Part shown: one piece after another, positions 1 through 64,000 of the stretch | How positions within the stretch are numbered: the stretch's first letter is position 1 | How the letters are laid out: each line of letters opens with the position of its first letter | Assembly (NCBI RefSeq): GCF_023555055.1 | Contig: NZ_JAMJPL010000003.1 | Span: 372,001-436,000 of the forward strand | DNA length: 64,000 nucleotides | Direction: 5' to 3' | Source: Marinobacter sp. ATCH36 | GTDB taxonomy: Bacteria > Pseudomonadota > Gammaproteobacteria > Pseudomonadales > Oleiphilaceae | Position numbers and translations under genes: made by a program | Notes under the pieces: model-generated | What the model was told of the DNA's origin: nothing | Database searches by the model: none | Seen by the model: only the letters and a program-made list of their open reading frames with translations

Positions 1-2770
<2,770 letters not shown>

Positions 2771-2901
2771 AGTGATGCTGTCCTGTTTGCAGATCAGATA
2801 TCGTTGCTACTCTAAGAAAAGCCTGTAATGAATACAACGCAAACACAGGCCAGATGGCGTTTTTGTCATTTTTGCACGAACATTGACCGGCTGAAACCAT
2901 A

Positions 2902-5900
2902 TCAGGCCTCAGCCAATGCTGCTGCCTCGTCCACATCAACCGATACCAGTCGCGAACAACCCGGTTCGTGCATGGTAACGCCCATCAACTGGTCCGCCAT
3001 TTCCATGGAAATTTTGTTGTGGGTAATGTAGATGAACTGTACCTGCTTCGACATTTCCTTCACCAGGTTGGCATAACGTCCCACGTTGGCGTCATCCAGA
3101 GGCGCGTCCACTTCGTCCAGCATACAGAACGGCGCCGGATTGAGCTGAAAAATCGAAAACACCAGCGCAATGGCCGTCAACGCCTTCTCACCACCGGAAA
3201 GAAGGTGGATCGTGCTGTTCTTCTTCCCCGGCGGCCTGGCCATGATCGCCACGCCGGTTTCCAGTAGGTCTTCGCCGGTCAGTTCCAGATAGGCATTGCC
3301 GCCACCAAATACCTTGGGGAAAAGAGCCTGCAAGCCTCCGTTGACCTGATCGAAGGTTTCCTTGAATCGTTGTCGGGTTTCCCGGTCAATCTTGCGAATT
3401 GCTGTATCGAGCGTTTCCAGGGCTTCCATCAGGTCTTCGTGCTGGCTGTCCAGATAGGTTTTGCGCTCACTCTGTACCTGATACTCCTCGATGGCTGCCA
3501 GGTTAATCGCGCCCAGGCGCTGGATACGTGCTCCCAGCTTTTCCAGCTCGTCAGCCCATTCCTTTTCGCTGGCATTCTCCGGCAAGGTCGACAGAACCTG
3601 TTGCAGACGTATATCCAGCTCTTCAAGCTGTTCCAGATGGTTGCCGGCACGGATTTCCAGCGCCTGCGACTCCATCTTCAGTTTCTCGAGACTTGCCCTG
3701 ACATCCTGGATGGTATGCTCAATGCGACTGCGGCTCTGCTCCTTCTGACGCACTTCCTGATCGATTTCTTCAAGGGCATCCCGGGCAGCACCCAACTTTT
3801 CTTCTTCCGCAAGGCGACGATCCAACAGCCCCTCCAGCTGCATCTGCAGGTCTTCAATCGGTTCTTCCGCGCTTTCGCGGCTTTCACGCAGGATATCCAG
3901 ACGTTCGTCGATTCGCTCTTTCTGCAGCTGCATCCGGTCGATGGTCTGCCGCAGGCCATCTCGCTGGCTGTTCAGTGACTGTAACTGAAGCTGTAACTGG
4001 TGGGCATGGTCCCGATCATGCCGGGCCTCCTGGCGCAGCCGGTCCAGGTTTTCACGCAGCAGGTCCCGGCGCTCAAGCAAACGCTCTTTCTCTTCGTCAC
4101 TGTCCTCAGTGGAAGCAAGAGCCTGTTGCCATTCTCCCCGGGTTTCCTGAAGTTGTTGCTGCTGCTCTTCGAGACTTCCTGACACATCGGTGAGGTCGTC
4201 GCGGATACGCTGCAGCCGCGCATCAATTTGTTCCGCACGGGCCTTCAGGCCACTGATTTTCGAGGACAGGCTTGCCAGCTCCCGGTCGCCATCCGCCAGG
4301 CGAGCCTGGGCTTCGTCTCTGGCAGCTTCCGCCCGCTCGGACCGCTCCAGCAAACGATCAAGGTTCTCGGTAGCGGTTTCCAGGGCAGACTCTGCCTGCT
4401 CGAGTTCCTCTGCCAGTGCGGTGACCTTTTTCTGGCGTTCAATCACACCAACCTGCGCGGCATCGGAATCCGGCATCAATATCCAGTCGGCAGCCAACCA
4501 TGCGCCATCGGGTGTAATGATACTCTTACCCGACGCCAGTGTAGTTTGTCGCCCAAGTGCCTCTTCCAATGTCTCTGCCGTATCCACCAGAGCAAGTATT
4601 GTAGCCATACCACCAGCACCAGCTACTTTGCCGGCAAGCCCTTCTGCTTGCCCGGTATCGCTTGATTCAGTGCTCACCAGTGCGAGCCCACGGGGGGCAG
4701 CGGTCATCGCAGATTGCGCTGAGCCCAAACCGGGGACGCTGAGCCCCTGGGTGAACCGGCCAATCACCTGCTCAACTGCAAACTCCCAGCCGTCTTCAAT
4801 CCGGAGTTGTGACGCCAGCCGCGGGCTATTGCTCAGGCCCTGATCATTCAGCCACGCCTGCAGAGTATCGTCGTGGCCGCCCATTTGCTCGTCCAGCAGA
4901 GCCTGCTGGGATTCAAGGGATGCTCTCAGGCTCTGGACCTGCTGCCTGGCGTTGGTTGCTGCGTGCTCAGCATCCCGTTGCAGATGACGCGCTTCCTGGA
5001 GTTCATCCTGAACCACATCAATTCGTTCCGATGTTTCTTCCCGCTGCAATTCCAGGGTTTCCTGCTGCTCAAGGAAATCGTCCAGTTCAGCGCGGTCAAC
5101 CTGGCCTTCCAGCAGTTCCTGTTCGTCCCTGAGTCTTTGCTGACGGGTCCGAAGCTGCTCAATAGCGTCTTCGAGAGAGCGAATACGAGACTGGGCCAGC
5201 TCGGCCTGACGACGGGAGTCCGCCGAACGCGCACTGAAATCTTCCCAGGTGTGCTGCCACTCATTCATGGCATCTTCGGCGTTCTGAAGCTTTTCGCCGG
5301 ACTCATCGGATTTCAGCGCGAGCGCCTCCTGTTCAGGCTCCAGCATGTCCAGATCTTCCTGAATACCGGACAGCTTGTCCTGGTCCTGATCCAGCTCCCG
5401 GGCCAGTTCACGCTGGTTCGCCATGGCCTGGTCCAGTTCAGCCGCTGTCTGGCGGCTGCGTTCCCGCTGGTGTTCCAGACTCTGCTCGATGCGGGCAATA
5501 TCGGCACCCGCCTCGTAATAACGGGCCTGGGCCCTGTTGAAGTGTTCGTTGCGATCCTGGTGGCTCTCCCGCAGGGATTCCAGGGAAGTTTCCAGGCTGA
5601 CACGCTCGGAAAGCTGCTTCTCGAGTTCCAGCTCGGTATCACGGATGCGGGCGCGCCAGGTTTGCAGGTCGTTATCCAGGGACTGCCAACGCAGAACCGT
5701 CAGCTCTGCCTTCTTCTGGCGCTCTTCCTGCTTGTAGGCTTTGTATTTTTCGGCTGCCTGGGCCTGACGCTCCAGATGCTGTAGCTGACGCCCCAGTTCC
5801 TCCCGCAAATCCGTAAGGCGCTCCAGGTTTTCCTGGGTGCGACGTATGCGGCTTTCGGTTTCCTTGCGACGCTCCTTGTATTTCGAGATGCCAGCCGCTT

Positions 5901-6396
5901 CCTCGATGTAGACCCGCAGTTCCTCCGGCTTGGCTTCAATCAGCCTGGAGATCATGCCCTGCTCAATAATAGCGTAGCTACGTGGACCCAGACCGGTTCC
6001 GAGGAACAGATCGGTAATGTCGCGGCGGCGACATTTAGAACCATTAAGGAAGTATTCCGACTGGCCTTCGCGGGAAACCCGACGCCGGACTGAAATTTCA
6101 TTGAAGCGAACGAACTCACCCGGCGCTGAGCCATCGCTGTTATCGAACACCAGTTCAATGGAGGCCTGACCGACGGGCTTACGGGCACTGGAGCCATTGA
6201 AAATGACGTCCGACATGGACTCACCACGGAGATACTTGGCAGAGCTTTCACCCATAACCCAGCGCACGGCGTCAATAATATTGGATTTGCCGCACCCATT
6301 CGGGCCCACAACCGCGGTCATGTTAGAAGGAAACGGCACCGTTGTAGGGTCTACAAAAGACTTGAAACCGGATAGTTTTATGGATTTCAGGCGCAT
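2902..6396 (-). CDS. smc: Chromosome partition/condensin ATPase Smc
   Basis: Core subunit of the Smc-ScpAB condensin, which compacts and resolves the nucleoid. The 1164-residue protein has the expected two-ended architecture. The N-terminal half of the ATPase head carries Walker A GPNGCGKSNI near residue 32. A long coiled coil follows to about residue 500, then a hinge domain at about 520-650, then the returning coiled coil. The C-terminal head half has signature LLSGGEKALTAIAL and Walker B FCMLDEVDAPLDDAN. Length and motifs are normal and no frameshift is seen. The start lies one base downstream of the GntR-type regulator stop, so the two are probably cotranscribed. The partner genes scpA and scpB are in the same window at 9293-10840. 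Confidence 0.98.
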   Translation of the reverse strand: MRLKSIKLSGFKSFVDPTTVPFPSNMTAVVGPNGCGKSNIIDAVRWVMGESSAKYLRGESMSDVIFNGSSARKPVGQASIELVFDNSDGSAPGEFVRFNEISVRRRVSREGQSEYFLNGSKCRRRDITDLFLGTGLGPRSYAIIEQGMISRLIEAKPEELRVYIEEAAGISKYKERRKETESRIRRTQENLERLTDLREELGRQLQHLERQAQAAEKYKAYKQEERQKKAELTVLRWQSLDNDLQTWRARIRDTELELEKQLSERVSLETSLESLRESHQDRNEHFNRAQARYYEAGADIARIEQSLEHQRERSRQTAAELDQAMANQRELARELDQDQDKLSGIQEDLDMLEPEQEALALKSDESGEKLQNAEDAMNEWQHTWEDFSARSADSRRQAELAQSRIRSLEDAIEQLRTRQQRLRDEQELLEGQVDRAELDDFLEQQETLELQREETSERIDVVQDELQEARHLQRDAEHAATNARQQVQSLRASLESQQALLDEQMGGHDDTLQAWLNDQGLSNSPRLASQLRIEDGWEFAVEQVIGRFTQGLSVPGLGSAQSAMTAAPRGLALVSTESSDTGQAEGLAGKVAGAGGMATILALVDTAETLEEALGRQTTLASGKSIITPDGAWLAADWILMPDSDAAQVGVIERQKKVTALAEELEQAESALETATENLDRLLERSERAEAARDEAQARLADGDRELASLSSKISGLKARAEQIDARLQRIRDDLTDVSGSLEEQQQQLQETRGEWQQALASTEDSDEEKERLLERRDLLRENLDRLRQEARHDRDHAHQLQLQLQSLNSQRDGLRQTIDRMQLQKERIDERLDILRESRESAEEPIEDLQMQLEGLLDRRLAEEEKLGAARDALEEIDQEVRQKEQSRSRIEHTIQDVRASLEKLKMESQALEIRAGNHLEQLEELDIRLQQVLSTLPENASEKEWADELEKLGARIQRLGAINLAAIEEYQVQSERKTYLDSQHEDLMEALETLDTAIRKIDRETRQRFKETFDQVNGGLQALFPKVFGGGNAYLELTGEDLLETGVAIMARPPGKKNSTIHLLSGGEKALTAIALVFSIFQLNPAPFCMLDEVDAPLDDANVGRYANLVKEMSKQVQFIYITHNKISMEMADQLMGVTMHEPGCSRLVSVDVDEAAALAEA

Positions 6397-6397
6397 A

Positions 6398-7081
6398 TCA
6401 GGCGCTCACCTCTTCCCTGAGAATTCGTAGTACCTGTTGGCGTTGGTGTTCACCAAATTCGCAGATTGCGCGCTCCAGGCCGGGAGAGTCGCCCCGGACT
6501 GCAGCATCGGCCAATAACCGGAAAAAGCGGCCGGTTTCGTCCAGTTCGTCGCGGAAGTTTTCCAGAGCCACAAAATAGGTGCGGCTGATGGCGGGCCGGA
6601 AATTCTCCAGAGTCTCTTCCAGGAAGGGATTCTCGACCAGGCCATAGGCGTAACGCATGACTCCGAAGCCCGCGTCAATCACCTGCTCTGCCGCGTCACC
6701 ACCGGAGGAATTCAAGGCATCAATCACAGCCTGCAGCTCTCTAACCTGTCCCATCACCCCTGACAGCTGTTCACCAGACCAACGTTCAAGCACTTTGCGG
6801 CCCAACATGCACAGCAGATCGATATAGATATCATAAAGGCTGTTCACCAGTTCCGGCGTCAAGCGGGATACTACCGCGCCGCGGCGGGGAAAGATTTCCA
6901 CCAGGTGGCGACGCTGGAGTATCAGCAGCGATTCTCTTACGGAGCCCCGGCTGACATTAAGCTCTCCCGCTACCTTGAGTTCCTGGATCCGCTCGCCGGG
7001 CTCAAGTTCACCGTTAACAATGCGCTGCCCGATGTGTTGGGCTATCTGCTCGGAAAGACTTTCGGGGGCCTGAAACCTCAT
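6398..7081 (-). CDS. GntR-family transcriptional regulator (FadR-like subfamily)
   Basis: A 227-residue DNA-binding regulator. Residues about 8-70 form a winged helix-turn-helix of GntR type (SEQIAQHIGQRIVNGELEPG, then LNVSRGSVRESLLILQRRHL). The rest is an all-helical effector-binding domain resembling FCD (about residues 80-220). The gene abuts smc with a one-base gap. A GntR regulator immediately upstream of smc is also found in Pseudomonas, so the linkage is conserved, but its ligand and targets are not evident from the sequence. The 204 bases upstream to the divergent cyclase gene are AT-rich near 7255-7300. I could not identify a convincing FadR-type palindrome there. Confidence 0.88.
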   Translation of the reverse strand: MRFQAPESLSEQIAQHIGQRIVNGELEPGERIQELKVAGELNVSRGSVRESLLILQRRHLVEIFPRRGAVVSRLTPELVNSLYDIYIDLLCMLGRKVLERWSGEQLSGVMGQVRELQAVIDALNSSGGDAAEQVIDAGFGVMRYAYGLVENPFLEETLENFRPAISRTYFVALENFRDELDETGRFFRLLADAAVRGDSPGLERAICEFGEHQRQQVLRILREEVSA

Positions 7082-7300
7082 AAAGTTCGTCGCTCACTCG
7101 CTACTGGCAGCAAAGAATTAGCGCAGAAGTTTACCACAGGGACAGACGAGCCCAATCCCTTGTCCGACATTTTAACGATCTGACCGACCCGGCAAGCTAC
7201 TGCCGGTTTGTTGACGCCTCGTTCGGTTTCTCTGTCATGAATACTGGAATCCACTTTACTTATTAAACATATCTATTTGTTTTAATTGTCTATTTTATTA

Positions 7301-8284
7301 ATGGCCAGCTATTTGCTTATGTACAGCGAAATTACACTTATCGGGCCATGCAGAGTGAAAAACATCCCAACGATCAACAAGTCAGGACCTCAACCCCAAA
7401 AGCTCGCAGCGCTCAGACAGGCTCATCGGGAATGGAGTGAATCCCCGGATGTTCTTACCCGCCTTACACGCAGGCTCTCAACAACACTGAACCTGGAAAC
7501 ACAGTTGGCCATCCTGGCAGAAGAAATCAGTTCTGCCATACCTTTCGACTGCATGAACTACCGGCACCGGATAGCATCCCGAGATTTTGTGTATGCCACC
7601 GGTATGGGTGGCCCCCATCGTTGCGATTATCGGCTGAACCTGGAGGGTAGCTTTTACGGCTCACTCTCGTTCAGCCGGCGCCAGAAATTCGCCGAGCAGG
7701 AGCTGGAGGGTATTGAACTGATACTGTCGGCAGCCATCTGCCCGATTCGCAATGCCTGCCAGTTCATCTCGATCGAACAGGCCGCGCTGACGGATTCGTT
7801 GACCGGTGTTCCCAACAAACGGGCAATGGATGAGGAACTGTCACGCGCATGTTGCCTTGGAGATCGCCATGGCGACGATTACTCAATGATCCTGTGTGAC
7901 CTGGACTATTTCAAACAGGTGAATGATCAACATGGCCACGTAGTGGGAGACCATATCCTGAAGCTGGCTGCTGACGAACTCGGGAAAGCGGTGAGGAACT
8001 CCGACAGTGTTTATCGCTTCGGTGGCGAGGAGTTCGCAATTCTGCTGCCCCACACAGATGAAAGCCACGCCCGCGCCGTTGCAGACCGGATTCGGGAGTA
8101 TATAGGAAGCATTTCGGTGAACTGTGGTGATACCGATGTGTCGGTCACCACCAGTTGTGGTGTGGCCCAGCGCCTTCCCGGTGAAACCGCCGATCAATGG
8201 CTGGCCCGCGCCGACGAGGCACTGTACCGGGCGAAAGACCATGGCCGTAACTGCACCAGGGTATTCGCCGTTATCGGAAACTGA
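7301..8284 (+). CDS. GGDEF-domain diguanylate cyclase, probably cytosolic
   Basis: Predicted to make the second messenger cyclic di-GMP from two GTP. The C-terminal half is a complete GGDEF domain (LTDSLTGVPNKRAMDEEL at its start, active loop RFGGEEF encoded near 8018-8038). An RxxD product-inhibition site, RNSD, lies five residues before GGEEF, so feedback control is likely. The N-terminal half, about residues 20-145, resembles a GAF-type sensor domain, and no membrane segment or signal peptide is apparent. The start is uncertain. A TTG at 7286, ATGs at 7301 and 7319 and a GTG further in are all in frame, and none has a good ribosome binding site. The AT-rich 7260-7300 region may be the promoter, favouring a later start. 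The stop directly abuts the convergent rluB stop. Confidence 0.87.
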   Translation: MASYLLMYSEITLIGPCRVKNIPTINKSGPQPQKLAALRQAHREWSESPDVLTRLTRRLSTTLNLETQLAILAEEISSAIPFDCMNYRHRIASRDFVYATGMGGPHRCDYRLNLEGSFYGSLSFSRRQKFAEQELEGIELILSAAICPIRNACQFISIEQAALTDSLTGVPNKRAMDEELSRACCLGDRHGDDYSMILCDLDYFKQVNDQHGHVVGDHILKLAADELGKAVRNSDSVYRFGGEEFAILLPHTDESHARAVADRIREYIGSISVNCGDTDVSVTTSCGVAQRLPGETADQWLARADEALYRAKDHGRNCTRVFAVIGN

Positions 8285-9256
8285 TTACTGTTTTGACGAC
8301 CGGGCAGCGGGTTTGCGCGTCGGCTTCTGTTCAGGCCTGGAACTGTCAACCTGCCAACGGGGCTTTCCGGTTTTTCTGGCGGCAGAGCCTGGCTGCTTAC
8401 CGCGCTGGCGGTCATGAACCTTCTGCTCAGAGGGTGTTTTTGCCGGAATCTCAACCGGCTTCAGATCCACCGATTTGCTGAGCGAGTCTACCGCTTTCTG
8501 GTCCAGCTCCTCCCATTTGCCAACCGTCAGCCGGCTGGGGAGAAAAATCGGCCCGTACCGTACCCGCTTGAGACGACTGACACGAACCCCCTGAGACTCC
8601 CATAGCCGACGAACCTCCCGGTTACGTCCTTCCAGCAATGTGACATGGAACCATTGATTGATCCCTTTGCCGCCGGCTTCAGTGATGTCGGAAAACTTCG
8701 CGATGCCGTCATCCAGCAAAACGCCCTCTGACAACCGCTTGATCATCGCTTCGTCTACTTCACCAAAAACCCTCACGGCGTATTCACGATCGATCTGTCG
8801 CGACGGGTGCATCAGCCGGTTAGCAAGCTCTCCATCCGTGGTGAATAGCACAAGCCCGGTTGTGTTGATATCCAGCCGACCGATAGCGATCCAGCGATGG
8901 TCTTTGAGCCGTGGAAGGCTGTCGAATACAGTCGGACGCCCTTCCGGGTCTTTTCGGGTGGTCACTTCCCCTTCCGGCTTGTTGTAGATCAGCACACGCC
9001 GAAGAACTTCCGCACCGGCAGCAATGTCAAGGCGCTTGCCGTCCAGCTCAATACGATCACTGACCGACGCCTTCTGTCCTGGCTCCACTGGCTGGCCGTT
9101 TATCACCAGGCGGCCGGCCTCTATCCAGCCTTCGACTTCCCGGCGTGATCCCACACCGGCTCTGGCCAGTAATTTCTGAATACGTTCCGGGCCAGCAGGT
9201 GTCGTAGTGTCTTCCGGCTTTTTAGTGACTGGCTTGCGGGGGCGATCTGCCGCCAT
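8285..9256 (-). CDS. rluB: 23S rRNA pseudouridine synthase RluB
   Basis: Converts a specific uridine of 23S rRNA (position 2605 in E. coli) to pseudouridine. The 323-residue protein has an N-terminal S4 RNA-binding domain (about residues 25-70, RIQKLLARAGVGSRREVEGW). The RsuA/RluB catalytic domain follows, with catalytic Asp in GRLDINTTGLVLF and the downstream LEGRNREVRRLWESQG motif. The C-terminal 80 residues are basic and low-complexity (Lys, Arg, Ser, Pro), as is common in RluB and probably important for rRNA contact. It follows scpB by 36 bases in the usual trpS-scpA-scpB-rluB order. Confidence 0.93.
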   Translation of the reverse strand: MAADRPRKPVTKKPEDTTTPAGPERIQKLLARAGVGSRREVEGWIEAGRLVINGQPVEPGQKASVSDRIELDGKRLDIAAGAEVLRRVLIYNKPEGEVTTRKDPEGRPTVFDSLPRLKDHRWIAIGRLDINTTGLVLFTTDGELANRLMHPSRQIDREYAVRVFGEVDEAMIKRLSEGVLLDDGIAKFSDITEAGGKGINQWFHVTLLEGRNREVRRLWESQGVRVSRLKRVRYGPIFLPSRLTVGKWEELDQKAVDSLSKSVDLKPVEIPAKTPSEQKVHDRQRGKQPGSAARKTGKPRWQVDSSRPEQKPTRKPAARSSKQ

Positions 9257-9292
9257 GAATCTTTCCTTAACAAGTGGCTGATGCCATCGGCA

Positions 9293-9955
9293 TCAGTGAA
9301 GTGTCTGCTCTGTGGAGGACTCAGAGGATGTTTCCCCATCGTCATCACCAGCATCTCTGGCCGGAGATTCAAATTCAATCTCCGCCTGCATGTTCTTTTC
9401 AATTTCCCGCCCGATCTCTTCCAGATCCCGGATTTCAGAAAGCGGGGGGAGCTGGTCCAGCCCCTCCAGGTTGAAATAATCCAGGAACTGTTTCGTGGTA
9501 GCGTACATGGCAGGCCGGCCCGGCACATCCCGGTGTCCCACAACCCGCACCCATTCACGCTCAAGCAATGTGCGGACGATGTTGCTGCTGACCGTAACAC
9601 CGCGAATATCCTCAATCTCGCTGCGAGTGATGGGCTGGCGATACGCCACCAGTGCCAGGGTCTCAAGCAATGCCCGGGAATAGCGCTGGGGCTTCTCCTC
9701 GAACAAGCGCCCAACCCAGGGCGCGTATTCTTCCCTGACTTGCAGCCGATACCCACTGGCCACTTTCTTCAGTTCAAACCCCCGCCCCTGGCAGGATTGC
9801 TCCAACAGCAGCAGGACATGCTCCATAATTTGACGGGCCGGGCGTTCGCCCTCTTCAAACAGTTCCCGCAGCTGATCCACAGACATCGGCTTGCCGGCAG
9901 CAAGCAGCGCAGCTTCGGTAATCGCCTGAATTTTCCTGAGGTTTTCTTCGTTCAT
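9293..9955 (-). CDS. scpB: Segregation and condensation protein ScpB
   Basis: Kite-family subunit that dimerises and binds the ScpA kleisin in the Smc condensin. The 220-residue protein carries two winged-helix domains, about residues 5-85 (LRKIQAITEAALLAAGKPMS) and 90-170 (LLETLALVAYRQPITRSEIEDIRGV, the family hallmark). The acidic C-terminal tail is unstructured in appearance. It is encoded 39 bases after scpA and upstream of rluB, a widespread arrangement that supports the assignment. Confidence 0.95.
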   Translation of the reverse strand: MNEENLRKIQAITEAALLAAGKPMSVDQLRELFEEGERPARQIMEHVLLLLEQSCQGRGFELKKVASGYRLQVREEYAPWVGRLFEEKPQRYSRALLETLALVAYRQPITRSEIEDIRGVTVSSNIVRTLLEREWVRVVGHRDVPGRPAMYATTKQFLDYFNLEGLDQLPPLSEIRDLEEIGREIEKNMQAEIEFESPARDAGDDDGETSSESSTEQTLH

Positions 9956-9994
9956 GGTTCCACTACCAGTATCGGATTGGGCAAGGTCAGTCTT

Positions 9995-10840
9995 TCAGCG
10001 GGACGCCCTGGCCCTGACATGAATCGGGCCGAGAACCTCGGCCTGCACCACTTCGATCAGCTGCTCTTTAACCAATTCAAGTGTTGCCAGGAAGCTGACC
10101 ACAACCCCCAGTCGCCCCTCTTCCGGTGTGAACAGACTTTCAAATGTCACGAACTGATCGTCCCGCAATGCCGACAGGATTGCGGACATGCGCTCACGGG
10201 TCGACAGCCGTTCCCTTTCGACGTGGTGACTGGTAAACAGGTCTGCGCGTTTCAGTACGCCTTGAAGTGCCAGCAGGATTTCCCGCAGATCCACATCCGG
10301 ATGTGGCTGACTGGAGGGCATCTTCGGTAATGCGGCCGAGCCCGTAAAATGGTCCCGCTCGAGCCGTGGCATCGCGTCAATGTCCTCGGCCGCCTGCTTG
10401 AAGCGCTCGTACTGCTGCAAACGGCGGATCAGCTCGGCCCTTGGATCAATCTCTTCCTCATCCTCGGTTTCCTGCCGCGGAAGCAGCATCCGGGATTTAA
10501 TCTCCGCCAGGGTGGCAGCCATTACCAGGTATTCTGCCGCCAGTTCAAATCGCATGGCCTCTACGGCACCAATATAATCCATGTACTGCTTGGTGATTTC
10601 GCTGACATCAATATCCAGAATATCCATGTTCTGGCGCCGGATCAGGTACAACAACAGATCCAGCGGCCCCTCAAACGCTTCCAGAAATACCGCCAGTGCA
10701 TCCGGGGGTATATACAGGTCACGGGGAAGGTCAACCACCGGTTTACCGGAAACCCTTGCCAGCGGCGCCTGCTCACCTTCCTGAACGGGTGATTCCACCC
10801 CCTCGTCTGCCACTGTGTTGCCTGCAGTATCGTCTGTCAT
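9995..10840 (-). CDS. scpA: Segregation and condensation protein ScpA (kleisin)
   Basis: Kleisin subunit that bridges the two Smc heads. The 281-residue protein starts with an acidic 45-residue extension. The canonical kleisin N-domain follows (FEGPLDLLLYLIRRQNMDILDIDVSEIT), then a helical middle with AEYLVMAATLAEIKSRMLLP. The C-terminal winged helix ends near VVVSFLATLELVKEQLIEVVQ. Encoded between trpS (29 bases upstream) and scpB. Together with smc at 2902-6396 this gives a complete Smc-ScpAB set. Confidence 0.95.
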   Translation of the reverse strand: MTDDTAGNTVADEGVESPVQEGEQAPLARVSGKPVVDLPRDLYIPPDALAVFLEAFEGPLDLLLYLIRRQNMDILDIDVSEITKQYMDYIGAVEAMRFELAAEYLVMAATLAEIKSRMLLPRQETEDEEEIDPRAELIRRLQQYERFKQAAEDIDAMPRLERDHFTGSAALPKMPSSQPHPDVDLREILLALQGVLKRADLFTSHHVERERLSTRERMSAILSALRDDQFVTFESLFTPEEGRLGVVVSFLATLELVKEQLIEVVQAEVLGPIHVRARASR

Positions 10841-10869
10841 GGCATCTCCAGAGTGTTCGTCAGCGGCGT

Positions 10870-12084
10870 TCAGCGGTAACTCAGCCCCATCGCCGCCCGG
10901 ACTTCTTCCAGGGTATCCCGCGCCGCGTCTCTGGCATGTTCACAGCCTTCTTCGATAATGGCATGCACCAGGTCGGGGTTGCCCTCGTACTCCCGGGCAC
11001 GTTCATGCAGCGGGCGCTGCTCTTCGATAATCGAGTCAATCAGAGGTTTCTTGCATTCCAGGCAGCCAATGCCCGCACTGCGGCATCCGGTTTGCACCCA
11101 CTCCTGGGTATCCGAGTCGGAATACACTTTGTGCAGCCCCCACACCGGGCACTTTTCCGGTTCGCCCGGATCGGTCCGCCGCACACGCTGCGGATCGGTC
11201 TGCATAGTGCGGACCTTTTGGGCAACACTGTCAGGGTCTTCACGCAGGCCAATGTAGTTGTTGTAGGATTTGGACATTTTCTGGCCGTCCAGTCCCGGCA
11301 TCTTCGATTCGGGCGTTAACAACGGCTGGGGCTCCGGAAGGATCACCTTACCGCCACCTTCGATATAACCGTACAGCCGCTCACGATCCCCCAGGGAGAT
11401 GTTCTGCTGCTCCTTGAGCAGGGCTCTGGCGGTTTCCAGCGCCTCCATATCGCCTTCTTCCTGATAACGCTTCTTCAGGGTGCGGTAAAGCTTTGCATTC
11501 TTTTTGCCCATCTTGACGATGGCGCCCTCGGCCTGCTCCTCGAACCCCGGCTCACGGCCATAGATATGATTGAAGCGGCGGGCGATTTCCCGCGTGATCT
11601 CCACATGGGATACCTGGTCCGCCCCCACGGGCACGCGGCCAGCGCGGTACATGAGAATGTCCGCGCTTTGCAACAATGGATAACCCAGGAACCCATAGGT
11701 CGCCAGGTCCTTCTCACGCAGTTTTTCCTGCTGATCCTTGTAGGTGGGAATGCGCTCAAGCCAGCCCAGAGGCGTGATCATCGACAGTAACAGGTGCAAC
11801 TCGGCGTGCTCTGGCACCTTGGACTGAATGAACATGGTGGAAGAACCGGGATTGACACCTGCCGCAAGCCAATCAACAACCATGTCCCAGACGCTATCCT
11901 GGATACCGCTGGGGTCGTCATAATTGGTCGTTAGCGCGTGCCAGTCCGCAACGAAGAAAAAACACTCGAATTCATGCTGGAGTTTTACCCAGTTCTTCAG
12001 AACACCGTGATAGTGGCCAAGGTGCAACTTGCCGGTGGGACGCATGCCGGACAAAATCCGTTGCTGGGAATCGACAGAACTCAA
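10870..12084 (-). CDS. trpS: Tryptophanyl-tRNA synthetase, TTG start
   Basis: Class I synthetase that charges tRNA-Trp. The 404-residue protein shows the HIGH-type motif LHLGHYHG near residue 21 and the KMSKS loop GQKMSKSYNN. It also has a long central insertion with a CxxC-like pair (GIGCLECKKPL), found in the longer bacterial TrpRS form. The start is the TTG at 12084-12082. AAGGAG at 12098-12093 stands eight bases upstream, and the residues before the first ATG (at MRPTGKL) are needed for the N-terminal beta strand. An out-of-frame ATG at 12089-12087 begins a two-codon frame, ATG CTT TGA, whose stop overlaps this TTG. This could lower or couple initiation. Confidence 0.95.
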   Translation of the reverse strand: MSSVDSQQRILSGMRPTGKLHLGHYHGVLKNWVKLQHEFECFFFVADWHALTTNYDDPSGIQDSVWDMVVDWLAAGVNPGSSTMFIQSKVPEHAELHLLLSMITPLGWLERIPTYKDQQEKLREKDLATYGFLGYPLLQSADILMYRAGRVPVGADQVSHVEITREIARRFNHIYGREPGFEEQAEGAIVKMGKKNAKLYRTLKKRYQEEGDMEALETARALLKEQQNISLGDRERLYGYIEGGGKVILPEPQPLLTPESKMPGLDGQKMSKSYNNYIGLREDPDSVAQKVRTMQTDPQRVRRTDPGEPEKCPVWGLHKVYSDSDTQEWVQTGCRSAGIGCLECKKPLIDSIIEEQRPLHERAREYEGNPDLVHAIIEEGCEHARDAARDTLEEVRAAMGLSYR

Positions 12085-12182
12085 AGCATGAACTCCTTCT
12101 GTTTATAGGAAACAGCCATCATAGTGCAGGCTGACCGGGCATTATAGTCTTATGTGCTCCCGGCGTTAAGGTGCCTTAAAAC

Positions 12183-12226
12183 AAAAAGCCCCCGGAAGTC
12201 CGCAAGGCAGACCCGGGGGCTTTTTT
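12183..12226. terminator. Bidirectional rho-independent terminator between sucD and trpS
   Basis: A 13-base arm (AAAAAGCCCCCGG) pairs with a matching arm at 12213-12225 around a 17-base loop, flanked by A-runs and T-runs on both sides. On the minus strand it lies 15 bases past the sucD stop, so it should end the sucAB-lpdA-sucCD transcript just before trpS. Confidence 0.9.
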
Positions 12227-12240
12227 GAACCGGCGGTGAT

Positions 12241-13113
12241 TTACCAGCCAGTCACTTCCTTCAGTGCCTTGCCAATTTCGGCCAGACTACGCACAGTTTT
12301 GACACCGGCGTCGTTCAGGGCAGCAAACTTCTCATCTGCCGTACCCTTGCCACCGGAGATAATCGCACCAGCGTGGCCCATACGCTTGCCAGGAGGCGCA
12401 GTCACACCGGCGATGTAAGATACCACTGGCTTGGAGACGTTCTCTTTGATGAACGCAGCTGCTTCTTCCTCGGCGGTACCACCAATTTCACCAATCATTA
12501 CGATAGCCTCGGTCTGAGGATCGTCCTGCAGCAGTTGCAGGATATCGATGAAGTTGGAGCCCGGGATAGGATCGCCACCGATACCGACACAGGTGGACTG
12601 GCCGTAACCGAAGTCAGTGGTCTGCTTGACCGCTTCGTAGGTCAGGGTTCCTGAGCGGGACACAATGCCCACCTTACCCGGCTTGTGGATATGGCCCGGC
12701 ATGATACCGATCTTGCTTTCGCCCGGTGTAATGACACCCGGACAGTTAGGCCCGATCATGCGAACGCCCTTACGATCCACGTACTCTTTTGCGTACAGCA
12801 TATCGATGGTCGGGATGCCTTCAGTGATGCACACAATCAGCTGGATTCCAGCGTCTGCCGCTTCAATGATGGCGTCCTTGCAGAACGGAGCAGGTACATA
12901 GATAACCGTGGCTTCCGCGCCGGTTTTTTCGACTGCCTCGCGCACCGTATTGAATACCGGCAGGCCAAGGTGTTCAGTACCGCCCTTTCCGGGGCTTACG
13001 CCACCAACCATCTTGGTACCATACTCAATTGCCTGCTCAGAGTGGAAAGTACCCTGTGCGCCGGTAAAGCCCTGGCAGATAACTTTGGTGTCTTTGTTGA
13101 TCAGGATGCTCAT
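12241..13113 (-). CDS. sucD: Succinyl-CoA synthetase alpha subunit
   Basis: With SucC converts succinyl-CoA to succinate with formation of ATP or GTP in the TCA cycle. The 290-residue length is standard. An N-terminal CoA-binding Rossmann fold ([18 protein letters not shown]) precedes the ligase domain. The phosphorylated histidine lies in [12 protein letters not shown] near residue 247. The start codon shares one base with the sucC stop (TAATG), implying translational coupling. A strong terminator lies just downstream. Confidence 0.98.
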
Positions 13114-14279
13114 TATTTACCCCCTGCGGCTTTAACGACTTGCTCTGCCGCATTCGACAGACTGGTGGCAGCGATGATGTTCAGGCCGCTGTCGGCGAGC
13201 ACCTTGGTGCCTTTCTCAGCGTTGTTACCTTCAAGACGCACAACCACTGGCACCTTCACGCCAACGTCTTTAACGGCACCGATAATGCCTTCAGCAATCA
13301 TGTCGCAGCGAACGATGCCGCCAAAGATGTTTACCAGAACCGCTTTCACATTGTCGTCAGACAGGATGATCTTGAAGGCCTCGGAAACACGCTCTTTGGT
13401 CGCGCCGCCGCCTACGTCCAGGAAGTTGGCGGGCTGGCCGCCGGACAGCTTGATGATGTCCATGGTACCCATGGCCAGACCAGCGCCATTAACCATGCAG
13501 CCGATGTTTCCTTCCAGTGCTACGTAGTTCAACTCCCACTTGGCTGCTTCCGCCTCACGGGGATCTTCCTGGGAAGGATCGTGCATTTCATGAATCTTTT
13601 TCTGGCGATACAGCGCGTTGCCGTCAACACCGACTTTGGCGTCCAGGCAATGCAGATCGCCTGCCGGAGTGATAACCAGCGGGTTAATTTCAACCAGTGC
13701 CAGATCGCACTCTTCAAACAGCTTGGCAAGCCCAATGAAAATCTTGGTGAACTGGCCGATCTGCTTGCCTTCCAGACCCAGCTTGAAAGCCAGTTCCCGG
13801 CCCTGGTAAGGCTGCGCGCCGACCAACGGGTCAACTTCGGCCTTGAGGATTTTCTCGGGCGTTTCTTCTGCGACTTTTTCGATCTCGACACCACCTTCGG
13901 TGGACGCCATGAACACGATGCGACGGGTGCCACGGTCAACAACGGCGCCCAGATACAGCTCCTGGTCGATATCGGTCAGGGACTCAACCAGGATCTTGCC
14001 GACCGGCTGCCCGTTTTCGTCGGTCTGGTAAGTAACCAGATTCTTGCCCAGCCAGTTTTCCGCAAAAGCACGGATCTCGTCCTTGCTCTTGACCAGCTTC
14101 ACACCGCCGGCCTTGCCGCGGCCACCGGCGTGGACCTGTGCCTTTACAACCCAGGCGTCGCCGCCGATTTCGTCGGCAGCAGCCACGGCATCTTTTGGCG
14201 TCTCGCAGGCGATACCCCTGGATACTGGCAGGCCATATTCAGCAAACAGCTGCTTGCCCTGATATTCATGCAAATTCAT
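13113..14279 (-). CDS. sucC: Succinyl-CoA synthetase beta subunit
   Basis: ATP-grasp subunit of succinyl-CoA synthetase. The 388-residue protein begins [20 protein letters not shown], as in the family, with nucleotide-binding residues in [17 protein letters not shown]. The C-terminal domain contains [17 protein letters not shown] and [16 protein letters not shown]. It is separated from lpdA by 76 bases holding a strong hairpin (14313-14338). It is one base out of register with sucD (TAATG overlap). Confidence 0.98.
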
Positions 14280-14312
14280 AGTTAATGTCCCGCTATTTTA
14301 TGAAGGATAGCA

Positions 14313-14338
14313 GGAGGGCGCCTTCATTGGCGCCCTCC
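14313..14338. other. Strong hairpin in the lpdA-sucC gap
   Basis: A perfect 10-base stem (GGAGGGCGCC with GGCGCCCTCC) and a six-base loop lies between the lpdA stop and the sucC start. There is no T-run on either strand, so it is more likely an attenuator, RNA-processing or 3'-end stabilising element within the sucAB-lpdA-sucCD message than a full terminator. Function is inferred. Confidence 0.6.
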
Positions 14339-14355
14339 CTGTTTCCTGATTTGCG

Positions 14356-15798
<1,443 letters not shown>

Positions 15799-15830
15799 TT
15801 ATCCCGTTTTTCAATTCGTTAAGTGTCAGC

Positions 15831-17081
15831 TTAAACGTCCAGCAGAATACGCGCCGGGTCTTCAAGCATTTCCTTGATAGCCACCAGGAACTGCACTGCT
15901 TCCTTGCCATCGATCATGCGGTGGTCATACGAAAGCGCCAGATACATCATCGGCTGAATCTCGACCTTGCCGTTAACCGCCATGGGGCGCTCCTGAATCT
16001 TGTGCATGCCCAGGATGGCCGTTTGCGGCGGGTTGAGGATCGGTGTCGAAATCAGTGAGCCAAAGATACCGCCATTAGTGATGGTAAAGGTACCACCGGT
16101 CATCTCCTCGATCCCCAGTTTTCCCTCTTTGGCCTTGGTTCCATATTCCACAATCTTCTTCTCGATGCCGGCCAGGCCAAGGGCATCGGTATCACGTAAA
16201 ACAGGAACGACCAGACCACGATCGCTTGAGACTGCGATGCCAATATCCTGATAACCATGGTAAACCATGTCATTACCATCGATGGAGGCATTCACAGCCG
16301 GGAAGCGCTTCAGAGCTTCTGTAGCCGCCTTGGTGAAAAACGACATAAAGCCGAGCTTGACACCGTGGCGCTTCTCGAAGCTTTCCTTGTACTGCTTGCG
16401 CAGCTCCATCACAGGGCCCATGTTCACTTCGTTGAACGTGGTGAGCATGGCCGCGGTCTGTTGGGCATTAACCAGGCGCTTGGCAATACTGGCGCGCAAA
16501 CGGGTCATCGGTACCCGCTTCTCCGGCCGCTCTCCTGCGTTCACATCAACCTGAGGCATATCACCGGCCGGCTTCGATGCAGGGGCTGATGTAGAACCTG
16601 AAGACTTTCCAGTATCTATATGATTTTGAACGTCTTCTTTGGTTACTCGACCGTCTTTTCCTGTACCCTCAACCGAGCCCGGATCAATACTATTCTCCTC
16701 GGCCAGCTTGCGGGCAGCCGGGCTGAGAATGGCGTCGCCAGAAGGTTTGGCAGACGCCTCAGCCGGCTGATCAGCCGTTTCTTCCTTCTTGCCTTCCTCT
16801 TCTTTACCTTCATCCTTCGCGGCGGGCTTTGATTCGCCAGCGGCGCCTTCCTTGAATTTGCCGACCACTTCACCGCTTTCTACGGTGTCGCCTTCGCCCT
16901 TGAGTATTTCCTCGATTACACCATCAGCCGGGGCAACCACCTCGAGCACGACCTTGTCGGTTTCAATGTCGACGATCAGCTCGTCACGCGAACAGGCTTC
17001 GCCAGGCTGTTTGTGCCAGGTCGCGACTGTTCCCTCCGCGACCGACTCTGGGAATACGGGGGCTTTTATTTCAGTTGACAT
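15831..17081 (-). CDS. sucB: Dihydrolipoyllysine succinyltransferase (E2 of 2-oxoglutarate dehydrogenase)
   Basis: Core acyltransferase of the complex, moving succinyl groups from lipoyl-lysine to CoA. The 416-residue protein has one N-terminal lipoyl domain with the modified lysine in [11 protein letters not shown] near residue 43. A Glu/Lys/Ala-rich linker follows. The peripheral-subunit-binding domain is at about 117-155 ([16 protein letters not shown]). A second linker leads to the C-terminal catalytic domain ending [17 protein letters not shown]. One lipoyl domain is the norm for SucB. It starts 25 bases after the sucA stop. Confidence 0.97.
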
Positions 17082-17106
17082 CTCGGGTCCTTAGTTCGGT
17101 AGCTCG

Positions 17107-19944
17107 TCAGATTTCAAACGCGTCGTTAACCAGTTTTTTCTGCTCTTCAATGTGGGCGGACATATGCCCACAAGCCGGGGCAGCGGATGCATCACGACCA
17201 GCATATTGAAGATACAATTTCGGATTCTTGCGGTGTAGTGCATTGCGCATGTGGTGTTGACTGCAATACCAGGCACCCTGATTCATGGGCTCTTCCTGAC
17301 ACCAGACTACATGCTTGAGCTTGGGGTACAGGGCCAGAAGCTCGTCCAGGTCATCCCCCGGGAACGGATACAACTGCTCTATACGAACAATCGCAACATC
17401 GTCCCGTTCATCTGATTTCTTGCGCTCCAACAGGTCGAAATAGACCTTGCCACTACACAGAATCAGGCGATCGACCTTCTTCGGATCTGACGGCTCTTTC
17501 TCGGGCAGCACTGTTTTGAAGGTGCCTGACGTAAGATCGTCAAGATCCGAGGTTGCCTCTTTATGTCGCAACAGGCTTTTTGGCGTTATCGCCACCAATG
17601 GCTTGCGCAGCGGACGTTTTACCTGACGGCGCAGCATATGGAATACCTGCGACGGGGTTGTTGGCACACACACCTGAATGTTGTGCTCTGCTGAAAGCTG
17701 TAGGAAGCGTTCAAGGCGGGCTGAACTGTGCTCTGGCCCCTGGCCTTCGTAACCATGAGGCAACAGCAGAGTCAGACCGCAGAGGCGGCCCCATTTGTGC
17801 TCACCGCTGGTCAGGAACTGGTCAATAACAACCTGAGCGCCGTTGGCAAAGTCGCCAAACTGAGCTTCCCAGACCACGAGTCCGCTCGGAGCCGTCGTTG
17901 AGTAGCCGTACTCGAATGCCATCACCGCCTCTTCGGACAGCAATGAATCATAGATCTCGAACTTCGGCTGATCGTCGGCAATATGTTCCAGGGCGGTATG
18001 GGTCGCGCCGTCTTTCTGGCTGTGCAGCACAGCATGGCGATGCGAGAATGTACCGCGACCGACGTCCTGACCGGTAATACGGATCGGGTGCCCTTCATTT
18101 AGCAGCGTGGCATAGGCCATGATCTCGCCATAGCCCCAGTTAATGGGCAGGGCACCAGCTGTCATTTTTTCGCGATCACTGATGATCTTGGACACCTGGC
18201 GCTGCACACCGAAACCTTCCGGTATATGGGTCAGTTTTTTACCAAGCTTCTGGATCGTCTTCAGAGCAACGCTTGACTTACACTTCGCTGTCCACTCATG
18301 ACCCAGATACGGAGTCCAGTCTACATAGAGCTCTTTGTTGGGCTCCTTGACCAGGGCCTTGACCACATGGTCGCCCTTGTCCAGCTCGTCACGGTAGTCC
18401 AGCTCCATCTGCTTCGCCTCTTCCTCGGTGATAACCCCGTCCGTCACCAGCTTTTCGGCGTAAAGGTTGCGAGTCGTTGTCAGCTTGCGAATTTTTTCGT
18501 ACATAACCGGCTGGGTGGCAGCCGGTTCATCCGCCTCGTTGTGGCCGCGACGGCGATAGCACACCAGATCAATCACCACGTCATTCTTGAACTCGTGGCG
18601 ATAATCCATGGCCATCTGGGTCACAAACATGACCGCTTCGGGATCGTCCGCGTTCACATGCAGAATCGGCGCCTGAATCATCTTGGCCACATCCGTGCAG
18701 TATTCCGTGGAGCGGGCGTCCTCCTGTTTGCTAGTGGTAAAACCGACCTGGTTGTTAATGACGATATGGATCGTACCGCCAACACCATAGCCCCGGGTCT
18801 GGGACATCTGGAAGGTTTCCATGACCACGCCCTGCCCTGCAAAGGCGGCGTCACCGTGCATGATAATGGGAACACACTGAGTACCGTTAGGGTCTTCGCG
18901 GCGGGTCTGGCGGGCGCGAACTGAGCCCACAACCACTGGCGAGACAATCTCCAGGTGTGACGGGTTAAATGCCAGGGCCAGGTGAATTTCACCGCCCTCA
19001 GTCATCACGTTGGATGAGAAGCCCTGATGATATTTGACGTCACCAGAGCCGGAATCCGCGAGTTTCTTGCCCTCGAATTCATCAAACAGTTCTTTGGGGT
19101 TTTTGCCAAGCGTATTCACCAGAACGTTCAGGCGGCCACGGTGGGCCATACCCAAAACGATTTCCTTGGCGCCATAGCTGCCCGCCCTCTGGATAAGCTC
19201 GTCCAGGCACGGAATCAGGGTTTCACCACCTTCGAGACCAAAACGCTTGACCCCGGGATAGCGGGAACCAAGATATTTCTCCAGCCCCTCTGCAGCTGTA
19301 AGACGTTCCAATAAGTGCTTGCGGGTAGCGACTTCGTAGTTGGGCCGGGAACGAACCGGTTCCATCCGCTGCTGAAACCAGCGTTTAATCCGCGTGTCCA
19401 CAACGTGCATGTACTCGGCACCAATGCTTTCGCAGTAGGTCTCACGCAGGCCGTCAACAATATCCCTGAGCTTCATGGTCTCGGACCCGAAGTTCAGGGA
19501 GCCGGTCTGAAACTCCAGGTCGTAATCCGCTTCGGAAAGCTCATGAAACGAAGGGTCGAGATCTTCCACCTGAGGCCGGTCCCAGACACCGAGAGGATCG
19601 AGTTTCGCTTCCTGGTGGCCACGAAAGCGAAAGGCATTGATCAGCTGTAGCACGCGAATCTGCTTCTTGTCCGCATCCACGGTGGCACTGGCGGGCACGC
19701 CGCTGCTGGCAAGGAAACGCTGATTACGGGAAATGTGCTCGAACTGCTGGCGTATAGACGAATGATCTATATCGCGACCTTTAAAGCCATCAACACTGGG
19801 AAGTTTGTCGAAATAACTACGCCACTCTTCAGGAACGGCATTGGGGTCTTTCAGGTAGGTTTCGAAAAGCTGTTCAACATAGGCAAGATTTCCACCTTGG
19901 AGGTGGGAAGTCTGCCATAACTGCTCCATCATGCTTTCGTGCAT
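17107..19944 (-). CDS. sucA: 2-oxoglutarate dehydrogenase E1 component
   Basis: Thiamine-diphosphate enzyme that decarboxylates 2-oxoglutarate and succinylates the E2 lipoyl group. I place the start at the ATG at 19944-19942. AAGGTGAG stands about nine bases upstream, and the product (MHESMMEQLWQTSHLQGGNL, 945 residues) matches the usual family N-terminus and length. The open frame runs 50 codons further upstream to 20094, but those residues look non-coding. Motifs seen are the E2-binding N-terminus, the ThDP/Mg region (MAHRGRLNVLVNTLGKNP and MHGDAAFAGQGVVMETFQMS) and the C-terminal transketolase-like domain (HRHAVLHSQKDG). It heads the sucAB-lpdA-sucCD run. Confidence 0.96.
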   Translation of the reverse strand: MHESMMEQLWQTSHLQGGNLAYVEQLFETYLKDPNAVPEEWRSYFDKLPSVDGFKGRDIDHSSIRQQFEHISRNQRFLASSGVPASATVDADKKQIRVLQLINAFRFRGHQEAKLDPLGVWDRPQVEDLDPSFHELSEADYDLEFQTGSLNFGSETMKLRDIVDGLRETYCESIGAEYMHVVDTRIKRWFQQRMEPVRSRPNYEVATRKHLLERLTAAEGLEKYLGSRYPGVKRFGLEGGETLIPCLDELIQRAGSYGAKEIVLGMAHRGRLNVLVNTLGKNPKELFDEFEGKKLADSGSGDVKYHQGFSSNVMTEGGEIHLALAFNPSHLEIVSPVVVGSVRARQTRREDPNGTQCVPIIMHGDAAFAGQGVVMETFQMSQTRGYGVGGTIHIVINNQVGFTTSKQEDARSTEYCTDVAKMIQAPILHVNADDPEAVMFVTQMAMDYRHEFKNDVVIDLVCYRRRGHNEADEPAATQPVMYEKIRKLTTTRNLYAEKLVTDGVITEEEAKQMELDYRDELDKGDHVVKALVKEPNKELYVDWTPYLGHEWTAKCKSSVALKTIQKLGKKLTHIPEGFGVQRQVSKIISDREKMTAGALPINWGYGEIMAYATLLNEGHPIRITGQDVGRGTFSHRHAVLHSQKDGATHTALEHIADDQPKFEIYDSLLSEEAVMAFEYGYSTTAPSGLVVWEAQFGDFANGAQVVIDQFLTSGEHKWGRLCGLTLLLPHGYEGQGPEHSSARLERFLQLSAEHNIQVCVPTTPSQVFHMLRRQVKRPLRKPLVAITPKSLLRHKEATSDLDDLTSGTFKTVLPEKEPSDPKKVDRLILCSGKVYFDLLERKKSDERDDVAIVRIEQLYPFPGDDLDELLALYPKLKHVVWCQEEPMNQGAWYCSQHHMRNALHRKNPKLYLQYAGRDASAAPACGHMSAHIEEQKKLVNDAFEI

Positions 19945-20253
19945 TTTGTGTAGCTCACCTTGGGCTGGTGCGGGGAGCTGGCTATGGTCGGCCAGGGGTA
20001 AATCTGAGTCAATACGGGTTTTTACGGGATCGACTTTGGCCACCACACCCAGCAAGGATGTTTTCCGTTCCCCGGTGGTTATTATACTCAGCAACGTCGT
20101 GGGGGAACCTTATAAGCTCCCGTCACGGCTTGCGTAGTTTGCACCCTGTTAAGACTTTTGACTATAAGCCTTTGGTTGAAGAGCCCGCGTCATTGCAGGC
20201 TCCTCCGGGTGCGAGCTTCATCAGCACAGTATAGACGTTGTGCCGGATTTTGC
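19945..20253. other. sdhB-sucA intergenic region with a weak terminator-like hairpin
   Basis: Three hundred and nine bases without a supported gene. On the minus strand a hairpin at 20202-20181 (GAGCCTGC paired with GCGGGCTC, one mismatch) is followed by only a short pyrimidine stretch, so at best it is a partial terminator after sdhB. I see no convincing -35/-10 pair for sucA. The 50 in-frame codons upstream of the chosen sucA start fall here. Confidence 0.5.
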
Positions 20254-20958
20254 TTAAGTTGCCCGCTGAAGCAGAAGATTGCGGATATGGCCGATCGCCC
20301 TTGTAGGGTTCAGGCCTTTAGGGCAGACACTGACACAGTTCATGATTCCACGGCAGCGGAATACGCTGAACGGGTCGTCAAGATTGGCAAGCCGCTCTTC
20401 CTGGGCGGTATCCCGGCTATCCGCCAGAAAACGGTAAGCCTGCAACAGACCGGCCGGGCCAATAAACTTGTCCGGGTTCCACCAGAACGACGGGCAGGAC
20501 GTGGAACAGCAGGCACAAAGAATGCACTCGTAAAGGCCGTCCAGTTTTTCCCGGTCTTCAGGAGACTGGTAGCGTTCAATGGCGGGGGCCGGGTTATCGT
20601 TGACCAGGTACGGCATAACCTTCTCGTATTGCTTGTAGAAAAGGCTCATGTCCACGACCAGGTCACGGATAACCGGAAGCCCCGGCAACGGGCGCAATAC
20701 CAGTTTGTTGTTCTTGAGCACCTCTGACAACGGGGTAATACAGGCAAGACCATTCTTGCCGTTCATGTTCATACCATCTGAACCACACACACCTTCGCGG
20801 CAGGAACGCCGGTAGGCCATTGAAGCATCCCGCTCCTTGATGAGATTCAGCACATCAAGGACCATCAGGTCCTTGCCTTCGGGAACTTCGACTTCCACGT
20901 CCTGCATATAGGGCGCGTTGTCGACTTCCGGGTTATAACGATAAAGGCTCACTAACAT
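20254..20958 (-). CDS. sdhB: Succinate dehydrogenase iron-sulfur subunit
   Basis: Carries electrons from the SdhA flavin to the membrane quinone through three Fe-S centres. The start is the ATG at 20958-20956 behind AAGGGGGA. The frame extends upstream to 21021 inside sdhA, but that part is not conserved. The 234-residue product shows the [2Fe-2S] site (CREGVCGSDGMNMNG) and the [4Fe-4S] and [3Fe-4S] cysteines (CILCACCSTSCPSFWW and CRGIMNCVSVCPKGL). Thirteen bases separate it from sdhA. Confidence 0.97.
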   Translation of the reverse strand: MLVSLYRYNPEVDNAPYMQDVEVEVPEGKDLMVLDVLNLIKERDASMAYRRSCREGVCGSDGMNMNGKNGLACITPLSEVLKNNKLVLRPLPGLPVIRDLVVDMSLFYKQYEKVMPYLVNDNPAPAIERYQSPEDREKLDGLYECILCACCSTSCPSFWWNPDKFIGPAGLLQAYRFLADSRDTAQEERLANLDDPFSVFRCRGIMNCVSVCPKGLNPTRAIGHIRNLLLQRAT

Positions 20959-20971
20959 TTCAACGTCCCCC

Positions 20972-22744
20972 TTAGTAAGTCCGGACCTTCGGCTCAAACG
21001 TGTCAACGGTCTTCGGCGCAAAATTCACAGCACGCTTACCGACACGCTTGTCTACCGGGTAATACATAGAGTGTTTGAGCCAGTTCTCATCGTCCCGCTC
21101 GGTAAAGTCATTGCGGGCATGGGCGCCGCGGCTTTCCTTACGCTCAAACGCGGAAATGGCAGTAGCCTGAGCCACTTCGAAAAGGTTGTCGAGCTCAAGC
21201 GCTTCGATACGGGCAGTATTGAAGGCATTACTGGTGTCGGCCAGCTTGGTGTTACGAACACGCTCACCGATCGCCTCCAGTTTCTTCAGCCCCTCTTCCA
21301 TGCTCTTGCCGTCACGGAATACGCCAAAGTAGAGCTGCATGCAACTCTGCAGCTCCTTGCGAACCTCGGCAACACTTTCTCCCTCGGACGCACCGTTAAG
21401 GCGCTCAAGGCGGGCCATGGCATTCTTGATATCCTGCTCACTGGCGCCGTCAACCTCGAACCCGCCACGAAGCTGCTCTTCAATGTGCAGACCAGCCGCA
21501 CGGCCAAACACCACAAGGTCGAGCAGTGAATTGCCACCAAGACGGTTGGCGCCGTGAACCGATACGCAGGCTGCCTCGCCACAGGCGAACAGGCCCGGAA
21601 TCGGCTTGTCGTTACCACTTTCGTCCTGAGTCAGGGCCTGACCGCCGACGTTGGTCGGGATGCCGCCCATCATGTAGTGACAGGTCGGAACAACAGGAAC
21701 CGGTTCTTTAACCGGGTCAACGTGTGCGAAGGTACGGGACAACTCACAGATACCCGGCAGACGCAGGTTCAGGGTTTCTTCTCCCAAATGATCCAGTTTC
21801 AGCAGAACGTGGTCTTTTTCCGGCCCACAGCCCCGACCTTCAAGAATCTCGATCACCATTGACCGCGCGACAACGTCACGGCCAGCCAGGTCTTTCGCGT
21901 TAGGAGCATAGCGCTCCATGAAACGCTCGCCCTCGGAGTTGATCAGATAGCCACCCTCACCCCGGCAACCTTCGGTCACCAGCGTACCGGCACCATAGAT
22001 ACCCGTCGGGTGGAACTGCCACATCTCCATGTCCTGCATCGGGAAACCAGCACGCAGGGCCATGCCAATACCGTCGCCGGTGTTGATCAGGGCATTGGTG
22101 GTAGACGCGTAAATCCGGCCTGCCCCGCCTGTCGCCAGTACGGTAGCCTTGGACTTGATATAAGCCACTTCACCGGTTTCAATCTCGATGGCGACGATCC
22201 CGACTACTTCGTCTTTGCTGTTCTTCACCAGGTCGACTGCGTACCACTCATTAAGGAAGGTAGTGCCACCTTTCAGGTTTGCCTGATACAGCGTGTGCAG
22301 GAGCGCATGACCGGTACGGTCAGCGGCGGCACAGGTACGTGCTGCCTGAGTGGGATTGTCCGGACCTTTGGACTGACCACCAAACGGGCGCTGATAAATG
22401 CGGCCCTGCTCGGTACGGGAAAACGGCAGCCCCATGTGCTCCAGCTCGAATACTGCCTGAGGACCTACCGAGCACATATACTCGACGGCATCCTGGTCGG
22501 CGATATAGTCAGAACCCTTGACCGTATCGTACATGTGCCAGCGCCAGTCATCGTTCGGGTCAGCACTGGCAATCGCGCAGGTAATACCACCCTGGGCAGA
22601 TACTGTGTGGGAACGTGTCGGGAACACCTTGGTGATACACGCGGTATTGACGCCGGACTCGGTCAGCTGCAGGGCTGCACGCATACCGGCACCGCCGCCA
22701 CCGATAACAATCGCGTCGTAAGACATGGTCTTGATATTAGCCAT
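20972..22744 (-). CDS. sdhA: Succinate dehydrogenase flavoprotein subunit
   Basis: Oxidises succinate to fumarate with covalently bound FAD. The 590-residue protein has the N-terminal dinucleotide motif [15 protein letters not shown], the FAD-linking histidine in [10 protein letters not shown], and substrate-site residues in [21 protein letters not shown]. The C-terminal hallmark [20 protein letters not shown] is also present. It is three bases from sdhD and 13 from sdhB, so the operon is sdhCDAB. Confidence 0.98.
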
Positions 22745-22747
22745 TAA

Positions 22748-23092
22748 TTAAAGCCCCCAAAGAATCTGAATGCCCCAGACTACATACACAAACATTGTCA
22801 AACCACACAGTGCCTGAACCAGGAACCGGGGCAGAGTCGCCTTGATGTAATCCGTTGTTACTGTCCAGAGCCCCACCCAGGCATGCGCGCCGATTGATAA
22901 CAGTGCAAGCAGGGTAAAGATGCGAAACCAGGTCTGATCGAAGAGCGACGACCAGGATTCATAGTTGACGTCAGACGTCAGCATGAAACCGAACAGAAAA
23001 ATTGTATACAGAGCAAGTACGTAGGCGGTGACTCGCTGGATCATCCAATCAAATACGCCGCTGCGCCCGAGGTTCGTTACGCTGTTTACCAT
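22748..23092 (-). CDS. sdhD: Succinate dehydrogenase membrane anchor subunit SdhD
   Basis: A 114-residue small hydrophobic subunit that helps bind heme b and ubiquinone. Three membrane helices are visible, about residues 15-38, 56-78 and 86-112. The conserved His of the family occurs in LLSIGAHAWVGLWTVTTDYIK. The start overlaps the sdhC end by seven bases. Confidence 0.93.
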   Translation of the reverse strand: MVNSVTNLGRSGVFDWMIQRVTAYVLALYTIFLFGFMLTSDVNYESWSSLFDQTWFRIFTLLALLSIGAHAWVGLWTVTTDYIKATLPRFLVQALCGLTMFVYVVWGIQILWGL

Positions 23093-23460
23093 ACCCAGAC
23101 TCCTGCAAGAAGGATGAGAATAACGGAAATCACGACTGTGGCTTTCGCCGCAAGCCGGCCACTTTCCAGCTCTTCGCCGATGCCCACATCCATCAGCAGG
23201 TGCTTGATACCCGCAACCAGGTGGTACAGCAAGGCAGACAGAATGCCCCAGGTAATCAGCTTCGCAAGGAAGCTGTCCAGCAACCCACTAACACGGCTGT
23301 AGCCCTCTTCCCCGGACAGGGAAAGTTGAAGTCCGTACAGCATGAAAGCGACACCTACAAAAATGATGATGCCACTGACGCGATGCAGTATGGACGTGAT
23401 AGCTGGCAGCGGAAAATGGAACTTGCCGAGATCGAGATTTACTGGTCGTTTGCTATTCAC
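23086..23460 (-). CDS. sdhC: Succinate dehydrogenase cytochrome b556 subunit SdhC
   Basis: A 124-residue membrane subunit that begins with the family signature RPVNLDLGKFHFPLPAITSI. HRVSGIIIFVGVAFML follows, and later the heme-ligand region LYHLVAGIKHLLMDVGIG. Three transmembrane helices are apparent. It is the first gene of sdhCDAB, preceded by a promoter at 23643-23671 and a leader of roughly 180 bases. Confidence 0.95.
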   Translation of the reverse strand: MNSKRPVNLDLGKFHFPLPAITSILHRVSGIIIFVGVAFMLYGLQLSLSGEEGYSRVSGLLDSFLAKLITWGILSALLYHLVAGIKHLLMDVGIGEELESGRLAAKATVVISVILILLAGVWVW

Positions 23461-23642
23461 AGCGCTCTCACACTCTCTCTTGGTTCCGCGGGCCGGATAA
23501 ACCGGGTGCGGATGGTTGGTATGTAACGATCATAATGCGGAACGAATCCGGCACACGATTGCCTAAGGAGGGAGAAAACCCGACATGCGCTCTTCTAAAA
23601 TCTGACGCTGCGGTCGGCTCAATCCCCGATTCCGGGATACGG

Positions 23643-23671
23643 ATTATAAGGAGTACCCCTGCCAATTACAA
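23643..23671 (-). promoter_or_regulatory. Probable sigma-70 promoter of sdhCDAB
   Basis: On the minus strand, TTGTAA is followed by a 17-base spacer and a perfect TATAAT. It lies about 180 bases before the sdhC start, in the sdhC-gltA divergent region. The hexamers are seen; activity is inferred. Confidence 0.65.
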
Positions 23672-23822
23672 ACGCGGAACCTTGTGAAAGCCCGTAAAAT
23701 CAGGCCTTGGGACTTGCTATAAAGACAATTGACAAATCCGATTTGTGCTGGCCGGGTGGGCATGTATCGGATTTAAACGATTGACAGCGAATGTCGAAAA
23801 ACGGGTTTTATGGCCCCCTCCA

Positions 23823-23850
23823 TTGACAAAAAAAGCCAACGCCCTATATT
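23823..23850 (+). promoter_or_regulatory. Probable sigma-70 promoter of gltA
   Basis: A perfect TTGACA, a 16-base spacer and TATATT lie about 70 bases before the gltA start, in an AT-rich context. gltA then has AGGAGA seven bases upstream of its ATG. Confidence 0.65.
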
Positions 23851-23917
23851 TTGCCGCCAGTTTTGCGATAATACGCGCCTTCTCGCGCTTTAAAATGCTG
23901 ATAAATAGGAGAGCACC

Positions 23918-25192
23918 ATGACCGACAGGAAAGCAACGCTTTCGGTGGGTGACAAGACCATTGAGCTACCGGTTTACTCAGGCACCGTTGGCCCTGACGT
24001 CATTGACGTAAGAAGCCTGGTGCAAGAAGGCGTCTTTACATACGACCCCGGATTTGTATCCACCGCGGCATGCCAATCCCAAATTACTTACATTGATGGC
24101 GCCAATGGCGTTCTCCTGCACCGGGGCTACCCGATTGAGGAACTGGCAGAAAACTCGGACTACCTCGAAGTCTGCTATCTGCTACTCAACGGTGAGCTGC
24201 CAACTGCCGAAGAAAACAAACAGTTCCACGACACCATTAAAAGCCACACGATGCTGCATGACCAGATGCGCAATTTCTACCAGGGCTTCCGTCGGGACGC
24301 GCATCCCATGGCCATCATGTGTGGCGTTGTAGGTGCGCTTTCAGCGTTTTATCACGACCAGATGGACGTCACCAATCTGCACCAGCGGGAAATCACGGCG
24401 CACCGCCTGATCGCCAAGATGCCCACTATTGCTGCCTGGTCATACAAGTACAGCATTGGCCAGCCGTTTATGTACCCGCGCAATGACCTTTCGTACTCCG
24501 AAAACTTTCTGCAGATGATGTTCGGTGTTCCCTGCGAGGAGTACAAGCCAAACCCGATCCTGGCAAAAGCCATGGACAAGATTTTCATTCTGCACGCGGA
24601 TCATGAACAGAACGCTTCCACGTCTACCGTGCGCCTGGCCGGCTCCACCGGAGCCAACCCTTACGCCTGCATTGCTTCCGGCATCGCAGCGCTCTGGGGC
24701 CCGGCTCACGGAGGCGCCAACGAAGCCGTTCTGGATATGCTGGCCGAAATCGGCGACGAATCCAACATCGAGAAGTTCATCGCCAAAGCCAAGGACAAGG
24801 ACGACCCGTTCCGTCTGATGGGCTTTGGCCATCGCGTATACAAGAACTTTGACCCGCGCGCCAAAGTCATGGCGGAAACCGCTCACGAGGTACTGACCGA
24901 GCTGGGGCTGGAAAACGACCCACTGCTGAAGATTGCTCAGCGACTGGAAAAAATTGCACTGGAAGACGAATATTTCGTCCAGCGCAAACTGTACCCGAAC
25001 GTGGATTTCTATTCCGGCCTGATTCTCAAGGCAATCGGTATCCCGACGTCCATGTTCACGGTAATTTTCGCTCTTTCCCGCACCATTGGCTGGTTTTCAC
25101 ACTGGAACGAGATGGTCAGCGGCGACTACCGCATTGGCCGTCCCCGCCAACTGTACACGGGCGAAGAAGCCCGAAAATACCCAAAAAAATAA
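23918..25192 (+). CDS. gltA: Citrate synthase (type II)
   Basis: Condenses oxaloacetate and acetyl-CoA, the entry step of the TCA cycle. The 424 residues match the NADH-sensitive hexameric type II enzyme of Gram-negative bacteria. Catalytic residues are in [15 protein letters not shown] (His), [15 protein letters not shown] (His) and [16 protein letters not shown], with the catalytic Asp near [11 protein letters not shown]. The gene is monocistronic, with its own promoter and a strong terminator at 25216-25239. It is divergent from the sdh-suc block, a frequent arrangement. Confidence 0.98.
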
Positions 25193-25215
25193 GCCACAAC
25201 CGCTTATTAGATCAG

Positions 25216-25239
25216 GGCCGCTGCACAGCGGCCTTTTTT
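25216..25239 (+). terminator. Rho-independent terminator of gltA
   Basis: GGCCGCTG and CAGCGGCC form a GC-rich hairpin immediately followed by six T residues, 24 bases past the gltA stop. Confidence 0.93.
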
Positions 25240-25308
25240 GTATCTGCTCATTCTGTAATGATTGAGTCTGTTTTCCCAAACAAAAACCGAGATCCGGAGA
25301 CAGACTTT

Positions 25309-26181
25309 ATGAGCGTAACCGCAGCATTTATCGGCCTGGGCGTTATGGGTTACCCCATGGCCGGCCATCTGGCAAACGCAGGCGTCGGCGTACGGGTATG
25401 GAACCGTAGCGCCGAAAAATCCACGTCCTGGGCCGACGAATATCCGGGTAAAGCCTGCGACTCAATCGCCAGCACCTTGATGGAAGCCGACTTCGTATTT
25501 ACCTGCGTCGGCGCTGACCGCGATCTTATTGAAGTATACGAGGGTCCCGATGGCATCATCGCCAATGCCAAACCCGGCGCTATTCTGGTCGATCACACAA
25601 CAGCCTCGGCAGGCATCGCCGAACAGCTGGCGCAGCTTGCCAGGGCCCGCAACCTTGAGTTTATTGATGCGCCGGTTTCCGGCGGGCAACAGGGCGCCGA
25701 AAATGGAAAACTCACCGTAATGTGCGGCGGGAACGATGAACCATTTTCGCAAGCGAAGCCGTTGATGGACCACTATTCAAAAGCCCTCAACCTGATGGGC
25801 CCCGTTGGCAGCGGTCAGAAAACAAAAATGGTGAACCAGATTGCCATAGCAGGTCTGGTTCAGGGGCTCTCCGAAGCGCTGCACTTTGCTGAGCAGGCCG
25901 AGCTGGATGTGCGCAAGGTTGTGGATGTAATTTCGAAAGGTGCGGCCCAGTCTTGGCAGATGGAGAACCGCTCCGCCACCATGATTGAAGGGAAGTTCGA
26001 GCATGGGTTTGCGGTCGACTGGATGCGCAAGGATCTGGCGATCTGTCTTGAGGAAGCCCGTAAAAATGGGTCGAAGATTCCCGTTGCTGCCCTGGTGGAC
26101 CAGTTCTATGCCGATGTTCAGGATATGGGCGGGCGCCGCTGGGATACGTCTTCGCTGATTCAACGGCTTCGGAAGAAGTGA
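25309..26181 (+). CDS. NAD(P)-dependent beta-hydroxyacid dehydrogenase (3-hydroxyisobutyrate dehydrogenase family)
   Basis: Two-domain oxidoreductase that oxidises a 3-hydroxyacid or reduces a semialdehyde such as tartronate semialdehyde. The start is the ATG at 25309, with CCGGAGA about 10 bases upstream. The 17 extra in-frame codons from 25258 overlap this leader. The 290-residue product begins with the Rossmann motif AFIGLGVMGYPMAGHLANAG. It has the substrate-binding DAPVSGGQQGAENGKLTVM and the catalytic lysine in GSGQKTKMVNQIAIAG. The all-alpha C-terminal domain is complete. Substrate cannot be assigned: 3-hydroxyisobutyrate, glycerate and succinic-semialdehyde enzymes share this pattern, and the neighbours give no hint. 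Confidence 0.88.
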   Translation: MSVTAAFIGLGVMGYPMAGHLANAGVGVRVWNRSAEKSTSWADEYPGKACDSIASTLMEADFVFTCVGADRDLIEVYEGPDGIIANAKPGAILVDHTTASAGIAEQLAQLARARNLEFIDAPVSGGQQGAENGKLTVMCGGNDEPFSQAKPLMDHYSKALNLMGPVGSGQKTKMVNQIAIAGLVQGLSEALHFAEQAELDVRKVVDVISKGAAQSWQMENRSATMIEGKFEHGFAVDWMRKDLAICLEEARKNGSKIPVAALVDQFYADVQDMGGRRWDTSSLIQRLRKK

Positions 26182-26186
26182 TTTTT

Positions 26187-26325
26187 GGCCACGAAATCCA
26201 AAGAACACGAAAAATACGATAGAGCCTTGTGGTCTTTCCATCGCGGATCTTTGTTCGTGTTCTTTAGAGATGGTTTTCGTGGCAATATCGTCTTTGGCTT
26301 TTTCTTTCAGTGTCCTTCCGTGGCT
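26187..26325. repeat. Imperfect inverted-repeat element between convergent genes
   Basis: The arm at 26187-26210 (GCCACGAAATCCAAAGAACACGAA type) is repeated inverted at 26254-26283, with a four-to-six-base indel. The loop is about 43 bases. A third, more diverged copy of the same CCACGGAAGGACAC-type core, in the inverted orientation, lies at about 26309-26325. The element fills the gap between the dehydrogenase stop (26181) and the topA stop (26331). It may act as a bidirectional terminator, and it resembles the CCACGAA-rich intergenic repeats of many bacterial genomes. Confidence 0.75.
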
Positions 26326-26330
26326 AAAAG

Positions 26331-28973
26331 TTATTTCTTTTTGTCCTGCGGAACCCAGCGCCCGTTCTCGTACCACGCCGACCAGCCTGTCGCCTTGCCG
26401 TCCTTCTCCGACATGACGTACTGCTCTTTGCTCTTACGGCTGTATCGGATGACCGTGGGATTGCCCTCGGGATCCTTTTCGGGCGCATCCATCAGGTAGT
26501 CATATTTTGGGTCAATTTCCTTGCGATGGGGCTTGATCTCCATCACCAACGGCGGCCGTGTCTCCCGGTTCTTGGGAAACTTGCTGGCGGCCAGGAACAG
26601 TCCTGACGCGCCGTCACGAAGCACGTAAGTGTCATCAACTTTCTGGCACTGGAGCTCCGGCATAGGCACGGGATCCATCTTGGGAGGTGCCGGCTCACCA
26701 CTCTTCAGTAATTTACGGGTGTTCTTGCATTCAGTGTTGGTGCAACCGAAATATTTGCCGAAACGACCGGTTTTCAGCTGCATTTCAGAACCACACTTAT
26801 CACACTCAAGCGTTGGCCCTTCATAACCCTTGATCCGGAAGGTGCCCTTTTCTACTTCATAGCCGGAACAATCAGGATTGTTACCGCAAACATGCAGCTT
26901 GCGGGTTTCGTCCACCAGGTAGCTGTCCATGGCGGTTCCGCACTTCGGGCAGCGGCGCTTTTTGCGTAGCAGGCGGCTTTCGCCCTCACCTTCCACATCT
27001 TCATCAGCACTGACCACTTCGTCGCCGGAAACCAGGTTGATGGTGGTCTTGCAGCGCTCCTTCGGTGGCAGCGAATAACCGGAACAACCCAGAAACACGC
27101 CGGTACTGGCCACCCGGATCTGCATCGGGCGGTTGCAGGTCGGGCACGGGATATCTGTTTCCGTCGGGGTGTTGGCCCGCATACCACCGTCTTCGCCGCC
27201 CTCGGCGGTTTCCAGTTGCTGGCGGAAGCGGGCGTAGAAATCGTTCAGCACCTTCTTCCATTCCACTTCGCCACCGGCAATATCGTCGAGCTCATCCTCC
27301 ATCTTGGCGGTGAAGTCAAAATCCATCAGGTTCGGGAAGGATTCGGACAGGCGTTCAGTGACGATCTCACCCATCTTTTCCGCATAAAAACGCCGATTTT
27401 GCAGGCGAACGTAACCGCGGTCCTGGATGGTGGAAATGATCGACGCGTAGGTTGAGGGCCGCCCGATACCCTGCTTCTCCAGCTCCTTGACCAGGCTGGC
27501 TTCGGTGTAACGTGGTGCCGGCTTGGTGAAATGCTGGCTGGGATCAAGCTTTTTCAGATCCAGGGTTTCGTTAACCTGGATATCCGGAAGCGCAATGTCT
27601 TCGTCTTTCTTGGCAGACTGCGGCGCCACTTTGAGGAAACCCTCAAATTTGATAATACGACCGCGGATACGAAGCTCGTAATCACCGTTGGCGACCAGGA
27701 TGGATGTGCTCAGGAACTGGGCATCAGCCATCTGGCAGGCAATGAACTGTCGCCAGATCAGGTCATACAGCTTTTCAGCGTCCTTCTCCAGGCCGCTGAT
27801 ATCCGCCGGCCTACGACCTACATCCGTTGGACGAATCGCTTCGTGGGCCTCCTGGGCGCCTTCCTTGCTGCCGTAAACCCTTGGGGTGTCGGGCAGATAG
27901 TTGTCACCGAACTGTTTTAGTACAAATTCACGACAACTGGTCAGGGCGTCCTGACTCAGATTGGTGGAATCAGTACGCATGTAAGTGATAAAACCCGCCT
28001 CATAAAGGCGTTGGGCCAGCATCATGGTTTTCTTGACGCTGAACCCCATCCGGTTACTGGCCGCCTGCTGCAGTGTCGAAGTAATAAACGGTGCTGACGG
28101 CCGTGACTTGGTGGGCTTGTCTTCGCGCTTGGCAACCTTGAAAGTGCCCGCTTTCAGACGCTCAACGTGCTCGGTGCTCTGCTTCTCATTGACCGGGCGA
28201 TAGGCTTTATCATCATATCGCGTGACCTCGAATCGAAGCGGCTGTTCCGCTTGTTTCGAAAGCAGATCCGCGTGCAGTTGCCAGAACTCTTCGGGAACGA
28301 ACTTGCGGATTTCCCGCTCGCGCTCGACGATCAGTCGGACAGCGACGGACTGGACACGACCAGCCGACAGGCCACGGGCGATCTTGGCCCACAGCAATGG
28401 TGACACCATATAACCCACAACCCGATCCAGGAAGCGTCGGGCCTGCTGCGCATTGACACGGTTGGTGTCCAGGTTTCCGGGGTCTTTGAAGGCCTCCTGG
28501 ATAGCGCGCTTGGTAATCTCATTGAAGACCACACGGCGGTACTTGTCAGACTCGCCACCGATGGTTTGCTGAAGGTGCCAGGCAATCGCCTCCCCCTCAC
28601 GGTCAAGATCCGTTGCCAGATAGATATGATCGGCGGATTTCGCCAGGCGCTTCAGTTCACTGACAACCTTTTCCTTGCCGGGCAGAATCTCGTACCGGGC
28701 ACTCCAGTCGTGCTCCGGGTCTACACCCATCCGTGCGACCAGTTGCTCCCTGGATTTGCGCTTCTTGTGAGCCGCCTTCTCGTCCGGGCTCATCTTGCGG
28801 GTCAGCGCTGCCTGCCTGGCGCGTTCTTTCGGATCCGAAGTCGAGCCGCTGCCACTGACTGGCAGGTCGCGAATATGCCCGACGCTCGACTTCACGATGA
28901 AGTCTGAGCCCAGGTATTTGTTGATGGTCTTCGCTTTCGCTGGCGACTCGACAATAACGAGACTTTTACCCAT
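26331..28973 (-). CDS. topA: DNA topoisomerase I
   Basis: Type IA topoisomerase that relaxes negative supercoils by single-strand passage. The 880-residue protein has the N-terminal Toprim domain ([22 protein letters not shown], with acidic residues in [15 protein letters not shown]). The catalytic tyrosine is in [17 protein letters not shown] near residue 320. Three C-terminal four-cysteine zinc ribbons are visible (CPTCNRPMQ..., CPKCGTAMD..., CDKCGSEMQ...), then a C-terminal extension. Length is close to the E. coli enzyme (865). It stands alone, in convergent orientation to the dehydrogenase upstream of it on the map. Confidence 0.97.
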
Positions 28974-29168
28974 ATCGGAGATCTGTGTCCTTGGCGATAA
29001 TCGGTTGAAAAATCAGCAAACCGTAAACTCGCTGTAAAATCAGTCGGCTAGAAAACGTTCACTAACCGCCACGTTGGTATAGGTGCATTGTTTTACAGGG
29101 TCAAGAAAAGCAAGACAACCCATTCTTCTGTTTAGGGCCGGCTTTTTTGCGCGGCCAGAGACAGGAAA

Positions 29169-29186
29169 GCCCGGCATTCGCCGGGC
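29169..29186 (-). terminator. Likely terminator after fadA
   Basis: A seven-base perfect stem (GCCCGGC with GCCGGGC, four-base loop) lies 36 bases past the fadA stop on the minus strand and is followed by TTTCC. The T-run is short, so strength is uncertain. The remaining 190 bases to topA show nothing else I can support. Confidence 0.55.
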
Positions 29187-29221
29187 CTCCTGAGAGCTTG
29201 TCACCAATCCGGCTTACCGAA

Positions 29222-30424
<1,203 letters not shown>

Positions 30425-30430
30425 TCAGGG

Positions 30431-32578
30431 TTAGCCAAAGAACTTTTCGCCAGTCTTGGCCATTTCACGCAGTTTCTCGGTCGGGTGGTATAAAGGACCA
30501 AGATCTGCAAACTTGTCTGCCAGCTCGACGAATTTGTCGACACCCATATCGTCGATATAGCGCAGGGCACCACCACGGAACGGCGGGAAGCCGATACCGA
30601 AGATCAGACCCATGTCCGCGTCTGCCGGATCCTCAACGATGCCGTCTTCCAGGCAGCGAACGGTTTCCAGGCAAAGCGGGAGCATCATGCGGGCGATGAT
30701 CTCTTCGTCGTCAAACTCTTTCTTGCCCTGAACGACCGGTTCAAGCAGCTTGTAGCTCTCTTCGTCCACAATCTTCTTCTGCTTGCCCTTTTTGTCGGTT
30801 TCGTACTTGTAGAAACCCTTGTCGTTCTTCTGGCCGTAACGCTCGTTCTCGAACATGACTTCCACAGCGGACTTGTAGTCGGCCTTCATGCGCTCGGGGA
30901 AGCCTTCAGCCATTACCTCGTTGGCGTGCTTGGCGGTATCCATGCCAACCACGTCCAGCAGATAGGCGGGGCCCATCGGCCAGCCGAACTTTTCCATAAC
31001 CTTGTCGATTTTCTGGAAGTCTGCACCGTCACGTACCAGTCCGGAGAAACCGCCGAAGTACGGGAACAGCACGCGGTTGACCAGGAAGCCGGGGCAGTCA
31101 TTGACCACAACCGGAGTCTTGCCCATCGCCTTGGCGTAGGCGACGGTAGTTGCGATGGCACGGTCGGACGTCTTCTCACCGCGAATGACCTCAACCAGCG
31201 GCATCATGTGCACCGGGTTGAAGAAGTGCATACCGCAGAAGTTTTCCGGACGCTTCAGATTTGTTGCCAGTTTGTTGATGGAGATTGTTGAAGTGTTGGA
31301 CGTGAGGATGGTGTCTTCACGGACACTGTCTTCAGTCTCGCGCAGAACCGCGTCTTTCACCTTCGGATTTTCAACAACTGCTTCAACAACCAGGTCTACG
31401 TTCTTGAAATCACCATAGTTAAGGGTTGGCGTAATGTTGTTCAGAACGTCCGCCATCTGGTCGGGCTTCATCTTGCCCTTGTCGATACGCTTGGTCAGCA
31501 GCTTCTTGGCTTCTTTCAGGCCGAGAGCAATACCGTCCTGATTGATATCCTTCATGAGGATCGGCGTGCCCTTCAGCGCAGACTGGAAAGCGACACCACC
31601 ACCCATGATGCCCGCACCCAGTACCGCAGCCATCTTGACGTCGTTGGCTTCTTTTTCCCAGGCCTTGGCTTTCTTCTTCAGCTCCTGGTCATTCAGGAAC
31701 AGGCCAACCAGGCACGCTGCAACATTGGTCTTGGCCATCTTGGCAAAGCCCTTGGCCTCGACCTCGATTGCCTTGTCGCGGGTCAGCCCGGCGTGCTTCT
31801 GCATCACCTTGATGGCCTCGACCGGAGCCGGGTAGTTCTTGCCAGCCTGTCCGGCAACGAACGCTTTGGAGATCTCGAACGCCATCATGCTTTCCATGGC
31901 GTTCAGTTTGATCTTGCCTGTCTTCTCTTCGCGACGGGCCTTATAATCGAGCTTGCCGTCGTTGCACTGGTTGATAATGCCAACAGCGGCTTCCATCAGC
32001 TTTTCGCCTTCAAGAACCGCATCCACGGCGCCGATTTTCAGAGCTTTGTCAGCACGGTTCTCAGTGCCACCGCAAATCCACTCAACAGCGTAATCAACAC
32101 CAACCAGACGGGACAGCCGAACAGTACCGCCGAAGCCCGGGAAAATGCCCAGCTTTACTTCCGGAAGACCAACCTTGGCCTTCTCATCCATTACCCGGTA
32201 ATCGGTGGCCAGACACATTTCAAATCCACCGCCCAGAGCGATACCGTTGATGGCGGTGACCGTGGGGAAAGGCAGGTCTTCAATGGCACTGAATGCTTCA
32301 TTGGCCTTGAGATTATTGGCAACCAGGTCCTCTTCCGGCCCGGCAAACAGGTCGGTGAATTCCGTGATGTCGGCGCCAACTATAAAGCTGTCCTTCGAGC
32401 TGGTCACCACCAGGCCCTTGAGGCCTTTCTGGGCTCCCAGCTTGTCAGTCGCGGCGCGGAGCTCTTCAATCGTGAGACGGTTGAACTTGTTCACTGACTC
32501 GCCCTGCAAGTCAAAGTTCAACTGAGCGATCCCGCCTTCGATCTCTTTAACCGTGATGGCTTTACCTTCGTAAATCAT
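30431..32578 (-). CDS. fadB: Fatty-acid oxidation complex alpha subunit (enoyl-CoA hydratase / 3-hydroxyacyl-CoA dehydrogenase)
   Basis: Multifunctional beta-oxidation subunit. The start is the ATG at 32578-32576 with GGAG eight bases upstream; a TTG one codon earlier is less likely. The product is 715 residues, the same length as known Pseudomonas FadB. Residues 1-190 form the hydratase/isomerase domain ([34 protein letters not shown]). From about 310 comes the dehydrogenase with NAD motif [15 protein letters not shown] and catalytic His region [18 protein letters not shown]. The tail is [20 protein letters not shown]. With FadA it forms the alpha2-beta2 complex. Confidence 0.97.
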
Positions 32579-32966
32579 CAACTGATCTCCAGTCTGTGTT
32601 TGGAACTGCTATAACAACCGCATGAGCGCTCGCGAAGCGGCCGCTGATGCAGCGAGATTTCGGTCACTACCCGATCAATCGATTCAAAAATTCATACAGT
32701 CGTTTGAATCGTGGGGTGACACGATGAAAAAAAACGGCTCGTTTGTCAATTTGTTTCTGGAAGAATCAACCCGACCGCCCCCCGAATGAGCAGCCGAACG
32801 GCATCTGGGGGTGACTTGAATTGTTGTTAATCAAGCAGCTGTAGAGGTTTTTGCATTTGCGCCTGTCCTGCCCCGCAAAACTGCTTGATTGGCCGGCCCA
32901 GTTACTTTACCTTCGGCTTACGACTTTAGTCCACAATAATAAAGTAGCCTTACGGAGACCCATCCG
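32579..32966. other. fadBA upstream region with candidate promoter and operator
   Basis: Three hundred and eighty-eight bases without a supported gene, between fadB (leftward) and the secreted-protein gene (rightward). On the minus strand a perfect TTGACA lies at 32749-32744. The bases following it read CAAACGAGCCGTTTT, close to the (G/C)AAAC-N-GTTT(G/C) symmetry known for PsrA, the fatty-acid-responsive regulator of fadBA in Pseudomonas. The -10 is poor (CATCGT at 17 bases). Toward the rightward gene, GGAG stands eight or nine bases before its ATG. Confidence 0.4.
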
Positions 32967-33788
32967 ATGAAAGACGCTCACCTGCGGGTACGTTCACTCG
33001 TAACCGCCCTTGCACTGCTATTGATTGTTTCCTTTACCGCTCGTGCCCAGGAGGCAGGAAACGGCTTCCTTTCCAATCTTCACGACTTCCGCGTCAGTAA
33101 TTACGTGGCGCTGGACGCCTACTATCGCTTCAGTGCCTCCGGCGATACCGAAACACTGAACGAGATCGTAGCCGCCATCAACGAGGCCAACGATTCGATG
33201 AATTCGGTCGCCGACAGCACCGCCGGCGTGCTCTCCGGCAATCAGGTTGAAAGCCTTAACGTGGAATTCGACAAGTTCAAGGATCTGATGCGCAGCAATA
33301 TCAACGACGTGCGTAATACCGGTTACCCTGACCTGCGTCTGGTTTCGGACATGGCGAACCAGGCCCTGCTGATGAGCCAGGTAGCATCAGAGATGTATGC
33401 TGTGGCGCAGGAAAGCTCGGAAACGGCAATCAACAGCCGTATTGAAGCGGCTCGATCCGCCGCAGTCACCATGGCCCAGATGATGGCAAAGTATTCCGCG
33501 CGCACACACTCGTCAGTGGCCCAGACGTTTCAGGGCTCCTCCAACGATATCCCTCTGGACGAACAGGCACGCCTCTTCGACACTTTGCTTGCACAGGTAA
33601 ACGAGGGTGACTCACAGGGCCAGTTGAAAACCACTCTGAATGACCTGACATCGAAGTGGGAATTTATCCGCGGGTCCTACATCAATTACAACGACAACAA
33701 CGTCGCGTTTGTGATAGACCGTTACTCCAAAGGCATTCTCAGGAGCCTGGAAACAACCATCGGGCTGTTGCGGGAAACCGCGGCCTGA
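32967..33788 (+). CDS. Exported helical protein, possibly related to the PilJ/NarX-type sensor domain
   Basis: Function unknown. The 273-residue product has a clear Sec signal peptide (basic MKDAHLRVR, hydrophobic LVTALALLLIVSFTARAQ, likely cleavage after ARA near residue 27). The rest is predicted almost entirely helical, with no membrane segment, cysteine or enzymatic motif. Its pattern (LNEIVAAINEANDSMNSV, NQALLMSQVASEMYAVAQ) recalls the periplasmic four-helix domain of PilJ/NarX-type chemoreceptors and kinases, but no transmembrane or signalling domain follows. It is a single gene between the fadBA promoter region and uspA. Confidence is high that it is coding, low for the family. Confidence 0.75.
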   Translation: MKDAHLRVRSLVTALALLLIVSFTARAQEAGNGFLSNLHDFRVSNYVALDAYYRFSASGDTETLNEIVAAINEANDSMNSVADSTAGVLSGNQVESLNVEFDKFKDLMRSNINDVRNTGYPDLRLVSDMANQALLMSQVASEMYAVAQESSETAINSRIEAARSAAVTMAQMMAKYSARTHSSVAQTFQGSSNDIPLDEQARLFDTLLAQVNEGDSQGQLKTTLNDLTSKWEFIRGSYINYNDNNVAFVIDRYSKGILRSLETTIGLLRETAA

Positions 33789-33798
33789 TATCACCGTG

Positions 33799-33822
33799 GC
33801 CGGGGCAATCCAATGCCCCGGC
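33799..33822 (+). terminator. Hairpin after the exported-protein gene
   Basis: A perfect nine-base stem (GCCGGGGCA with TGCCCCGGC, six-base loop) lies 11 bases past the stop. No T-run follows, so it may be a weak or rho-assisted terminator. Confidence 0.45.
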
Positions 33823-33944
33823 TTCGCCAGACCATCCCGCTTATCGCCCGTTTTTGATACCCGTCAGTATTGGTTTACACTTTTAAGGTACAGTAATCTC
33901 TGGATAAGCCCCGTTTCAGACTTCATCCGCGAAGGAGCGATGCG

Positions 33945-34376
33945 ATGTCAATCTATCAAAAAATCCTGGTGGCCATTGATCTGACAGAAGAAGCCCCGCA
34001 GGTTCTCAACAAAGCCGTGGAGATCAGCAAGGCCCATGGTGCGCAACTCATGCTGGTGCACGTGGTGGAACCGGTGGGCTATGCCTATGGTGGCGACATC
34101 CCCATGGACCTGACGGAACTACAGGACCAGTTGGACAAGGCAGCAAAGGATCAGCTTACCCGATATGGCGAGCAATACGGTGTGTCGAAAGAAAACCAGG
34201 TGGTGACCGTTGGCCGCCCAGAGTCTGAAATCCACCGTCTGTCAAAGGAACAGAACGCTGACCTGGTCATCGTTGGAAGTCATGGGCGCAAAGGCTTTCA
34301 ATTGCTTCTCGGCTCTACTGCCAACGGCGTCCTGCACGGAACCGTCTGCGACGTACTGGCCGTTCGGATTCAGTAG
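33945..34376 (+). CDS. uspA: Universal stress protein, UspA family
   Basis: A 143-residue cytoplasmic alpha/beta protein, the standard length for a single Usp domain. It starts MSIYQKILVAIDLTEEAPQVL and ends with the ATP-binding-type loop IVGSHGRKGFQLLLGSTANGVLHG (G-x2-G-x9-G-S/T pattern). By family knowledge it is induced in stress or stationary phase. A GGAG-type ribosome site (GAAGGAGCG) precedes the ATG. It is a single gene and its client or partner is not evident. Confidence 0.9.
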   Translation: MSIYQKILVAIDLTEEAPQVLNKAVEISKAHGAQLMLVHVVEPVGYAYGGDIPMDLTELQDQLDKAAKDQLTRYGEQYGVSKENQVVTVGRPESEIHRLSKEQNADLVIVGSHGRKGFQLLLGSTANGVLHGTVCDVLAVRIQ

Positions 34377-34409
34377 CGCGACGCGACACTAAATCTGTGG
34401 GGTGGCGCC

Positions 34410-35081
34410 TCAGGCAGCGCCATCTCCCTGCATCTTTGCCTGCAGCTTACGAAGTTGGCTTTCCAGGGAGAAGCTTACACTGGACGCCATGGAAAAGAAG
34501 TTGAGCAGCGCCTTGAGGTTACTGTCGCCCTTGCAGACGGAGTGGATGCGCTGCCACAGTGCCTGATTGACCAGTTGTAACCGCTGATTCCTCTCCACCA
34601 GGCCTTTCAGGTCCCAGTCCGGCTCCTGATGATTGCGTTTCGCCAGGTACTGCTGCAGCAGGTAGTGGGAAACGCTTCGCATGATGAATTCGTCATTACT
34701 GGCGAAAGGCAGATGGTGTACCGCCATCGGTTTCAGCTCGGACAGCACCGGACAACCACTGGTGGCCATTTTAAGCCCCAGCAGAGAACGCAGGGCTTCC
34801 TCAAGCGTTGTTGACTTGGAGTAGGTCCTGCGGTCGTCGGTAACCACGACGTCAACTTTCTGATAGGCGTCTTCTGCCTGAAACTGGTTCACCACCGGCA
34901 GTATTTTGACAGCCGCTGGGCATTGCGGCGATTCCGACACCTTCAGGGGGCAGTTCGAGCACTGGCAATGGTCCAGTTTTGTCCAGGCAGGTAAATTAGC
35001 TTTTGCGACTGCCGGTTGATCCGTCACCTTGAAATCCACGGACCGATTATCTTCAAATCTGAACTGATACGTTACATTCAT
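34410..35081 (-). CDS. Uncharacterised protein with an N-terminal Cys-rich motif, coupled to uup
   Basis: No function known to me. The start is the ATG at 35081-35079, which overlaps the uup stop as ATGA, so the two are translationally coupled. The 223-residue product begins MNVTYQFRFEDNRSVDF. It has a compact cysteine cluster near residues 38-55 (HCQCSNCPLKVSESPQC) that could bind zinc or a cluster. The C-terminal half is helical (QYLAKRNHQEPDWDLKGLVE and following). It resembles a family of uncharacterised gammaproteobacterial proteins (DUF6901-like, from memory, unverified). There is no signal peptide or membrane segment. Confidence 0.75.
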   Translation of the reverse strand: MNVTYQFRFEDNRSVDFKVTDQPAVAKANLPAWTKLDHCQCSNCPLKVSESPQCPAAVKILPVVNQFQAEDAYQKVDVVVTDDRRTYSKSTTLEEALRSLLGLKMATSGCPVLSELKPMAVHHLPFASNDEFIMRSVSHYLLQQYLAKRNHQEPDWDLKGLVERNQRLQLVNQALWQRIHSVCKGDSNLKALLNFFSMASSVSFSLESQLRKLQAKMQGDGAA

Positions 35082-37006
35082 TGATTCGCCTGTTCCTCCA
35101 GCTCCATCCATCGCTCGATAACCTTTTCCAGACGGGCCTCCCTGTCACCCAGTTCAGCAAGTGTTGCGGACACATCATCCGCCGGCGCGGAATAAAACTC
35201 CGGGTCCGCAATTTGCTGCCGCAAGCCTTCCAGCTCACGCTCCAGTTCTTCGATCTGGCCCGGCAACTGTTCCAGTTCCAGCTTGAGTTTGTAGCTCAGC
35301 TTGACCGGCTTGGCTTTAGCCGTTCCGGTTTCCGTCGATACAGGCTTCGGAGCCTCTGGTTCTGGCTTGTCGTTCATCGGCGGCCTGGACACCTTTCGGT
35401 TACCGCCCTCGGAGGGAAACCGTCCGCCCTGTCTTCGCCAGTCAGAATAACCGCCAACAAATTCCGCTACCTTACCGGAGCCGTCCAGAAATACGGTGTC
35501 GGTGGCCACATTGTCGAGAAATTCCCGGTCGTGACTGATCACCACCACAGTACCCGCAAACTCCACCAGCCTGGATTCAAGCAGTTCCAGGGTTTCAACG
35601 TCCAGGTCGTTGGTTGGCTCATCCAGTACCAGAATGTTGGCGGGTTTGCTGAACAGTTTGGCCAGCAGCAATCTTGCCCGTTCGCCACCAGAGAAGACAT
35701 GCACGGGAGAGCGTGCGCGCTCCGGACTGAACAGAAATTCCTGCAAATAGCCCAGCACATGCTTGCTCTGGCCATTGATTTCAATGAATTCACGCCCCTC
35801 GGAAAGGTTGTCCAGTGCATTACGTTCCAGATCCAGCTCTCCCCGAAGCTGGTCAAAATACGCTACTTGCAGGTTGGTGCCCAACCGGATTCGGCCTTCT
35901 GTGGGCTTGAGATCCCCCAGCAGCAGGCGGACCAACGTGGTTTTACCGGTTCCGTTTTCGCCAACCAGACCAATCTTGTCCCCTCGCAGGACCGTCATAT
36001 TCATGTCGCGGATAACCGGGGTACCGTCAGGATAAGCAAATCCGGCTTCGCTGGCTTCTACCACCAGCTTTCCGGAGCGGGCCGCATCCTCCACCGAGAA
36101 GCTGGCCGTGCCACCACGCTCGCGCCGTTGCCGTCGCTCTTCACGCATGGCCTTGAGTGCCCTCACCCTACCCATGTTGCGGGTTCTGCGGGCTTTGATA
36201 CCCTGGCGTATCCAGGCTTCTTCCTGCTTCAGACGCTTGTCAAACAACGCGTTTTGACGATCTTCCTCCTCCAGCGCCTTTTCCTTGAGGTCCAGGTAAC
36301 GGTCGTAAGTAGCTGCAAAGCTCACCAGATGGCCCCGATCCAGCTCTACGATTCGCGTTGCCATCCTGCGGATAAACGCCCGGTCGTGGCTGACAAACAG
36401 TATCGCGCCCCGGAACTGCGTCAGAGCCTCTTCCAGCCAGGCAATGGCAGGCACATCCAGGTGGTTGGTGGGTTCGTCCAACAGCAATACGTCGGGTTCT
36501 GTGACCAGTGCACGGGCCAGAAGGACCCGCCGCTGCCAGCCACCGGAGAGCGTATTCAGCTGCTGGTCAGGATCAATGCCATACTGGGCAAGAATAGCAC
36601 CTACTTTCTGGTCGAGCCGCCAGCCATCAAGTGCCTCCAGACGCTCCTGAACCTTCATCATTCGATCAAGGCTTGCCTCATCGGCGTTCTGCGTCAGTTT
36701 GTGAAATTCGGCAAGCAAATCACCCGTCTCGGGAAAAGCGCCGGATACGGCTTCATAAGCAGTCCGCGTGTCGTTGACAGGCAGGTTCTGGGGCAGCACC
36801 GACAGCTTTGCGCCATCTTCCAATCTCACAACACCGCCGTCCGGCACCACCTCACCGGTGACGATTTTCAGTAATGTGGATTTCCCCTCCCCGTTACGCC
36901 CGAGAAGGCACACGCGTTCTCCGGGTTCCATGGTCATGGAGGCCTGGTCAAGTAATGGCTGCATGCCAAAAGCCAGCGATATGGCATCCAGCGTTAACAA
37001 TGGCAC
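35078..37006 (-). CDS. uup: ABC-F family ATPase Uup
   Basis: Soluble double ABC ATPase without membrane domains. ABC-F proteins act on the ribosome, and Uup is linked to transposon excision and Holliday-junction processing in E. coli. The 642-residue protein has two nucleotide-binding domains, with Walker A motifs GRNGEGKSTLL (about residue 37) and GENGTGKTTLV (about residue 350). The signatures are LSGGWQRRVLLARALV and FSGGERARLLLAKLF. Walker B is VLLLDEPTNHLDVPAI and ILVLDEPTNDLDVETL. A charged linker lies between the domains, and a C-terminal coiled-coil domain (about 570-640, LKLELEQLPGQIEELERELE) identifies Uup. It is one base from the MOSC gene stop side and overlaps the downstream Cys-rich gene. 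Confidence 0.93.
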   Translation of the reverse strand: MPLLTLDAISLAFGMQPLLDQASMTMEPGERVCLLGRNGEGKSTLLKIVTGEVVPDGGVVRLEDGAKLSVLPQNLPVNDTRTAYEAVSGAFPETGDLLAEFHKLTQNADEASLDRMMKVQERLEALDGWRLDQKVGAILAQYGIDPDQQLNTLSGGWQRRVLLARALVTEPDVLLLDEPTNHLDVPAIAWLEEALTQFRGAILFVSHDRAFIRRMATRIVELDRGHLVSFAATYDRYLDLKEKALEEEDRQNALFDKRLKQEEAWIRQGIKARRTRNMGRVRALKAMREERRQRRERGGTASFSVEDAARSGKLVVEASEAGFAYPDGTPVIRDMNMTVLRGDKIGLVGENGTGKTTLVRLLLGDLKPTEGRIRLGTNLQVAYFDQLRGELDLERNALDNLSEGREFIEINGQSKHVLGYLQEFLFSPERARSPVHVFSGGERARLLLAKLFSKPANILVLDEPTNDLDVETLELLESRLVEFAGTVVVISHDREFLDNVATDTVFLDGSGKVAEFVGGYSDWRRQGGRFPSEGGNRKVSRPPMNDKPEPEAPKPVSTETGTAKAKPVKLSYKLKLELEQLPGQIEELERELEGLRQQIADPEFYSAPADDVSATLAELGDREARLEKVIERWMELEEQANQ

Positions 37007-37007
37007 G

Positions 37008-37817
37008 TTATTGATTCTCCGTGGTCTTAGTCTTTGATAGGGTCACCGGGCTTCCGACATGGATATCCCCGGCTGATTCATGAATGGCATTCATTCCAAA
37101 AATCACTCCGTCTGGGGTGCGCCGGTAAGTGCCAAGTTCGCGCAGTGGCTGAAGATCTGCTGATTTCGTACCAGCATCGGGATCTACGGTGGTCACGACA
37201 CACCGAGAACAGGGTTTGACCAGGCTGAATTCAAGATCGCCGATGAACAGCTTCTGCCAGCGGTCTTCTTCCCAGGGCCCGGCACCCTCAACGACGATGT
37301 TGGGCCTGAACCGACGCATTTCCACTGCCGTGTCCAGCCGTGAGTTCAGTTCCTCCAGTGAAGCAAGATTGGTAATCAGGAATGGAAAACCATCAGCAAA
37401 ACTGACCCGACGATACTCGGTAACCCGGCTCGCATCAACGCGGCGGAAGGTGTCATCAGGCATATAAACAAATCGAAACCCCTGGCCGCAATAACGCGAC
37501 AACGCCTCTGAGGCCTCATGCCCACCGTATACTGCTCTCGCCCAGTCTCTCCAGACCCTCACACGACACTCCTGCGTGCCCGTCATGAGCGGGAACTCCC
37601 CTTCTCCAGGAATGTCGACGACCACCCGCCCCCGTTCAAGCCGAGTTCCTATCCGGGCCAATTCCGGGTTGCTGCGTTGAGTGATGAACTCCCTCTCCGC
37701 ATCAACGATCATCCAGCGTCTGTCACCTGCCGGGCCAAAATCATCCAAATCAAACGAGGAGACCTCAATTCCGGCCAGCGATTTGACCGGATAGACATAT
37801 AATGAATGTACCCGCAT
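37008..37817 (-). CDS. MOSC-domain protein, YcbX-like without the ferredoxin domain
   Basis: Probably a molybdenum-cofactor enzyme of the YcbX/mARC type, which reduces N-hydroxylated compounds. The start is the ATG at 37817-37815 behind CGGAGG; the frame continues upstream to 37871 but without a binding site. The 269-residue product has the N-terminal beta-barrel MRVHSLYVYPVKSLAGIEV and the MOSC domain. The molybdenum-binding cysteine is likely in KPCSRCVVTTVDPDAG. E. coli YcbX is about 100 residues longer with a C-terminal [2Fe-2S] domain that is missing here, so a separate electron donor is needed. It ends one base before the uup start. Confidence 0.85.
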   Translation of the reverse strand: MRVHSLYVYPVKSLAGIEVSSFDLDDFGPAGDRRWMIVDAEREFITQRSNPELARIGTRLERGRVVVDIPGEGEFPLMTGTQECRVRVWRDWARAVYGGHEASEALSRYCGQGFRFVYMPDDTFRRVDASRVTEYRRVSFADGFPFLITNLASLEELNSRLDTAVEMRRFRPNIVVEGAGPWEEDRWQKLFIGDLEFSLVKPCSRCVVTTVDPDAGTKSADLQPLRELGTYRRTPDGVIFGMNAIHESAGDIHVGSPVTLSKTKTTENQ

Positions 37818-37899
37818 GGCGCCTCCGAAAGTGGTAAGTGTAAAAACGTGATCACGGAGTATACCCGACAAACGGGGGCCAAGGCTTCAGGAGAGGAAC

Positions 37900-38553
37900 A
37901 TGACCAGGGAACCGTTTCAGCGCAAAGATAAAAAGCTTTTCCTCGATCTGCTGGCGCGAAGAGGCATCAGGGACAAACGGGTACTGAAAGCCATGGCGGC
38001 CGTTCCGCGGGAGGCCTTTGTTGGCCAGGCTTTGGTTGACTCTGCCTACCAGGACTCCCCGTTACCGATCGAAGAGGGACAGACCATATCCCAACCCTAT
38101 ATTGTTGCCCTGATGACTGAAGCGATGCGGCTTGGGCCGGACAATACCGTGCTGGAAATCGGCACCGGCTCTGGCTACGGAGCGGCTGTTCTGGCGAGTA
38201 TCGTGCAACAGGTATATACGATCGAACGGCACCAGGTACTGGCAGACCATGCCAGCAAACGCCTGGCAAAGCTTGGCTATGACAATATAGCGGTTCGTTG
38301 TGGCGATGGTACGCTTGGTTGGCCTGAGCACGCCCCTTTTGACGCAATCGTTGTTACGGCCGGAGGGCCTGGCGTTCCGGAATCCCTGATCAGTCAGCTA
38401 ACCATTGGCGGGCGATTGGTGATTCCGGCAGGCGCGGATCAACACCAGCAACAACTGTTACGCATTACCCGCCTCTCGGAGAATAAAACAGAGACTGAAG
38501 ACCTGGGAGGAGTCAGGTTTGTTCCGCTTATCGGTAAAGAGGGTTGGAGATAA
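37900..38553 (+). CDS. pcm: Protein-L-isoaspartate O-methyltransferase family protein
   Basis: Predicted to methylate isoaspartyl residues in damaged proteins using S-adenosylmethionine. The 217-residue protein has the family marker EGQTISQPYIVALMTEAM, the AdoMet motif VLEIGTGSGYGAAVLA, and FDAIVVTAGGPGVPESL. An AGGAG site precedes the ATG. It is not in the usual surE-pcm-nlpD-rpoS context but beside the MOSC gene and a tRNA. It may therefore be a second paralogue rather than the canonical pcm. Confidence 0.88.
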   Translation: MTREPFQRKDKKLFLDLLARRGIRDKRVLKAMAAVPREAFVGQALVDSAYQDSPLPIEEGQTISQPYIVALMTEAMRLGPDNTVLEIGTGSGYGAAVLASIVQQVYTIERHQVLADHASKRLAKLGYDNIAVRCGDGTLGWPEHAPFDAIVVTAGGPGVPESLISQLTIGGRLVIPAGADQHQQQLLRITRLSENKTETEDLGGVRFVPLIGKEGWR

Positions 38554-38581
38554 CGCAAAACTGGAAGGTGTGATCATGAAA

Positions 38582-38657
38582 TGGAGCGGGAAACGAGATT
38601 CGAACTCGCGACCCCAACCTTGGCAAGGTTGTGCTCTACCAACTGAGCTATTCCCGC
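38582..38657 (-). tRNA. tRNA-Gly (GCC)
   Basis: A 76-base cloverleaf on the minus strand. The acceptor stem is GCGGGAA/TTCCCGC, the D arm AGCTCAGTTGGTAGAGC, and the anticodon loop TTGCCAA (anticodon GCC) is closed by CAACC/GGTTG. The T arm contains GTTCGAATC, and CCA is encoded. A TTGACG-16-TAGAAT promoter lies just upstream. Confidence 0.97.
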
Positions 38658-38674
38658 TTGATCAACGGAGGCGT

Positions 38675-38702
38675 ATTCTACGGATTCATCTTTGCCCGTC
38701 AA
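38675..38702 (-). promoter_or_regulatory. Promoter of tRNA-Gly
   Basis: On the minus strand TTGACG, a 16-base spacer and TAGAAT end 18 bases before the tRNA 5' end. The fit in spacing and position to a stable-RNA gene supports the call. The 180 bases further up to 38884 hold no feature I can support. Confidence 0.7.
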
Positions 38703-38884
38703 CTGTTTTTTATCGACGAATACCGTTGCTTTTTTTCATGCCGGCGCTCAACTACGGCTACCCGCTGGCGCAACGCTGTCCGCTACCTGACTGGTCTCAC
38801 AATTCAACTGGCCGTATTCGCGAACCCACTCTTCGTTCACATAGTCTGCCCCGGGAATAACGATGGCACATTAGCGGTTCCTCA

Positions 38885-39487
38885 CTACTGACCGAAGCGC
38901 TTGCCTGACTCAAGATAGATCGCTTCTTCCGGGGTGGAATCTCGCTTCAGGGCTTTATTTCGGTGAGGAAACCGCCCGAACTTACTGACAATATCCCGGT
39001 GATCTCTGGCTGACTGCAGAAAACTCTCCATAAAGTCACCAGCAATGCCACCGGTGGCCGTGGCCAACTGCTCGTAGCAATCCACAGAAAGATTCTGGTC
39101 TTCCCTTTTCTCTGAATGCTGCAATGGCATGTAAAGAAAGGCCCGCTGAACCGCCGGCAACGCCATGTCATGCCCACTACGCATGGCACTTTTGCAAAGC
39201 CTGATGGCCAGTTTGTCATTGTCGAATGCCAGGGCCCCACCCCGGTGGATCTGGCGAGTGAACTGGTCCAGCAGAATAATCTCCGCTAACGCACCACCGG
39301 GCACACTTCTCCAGTGTCGTAACCCGTCTTCGGAGGCAAACAGCACCATCGATATAAACCGCCGGCGGATCTCCTGATCAAAGGCACGCGAAGAGCGAAA
39401 CCAGCGATTGCGGTGCTCACTATCCGGCAGCCCGTGTTCATCAAGTTCACCAAACCAGAAATCCAGAATCTCTTTCCAATCGAACAT
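38885..39487 (-). CDS. DUF924 family protein
   Basis: Uncharacterised soluble protein of the DUF924 family, thought to fold as TPR-like helices. The 200-residue product begins with the family signature WKEILDFWFGELDEHGLP. It continues with EIILLDQFTRQIHRGGALAFDNDKLA and a middle part PAVQRAFLYMPLQHSEKREDQ, and ends near GRFPHRNKALKRDSTPEE. Length is normal. It is a single gene beside tRNA-Gly, and its role is unknown. Confidence 0.88.
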   Translation of the reverse strand: MFDWKEILDFWFGELDEHGLPDSEHRNRWFRSSRAFDQEIRRRFISMVLFASEDGLRHWRSVPGGALAEIILLDQFTRQIHRGGALAFDNDKLAIRLCKSAMRSGHDMALPAVQRAFLYMPLQHSEKREDQNLSVDCYEQLATATGGIAGDFMESFLQSARDHRDIVSKFGRFPHRNKALKRDSTPEEAIYLESGKRFGQ

Positions 39488-39584
39488 ATGGTTTACCCTG
39501 TTGCGTCACGGCAGGCCGGTTTTGGCGCCGGCGCTGCTACACTTTACGAAAGCTACCCGGCTTTTGGTCATCCCAGGAGATACT

Positions 39585-39953
39585 ATGAACGACGACCCCA
39601 GAATTATTCTTCTCGCGCATGGAAGCAGTGACCAGCGCTGGTGCCAGACCTTTGAAAAGCTTGCCACGCCAACGCTTGAATCAGTGGCTGGCTCTCGCAT
39701 TGCCTATATGGAGCTGGCGGAACCCTCGCTGGAAACCATTATCCGCGACGGCAAAGAAGACGGCATCAATACGTTCATCATTATTCCTCTGTTCCTGGCC
39801 GCGGGCCGTCACCTGAGAAAAGACGTACCGGGGATGATAGAAGAGCTCCAGGCGGCTCATAATGTCACTATCACTCTCGCGCCACCGATCGGGGAAAACC
39901 CGCAATTGGGCAATGCAATCCGGGATGTCGTTAACCAGGCGCTCGAGCGATAG
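39585..39953 (+). CDS. CbiX/SirB-type sirohydrochlorin chelatase-like protein
   Basis: A single-domain class II chelatase relative that would insert Co, Ni or Fe into sirohydrochlorin. The start is the ATG at 39585 behind AGGAGA; an in-frame extension from 39408 is antisense to the DUF924 gene and rejected. The 122-residue product has the two metal-ligand histidines typical of the family, in ILLAHGSSDQRW and FLAAGRHLRKDVPGM. No siroheme or cobalamin genes are adjacent, so the metal and pathway are open. Confidence 0.85.
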   Translation: MNDDPRIILLAHGSSDQRWCQTFEKLATPTLESVAGSRIAYMELAEPSLETIIRDGKEDGINTFIIIPLFLAAGRHLRKDVPGMIEELQAAHNVTITLAPPIGENPQLGNAIRDVVNQALER

Positions 39954-40031
39954 AAACAGCCGGCATAATAACAGACGGTTGTGGTACCTGCGCATGCAGT
40001 GAAAGCGGCAAATCATAAGGGGTGGAAGATC

Positions 40032-40937
40032 ATGGGAAAACGGATTTTGGTGACCGGTGGCACGGGCTTCATAGGCCAGTTGCTGTGCCAGAAACTGATC
40101 GCAGACGGTCATAGCCTCACTGTTCTGAGTCGTCAACCGGCACACAATGTTCAGTCTGCGTGCGGTCGAGTCGAAGCGGTAAACGACCTTGACGAATTGA
40201 AGGGTAGTGAGGGTTTTGATGCAGTGATCAACCTGGCCGGGGAAGGTATTGCGGACAAACGATGGTCCGAGTCACGCAAACAGGAACTCAGGGATAGCCG
40301 TATCGCGCTCACCGATCAGCTGGTGAACATCAGCCTCAGTTGGAAGAAACTCCCCCTCGTTATGGTGTCCGGTTCAGCCGTTGGCTTTTATGGTGACCAG
40401 GGCAGCCAGCGAGTCACCGAGGATACGCCGCCTCATGATGAGTTCACCCACCGGATGTGCAGCGATTGGGAACAGGCCGCGTTGCGACTGGAAACCAGCG
40501 GAGTACGAGTGTGCCTTTCCCGCACGGGTGTCGTGGCAGGGCCCGGAGGAGGTTTTTTGCAACGCATGTTGCTGCCGTTCAAACTGGGGCTCGGAGGCCG
40601 CCTGGGCAATGGCAGGCAATATATGCCCTGGGTGCATCGTGACGATGTGGTCGCGGCATTGACCTGGATGATGGATAACGAAAGCGCCAAGGGAGCATAC
40701 AACGTTGTCAGCCCGAACCCGGTAACCAACCGTCAGTTCACCAAATGCCTGGCCGGGGTTCTCGGGCGGCCAGCGATATTTCCCGCCCCCGCTCCAGTTC
40801 TGAAAATTGCACTCGGGGAGATGTCCAGCCTGCTACTCACAGGGCAAATGGCAGTACCTGAACGGCTTGAAGCTGAAGGATTCCAGTTCCGGTTTCCCGA
40901 CCTCAGTCCCGCCCTCGCGGATGCGGTTCGATACTGA
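40032..40937 (+). CDS. NAD-dependent epimerase, TIGR01777/YfcH (SDR39U1) family
   Basis: Atypical short-chain dehydrogenase with unknown substrate. The start is the ATG at 40032 after AAGGGGTGG; an upstream in-frame extension to 39981 is unlikely. The 301-residue product has the N-terminal Rossmann motif ILVTGGTGFIGQLLCQKL, INLAGEGIADKRWSESRKQE (the family hallmark) and SGSAVGFYGDQGSQRVTED. The C-terminal lid is typical (FPAPAPVLKIALGEMSSLLL). E. coli YfcH has the same architecture. Its function remains uncharacterised. Confidence 0.9.
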   Translation: MGKRILVTGGTGFIGQLLCQKLIADGHSLTVLSRQPAHNVQSACGRVEAVNDLDELKGSEGFDAVINLAGEGIADKRWSESRKQELRDSRIALTDQLVNISLSWKKLPLVMVSGSAVGFYGDQGSQRVTEDTPPHDEFTHRMCSDWEQAALRLETSGVRVCLSRTGVVAGPGGGFLQRMLLPFKLGLGGRLGNGRQYMPWVHRDDVVAALTWMMDNESAKGAYNVVSPNPVTNRQFTKCLAGVLGRPAIFPAPAPVLKIALGEMSSLLLTGQMAVPERLEAEGFQFRFPDLSPALADAVRY

Positions 40938-40942
40938 GGGCT

Positions 40943-40969
40943 GTTTTTCAAGGATTAATTTTGAAAAAC
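40943..40969. repeat. Perfect AT-rich inverted repeat upstream of tRNA-Glu promoter
   Basis: GTTTTTCAA and TTGAAAAAC flank a nine-base loop, six bases after the epimerase stop and three bases before the -35 of the tRNA-Glu promoter. It could end the epimerase transcript or act as an UP element. Confidence 0.5.
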
Positions 40970-40972
40970 TGT

Positions 40973-41001
40973 TTGACAGCCCGGACCGGCTTACTTAATA
41001 T
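40973..41001 (+). promoter_or_regulatory. Promoter of tRNA-Glu
   Basis: A perfect TTGACA, a 17-base spacer and TAATAT lie 38 bases before the tRNA 5' end. They are followed by a GC-rich discriminator (ACGCGCC) typical of stringently controlled stable-RNA promoters. Confidence 0.85.
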
Positions 41002-41039
41002 ACGCGCCACCTCGACGAGGCAAGGTTTTGAAGCGATGC

Positions 41040-41115
41040 GTCCCCTTCGTCTAGTGGCCTAGGACTCCGCCCTTTCACGGCGGCAACAGGGGTTCGAACC
41101 CCCTAGGGGACGCCA
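41040..41115 (+). tRNA. tRNA-Glu (TTC)
   Basis: A 76-base cloverleaf. The acceptor stem is GTCCCCT/AGGGGAC, the D arm TCTAGTGGCCTAGGA, and the anticodon loop CTTTCAC (anticodon TTC) is closed by CCGCC/GGCGG. The T arm contains GGTTCGAACC, and CCA is encoded. It stands alone, not in an rRNA operon. Confidence 0.98.
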
Positions 41116-41131
41116 CCTTTCAGCTTCTCAC

Positions 41132-41293
41132 CTATGATTTACGGCCTTCACGGGCTGACTTCTCTGAGTGCCTGCCATGGTCTCCAAGCTGATGCTTTGA
41201 GTCCTTCAACACGAAAACTCCTACGCCAACGAAAAAGCCTACCATCAGCAACACGGTTACGATTCCTGCAATAACAACTGCGTCGGTATACAT
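41132..41293 (-). CDS. Small single-pass membrane protein, 53 residues
   Basis: Translated by hand from the minus strand; it is too short for ordinary ORF cutoffs. The ATG at 41293-41291 has GGAGG eight bases upstream (CTGGAGGAATTGACG). The product starts MYTDAVVIAGIVTVLLMV and has one membrane helix of about 24 residues (residues 5-28). A highly charged, basic cytoplasmic tail ends REGRKS. The stop is TAG. The strong ribosome site, the clean helix and the positive-inside tail support a real gene. Its family is unknown to me. It reads toward tRNA-Glu, 17 bases from its 3' end. Confidence 0.72.
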   Translation of the reverse strand: MYTDAVVIAGIVTVLLMVGFFVGVGVFVLKDSKHQLGDHGRHSEKSAREGRKS

Positions 41294-41536
41294 CGTCAAT
41301 TCCTCCAGACAATCCTGATCAATTGAGCCCAGATTACGCCTGCCACCGTGGCAGCATCTTGACCTGTATCAATGGCACTGATGACGGCACACACGAAAAA
41401 ATCCTGAACCGCACCACATTTCTTTCGATAATTCCTGTATTTGCGAGGCATTCGCGAAAAACTGCTGCTATAGTCCTGAGTGTACATTTCGCAATTCGTT
41501 ATCAAACCTCCTTGCGCGGCCGAAGTAATATAGGAC

Positions 41537-43951
41537 ATGCAAAATCTTTTGACTCGCCTGCAACGATTTAGAACCGGGTCCCCGCTGTCCTTCCGGCTAC
41601 TTGCGTACATCCTGCTATTCAGCTCCCTGTTCACACTGATTTCATCTGCGGCCCAGATATATTCCGACTATCGCAAGGACCTGTCCCAGATCGACCGGCG
41701 CCTGAAAGTCATCGAGACCGGTTACACCTCCAGCCTGGCCCGAAGCCTGTGGGCACTTGACCAGAAACTGCTGCAGACCCAGCTCGAGGGCATACTCAGC
41801 CTTCCGGACATTGTCCATCTTCGGCTGAAAATTGAACCGGACTCAGAGTTGGTCATGGGCGATATCCCCCGAGGCGCCACGACCACCACACATACCTTCA
41901 ATCTGAGCCATCAGGGCGATGACATGTTCACCCTCGGTCAACTGACCGTTACCGCTGACCTTAAACGGGTCTATTCAGATATGCGGCAAAAGGTTGTCGT
42001 GGTACTGACAACGCAGTTCTTCAAAACCTTCTTTGTGTCGATATTGATCATCTGGATATTCCAGTATTTTGTGGCCCGTCACCTCAGCACCATGGCCAAC
42101 TATGCCCGCAACTTCTCGCTCAACAATCTCTCCAGCCCACTGCAGCTGGACCGACCGGATAATTCGTTAAACCGTAACGACGAGCTTGCCCAGGTAACGG
42201 ATGCCATCAACCAGATGAGAGAGCGGCTCAATGACGATCTGGACCGCCAGGAACGGGATGCGGCTGAAATCAGGAAGTTCTCCAAAGCGATTGAGCAAAG
42301 CCCTTCGTCAGTGCTCATTTGCGATCGCCAGTGGCGCATCGAGTTTGCGAACCAGAAATTTACTCAGCTGACCGGCTATGATGCCGAATCAATCATCGGC
42401 AAACACCCCGGCGTGCTCTCGGAAGATGCCCATGCTCACCGGGAAAACCGCCAGTTATGGCAATCCATCCGTCTACAGGTCCAGCGTGTTGGCGTTTGGC
42501 AGGGTGAGATAAACAGCGTTCGTAAGAACGGTGAGCGATACTGGGAACAGCTGATTGTCACTCCCATCAAGAACTCCCAAAAAGAAGCAACGGGTTACCT
42601 CATCCTCGGCGAGGACATCAGTATTCGCAAACGGTATGAGCAGCAGCTTCTGCGGCAGGCGAATTACGACATCCTCACCGGTCTTCCCAACCGCATGCTG
42701 GCGCTTGACCGTCTCAAGCTGGCGCTGGCTCAGGCACGACGCGAGAGCTCCCTGGTCGGCGTCATGTTTCTGGACCTGGACAACTTCAAGCACATCAACG
42801 ACACCCTCGGGCATGACGCCGGCGATAACCTGCTCATCGAAGCAGCACGAAGAATCTCCAGCTGCCTGCGGGGTACCAGCACCGTCGCAAGGCTCGGAGG
42901 CGACGAGTTTCTGGTTATCCTGCCTGGCCTGACGGGGCCTGAAGCCACCTCTCAGGTAGCGGAACGTATTCTCAAGACCTTTGCCCCGCCCTACCTGCTC
43001 AACAACCAGGAAGTCTTTGTAACCACCAGTATTGGCATCGCGATCTTCCCCAATGATTCGGATAACAGTGGCACCCTGCTTCAGCACGCGGATGCCGCTA
43101 TGTATCAGGCCAAGCACAAGGGCAAGAGCGCTTACGCACATTTCGCGCCAGAGATGACCGAAGTTTCCCACGAGCGCTTACAGATGGAATCGCTCATGCG
43201 CAGGGCCCTGGAACAGAACGAGTTTGAACTCTATTATCAGCCTATTGTCCAAACGGATTCCGGTGAACTCTGCTCGGCGGAGGCACTTCTGCGCTGGAAC
43301 AGCCCGGGCCTGGGGATGGTCATGCCGGACCGTTTTATCCCCCTGGCAGAGGAAACAGGCCTGATCACACCTATTGGAGAGTGGGTACTGCAGGAAGCCT
43401 GCATGGCGGCCATGCGCTGGAAAGAAAACACAGGCACCAGCATTGGCATATCAGTGAACGTTTCGCCCCGCCAGTTCCGGGACCCGGGTTTTATTTACAC
43501 CGTTATGAGCGCACTGGAAACCAGCGGGCTCGAGCCACAGCAGCTGGAACTGGAAATCACGGAACGGCTGATACTGGATAACACCATTGAGACGGCCGAT
43601 ATACTTCGCCAACTGGACCAGTCCGGAATCCGTCTGTCAGTGGATGACTTTGGTACCGGCTACTCTGCGCTCAGCTACCTGAAGAGCTACCCCTTTGATA
43701 CCCTGAAAATCGATAAGTCCTTTGTTCAGGACGTGATGAAAGAACAGGACGATGCCTCCCTGGTAAAAGCGATTATCAATATGGCTCACAGCCTCGGCCT
43801 GAGGGTGATTGCCGAAGGCGTCGAGGAAGAGGCACAGACCCACTTCCTCCAGCGGGAAGGTTGCGACTACTCTCAGGGCTATTTCTACAGCCGCCCATTG
43901 CCGGAAGGCGAATTCGGGGACTGGCTAAGAACCAACCATCGAGTTCGCTGA
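41537..43951 (+). CDS. Membrane GGDEF-EAL protein with periplasmic sensor and PAS domain
   Basis: Bifunctional or switchable cyclic-di-GMP enzyme of 804 residues. Domains in order are a membrane helix (about 20-42), a periplasmic sensor of about 110 residues, and a second helix (about 152-178). A HAMP-like linker follows (DELAQVTDAINQMRERL), then PAS (about 250-365, FANQKFTQLTGYDAESIIG). The GGDEF domain is at about 380-545 with intact ARLGGDEF, and EAL at about 555-800. EAL residues are complete: EALLRW, NVSPRQF, LELEITERLIL, DDFGTGYSALSYL, LKIDKSFV and AEGVEEEAQ. The RxxD inhibitory site is degenerate (RGTS). ackA follows 27 bases after the stop. The 243 bases upstream show no clear promoter. 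Confidence 0.93.
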   Translation: MQNLLTRLQRFRTGSPLSFRLLAYILLFSSLFTLISSAAQIYSDYRKDLSQIDRRLKVIETGYTSSLARSLWALDQKLLQTQLEGILSLPDIVHLRLKIEPDSELVMGDIPRGATTTTHTFNLSHQGDDMFTLGQLTVTADLKRVYSDMRQKVVVVLTTQFFKTFFVSILIIWIFQYFVARHLSTMANYARNFSLNNLSSPLQLDRPDNSLNRNDELAQVTDAINQMRERLNDDLDRQERDAAEIRKFSKAIEQSPSSVLICDRQWRIEFANQKFTQLTGYDAESIIGKHPGVLSEDAHAHRENRQLWQSIRLQVQRVGVWQGEINSVRKNGERYWEQLIVTPIKNSQKEATGYLILGEDISIRKRYEQQLLRQANYDILTGLPNRMLALDRLKLALAQARRESSLVGVMFLDLDNFKHINDTLGHDAGDNLLIEAARRISSCLRGTSTVARLGGDEFLVILPGLTGPEATSQVAERILKTFAPPYLLNNQEVFVTTSIGIAIFPNDSDNSGTLLQHADAAMYQAKHKGKSAYAHFAPEMTEVSHERLQMESLMRRALEQNEFELYYQPIVQTDSGELCSAEALLRWNSPGLGMVMPDRFIPLAEETGLITPIGEWVLQEACMAAMRWKENTGTSIGISVNVSPRQFRDPGFIYTVMSALETSGLEPQQLELEITERLILDNTIETADILRQLDQSGIRLSVDDFGTGYSALSYLKSYPFDTLKIDKSFVQDVMKEQDDASLVKAIINMAHSLGLRVIAEGVEEEAQTHFLQREGCDYSQGYFYSRPLPEGEFGDWLRTNHRVR

Positions 43952-43978
43952 AAAACCACTGACCAGAATGGATTATGA

Positions 43979-45187
43979 ATGAAAGGAACGATCCTTGTCG
44001 TCAATTGTGGCAGTTCGTCGCTCAAAATTGCCCTGTTTGATGAACAGCTGAATAAACTGGCCAGCGGTCTGGCTGAACGGCTTGGCAAAAAGGATGCCTT
44101 CGCCACGGTCAAAGGCCGCGCGGAGAAAATCAGGCTGGCCAACGCAGCAAACCACAAGGAGGCGCTTGATACCCTGGTGGCTGTGTTGCAGGACGCTGGA
44201 CTGCTTGATGAAGCACCCGCTGCAATCGGACATCGGGTCGTCCATGGCGGCGAAACCTTTCGCGAAGCCGCGCTCATCAACGATGACGTACTAGCTGCCA
44301 TAAAAGACTGCGCCAGCTTGGCACCGCTGCACAATCCTGTAAACCTGGCAGGAATCGATGCGACCACAGCCCTGTTCCCTGGCATCCCCCAGGTGGCAGT
44401 ATTTGATACCGCCTTCCACCAGACCCTGCCTCAGAAAGCTTATCTCTATGCTGTTCCATTAAGCTTATACAAAGAATGGGGCGTCCGGCGTTACGGCTTT
44501 CACGGCACCAGCCACCAATTCATGACCAGGGAAGCCGCCCGCATTCTGGGCAAGACGCCCGCCACTACCTCCATTATTTCGGCCCATTTGGGCAATGGCT
44601 GCAGCATTACGGCCATTCGTGACGGTAACAGTGTGGATACCAGTATGGGCCTGACCCCCCTGGAAGGTCTTGTGATGGGCACTCGCAGTGGCGATGTTGA
44701 CCCCGGCCTGTTTGATTTTCTGGCCAACAAGGGTGTAGCCGCGCAGGAAGTTCATCGAATCCTGAACAACGACAGTGGCCTGCTCGGACTCTCCGGCCAG
44801 ACTAACGACATGCGCTCCCTTTGCGAACTGGCGGATCACGGCCACGAACCGTCGCACATTGCCATTGATGTCTTCTGCTTCAGGCTTGCCCGCTACATAG
44901 GTGCCATGATGACCTCCCTTGACCAACTCGATGCACTTGTCTTTACCGGCGGCATCGGCGAAAACAGCACCCTGGTGCGCAAGAAAACACTGGCTCAGCT
45001 GAGACTGTTCGGGTTCACCATTGACGATGAGCTGAACAATCAACATGGCTGCATCAGCGATGGGCAGATCGAGGGCGCCGACAGCCGTTTTCGTGTTCTG
45101 GTCATACCCACCAACGAAGAACTTGTGATTGCCAGTGAAGCCCTGGAAATGGCTGGCAAACCGCGAACCAACGCAGGGAGCCTTTGA
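43979..45187 (+). CDS. ackA: Acetate kinase
   Basis: Interconverts acetate plus ATP and acetyl phosphate. The 402-residue protein begins MKGTILVVNCGSSSLKIALF, with the ASKHA phosphate-1 motif. It has GHRVVHGGETF, the RRYGFHGTSHQFM signature and HLGNGCSITAIRDGNSVDTS. The C-terminal adenosine motif is FTGGIGENSTLVR. It is coupled to pta, sharing the A of TGATG, and lies 27 bases after the GGDEF-EAL gene. The sequence before the ATG has only a weak ribosome site, suggesting coupling to upstream translation. Confidence 0.97.
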   Translation: MKGTILVVNCGSSSLKIALFDEQLNKLASGLAERLGKKDAFATVKGRAEKIRLANAANHKEALDTLVAVLQDAGLLDEAPAAIGHRVVHGGETFREAALINDDVLAAIKDCASLAPLHNPVNLAGIDATTALFPGIPQVAVFDTAFHQTLPQKAYLYAVPLSLYKEWGVRRYGFHGTSHQFMTREAARILGKTPATTSIISAHLGNGCSITAIRDGNSVDTSMGLTPLEGLVMGTRSGDVDPGLFDFLANKGVAAQEVHRILNNDSGLLGLSGQTNDMRSLCELADHGHEPSHIAIDVFCFRLARYIGAMMTSLDQLDALVFTGGIGENSTLVRKKTLAQLRLFGFTIDDELNNQHGCISDGQIEGADSRFRVLVIPTNEELVIASEALEMAGKPRTNAGSL

Positions 45188-47340
45188 TGGCAAAAAACCT
45201 CTACATTGCGCCAACCTCCATGAATTCCGGCCTGACATCCGTGTGCCTGGGGTTGCTGCGCGCCCTTGAACGGGTGGGTGTCAGCGTGGGGTTCTACAAG
45301 CCGTTTCGCCAATCAGTCCACGAAGGCGAAGCCCATCACAATCGTGGTGAAGACACCTCCGTAGCGTTCGTTCGCGCTCGCAGTCACCTCGAACCTCCCG
45401 AGCCCATGAGCCTGAAGGAGGCTCAAAACCTTCTCAATACCGGCAAGGCCAACGAGCTGCTTGAAACCATTGTTGGCGAGTACCAGAAAGTCGCCAAAAC
45501 CGTTGATGTGGTCATTATTGAAGGCTTGGTGCCAGATCGTACCGAGGCCTATATTGCCAGGCTGAATGTGGAAGTCGCCCGCAATCTCGGCTCGGAAGTT
45601 GTTCTGGTCAGTACCCCCGGCAGAACCGATCCGAAAACCCTGGACGAAGAACTGGATTTCTATGCCCGGCTGTTCTCCAGCCCCGCCGACCCTGAAGTAA
45701 TCGGCGTCGTTCTCAATAAAGTGGGAGAGCCTGAAAAGTCGGAGTTTACCCCAAGGGTGAATTCCCGGGTCACTGAAGAAACGATTGATTATGGCCAGGC
45801 CTGCAGGGTCTTCAGTGAGGGCCGCTACCGCCTGCTGGCAGTCATCCCCTGGCAACCGGAACTAATGGCGCCACGGGTATCGGACATTGTTCGTGAAATG
45901 AATTCGGAAGTGCTTCACGAAGGGGAAATGCATAGCCGTCGTGTGCAGAAGGTAACCGTCAGTGCCCGCACCATTCGCAATATGGTGGATACCCTGAAAC
46001 CTGGCACTCTTATGGTCACCCCCGGAGACCGGGAGGACATCATCGTGACCACCGCCGTTGCCGCACTCACTGGCGTTCCCCTGGCCGGCATAATGCTTAC
46101 CGGCGGTTTGATGCCCGACGACCGGGTCATCGACCTCTGTCGCCGAGCACTGGAAACCGGGCTTCCGGTAATGAAAGCCGAAACCAACACCTATGAGACA
46201 GCGCACCGGCTCGCCAACCTTTCCTCTGCCATTCCGGTGGATGATCCGGGGCGGATCGAAAAGGCCATGGAGGCAGTTGCAACCCGTATCGATGCCGAGT
46301 GGCTAAGAGAACATCTGAAGGTAGAACGCCAGAGCCGGTTATCACCTCCGGCTTTCCGTTATCTGCTATCAGAGCGGGCCAGGTCAGCAGCCAAACGCAT
46401 TGTGCTGCCGGAGGGTAATGAGCCGCGCACGGTGCAGGCCGCAATTATCTGCCACCAGCGCAAACTGGCTCACTGCATCATGCTGGGAGATCGTAACGAT
46501 ATCGCCAACGTGGCCCGCTCCCAGGGGCTGGAATTGCCTGATGACATGGAAGTGGTCAATCCCGCCGAGGTTCGTGGAGACTACATAGAACCCATGGTGA
46601 AACTCAGACAGCACAAAGGTCTGGCCCCCGATTTGGCTGAGGCAATGCTGGAAGACAATGTGGTTCTCGGCACGATGATGGTCGCTGAAGACAAGGCCGA
46701 CGGTCTGGTATCCGGTGCCGTGCATACCACCGCCAACACGGTGCGCCCGGCGATGCAGCTGATCAAAACCCACGACCAAGCGAAGGTGGTATCATCGGTT
46801 TTCTTCATGCTGCTGCCGCAGCAGGTGGTGGTCTACGGTGATTGCGCCATCAATCCCGACCCGAACGCGGAGGAGCTGGCGGATATCGCAATCCAGAGTG
46901 CCGGTTCCGCAGAGGCCTTCGGTATTGAACCGGTGGTGGCCATGATCAGTTACAGCACCGGTGAATCAGGCAGCGGCAAAGACGTGGAGAAGGTGCGGGA
47001 AGCCACCAGGATCGCCCGGGAAAGGCGCCCTGACCTGCTGATTGATGGCCCTCTGCAATACGACGCCGCTGCCATAGAAAGCGTTGCCAGAAGCAAGGCG
47101 CCGAACAGCAAGGTTGCTGGCAAGGCCACGGTGTTTATCTTCCCGGATCTGAATACCGGCAATACCACCTACAAGGCCGTCCAGCGTAGCGCCAACGTGG
47201 TGAGTATCGGCCCCATGCTTCAGGGCCTGAGAAAACCGGTGAATGACCTTTCACGCGGTGCCCTGGTGGAAGACATTGTCTTTACCATTGCTCTCACCGC
47301 GGTACAGGCCAAACAGGTAGAGGATGCAGGGCTTATCTAA
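45187..47340 (+). CDS. pta: Phosphate acetyltransferase, long form
   Basis: Interconverts acetyl phosphate and acetyl-CoA. The start is the ATG at 45187 overlapping the ackA stop; a TTG one codon earlier is not needed. The 717-residue product is the three-domain form. It has an N-terminal P-loop-like domain (MAKNLYIAPTSMNSGLTSVC), a DRTGG domain in the middle (about 215-330), and the C-terminal catalytic Pta domain (about 390-715). The last includes KRIVLPEGNEPRTVQAA, GAVHTTANTVRPAMQLIK and YSTGESGSGKDVEKV. The tail ends in LSRGALVEDIVFTIALTAVQA. With AckA it makes the overflow and acetate-uptake pathway. Confidence 0.97.
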   Translation: MAKNLYIAPTSMNSGLTSVCLGLLRALERVGVSVGFYKPFRQSVHEGEAHHNRGEDTSVAFVRARSHLEPPEPMSLKEAQNLLNTGKANELLETIVGEYQKVAKTVDVVIIEGLVPDRTEAYIARLNVEVARNLGSEVVLVSTPGRTDPKTLDEELDFYARLFSSPADPEVIGVVLNKVGEPEKSEFTPRVNSRVTEETIDYGQACRVFSEGRYRLLAVIPWQPELMAPRVSDIVREMNSEVLHEGEMHSRRVQKVTVSARTIRNMVDTLKPGTLMVTPGDREDIIVTTAVAALTGVPLAGIMLTGGLMPDDRVIDLCRRALETGLPVMKAETNTYETAHRLANLSSAIPVDDPGRIEKAMEAVATRIDAEWLREHLKVERQSRLSPPAFRYLLSERARSAAKRIVLPEGNEPRTVQAAIICHQRKLAHCIMLGDRNDIANVARSQGLELPDDMEVVNPAEVRGDYIEPMVKLRQHKGLAPDLAEAMLEDNVVLGTMMVAEDKADGLVSGAVHTTANTVRPAMQLIKTHDQAKVVSSVFFMLLPQQVVVYGDCAINPDPNAEELADIAIQSAGSAEAFGIEPVVAMISYSTGESGSGKDVEKVREATRIARERRPDLLIDGPLQYDAAAIESVARSKAPNSKVAGKATVFIFPDLNTGNTTYKAVQRSANVVSIGPMLQGLRKPVNDLSRGALVEDIVFTIALTAVQAKQVEDAGLI

Positions 47341-47372
47341 CGGATCAGCCCTGCCCTGGCGCCCTGGCAGGC

Positions 47373-48797
47373 TCAGCGTTTCTTGCTCTTCATTCTCGCT
47401 TTCTTTTTTACCGGCCGGCCTTTCTTGATGTCATTGTCTTGCTTGACCTTCTGGCGGGGCGTCAGCCGGCTGACCTTGTTGGCAAACGGGTTCTCGCTGG
47501 AGCGGAACTCAAAGCGGATGGGTGAGCCGCTTACCTTCAGAACCTTGCGGAAAGTGTTCTCCAGATAACGCTTGTAAGCACCCGGCAGCGAATCCGTCTG
47601 GTTGCCGTGCACCACTATGACCGGCGGGTTGGAACCGCCCTGGTGGGCGTAACGTAGCTTGATACGGCGCCCCTGAACCAACGGGGGCTGATGCTGTGCA
47701 GTTGCATCCTGTAGAATGGCTGTCAGGCGATTAGTAGGCCACTTAGCCATCGCGGATTCATAACAGTCATGAACCGACTCGTACATCACGCCGACCCCGG
47801 AGCCGTGAAGTGCGGAAATATAATGCTTGTCGGCGTAATCGAGAAAATCCAGGCGACGCTGAACCTGTTCCTTCACCTTAGCCTTGTCTTCCGGGTCCAT
47901 GCCATCCCATTTATTGACCGCGATCACCAGGGAACGGCCTGCATCCAGTACAAAACCAATCAGGTGTAGATCCTGGTCTACCAGTCCTTCCCGAGCATCG
48001 ATAACCAGAATGACCACGTGGGCATCATCAATTGCCTGCAGCGTCTTGATGATGGAAAACTTCTCCACCGTCTCACTGACATTTTTGCGACGACGTACGC
48101 CGGCCGTATCGATCAGCGTGTACTGGTGGTCCATCCTCTCATAAGGGATGTAAACGCTGTCCCTGGTAGTGCCGGGCATGTCGAACACCACAACCCGGTC
48201 TTCACCCAGCATGCGGTTAACCAGAGTTGATTTGCCCACATTCGGGCGCCCGACAATACCGATCCGGATGCCGGGGTAGCGATCCGCCCTGTCCTGAGCC
48301 TCCCGCTCCTCTTCCGAGGGCAGCAATTCCTCAAGCATCGAACGAATGCCCCGGTTGTGGGAGGCCGCGATCAGGAAGGTAGACTGAAAACCAAGTCCGT
48401 GGAAATCGGATGCTGCAATATCCGGGTCCTGGCCGTCAGTCTTGTTGACCACCAGGTGTGCCCGTTTGCCGGTTTTACGCAGGTGATCGGCGATAAGCTC
48501 ATCACCACCATTAAGGCCACTCTTGCCGTCCACCATGAACAGCACAATATCTGCCTCTTCAACCGCCTGCATCGACTGACGGGCCATCTCAGCATCAAGG
48601 CCCTCCTCGCCACCGGTAAGACCACCGGTATCGATAACAATAAACCGCTGGCCCTCGTAGTTGCCCTCACCGTATTTACGGTCACGGGTGAGGCCGGGGA
48701 AATCCGCTACAAGCGCATCCCGGGATCGCGTCATCTGGTTAAACAGTGTCGACTTGCCGACGTTGGGACGCCCGACAAGTGCAATTACAGGGGTCAT
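47373..48797 (-). CDS. der: Ribosome-associated GTPase Der (EngA)
   Basis: Essential GTPase with two tandem G domains, involved in maturation of the 50S subunit. The 474-residue protein has G1 motifs [13 protein letters not shown] (residue 8) and [13 protein letters not shown] (about 185). The DxxG motifs are DTGG and DTAG, and the specificity motifs NKTD and NKWD. A C-terminal KH-like domain ([20 protein letters not shown]) and a basic tail complete it. It follows bamB in the conserved order bamB-der. Confidence 0.97.
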
Positions 48798-48859
48798 AAA
48801 CTTTCGCTACACAGTAAGCAGGGCCAGCGCTTCACAGCGATATGGCCGGAAAGGAACGC

Positions 48860-50032
48860 TCAGTCGCGCTCCCGAATTTTTAACACCGACATTCTACCGC
48901 TATTGCCGTAGACCAGAAGGTTTCCGTTTTGCAGGCGCTGAAAAGGCACACGCAAGCCATCATCGTCAAACTCGAGCTGGCCCTGAAGGCTACCGTCTTC
49001 CAGTGACAGCATGTGGATATAGCCCTCATAGTCACCGATAAGCAGATAGTCGCCATAAACGATGGGCTGGGTAGGCTGGCGCCACGACAACCTGTCCTGC
49101 GTCCACAATTCGCGGCGATCAGAACCACGGTAGGCAGTAATATCGCCATCAGCGCCGGCAATAAAGATATTACCATTACCAATCATCGGAGACTGCAGAC
49201 TAGATTCGCTCCGGCTCCATATTTCCTGACCACTTTGCAGGTCAACCAGAGCCAGCTTGCCCTGATAACCAACCACCATGGCCGCACTCTCAAGAATCAG
49301 CGGCTCTCCGGCAACATCCACCAGTCTTTCCAGTTCTGTACGACCCTGGGGCTGGCCAACTTCATACTGCCAGACCGGTTGGCCGGACTCGGTAGAAATC
49401 GCCATCAGTTTGCCGTTGGCGAGTGAAGCCAGAACCAGATCTGCGCCCACCAGTGGTGATGCGGCAGCCCGCATGGACAGAACCGGCACATCGCTGTCGT
49501 ATTGCCACGCTTTTTCACCACCATTGGTATTGAAGGCAAGGACTTTGCCGTCGATGGTCTGAACCACCACAAGACGACCATTCGATTGCGGCGAAGCCAG
49601 CGCTTCGTTGGGCAGAGGCTGCTCCCATAGCTCGGTACCATCCTCTCGCGAGAGGGCTTTCAACTGCGCATCGCGGGTGATCAGGTAGAGGTTGCCCTGG
49701 TCGCCACCAACGCCGGCACTGATATCCTCGTTCAGATCCTGATACCAGGCTACCGCACCGTTTTCCGGATCGACGGCCCAGATCTCACCTTCTGCCGATG
49801 CCGCATAGAGCATGTCACCGGCATTCAGAGGAGCCAGATAAAGGAATTTATCGTCATGGCCATCACCGACACTCATGGTCCAGACACTTTCCAGCTCAAG
49901 AGTGGCGGATATTTCGGGCACTGGCTTGGGCTGCTCAAAGGTATCCGAAGTGCTGCAACCGGCCAGTAGTGCCACCACCAGCAGGCTGATCAGAGGAACG
50001 GAACGCATCTGCCCTATGAACATCAGGGGCAT
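48860..50032 (-). CDS. bamB: Outer membrane assembly lipoprotein BamB
   Basis: Beta-propeller lipoprotein of the BAM complex that inserts outer-membrane proteins. The 390-residue frame carries a lipoprotein signal peptide with lipobox LLAGC near residue 26. Repeated PQQ-like blades follow (GAVAWYQDLNEDI, GTELWEQPLPNEA, GEKAWQYDSDVPV, GQPVWQYEVGQPQ, GQEIWSRSESSLQ). The start at 50032 overlaps the yfgM stop (TGATG). The ATG at 50008 (MRSVPLISLLVVALLAGC) gives a more compact signal peptide and is an alternative. Synteny hisS-yfgM-bamB-der agrees. Confidence 0.95.
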   Translation of the reverse strand: MPLMFIGQMRSVPLISLLVVALLAGCSTSDTFEQPKPVPEISATLELESVWTMSVGDGHDDKFLYLAPLNAGDMLYAASAEGEIWAVDPENGAVAWYQDLNEDISAGVGGDQGNLYLITRDAQLKALSREDGTELWEQPLPNEALASPQSNGRLVVVQTIDGKVLAFNTNGGEKAWQYDSDVPVLSMRAAASPLVGADLVLASLANGKLMAISTESGQPVWQYEVGQPQGRTELERLVDVAGEPLILESAAMVVGYQGKLALVDLQSGQEIWSRSESSLQSPMIGNGNIFIAGADGDITAYRGSDRRELWTQDRLSWRQPTQPIVYGDYLLIGDYEGYIHMLSLEDGSLQGQLEFDDDGLRVPFQRLQNGNLLVYGNSGRMSVLKIRERD

Positions 50033-50688
50033 CAGGCTCCCTCCCCTACGCCGAGATCCGATAGCTTGAGTTCAAGGATGCCGCTGCGTCCCTGCTGATT
50101 TTGATCTCTGGCTGCCAGATAGGCATCACGGGCGCCGTCGCGGTTGCCCTGTGCCAGCAGGATATCGCCTTTCAGTTCAGTGAAGACGGCGCTGAAGCTG
50201 CCGGCGTCATCCACGTTCTCGACCATGGCGAGGGCTTCATCGTATTGCTCGGCGGCAAAAAGCGCGCGGGCCAGCCGGTTACGGATCACCAGTGCCAGAG
50301 CGCCGGATTCACCCGCTTTTTCCTGCGCCCAGGAAAGAGACTCTATAGCCGCCTCTGCATCGCCCTGATCCATCATCTGCTGTCGGGCCAGCATCAACAT
50401 ACCGTAGATGGCGAATGCACTGTCGCTGTATTCTTCCCGCAGCGTCTCAGCCACGTAGGCCACTGTCTCGGCGCGGTTATCATCACTTTCATCGCTGTAG
50501 GCATTGATCAGGTCCGCAAACTGGGAGGCAGCCTCGGTGCGCTGCTGCATCTGATGGTTCTGCCAGGCCTGCCAGCCAAACACGATGGCCAGTGCCGCGG
50601 CGATGCCAATCAGGAGCGAGCTGCCGTTGTTCTTCCACCAGTCCTTGATTGCCTGGACCGTTTCTTCCTCAGTGCGCATTTCAGCCAT
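50032..50688 (-). CDS. yfgM: Ancillary SecYEG translocon subunit YfgM
   Basis: Single-pass inner-membrane protein of 218 residues with a large periplasmic TPR domain. In E. coli it joins PpiD at the translocon. The cytoplasmic start MAEMRTEEETVQAIKDWWKN is followed by a membrane helix (about 22-40, LLIGIAAALAIVFGWQAWQ). TPR-like helices follow, including AAIESLSWAQEKAGESGALA and ALFAAEQYDEALAMVENV. It is located between hisS and bamB, as in Pseudomonas and E. coli. Confidence 0.93.
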   Translation of the reverse strand: MAEMRTEEETVQAIKDWWKNNGSSLLIGIAAALAIVFGWQAWQNHQMQQRTEAASQFADLINAYSDESDDNRAETVAYVAETLREEYSDSAFAIYGMLMLARQQMMDQGDAEAAIESLSWAQEKAGESGALALVIRNRLARALFAAEQYDEALAMVENVDDAGSFSAVFTELKGDILLAQGNRDGARDAYLAARDQNQQGRSGILELKLSDLGVGEGA

Positions 50689-50739
50689 GATGACTCCTGT
50701 AATAAATGGTTATTGTGCCTGTATCCGTTCGGTCGGCCA

Positions 50740-52020
50740 TCAGCGGCCCAGCAATTCTTTCAGTACGCCCGCAAGCTCTGTCTGGTCAACGTCCTGCTGC
50801 GGTTCATCCGACCGTAGGGGCTTCAACCCCACCGTGCCCGCGGCCAGTTCGTTTTCGCCGAGAATCAGGGCATAACGGGCACCACTGCGATCGGCTTTTT
50901 TCATCTGGCTCTTGAAACTACCGCCGCCACAATGGCTCATGATTCGCGCTTCCGGCAAGACAGAACGCAGTGATTCGCCCAGTGCCAGCGCTGGCGCCAC
51001 TGTTGCACCGCCCATGGCGGTCACATACACATCCACATTGCCGTTGGCACTGGATGGAACCAGATTGAGGGTTTCGAGTAGCAGAATCAGGCGCTCAAGC
51101 CCCATGGCAAATCCCACGGCAAAGGTGGGTTTACCACCCAACTGCTCAACGAGCCCATCATAACGGCCCCCGGCGCATACCGTACCTTGTGCACCAAGAC
51201 TGTCGGTAATCCACTCAAACACGGTTTTGCCGTAGTAATCCAGCCCACGCACCAGCCGTGGATTTACCGTGTAGTCGATGCCAGCCGCATCCAGCAGTGC
51301 ACGAAGCTCGCGGAAATGCTCTACGGACTCCTCATCGAGGTAGTCTTCCAATCTGGGTGCATCCGCCAGAAGCTGCTGGGTTGCAGAGTGTTTGCTGTCC
51401 AGAATACGCAGCGGATTGGACTCAAGGCGGCGCTGGCTGTCTTCATCCAGCTGGTTACGATAACCCGACAGGTAGGCTACCAGAGCCTCGCGGTATTCAC
51501 GACGGGCTGCAGAGGTGCCAATGGAGTTGATTTCCAGACGGGTATGCTCGCCCAATCCGAGTTCGCGCCAGAGTCGGGCCGTCAGCACCAGCAATTCTGC
51601 GTCGATATCGGGGCCATTCATGCCAAAGCATTCCACGCCGATCTGGTGGAACTGGCGATAACGCCCTTTCTGCGGGCGCTCGTGCCGGAACATTGGGCCG
51701 GTATACCACAGGCGCCGGGTCTGGTTGAAAAGCAGACCATGCTCTTCAGCCGCGCGAACGCAGCCTGCAGTGCCTTCCGGACGCAGGGTCAGGCTGTCGC
51801 CATTGCGATCTTCGAAGGTGTACATCTCCTTCTCGACAATGTCCGTCACTTCTCCGATGGAGCGCTTGAACAGGTCGGTCTGTTCCACCACCGGCATACG
51901 GATTTCCTGATAACCGTATTGCGAAAGTACTCGCCTGACTGTGCTTTCCACAAACTGCCACACCGGCGTCTGTTCTGGCAGGATATCGTTCATCCCGCGA
52001 ATTGCCTGGATCTTAGCCAA
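50740..52020 (-). CDS. hisS: Histidyl-tRNA synthetase
   Basis: Class II synthetase charging tRNA-His. The 426-residue protein has [20 protein letters not shown] at the start, motif 2 ([20 protein letters not shown]) and the His-specific [15 protein letters not shown]. Motif 3 is [13 protein letters not shown], and the C-terminal anticodon-binding domain follows. It is 40 bases after ispG and 51 before yfgM. Confidence 0.98.
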
Positions 52021-52060
52021 GTTACTACCTTATCTGTTTCAGTGATTTGGCGATCTGCAC

Positions 52061-53179
52061 TCAGTCAGTCGAGCGGGTAATGATCGCGTCTTCTTTTTCC
52101 TTGCGACGGGCAACTTCTTCGCGAATCAGCCGCTCCAGGTCGTCGGTCAGGTTGGCGTTATCAAGTTTCTGATTCGGCTTGCCCGACATGTAGAACAGGT
52201 TTTTCGGGCTGCCGCCAGTCAGGCCGAGATCTGCAACCTTGGCCTCGCCAGGACCGTTGACGATACAACCGATAATGGCAACATCAAGCGACTCGTTGAC
52301 ATCTTCCAGCCGGGCTTCCAGATCGTTCATGGTCTGTATCACATCGAAGTTCTGACGCGAACAACTCGGGCAGGCGACAAAATTGATGCCACGGCTGCGC
52401 AATCGAAGGCTCTTGAGTATGTCGAAGCCAACTTTGATCTCCTGCACCGGATCCGCAGCCAGAGATACACGGATGGTATCGCCGATGCCATCCATCAGCA
52501 GCATGCCAAGGCCAATTGAAGATTTCACGGTACCGGAACGAAAACCGCCCGCCTCTGTGATACCGAGATGAAGCGGCTGCTCAATTTGTGAGGCAATCTG
52601 GCGATACGCCGCCACCGTCATGAACACTTCAGACGCCTTGAGGCTGACCTTGAAGTCCTGGAAATCGTGCTTATCGAGAATGTCGATATGACGCATGGCC
52701 GACTCCACCAGTGCCTCGGGTGTCGGCTCTCCATATTTGCGTTGCAGAGCCTTCTCCAGTGAACCGGCATTCACTCCGATGCGAATCGGGATATTACGGT
52801 CACGGGCGGCGCTGATGACCGCACTGACACGGTCATCACGGCCAATGTTACCCGGGTTGATCCGAAGGCAGTCCACACCGAGCTCCGCAACTCTCAGGGC
52901 AATGCGGTGATCAAAGTGGATATCCGCCACCAGTGGCACGGATACCATGGACCGGATTTTACCGAAAGCCTCCGCGGCATCCATGGACGGCACGGATACC
53001 CTGACAATATCAGCACCGGCTTCCTGGAGCGCACGGATCTGGCCGACGGTTGCTTCCACATCACAGGTATTGGTGTTGGTCATGCTCTGAACAGCGATCG
53101 GAGCATCACCACCCACAGGAACATCACCCACCATTATCTGGCGGGATTTACGTCTTTTGATCGGAGATTCGTGAATCAT
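52061..53179 (-). CDS. ispG: 4-hydroxy-3-methylbut-2-en-1-yl diphosphate synthase IspG
   Basis: [4Fe-4S] enzyme of the non-mevalonate isoprenoid pathway. It converts methylerythritol cyclodiphosphate to HMBPP. The 372-residue protein shows the TIM-barrel start [20 protein letters not shown] and the cluster cysteines in [13 protein letters not shown] and [13 protein letters not shown]. Length is normal for the gammaproteobacterial type. It is encoded between rodZ and hisS. Confidence 0.97.
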
Positions 53180-53212
53180 AGCCTGCCAACCGGAAAAGTG
53201 TGTTCGTAACTG

Positions 53213-54208
53213 TCAGATATCCAGAGTGAATTCTGCGCGGTTGTTGACGACCCGGAAACCGGACATATCTACCGGATCACCATCAAAACGTATTGTATCG
53301 ATGGCATCAACGGCCCCTACAATCACGTCAATCGGCACCCTGCCGGACACTTCAATCCGGTCGCCATTTTGCTGCAGGGAACCCACGAGACGATTGCCGG
53401 CGGAGTCTGTTACCTGAACCCAGCATTCATCGCTGAACGTCATTTCCAACCGAGCGTTTCCAACTGCGGCATCCGGCTGCGCACTTTCCTCGAACGCTGG
53501 CTCTGGAGTACTGGTAACCACCGGTACGCGGCTCTCGCCAGCGTCGGCAGACGGTGCCGGTAGACTTACCTCTGCAACAGTCGACTCTTCCACCATCGGC
53601 TCGTTGTCCAACTGCACGGGCTCTACTGTCTCAGCCACTTCACTGGTGCCACTGACGACCTCGGAAGATTCGCTACTTTCAGGCTCTGCTTGCTCGGGCT
53701 CTGTTTGTTCCGGCTCCTGCTCCGCCGGCTCGCTCACCTCGGGCGCCGTATCGGAGCTGTCTGGTTCTTCCGGAGCGGAAGCCGAATCCATGGTGTCGAC
53801 AAAACGAAGGCCAACAAACGCCACTATCCCGATAATCAGGATAAAGAACAGGAGCTTTGCCACCCGCCGCTTCTGACGCCTGCGGCGCTCAATATCGACC
53901 AGTGGATTCAGCTCTTCCGCCTGGGCTTTCTCCTGGCGTAGCGGTTCCAGCTCCTTATCGAGAGTCGCGATTACGGTATCCGGGTCTAGGTCCACCTGGC
54001 GCGCATAGATTCTGACATACCCCTTCAGGAACAGTTCACTGTCGATCTGCCCATAATCACCATCTTCAATGGCATGAATGACTGCCGGGCGCAGGTGTTG
54101 GGCATCAGCTACCGCAGAGACACTCAGCCCCTTTTGTTCCCGCGCACGCTTGAGTTGATAGCCTGCGGGCTCATTCACCACTGGCTGTTGTGTGTCATCA
54201 CTGTCCAT
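53213..54208 (-). CDS. rodZ: Cytoskeleton/cell-shape protein RodZ
   Basis: Membrane protein linking MreB to the wall-elongation machinery. The 331-residue protein has an N-terminal helix-turn-helix of Xre type (about 16-85, LKRAREQKGLSVSAVADAQH), a basic juxtamembrane segment and one membrane helix (about 117-136, VAKLLFFILIIGIVAFVGLR). A Glu/Pro/Ser-rich periplasmic linker follows. The C-terminal beta-rich domain (DUF4115 type) is at about 250-331 (MTFSDECWVQVTDSAGNRLV). Its start overlaps the end of pilW by 11 bases, and ispG follows by 33. Confidence 0.95.
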   Translation of the reverse strand: MDSDDTQQPVVNEPAGYQLKRAREQKGLSVSAVADAQHLRPAVIHAIEDGDYGQIDSELFLKGYVRIYARQVDLDPDTVIATLDKELEPLRQEKAQAEELNPLVDIERRRRQKRRVAKLLFFILIIGIVAFVGLRFVDTMDSASAPEEPDSSDTAPEVSEPAEQEPEQTEPEQAEPESSESSEVVSGTSEVAETVEPVQLDNEPMVEESTVAEVSLPAPSADAGESRVPVVTSTPEPAFEESAQPDAAVGNARLEMTFSDECWVQVTDSAGNRLVGSLQQNGDRIEVSGRVPIDVIVGAVDAIDTIRFDGDPVDMSGFRVVNNRAEFTLDI

Positions 54209-55013
54209 TTGAGGTCATCACCCTGTATTGTTGGTATTCCACAGAGTTCGGGAAATTGTTCTTCAATTGCAGCCCCAGACTGGACGCTTGGTCACGATCA
54301 CCAAAATGGCTCGCAATACGAATTCCCGTGTAGAGGCTCTCCGGGGAGTGGCGAAGATTCTTGTTTCGTTGCATCAGAGTCGCCAGCCGACTGTAATGTC
54401 GGGATGCAGCCTGGTAGTTCCCGGACTCCACCAGCGTACGAGACAGGGCGAGCAGCGATCTGGCATCGCCGCGGGACAATTCAACAGCCCGTCGATAGGC
54501 AGTAATCGCACCCTCCAGGTTGCCGATCCTTTCTTCGGTCAGGCCCAGGTTGAAAAAGACCGAAGCTCTCTCACCATAGCCGGTGTCCCTGGACGCCGCG
54601 AGAAACTGATCACGGGCATCTTCAAACCGTCGCTGCCCATACAGGTAAGCCCCATAGTAGACTCGCCCGCGGGTATAATCGGGATCATTTTGCAGGGCTT
54701 CCCTGAACGACCTCTCTGCCAGCTCGGGTTCACCCTCAGATTGATAGATCAGTCCCTTGGCCGCCAGAGCACCCGGATTCTCCGGCGAAAGCTCCAACGC
54801 ACGATCAAGGTGGTTTCTGGCCCGATCGATATTATCCTGACCAATGTAAGCCGTTGCCAGCTGAACATAGTTCCTGACCGCTTTGTCGCGGTCGGCTTCA
54901 CGAGCGAACCGGCTGTCCGTGTTGGTCACACAACCTGTGACCAACATTGCCAGCAACACCATGGCAAATGCCGCCCGGCCCCGGTTTACTGGTTCAGATG
55001 TCACAGTTGGCAT
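54198..55013 (-). CDS. pilW: Type IV pilus biogenesis/stability lipoprotein PilW (PilF)
   Basis: Outer-membrane pilotin needed for secretin PilQ assembly. The 271-residue protein has a lipoprotein signal peptide with lipobox VTGC near residue 28. About six TPR repeats follow, such as VQLATAYIGQDNIDRARNHL, GALAAKGLIYQSEGEPELAE and AEERIGNL-type helices. Position between rlmN and rodZ agrees with P. aeruginosa pilF. It suggests that the organism makes type IV pili, although no other pilus genes are in the window. Confidence 0.92.
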   Translation of the reverse strand: MPTVTSEPVNRGRAAFAMVLLAMLVTGCVTNTDSRFAREADRDKAVRNYVQLATAYIGQDNIDRARNHLDRALELSPENPGALAAKGLIYQSEGEPELAERSFREALQNDPDYTRGRVYYGAYLYGQRRFEDARDQFLAASRDTGYGERASVFFNLGLTEERIGNLEGAITAYRRAVELSRGDARSLLALSRTLVESGNYQAASRHYSRLATLMQRNKNLRHSPESLYTGIRIASHFGDRDQASSLGLQLKNNFPNSVEYQQYRVMTSNGQ

Positions 55014-55049
55014 TTCCTCTTATCATCAGGGGTGAAACCTCACCCGGGT

Positions 55050-56162
55050 TCATGGACTGACCTGGTGCACCTGTATATAACGCTGACTTCTTTTCGTCCG
55101 ATCTTCCACCTTGCCCACAAGCTGGCCACATGCTGCATCAATATCATCGCCACGGGTTGTTCTGACAGTTGCAATATAGCCTGCCTCGTTGAGAACCGCT
55201 TGAAACCGACGGGTGGCATTCATGCTCGGCCGCCGGAAATCGCTCTCCGGGAAGGGGTTAAAGGGGATCAGATTGATCTTGCACGGCAGACCACGCAATA
55301 CAACGGCCAGTTCCCTGGCTTGCTCCGGTTGATCATTGACCCCTTCAATCACTGTGTACTCGATGGTCGCCTTGCGCTTGTCCGGCAAACGGGCCAGGTA
55401 GCGACGGGTGGCGGCCAGCAATTCCGAAATCGGATACTTTTTATTCAATGGCACCAATTGGTTACGCAATTCATCATTGGGGGCATGAAGCGAAATGGCC
55501 AGTGAAACATCGGTAACCTCGCCCAGCCGGTCGATCGCCGGAACCACGCCAGAAGTGCTGACCGTAACCCGTCGCTTGGAGATACCGTAGGCCAGGTCCT
55601 CCATCATCAGGTTCATGGCGTCAACGACGTTATCAAAGTTCAGCAGCGGTTCGCCCATCCCCATCATCACCACATTGGTAATCGGGCGGTCGGGACCTGG
55701 TTCGAAAGGCATGAAAGCCTTGCGGGCCACCCAGACCTGACCAATTATTTCGGCAGCGGTCAGGTTACGGTTGAAGCCGCGCTTTCCTGTTGAGCAAAAG
55801 GTGCAGTCCAGACTACAGCCGATCTGGGAGGAAACACACAGGGTTCCGCGCTCGCCGTCGGGAATCAGCACAGTCTCGACACTGTTGCCGTTGTCCATGC
55901 GCATTACCCACTTGCGGGTGCCGTCTTTCGACGATTCATCGTAGACCACTTCCGGCCCGCGAATCTCTGCCACGCTCTTCAGTTTTTCCCGCAGCGCCTT
56001 ACTCATATTGGTCATTTGATCGAAGTCATCGGCACCGCGCTGATGAATCCACTGAAGCACCTGCGTTGCCCGGAAACGCTTCTCCCCCAGGGATTCGAAG
56101 AAAGCCTCCATTTTGGCCTTCGGCATTCCCAGAAGGTTGGTTTTCTCAGCAACAGCTGTCAT
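55050..56162 (-). CDS. rlmN: Dual-specificity 23S rRNA/tRNA adenine-C2 methyltransferase RlmN
   Basis: Radical-SAM enzyme that methylates A2503 of 23S rRNA and A37 of some tRNAs. The start is the ATG at 56162-56160 with GAGG nine bases upstream; the 20 further codons to 56222 are not conserved. The 370-residue product has the radical-SAM cysteines in [19 protein letters not shown] and the [11 protein letters not shown] motif. The catalytic cysteine that forms the methylated intermediate is in [11 protein letters not shown]. Located between ndk and pilW. Confidence 0.96.
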
Positions 56163-56222
56163 TTCATAACCTCGATCAGATAACCAATCCCGACCGGAAA
56201 ATCCGGCCGGGAGCCAGCTCAA

Positions 56223-56651
56223 TCAACCGCGCGGGCAGATCTCGCTGTCATTGAAAAAGTACGCGATTTCACGCTCGGCTGACGCGGCTGAATCCGAACC
56301 GTGAACGGCGTTGGCATCGATGGACGACGCGAAGTCGGCGCGAATGGTGCCAGCGTCTGCTTCCTTCGGGTTGGTAGCACCCATCAGATCACGATTTTTC
56401 AGGATAGCACCTTCGCCTTCCAGAACCTGAACAATCACCGGGCCAGACGTCATGAAAGCAACCAGATCATTGAAAAACGGCCGCTCCTTGTGCTCGGCAT
56501 AAAAGCCTTCTGCCTGCTCCTGTGTCAGATGCATCATCTTCGCGGCAACAATGGTCAGGCCCGCTTTTTCAAAACGGGTGTAAATCTCGCCGATCACATT
56601 TTTTGCGACTGCGTCGGGCTTGATAATCGAGAGCGTGCGCTCGTTTGCCAT
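56223..56651 (-). CDS. ndk: Nucleoside diphosphate kinase
   Basis: Balances NTP pools by transferring the gamma phosphate through a phosphohistidine. The 142-residue protein begins [20 protein letters not shown]. It carries [20 protein letters not shown] and the active histidine in [20 protein letters not shown]. Length is standard. A promoter (56693-56721) is embedded in the end of iscS, and only 67 bases separate ndk from the iscS stop. Confidence 0.98.
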
Positions 56652-56692
56652 GATCTGTCTCCATTCAGGTTCAGAAAAATTTCAGGGTTGGG

Positions 56693-56721
56693 ATTATACG
56701 CAGTCCGGAGGCTACTGCCTA
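56693..56721 (-). promoter_or_regulatory. Probable ndk promoter overlapping the iscS stop
   Basis: On the minus strand TAGGCA (including the iscS TAG stop codon), a 17-base spacer and a perfect TATAAT lie about 40 bases before the ndk ATG. Confidence 0.6.
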
Positions 56722-57867
56722 CCGCACTGAACGGAGACGGCTAACAACGTCAACGATTTGCGTCGCTGCAAAGTCAATTTCCTCGGTTGTGGAAAAGCGA
56801 CCGAAGGAGAACCGGAGAGCGCGATGCGCTTGCTCATCGTCCAGCCCAATGCCTTTCAATACAAACGAAGGTTCAATCGTCGCCGATGAGCAGGCCGACC
56901 CGGAAGAAACCGCCAGATTCCTCAACCCCAGCATCAATGACTCTGCATCTACTCCTGCAAACGACAGATTCACGATGCCGGGGACCCGGTGTGAATCACT
57001 GCCATTGAGTGTTACGCCTTCCAGGCTGTCCAGACCCGCCAGAAAACGACTGCGGATGCCTTCCAGCATCTGTTTTTCCTGCTCCAGTTGTTCACTGGCG
57101 AGTTCGAACGCCTTGCCCATACCCACGATCTGGTGCGTAGGCAGCGTACCAGATCGCATACCACGCTCGTGACCGCCACCATGAATCTGCGACTCAATGC
57201 GCACGTCCGGTGAACGGCGGACATACAGCGCACCAACGCCTTTGGGACCGTATACCTTGTGAGCAGAAAGCGATAGCAGGTCCACCGGGGCAGAGCTGAC
57301 ATCTACTTCGGTTTTACCAGCGGCCTGGGCCGCATCCACATGAAACAACACCCCACGATCCCGAAGTGCGGCGCCAATCGAAGCGATATCGGTCTGACAA
57401 CCCAACTCGTTGTTAACCATCATCAGGCTCACCAGAACGGTATTGTCCCGAAGCGACTTTTCGACCTGCTCCACCCCAATACGACCATCACTACCGGGAG
57501 CCAGCCAGGTCACACTCACACCCTGCTTCTCAAGCCAGGTACAGGTATCGAGAACGGCCTTGTGCTCAATAACAGACGTTACAATATGGGGGTTCTCGCG
57601 GCCTGGAATGGCACCCTTTATCGCCAGGTTATCGGATTCGGTGGCACCGGACGTCCAGACAATCTCTCGCGGATCAGCGTGTATAAGGTTTGCCACATGG
57701 CGACGGGCTCCCTCTACCGCGGCTTCGGCTTGCCAGCCATAAGCATGGGTACGGGAGGCGGGGTTGCCGAAAACGCCGTCGATTGTGAGGTATTTACACA
57801 TTTCTTCGGCAACAACGGGATCTACGGGCGTGGTCGCCGCATAATCCATATAGACGGGTTTTTTCAT
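56719..57867 (-). CDS. iscS: Cysteine desulfurase IscS, lacking the C-terminal IscU-contact tail
   Basis: PLP enzyme that takes sulfur from cysteine to an active-site persulfide. The 382-residue protein has [13 protein letters not shown], the PLP lysine in [10 protein letters not shown] (Lys204), His102 and the sulfur-carrying cysteine in [10 protein letters not shown] (Cys326). The body is very close to group I IscS, but it ends at SRLRSVR. The last roughly 20 residues of standard IscS (the SPLW...GVDL...W region) are missing. Those residues help dock IscU. The next gene downstream is ndk; iscU, iscA, hscB, hscA, fdx and iscX are absent here. Sulfur delivery to tRNA thiolation or to a SUF-type system elsewhere is the likely role. 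Confidence 0.92.
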
Positions 57868-57887
57868 AGGGGTTTCAGGATAATCGT

Positions 57888-58385
57888 TCAGGCCGGCGCC
57901 TGATCACTGAGGCGCTCGGTGTTAATCGTCTGTGAATCACCTTCGGAATGACGCCTGTTTTGCCGGCTGGCAACCACCTGAATTTCCCGTTTCCTCATCA
58001 GATCGCCAAGGCTTATATCGCTCAGGAACTGATGGATCTGGTCGCTCAGATCAGACCACAGGTGGTGGGTCAGACATTTTTCGCCATTCTGGCAATCACC
58101 CTTATTACCGCAACGAGTGGTATCCAGGGATTCGCTGACCGCGTCTACCACCTCAGCAATGAAGACGCCGTCTGGTTCCCGGCTAAGGCGATAGCCACCG
58201 CCAGGTCCCCGGATACTGGTCACTAGCTTGTGACGACGCAGGCGGGAAAACAGCTGCTCAAGATAGGATAGGGAAATCTCCTGCCGGGCAGATATATCGG
58301 CCAGACTGACCGGCCCCTGATCCCCGTGGAGGGCCAGATCCAGCATTGCCGTCACCGCATAGCGGCCTTTGGTGGTCAGTCTCAT
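57888..58385 (-). CDS. iscR: Fe-S cluster-responsive regulator IscR
   Basis: Rrf2-family repressor that senses [2Fe-2S] status. The 165-residue protein has the N-terminal winged helix ([38 protein letters not shown]). The cluster ligands Cys92, Cys98, Cys104 and His107 are all present, at the same positions as in E. coli. It precedes iscS by 20 bases. The promoter region carries a type-1-like IscR site, so autorepression is likely. Confidence 0.95.
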
Positions 58386-58429
58386 AAACTCAGCCCCGGT
58401 CAGGGATTGATTCGGCTTTAATTCAGCCG

Positions 58430-58462
58430 AGTATGAATTGACCCACTATTTCAGTCAAGTAT
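58430..58462 (-). promoter_or_regulatory. iscR promoter with type-1-like IscR site
   Basis: On the minus strand TTGACT, a 17-base spacer and CATACT form a promoter. The stretch ATACTTGACTGAAATAGT (58462-58445) matches one full arm and centre of the E. coli type-1 IscR consensus, while the second arm is degenerate. It covers the -35 element. Confidence 0.65.
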
Positions 58463-59254
58463 TCACCTCTGTGAGGGCTCGTCATCCCGCACGCAGTCGA
58501 AGTCCTCCTCCGGCAGTGGCGGCATTTCACCATTCTGATACTCGCTGTTAACTTTTCTCAGTGCCTTGCACATGTTTTCAATACGGTCATCCACGACATG
58601 CATGTGGTCCAGCAGGCTACGCATGGCACGGGCAACCGGGTCCGGCATTTCCTCGGTAACGCCGTAAGCATCGAAGCCCATGCGCTCTTCCATTTCTTTA
58701 CGGCGGTCACTGTCCTCGTCTTTACGTTTGGCAACCACACGGCCCGGAATCCCGACTACGGTCGCTCCGGCGGGTACTGCTTTGGTGACCACCGAGTTGG
58801 AACCGATCTTGGCACCCTCTCCTACTTCGAAGGGCCCCAGGATCTTGGCGCCAGCACCCACCACAACGCCATTGCCCAACGTCGGGTGTCGTTTTCCTTT
58901 GTTCCAGCTGGTTCCGCCCAGAGTTACGCCCTGGTACAGCGTCACGTCGTCACCAATGATCGTGGTTTCACCAATAACGACACCCATGCCGTGATCGATG
59001 AAAAAGCGACGGCCAATCGTCGCACCAGGGTGAATTTCAATCCCGGTAAGCCAACGGGCAAGCGTGGAGAAGGTACGCGCCAGCCACTTCAGGCCCAGAT
59101 TCCATAGCCAATGCGAAAACCGGTGGCACAGGAGCGCATGAAGTCCTGGATAATTCGTCAGAACCTCAAAGGTGTTACGAGCTGCGGGATCACGATGAAA
59201 CACACTGTTTACATCTTCCCTTAAACGTTCAAACATAACCCTATTCCTGCTCAC
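58463..59254 (-). CDS. cysE: Serine O-acetyltransferase
   Basis: Makes O-acetylserine, the precursor for cysteine synthesis. The 263-residue protein has an N-terminal helical domain ([20 protein letters not shown]). The left-handed parallel beta helix of hexapeptide repeats follows at about 70-190 ([40 protein letters not shown]). The tail is acidic. It overlaps trmJ by 14 bases. Supply of cysteine beside the IscS desulfurase is a conserved neighbourhood. Confidence 0.96.
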
Positions 59255-60095
59255 CGGCTGCTGAGCCAGCCTTTAAAGTATTTGATCCGGATCGGTCCGT
59301 ACCGGCGGATTTCTGCACAGCGGTCAGGACACCCCGGAGAATATTGATTTCTGTCTGATCCAGTTTCGCTCTCTGAAAAAGACGGCGCAACCGGGTCATC
59401 AACAATCCGGGTTTCTCGCGGCGATGGAAATCAACATCAACCAGCACCTGCTCAAGATGCTCGAAGAAACCCTCGACGTCTCTTACCGGTGCCGGAGGAA
59501 CATCCCAGCCAGCATCCCCCGGCGCAGTCATGGGCTTGAGATATGGGCTGCCATCGCCACCTTCAAGCCCCCTCAGATAATGCATGCGCAATTCATAACA
59601 CATCACCTGAACCGCCATGGACAGATTCAACGAACTGTAGTCCGGGTTCGACGGAATATGAATGTGAAAGTGGCAACGCTGCAGCTCTTCGTTACTCAGG
59701 CCATGATTTTCCCGTCCGAATACCACCGCAACCGGACCAGCTCCTGAGTGCTCCGACGCCATGGCGGCAGCGTCAGGCGGCGCGATAACGGGCCAGGGCA
59801 CCTTGCGACCCCGGGCGCTGGTGCCCATAACGCAGACACAGTCCTCAATAGCTTCGTCAAGGCTGTTAACAACCCGGGCATTATCCAGTACATCCGAAGC
59901 TCCCGCCGCCCGCGCGTAAGAGGTTTCATCAGGAAACGACACCGGATTAACCAACCAGAGACTGCCCAGCGCCATATTTTTCATGGCCCTCGCTACGGCT
60001 CCAATATTGCCGGAATGAGACGTTTCAACCAGAACAATCCTGATCTGGTCATCAAAGGTGTCGGTGCCCTCCTGGGGCATCGCGGACTTGTGCAT
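59241..60095 (-). CDS. trmJ: tRNA (cytidine/uridine-2'-O)-methyltransferase TrmJ
   Basis: SPOUT methyltransferase that modifies position 32 of several tRNAs. The 284-residue protein has an N-terminal catalytic domain with [35 protein letters not shown] and the knot motif [19 protein letters not shown]-terminal helical domain follows ([11 protein letters not shown]). The start used is the ATG at 60095; MPQEGTD five codons in is an alternative. It is divergent from suhB, as in related genomes. Confidence 0.93.
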
Positions 60096-60283
60096 AGCGC
60101 TCGTGTCTCTGTAGTAATCTGCCTATGGAATTCCGGGGAAGGCGCGCATGATACCAGATTTTTCACCTCTGCTGCCTCTCCGGATAAGCCCTGATACAGC
60201 GCCATCAGTGACATCACCGAGTCGAAAAACATACAAGCGGCGTCAGTTTTTGCTATCCTATGCGGCCTTCACACACCCGGATA

Positions 60284-61093
60284 ATGAACACTCAGATGCA
60301 ACCAGCTATTAAAATGGCCCTGCGCGTCGCGCGTCAGGGGTCCGACTATCTGAAAGCACACTTCGAACGCCAGGAACCGAATGGCGACACCGAGGACCGC
60401 CGCAAGCAACTCGAGCGGGTCGAGCAGTCTGTTTACGACAATTTTTCCGAACAGCTCGAAAAGTCCTACAAGGACCACATGATCGCACCGCTGAATGAAG
60501 CGGATGCTGACGGTAACGACAAGAGCTGGCACATATTCCCGGTGCTCGGGCGCGAAAACTTTCTGCGTGGTATTCCTGATTTCGCATTGGCGCTGCTGCA
60601 GAAGAAAAACAACCGCACCGAAAACCTGCTGCTCATCAACCCAGTCACCGGTGAAGAATATTCTGCCAGTCGCGGCCATGGTGCGGCTCTGAATAGCCGG
60701 CGCGTGCGCACCAGCGAAGTCAAGCACGCCGACCGCGCCGCCGTGGTCAGCAACCTTCTGGATCAGACCCGACATGGTGACGACCCGCTGATGTGGGGCG
60801 AGATGGCATCATTGCTGGCCCGGGACAGCAGCATGTTCCGCACGGCCGGCTGTGTTGCGCTGGATATTGCCAGAGTATCTTCAGGGCATCTGGACGCTGC
60901 CGTTATTTTCCGTCCTGAGCCCGCAGATCTTGCCATTGGCGTCACCCTGGCTCTGGAATCCGGCGCCCTGACCGGTGATTTCTCGGGCAACCCGTCAACC
61001 GAGCGGGCCAAACAGCTTATTGTCGCCAACCCCAAGCTGTTCCGGGAAGTACTGAAAACCCTGCACCCCTTCCGGGGCCGCCTGCCACGCTGA
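60284..61093 (+). CDS. suhB: SuhB homologue lacking the catalytic metal sites (probable pseudoenzyme)
   Basis: By fold and position this is the SuhB orthologue (divergent from trmJ, 269 residues from the ATG at 60284). The inositol monophosphatase active-site motifs are gone. The EESG region reads IAPLNEADADG (67-77). DPLDGTTNF reads FPVLGRENF (85-93), losing both metal-binding aspartates. RPWDFAAG reads PEPADLAIG (211-219), where one Asp remains. Surrounding structure is preserved: GIPDFALALL, SASRGHGAALN, MFRTAGCVALDIARVSSGHLD. In E. coli SuhB also serves in rRNA transcription antitermination with NusA, independent of catalysis. That is the plausible retained role, but it is inference. Confidence 0.85.
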   Translation: MNTQMQPAIKMALRVARQGSDYLKAHFERQEPNGDTEDRRKQLERVEQSVYDNFSEQLEKSYKDHMIAPLNEADADGNDKSWHIFPVLGRENFLRGIPDFALALLQKKNNRTENLLLINPVTGEEYSASRGHGAALNSRRVRTSEVKHADRAAVVSNLLDQTRHGDDPLMWGEMASLLARDSSMFRTAGCVALDIARVSSGHLDAAVIFRPEPADLAIGVTLALESGALTGDFSGNPSTERAKQLIVANPKLFREVLKTLHPFRGRLPR

Positions 61094-61106
61094 ACCGGCC
61101 AGGCAC

Positions 61107-61143
61107 AAAAAAGCCGCAACACCTGAGGGGTTGCGGCTTTTTT
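61107..61143. terminator. Bidirectional rho-independent terminator between suhB and secF
   Basis: A long stem (AAAAAAGCCGCAAC with GTTGCGGCTTTTTT) and an A-run/T-run on either side lie 13 bases past the suhB stop and 15 bases past the convergent secF stop. Confidence 0.93.
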
Positions 61144-61158
61144 GTGGCTGCCACCGAA

Positions 61159-62115
61159 TTACATCCGGTTAAGCCACTCAGGCGGCTGCTCTTCTTCCTC
61201 TTCCTGCCCAGCCAGTCCTTCTTTGGGCGGCACAATAAGATCCTCACGGGCGACACCCAGGGCTACCAGCATATTGGCAGCGACATAGATGGATGAATAG
61301 GTGCCCACTACAACACCGATGATCAGAGCCAGCGCGAAGTTGTTGATTGCCTCACCCCCGAGAAAATAAAGGGCAAGAAGGACCACAAGAGTGGTACCGG
61401 ATGTATTGATTGTCCGGCTAATGGTCTGATGAATGGACTCGTTGATGACGTGCTCGGAATCCCCTTCCCGCATTTTGCGGAAATTCTCACGAATCCGGTC
61501 CGCCACAACGATGGTATCGTTGAGAGAGTAGCCAATAACCGCAAGCAAGGCGGCCAGCACGCTCAGATCAAAAGTCCACTGGAACAGGGAAAAGACACCA
61601 AGAACAATGACGACATCATGGGCGAGGGGCACAACGGAGGCTATGCCGAACTTGAACTGGAAGCGCATACCCACATAGATCAGCACCACTGCAAGAGCGA
61701 TCAACATTCCCAGGCCGCTGTCTTCTTTCAGTTCGTCCCCTACCTGGGAGCCCACAAACTCGGAACTGACAAGTTCAAGCTCGGCACCGCCGGCGGAGAG
61801 CACCTCCGCAACTTCAACAGCGAGCTTGTCGTTTTCCGATTCTGCCATCCGTACGAGCACCGTCGTGTCTGAACCGAAGTTCTGTACCACAAATTGCTCG
61901 TAACCTGCTTCATCCAGGCTCGCACGAACGTCATCAAGTGCTGGCGCTTGCTGGTACTCAAGCTCTACAGATGTGCCACCGGTAAAATCAAGACCCAGGT
62001 TCAAGCCACGTGTCGCCAACAATGCAATTGCGACGACCACCAGCGAAACGGAAAGAACGGAAGCAATCTTCCGAAAGCCCATGAAATCGATAGGTTTTTT
62101 CTCAGCTTCAGACAT
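61159..62115 (-). CDS. secF: Protein translocase subunit SecF
   Basis: Inner-membrane partner of SecD, using the proton gradient to complete protein export. The start is the ATG at 62115-62113 (MSEAEKKPIDFMGFRKIAS), overlapping the end of secD by eight bases; the upstream in-frame extension is rejected. The 318-residue product has six membrane helices. It has the periplasmic motif GLNLGLDFTGGTSVELEYQ and DLSVLAALLAVIGYSLNDTIVVADRIREN in the conserved core. Confidence 0.96.
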   Translation of the reverse strand: MSEAEKKPIDFMGFRKIASVLSVSLVVVAIALLATRGLNLGLDFTGGTSVELEYQQAPALDDVRASLDEAGYEQFVVQNFGSDTTVLVRMAESENDKLAVEVAEVLSAGGAELELVSSEFVGSQVGDELKEDSGLGMLIALAVVLIYVGMRFQFKFGIASVVPLAHDVVIVLGVFSLFQWTFDLSVLAALLAVIGYSLNDTIVVADRIRENFRKMREGDSEHVINESIHQTISRTINTSGTTLVVLLALYFLGGEAINNFALALIIGVVVGTYSSIYVAANMLVALGVAREDLIVPPKEGLAGQEEEEEQPPEWLNRM

Positions 62116-63982
62116 TGGCCAGCTTCCCTCCGATCGACAGCTTTTCGACCTTTCGACCGCCGTATACAAGATTTACGATGCTGCGGCTGACCATCAGCCC
62201 GGAGAACATCGACGTGAGAATACCGATCGACAGCGTCACCGCGAACCCTTTCACCGGGCCGGAGCCCATGGCAAACAGGATCACTGCCACCAGTAGCGTG
62301 GTGATGTTGGCATCGAATATCGATACAAACGCTCTGGAGTACCCGGAATTGATAGCCGACTGAGGCGGAATACCCGTCTTAAGCTCTTCCTTTATGCGCT
62401 CAAAAATAAGCACATTGGCATCCACGGCCATACCCACCGTCAGGACAATACCGGCGATACCCGGCAGGGTCAGGGTTGCTGAAAGAATCGACATGCAGGC
62501 AATCAGCAACATCAGGTTCAGTGTCAGTGCCACGTTGGCGATAAGGCCGAAGCCGCGGTAGTAAAACACCATGTAACAGAGCACCAGCACGAAACCAAGC
62601 AATACGGACATCATACCGGCATCAATATTCTTCTGACCCAGGCTTGGGCCAATGGTGCGCTCCTGGACAAAGTACATCGGCGCAGCCAGTGAGCCAGCCC
62701 GCAACAACAGCGCCAGTTCCGAGGCTTCCGGGATGGAATCGAGACCGGTAATCCGGAAACTGCTGCCCAGCGCAGACTGTATGGTGGCAAGGCTGATAAT
62801 GCCTTTTTCAACAACCCGGTTATCGACAGTGCGGGTTTCGCCATCCACAACCACTTCTTCCGTTTCCGTGCGGTATTCAATAAACAATACCGCCATTCGC
62901 CGACCAATGGCGTTCCGTGTAGCGCGGTTCATCAGGTCACCACCGACAGAATCCATAGTGATATTAACCTGAGGCTGCCCGTTCTCATCGAATGCCTGCT
63001 GGGCATTGGAAACATTATCGCCGGTTACAATGATGTCCCTCTCCAGGCGCGCCTCACGATTGGGCGTATCACGGAACTCGTACGTTTCCGTGTTCGCCCC
63101 CGACTCGTCCTGGCGCGCCTCGAGACGGAATTCCAGGTTGGCGGTGGCGCCAAGTACACGTTTCGCCGCTGCCGTGTCCTGAACACCCGGCAACTCGACA
63201 ATAATCCGGTCGGCACCCTGGCGCTGCACAAGAGGCTCGGCAACACCCAGTTCATTCACTCGATTGCGGATGGTCGTCAGGTTCTGCTCCAGGGCATAAT
63301 CCTGAATCGACTTGATCTCTGCTTCCGATATGGTGAGAACCAGCCGGTATTCATCATCTTCACGCTGCTCGTCCAACGTAAACTCATTGTACTGATCGCG
63401 AATCAGGCTGAATGCCTCACTACGGGAACTCTCATCCCGGAAGTTCAGAACAATGGAGTTGTCGCCTTCCAGATCACCGCCGCGATAGCGCACGCGTTCT
63501 TCTCGCAATTCACGCTTGATCTGGCTGGACATGGCTTCGAGGCGCTGCTCAACCGCAGTTTCCATATCCACTTCCAGCAGGAAGTGAACACCACCGCGAA
63601 GGTCAAGGCCCAGCTTCATGGGCCCTGCACCCAGACTTTCAAGCCATTCCGGTGTCGACGGCGCCATATTCAGGGCAACCAGGTAATCTCTGCCAAGCGC
63701 ATCCTGAACAACTGGCCTTGCCCGCAACTGGGAGTCGGCATCGTTCAACCGGATCAGGGCGTCGCGATCCTGGAGCTCGGATTCCTTGACGGCAATCCCT
63801 TTCGCTTCGAGCGCATCAACGGCCCTCTCCAGGATCCTCTGATTGACCTCGGTGCTACTTCGCGCACCCGTAATCTGTACGGCGTAGTCGTCTGGGAAGA
63901 CATTAGGCAGCGCATAAATGAAACCGATCACCAGTGCAATAACGATGACCAGGTTTTTCCAGAGCGGATACTTGTTCAGCAT
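62108..63982 (-). CDS. secD: Protein translocase subunit SecD
   Basis: Larger subunit of SecDF. The 624-residue protein begins MLNKYPLWKNLVIVIALVIG. It has the D1 motif MKLGLDLRGGVHFLLEVDME, a large periplasmic domain and five C-terminal membrane helices with GMAVDANVLIFERIKEEL (D4). Length is close to E. coli SecD (615). The 18 bases beyond the start belong to its upstream gap; yajC is expected next, outside the window. Confidence 0.97.
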   Translation of the reverse strand: MLNKYPLWKNLVIVIALVIGFIYALPNVFPDDYAVQITGARSSTEVNQRILERAVDALEAKGIAVKESELQDRDALIRLNDADSQLRARPVVQDALGRDYLVALNMAPSTPEWLESLGAGPMKLGLDLRGGVHFLLEVDMETAVEQRLEAMSSQIKRELREERVRYRGGDLEGDNSIVLNFRDESSRSEAFSLIRDQYNEFTLDEQREDDEYRLVLTISEAEIKSIQDYALEQNLTTIRNRVNELGVAEPLVQRQGADRIIVELPGVQDTAAAKRVLGATANLEFRLEARQDESGANTETYEFRDTPNREARLERDIIVTGDNVSNAQQAFDENGQPQVNITMDSVGGDLMNRATRNAIGRRMAVLFIEYRTETEEVVVDGETRTVDNRVVEKGIISLATIQSALGSSFRITGLDSIPEASELALLLRAGSLAAPMYFVQERTIGPSLGQKNIDAGMMSVLLGFVLVLCYMVFYYRGFGLIANVALTLNLMLLIACMSILSATLTLPGIAGIVLTVGMAVDANVLIFERIKEELKTGIPPQSAINSGYSRAFVSIFDANITTLLVAVILFAMGSGPVKGFAVTLSIGILTSMFSGLMVSRSIVNLVYGGRKVEKLSIGGKLANV

Positions 63983-64000
63983 GGGGTCCCTTTAAGCCGG

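Follow-up and report, generated by a model that had tools for sequence, protein, structure and literature searches.

A SuhB orthologue in Marinobacter that has lost most of its inositol monophosphatase metal site and is probably kept for a non-catalytic role

SuhB of Escherichia coli binds NusA AR2 and boxA-containing RNA, is required for stable NusB/E integration, and contacts NusA-AR2 through K251 and L254 (PMC6614801). Two studies further state that inositol monophosphatase (IMPase) activity is dispensable for the function of E. coli SuhB in the cell (PMC6614801, PMC4807359). In E. coli numbering, which is used throughout, metal is bound by the side chains of E67, D84, D87 and D212 (see PMC5516325), and RR followed by GSAAL is described as typical of SuhB (PMC5516325). 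For the Mycobacterium tuberculosis protein, dimerisation is reported to be driven by Mg2+ (PMC2080633). In Pseudomonas aeruginosa SuhB (8wip, 9j90 and 8wdq, the title of the last naming a complex with inositol-1-phosphate), the sequence retains the EE, DPLDGTTN and WD motifs. In the literature covered, with most subscription journals outside its scope, we found no account of SuhB losing its active site naturally and under selection; a text on Marinobacter names a HisN of M. psychrophilus. The protein described here would represent a selected pseudoenzyme branch of SuhB, a known moonlighting protein.

The window analysed here is the whole 64,000-nucleotide stretch of Marinobacter sp. ATCH36 (contig NZ_JAMJPL010000003.1, positions 372,001 to 436,000). 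It carries a suhB orthologue with the following features, which are listed together with a second IMPase gene located elsewhere in the same genome.

59241..60095, minus strand: trmJ orthologue, divergent to suhB, 284-codon ORF
60296..61093, plus strand: suhB orthologue, 265 aa, catalytically dead by sequence (ORF, Pfam, PDB match, alignment, model)
60476..60514, plus strand: replaced E67/E68 motif HMIAPLNEADADG, shorter by two residues than in E. coli (alignment; pN/pS 0.286)
60524..60562, plus strand: replaced D84/D87/T89 motif SWHIFPVLGRENF, against QWVIDPLDGTTNF in E. coli (alignment; pN/pS 0.059)
60650..60715, plus strand: scaffold stretch GEEYSASRGHGAALNSRRVRTS, shared by live and dead SuhB (pN/pS 0.069)
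60908..60940, plus strand: W211/D212 motif, Trp lost, ligand Asp (60926-60928) kept (pN/pS 0.173)
61013..61063, plus strand: C-terminal stretch matching the E. coli NusA-AR2 contact (alignment; pN/pS 0.096)
61104..61146, no strand assigned: terminator hairpin between convergent suhB and secF (-28.9 kcal/mol, z -7.1)
L001:1417-2241 on contig C11 of the same genome, minus strand: second IMPase with intact ligands, 274 aa

The initial annotation had described an unbroken gene in a conserved divergent pair with trmJ, aligning with SuhB over its whole length and followed by a strong terminator, and our analysis bears out each of these points. The ORF at 60284-61093 is uninterrupted, and its likely start is the ATG at 60296 (MQPAIKM...), four codons downstream of 60284, because a stop lies directly upstream of that Met in two Marinobacter copies. 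The divergent trmJ(-)/suhB(+) arrangement is also found in E. coli MG1655; as E. coli TrmJ has 246 codons, the true trmJ start may lie inside the 284-codon frame. The strongly folding hairpin probably serves both suhB and secF, since it is placed between these convergent genes, and it is not listed in a simple consensus terminator scan. PF00459 matches residues 5-257 of the protein (E 8.4e-19), and the best NCBIfam model, NF008027, matches residues 5-260 at 101.8 bits, far under its equivalog cut-off of 332 bits. The nearest solved relatives by sequence are the Pseudomonas and E. coli SuhB proteins, with a Pseudomonas 'Nus factor SuhB' as top PDB match (E 4.9e-34). Full-length best matches and the trmJ neighbour, as in E. 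coli, place the gene in the SuhB orthologous group, and the Pfam match and the predicted model give it the fold of the PF00459 enzymes. The SuhB-typical RR and GSAAL are altered to FRTAGCVALD, in which the first Arg is kept and the second lost.

The window protein shares with E. coli SuhB the position beside trmJ, the fold, the ASRG-GA-LN-R-R stretch, and a basic residue and a Leu at the NusA-AR2 contact. It differs in the replacement of E67, D84, D87, T89, T90, R184 and W211, and overall identity is about 24%. Aligned with E. coli SuhB, D84 is replaced by Phe, D87 by Leu, T89 by Arg and T90 by Glu, while E67 falls in a gap or opposite Ala depending on the alignment, with no acidic residue taking its place in any of them. 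One of four metal ligands (D212) is thus kept. The proposal that all three metal motifs had been replaced holds for EE and DPLDGTTN, which the window protein lacks relative to P. aeruginosa SuhB, but not for the change of WD to AD, where ligand D212 persists and only Trp211 is gone. Across 95 distinct Marinobacter proteins, the states at the four positions are -FLD in 76, -FLE in 8, -FMD in 8, -FID in 2 and -YLE in 1. The predicted structure is confident and SuhB-like, matching end to end, and the ASRG-GA-LN-R-R stretch is conserved, in agreement with the scaffold retention noted at the outset. Relocation of the metal ligands elsewhere in the protein finds no support; the sequence alignments give no sign of it and agree with the end-to-end structural match, and no charged site has become newly conserved among SuhB proteins lacking the ligands.

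The loss reaches well beyond the genus. We refer to SuhB proteins with such sites as dead and to those with intact ligands as live. In the window's own GTDB family (f1, 16 genera), none of 133 distinct SuhB proteins carries E67, D84, D87 and D212; the dead site extends across the 16 genera, and a divergent trmJ adjoins suhB in all 133 cases. Elsewhere in the order, every protein sampled is likewise dead in f6 (7 proteins), f7 (2), f26 (3), f36 (5), f37 (6), f38 (5) and f44 (6), as are both proteins of genus g93 in f39. The initial annotation understated the scope of the pseudoenzyme, as many families share the dead site. A divergent trmJ lies beside 35 of 36 dead proteins outside f1; for the other, L267, none was found in the examined stretch. 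Ligands are intact in all 73 sampled proteins of 35 other families and the rest of f39, and likewise in E. coli. These family counts are not a random sample, because other families of the order contributed one to few proteins each and low-scoring families were deliberately given additional loci. Left out were a frameshifted copy (L185), one at a contig end (L186), a truncated f12 copy with three visible ligands intact (L276; as its family's one copy it also removes f12 from the dead/live family counts), and presumed paralogues lacking a trmJ neighbour (L286, L287, L309-L311 and L313-L315). Among 169 dead proteins, 41 keep none of the four ligands, 122 keep one and 6 keep two. All 19 proteins sampled from f26, f36, f38 and f44 have Arg in place of E67, as does one of six from f37 (L190); this Arg is perhaps a stand-in for the lost metal charge, arising convergently in f44.

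Several side observations accompany this survey. Genus g93, whose genomes G264 and G314 have dead SuhB, is a lineage with a NusA only 41% identical to that of E. coli, and RpoB of G264 sits on an extremely long branch. No SuhB was found, even by profile, in G274 (f13), G275 (f14), or G321 and G342 (f9), through either gaps in the assemblies or true loss, and the best matches of the two f9 genomes are HisN-like. In f15, the best IMPase matches (L286 and L287) have intact ligands and no trmJ neighbour.

A comparison of 60 thinned live with 56 thinned dead proteins indicates which parts of SuhB were given up. Of 84 sites conserved in at least 90% of live proteins, 24 are kept by less than 30% of the dead ones, including K34, D44, E67, E68, D84, D87, T89, T90, R184, E205 and W211, as well as sites with no known catalytic role such as I103, A104 and Y194. 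R184 is invariant in the live set and kept by none of the 56 dead proteins; for D212 retention is 41%. W81, ten sites of E124-R141, E222, G224 and K251 are among those that persist in 70% or more of the dead set. Median retention is 0.125 for eight core catalytic sites versus 0.69 for the rest (Mann-Whitney p 2e-4, the sites not being fully independent); a ninth, position 86, was too little conserved among live proteins to be counted. Between families, median SuhB identity is 28% for dead and 57% for live proteins at an equal TrmJ identity of 51%, a faster divergence that is also compatible with some loosening of constraint on the Nus role.

Within Marinobacter, the gene is retained and constrained. 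Searching 124 genomes, with identical proteins counted once to give the 95 distinct ones, we found a full-length suhB match in 121, two of them flagged with a stop upstream of the Met. In the other three, suhB is frameshifted (G001, the sole such case among the 124), cut by a contig end (G064), or represented by paralogues only (G077, 82% complete). The frameshifted copy in G001 (L185) reflects either faulty assembly or recent gene loss. A Marinobacter-type suhB (L073, 80% identical to the window protein) is also present in a MAG titled Halomonas sp. SAT58, which is probably mislabelled. By the Nei-Gojobori method, over 380 pairs with 0.1<dS<1 among the 95 sequences, the median dN/dS of suhB is 0.070 (5-95%: 0.015-0.28), near the 0.064 of trmJ over 364 of the same pairs. 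Against 0.158 for the whole gene, the replacement D84/D87/T89 motif is the lowest in pN/pS of six stretches in Marinobacter and is itself strongly constrained, while the replaced E67 motif is loose.

This constraint is what one would look for if the pocket had taken on new chemistry or ligand sensing, with SWHIFPVLGRENF as a new active or regulatory site. We consider this improbable, since the replacement motifs vary between genera and families, as expected of loss and not of one common new function, two of the ligand positions in Marinobacter are hydrophobic (Phe and Leu), and none of the five sites newly conserved among the 56 thinned dead proteins is charged. Weak residual phosphatase activity, working through D212 and non-canonical residues, is very unlikely. 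Position 212 is acidic in all 95 distinct Marinobacter proteins (Asp in the window protein and 86 of the 95, Glu in the other nine), as this idea needs, but E67, D84 and D87 have been lost along with K34, D44, T89 and W211 in most dead proteins, and none of the 169 has Asp or Glu at all four ligand positions. A decaying gene or a sequence artefact, for which the lone frameshifted copy might speak, has a negligible probability and is rejected, because full-length matches occur in 121 of 124 genomes at a dN/dS of 0.07, the dead site spans 16 genera, and the same kind of replacement in 95 distinct proteins excludes sequencing error in practice.

The distribution of dead SuhB makes two or more losses of catalysis likely, because the RpoB+NusA, RpoB and TrmJ trees need at least two, three and at least four changes, respectively. 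In the RpoB+NusA tree of 26 taxa, the sampled f1, f6, f7, f26, f37 and f38 form one group (86/98) and f44 stands with live families (88/97), while the placement of f36 is not settled; two to three changes are needed in bootstraps, the relevant forks are unstarred, and the starred branches alone force one. An RpoB-only tree that includes g93, on a very long branch (4.26), needs three, of which starred branches force one. A quick TrmJ tree places g93 beside three live proteins of f39 (99, starred), and one of the changes required rests on a live long-branch protein (L230) placed inside f1. Loss rather than gain is assumed, since E. coli and most families have intact ligands.

If Marinobacter SuhB is no longer an enzyme, another protein could supply the activity. 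As the initial annotation had suggested looking for, the same genome has a second candidate. It encodes two other PF00459 proteins, CysQ (L002, above the TIGR01331 cut-off) and L001, both with all four ligands. L001 shares PF00459 with the window protein and carries an RR-GSAALD motif; unlike the window protein, its metal ligands are all intact. It scores below all equivalog cut-offs and is closest to IMPase, which makes it a possible carrier of the enzymatic function. Relatives with intact ligands (45-84% identity) are found in f1, f6, f7, f26, f36, f38 and f44 genomes. In a quick tree, proteins of the L001 type cluster together, separate from catalytic SuhB (SH-aLRT 89, with long branches elsewhere in the tree), and an origin by recent SuhB duplication is accordingly unsupported.

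Genomes with dead SuhB also tend to carry more IMPase-like genes. At least two matches to the window protein occur in 33 of 41 genomes of dead groups versus 9 of 132 in live families, or, by family majority, in 6 of 8 dead versus 2 of 37 live (p 9e-5, related genomes not being independent). Dead or live status was assigned by family or genus. Of 194 genomes, 21 were left out: 7 from f15, 8 from f1 (each with two matches), 5 that had no match, and G213. In the single f12 genome SuhB is split, so that it counts as two matches. When searched with profile A1, 17 of 23 dead and none of 7 live genomes show a second match scoring over 120 bits, a threshold of our own choosing, 30 of 40 genomes being used and ten without a clear SuhB left out. 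The second matches L293 and L294 are not of the L001 type, and the one examined in g93 of f39 (L322, G314) is HisN-like. A strict rule that dead SuhB occurs only with a second IMPase is broken by f37 (second match in one of six genomes), G210, G319 and G187; the two are associated, though not without exceptions.

The partners of the Nus role are present in the genome of the window. In the window protein K251 is Arg (61043-61045) and L254 is Leu (61052-61054) by alignment. Position 251 is K or R in 56 of 56 dead and 57 of 60 live thinned proteins, and position 254 is aliphatic in 50 of 56 and 59 of 60, although it is Leu in only 54% of the dead set. A NusA whose C-terminal part can be aligned with AR2 was found in the genome of the window and in all 29 others searched. 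The 12-mer TGCTCTTTAACA, which we take to be the boxA core, occurs once in the genome of the window, in the 16S-23S spacer, with no match in the reversed control. Eight single-contig Marinobacter genomes have 3-4 copies each (reversed control 0-1), located between 16S and 23S at all 11 places examined of 26. Outside Marinobacter the picture for boxA is mixed: in eight genomes of other genera and families, the exact core is absent from three (G132, G154 and G197), and only 4 of 9 examined places, of 18, adjoin rRNA.

We therefore favour, at a probability of roughly 0.8, a Nus factor SuhB orthologue that has lost its IMPase chemistry and would be maintained for a role outside catalysis. The originally proposed selected pseudoenzyme, as opposed to a decaying gene, is supported by the low dN/dS, the retention across the genus, the loss of preferentially catalytic sites while the scaffold stayed, a confident model resembling SuhB, and a distinct IMPase in the same genome whose ligands are intact. 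Orthology, the retained NusA-contact chemistry, and the presence of NusA and boxA would fit a Nus role split from the enzyme role. The dead protein would join the rRNA antitermination complex by binding NusA AR2 and boxA-containing RNA as E. coli SuhB does, and would help load NusB/E without phosphatase chemistry, while the IMPase job, if needed, could be done by the paralogue L001 elsewhere in the genome. As Mg2+ drives dimerisation of the M. tuberculosis protein, a dead site should free assembly from active-site Mg2+, and Mg2+ independence is a prediction of this mechanism. A wider proposal, to which we give somewhat less than even odds, is that the two jobs of SuhB were separated more than once: where an IMPase paralogue was at hand, SuhB may have shed catalysis and turned into a Nus factor only, independent of Mg2+, with the place of the metal taken by hydrophobic residues and a short deletion in f1 or by an Arg at E67, perhaps mimicking the metal charge.

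The relevance of the phosphatase to the role of SuhB in rRNA transcription has so far been argued from E. coli mutants. A dead enzyme under strong purifying selection in a large bacterial group would serve as a natural experiment on that question, and suggests that the non-enzymatic job of SuhB is what Marinobacter and related cells need. Dead SuhBs would also be ready-made separation-of-function proteins and would show the surface that selection still protects, and the annotation of many 'inositol-1-monophosphatases' would need correction.
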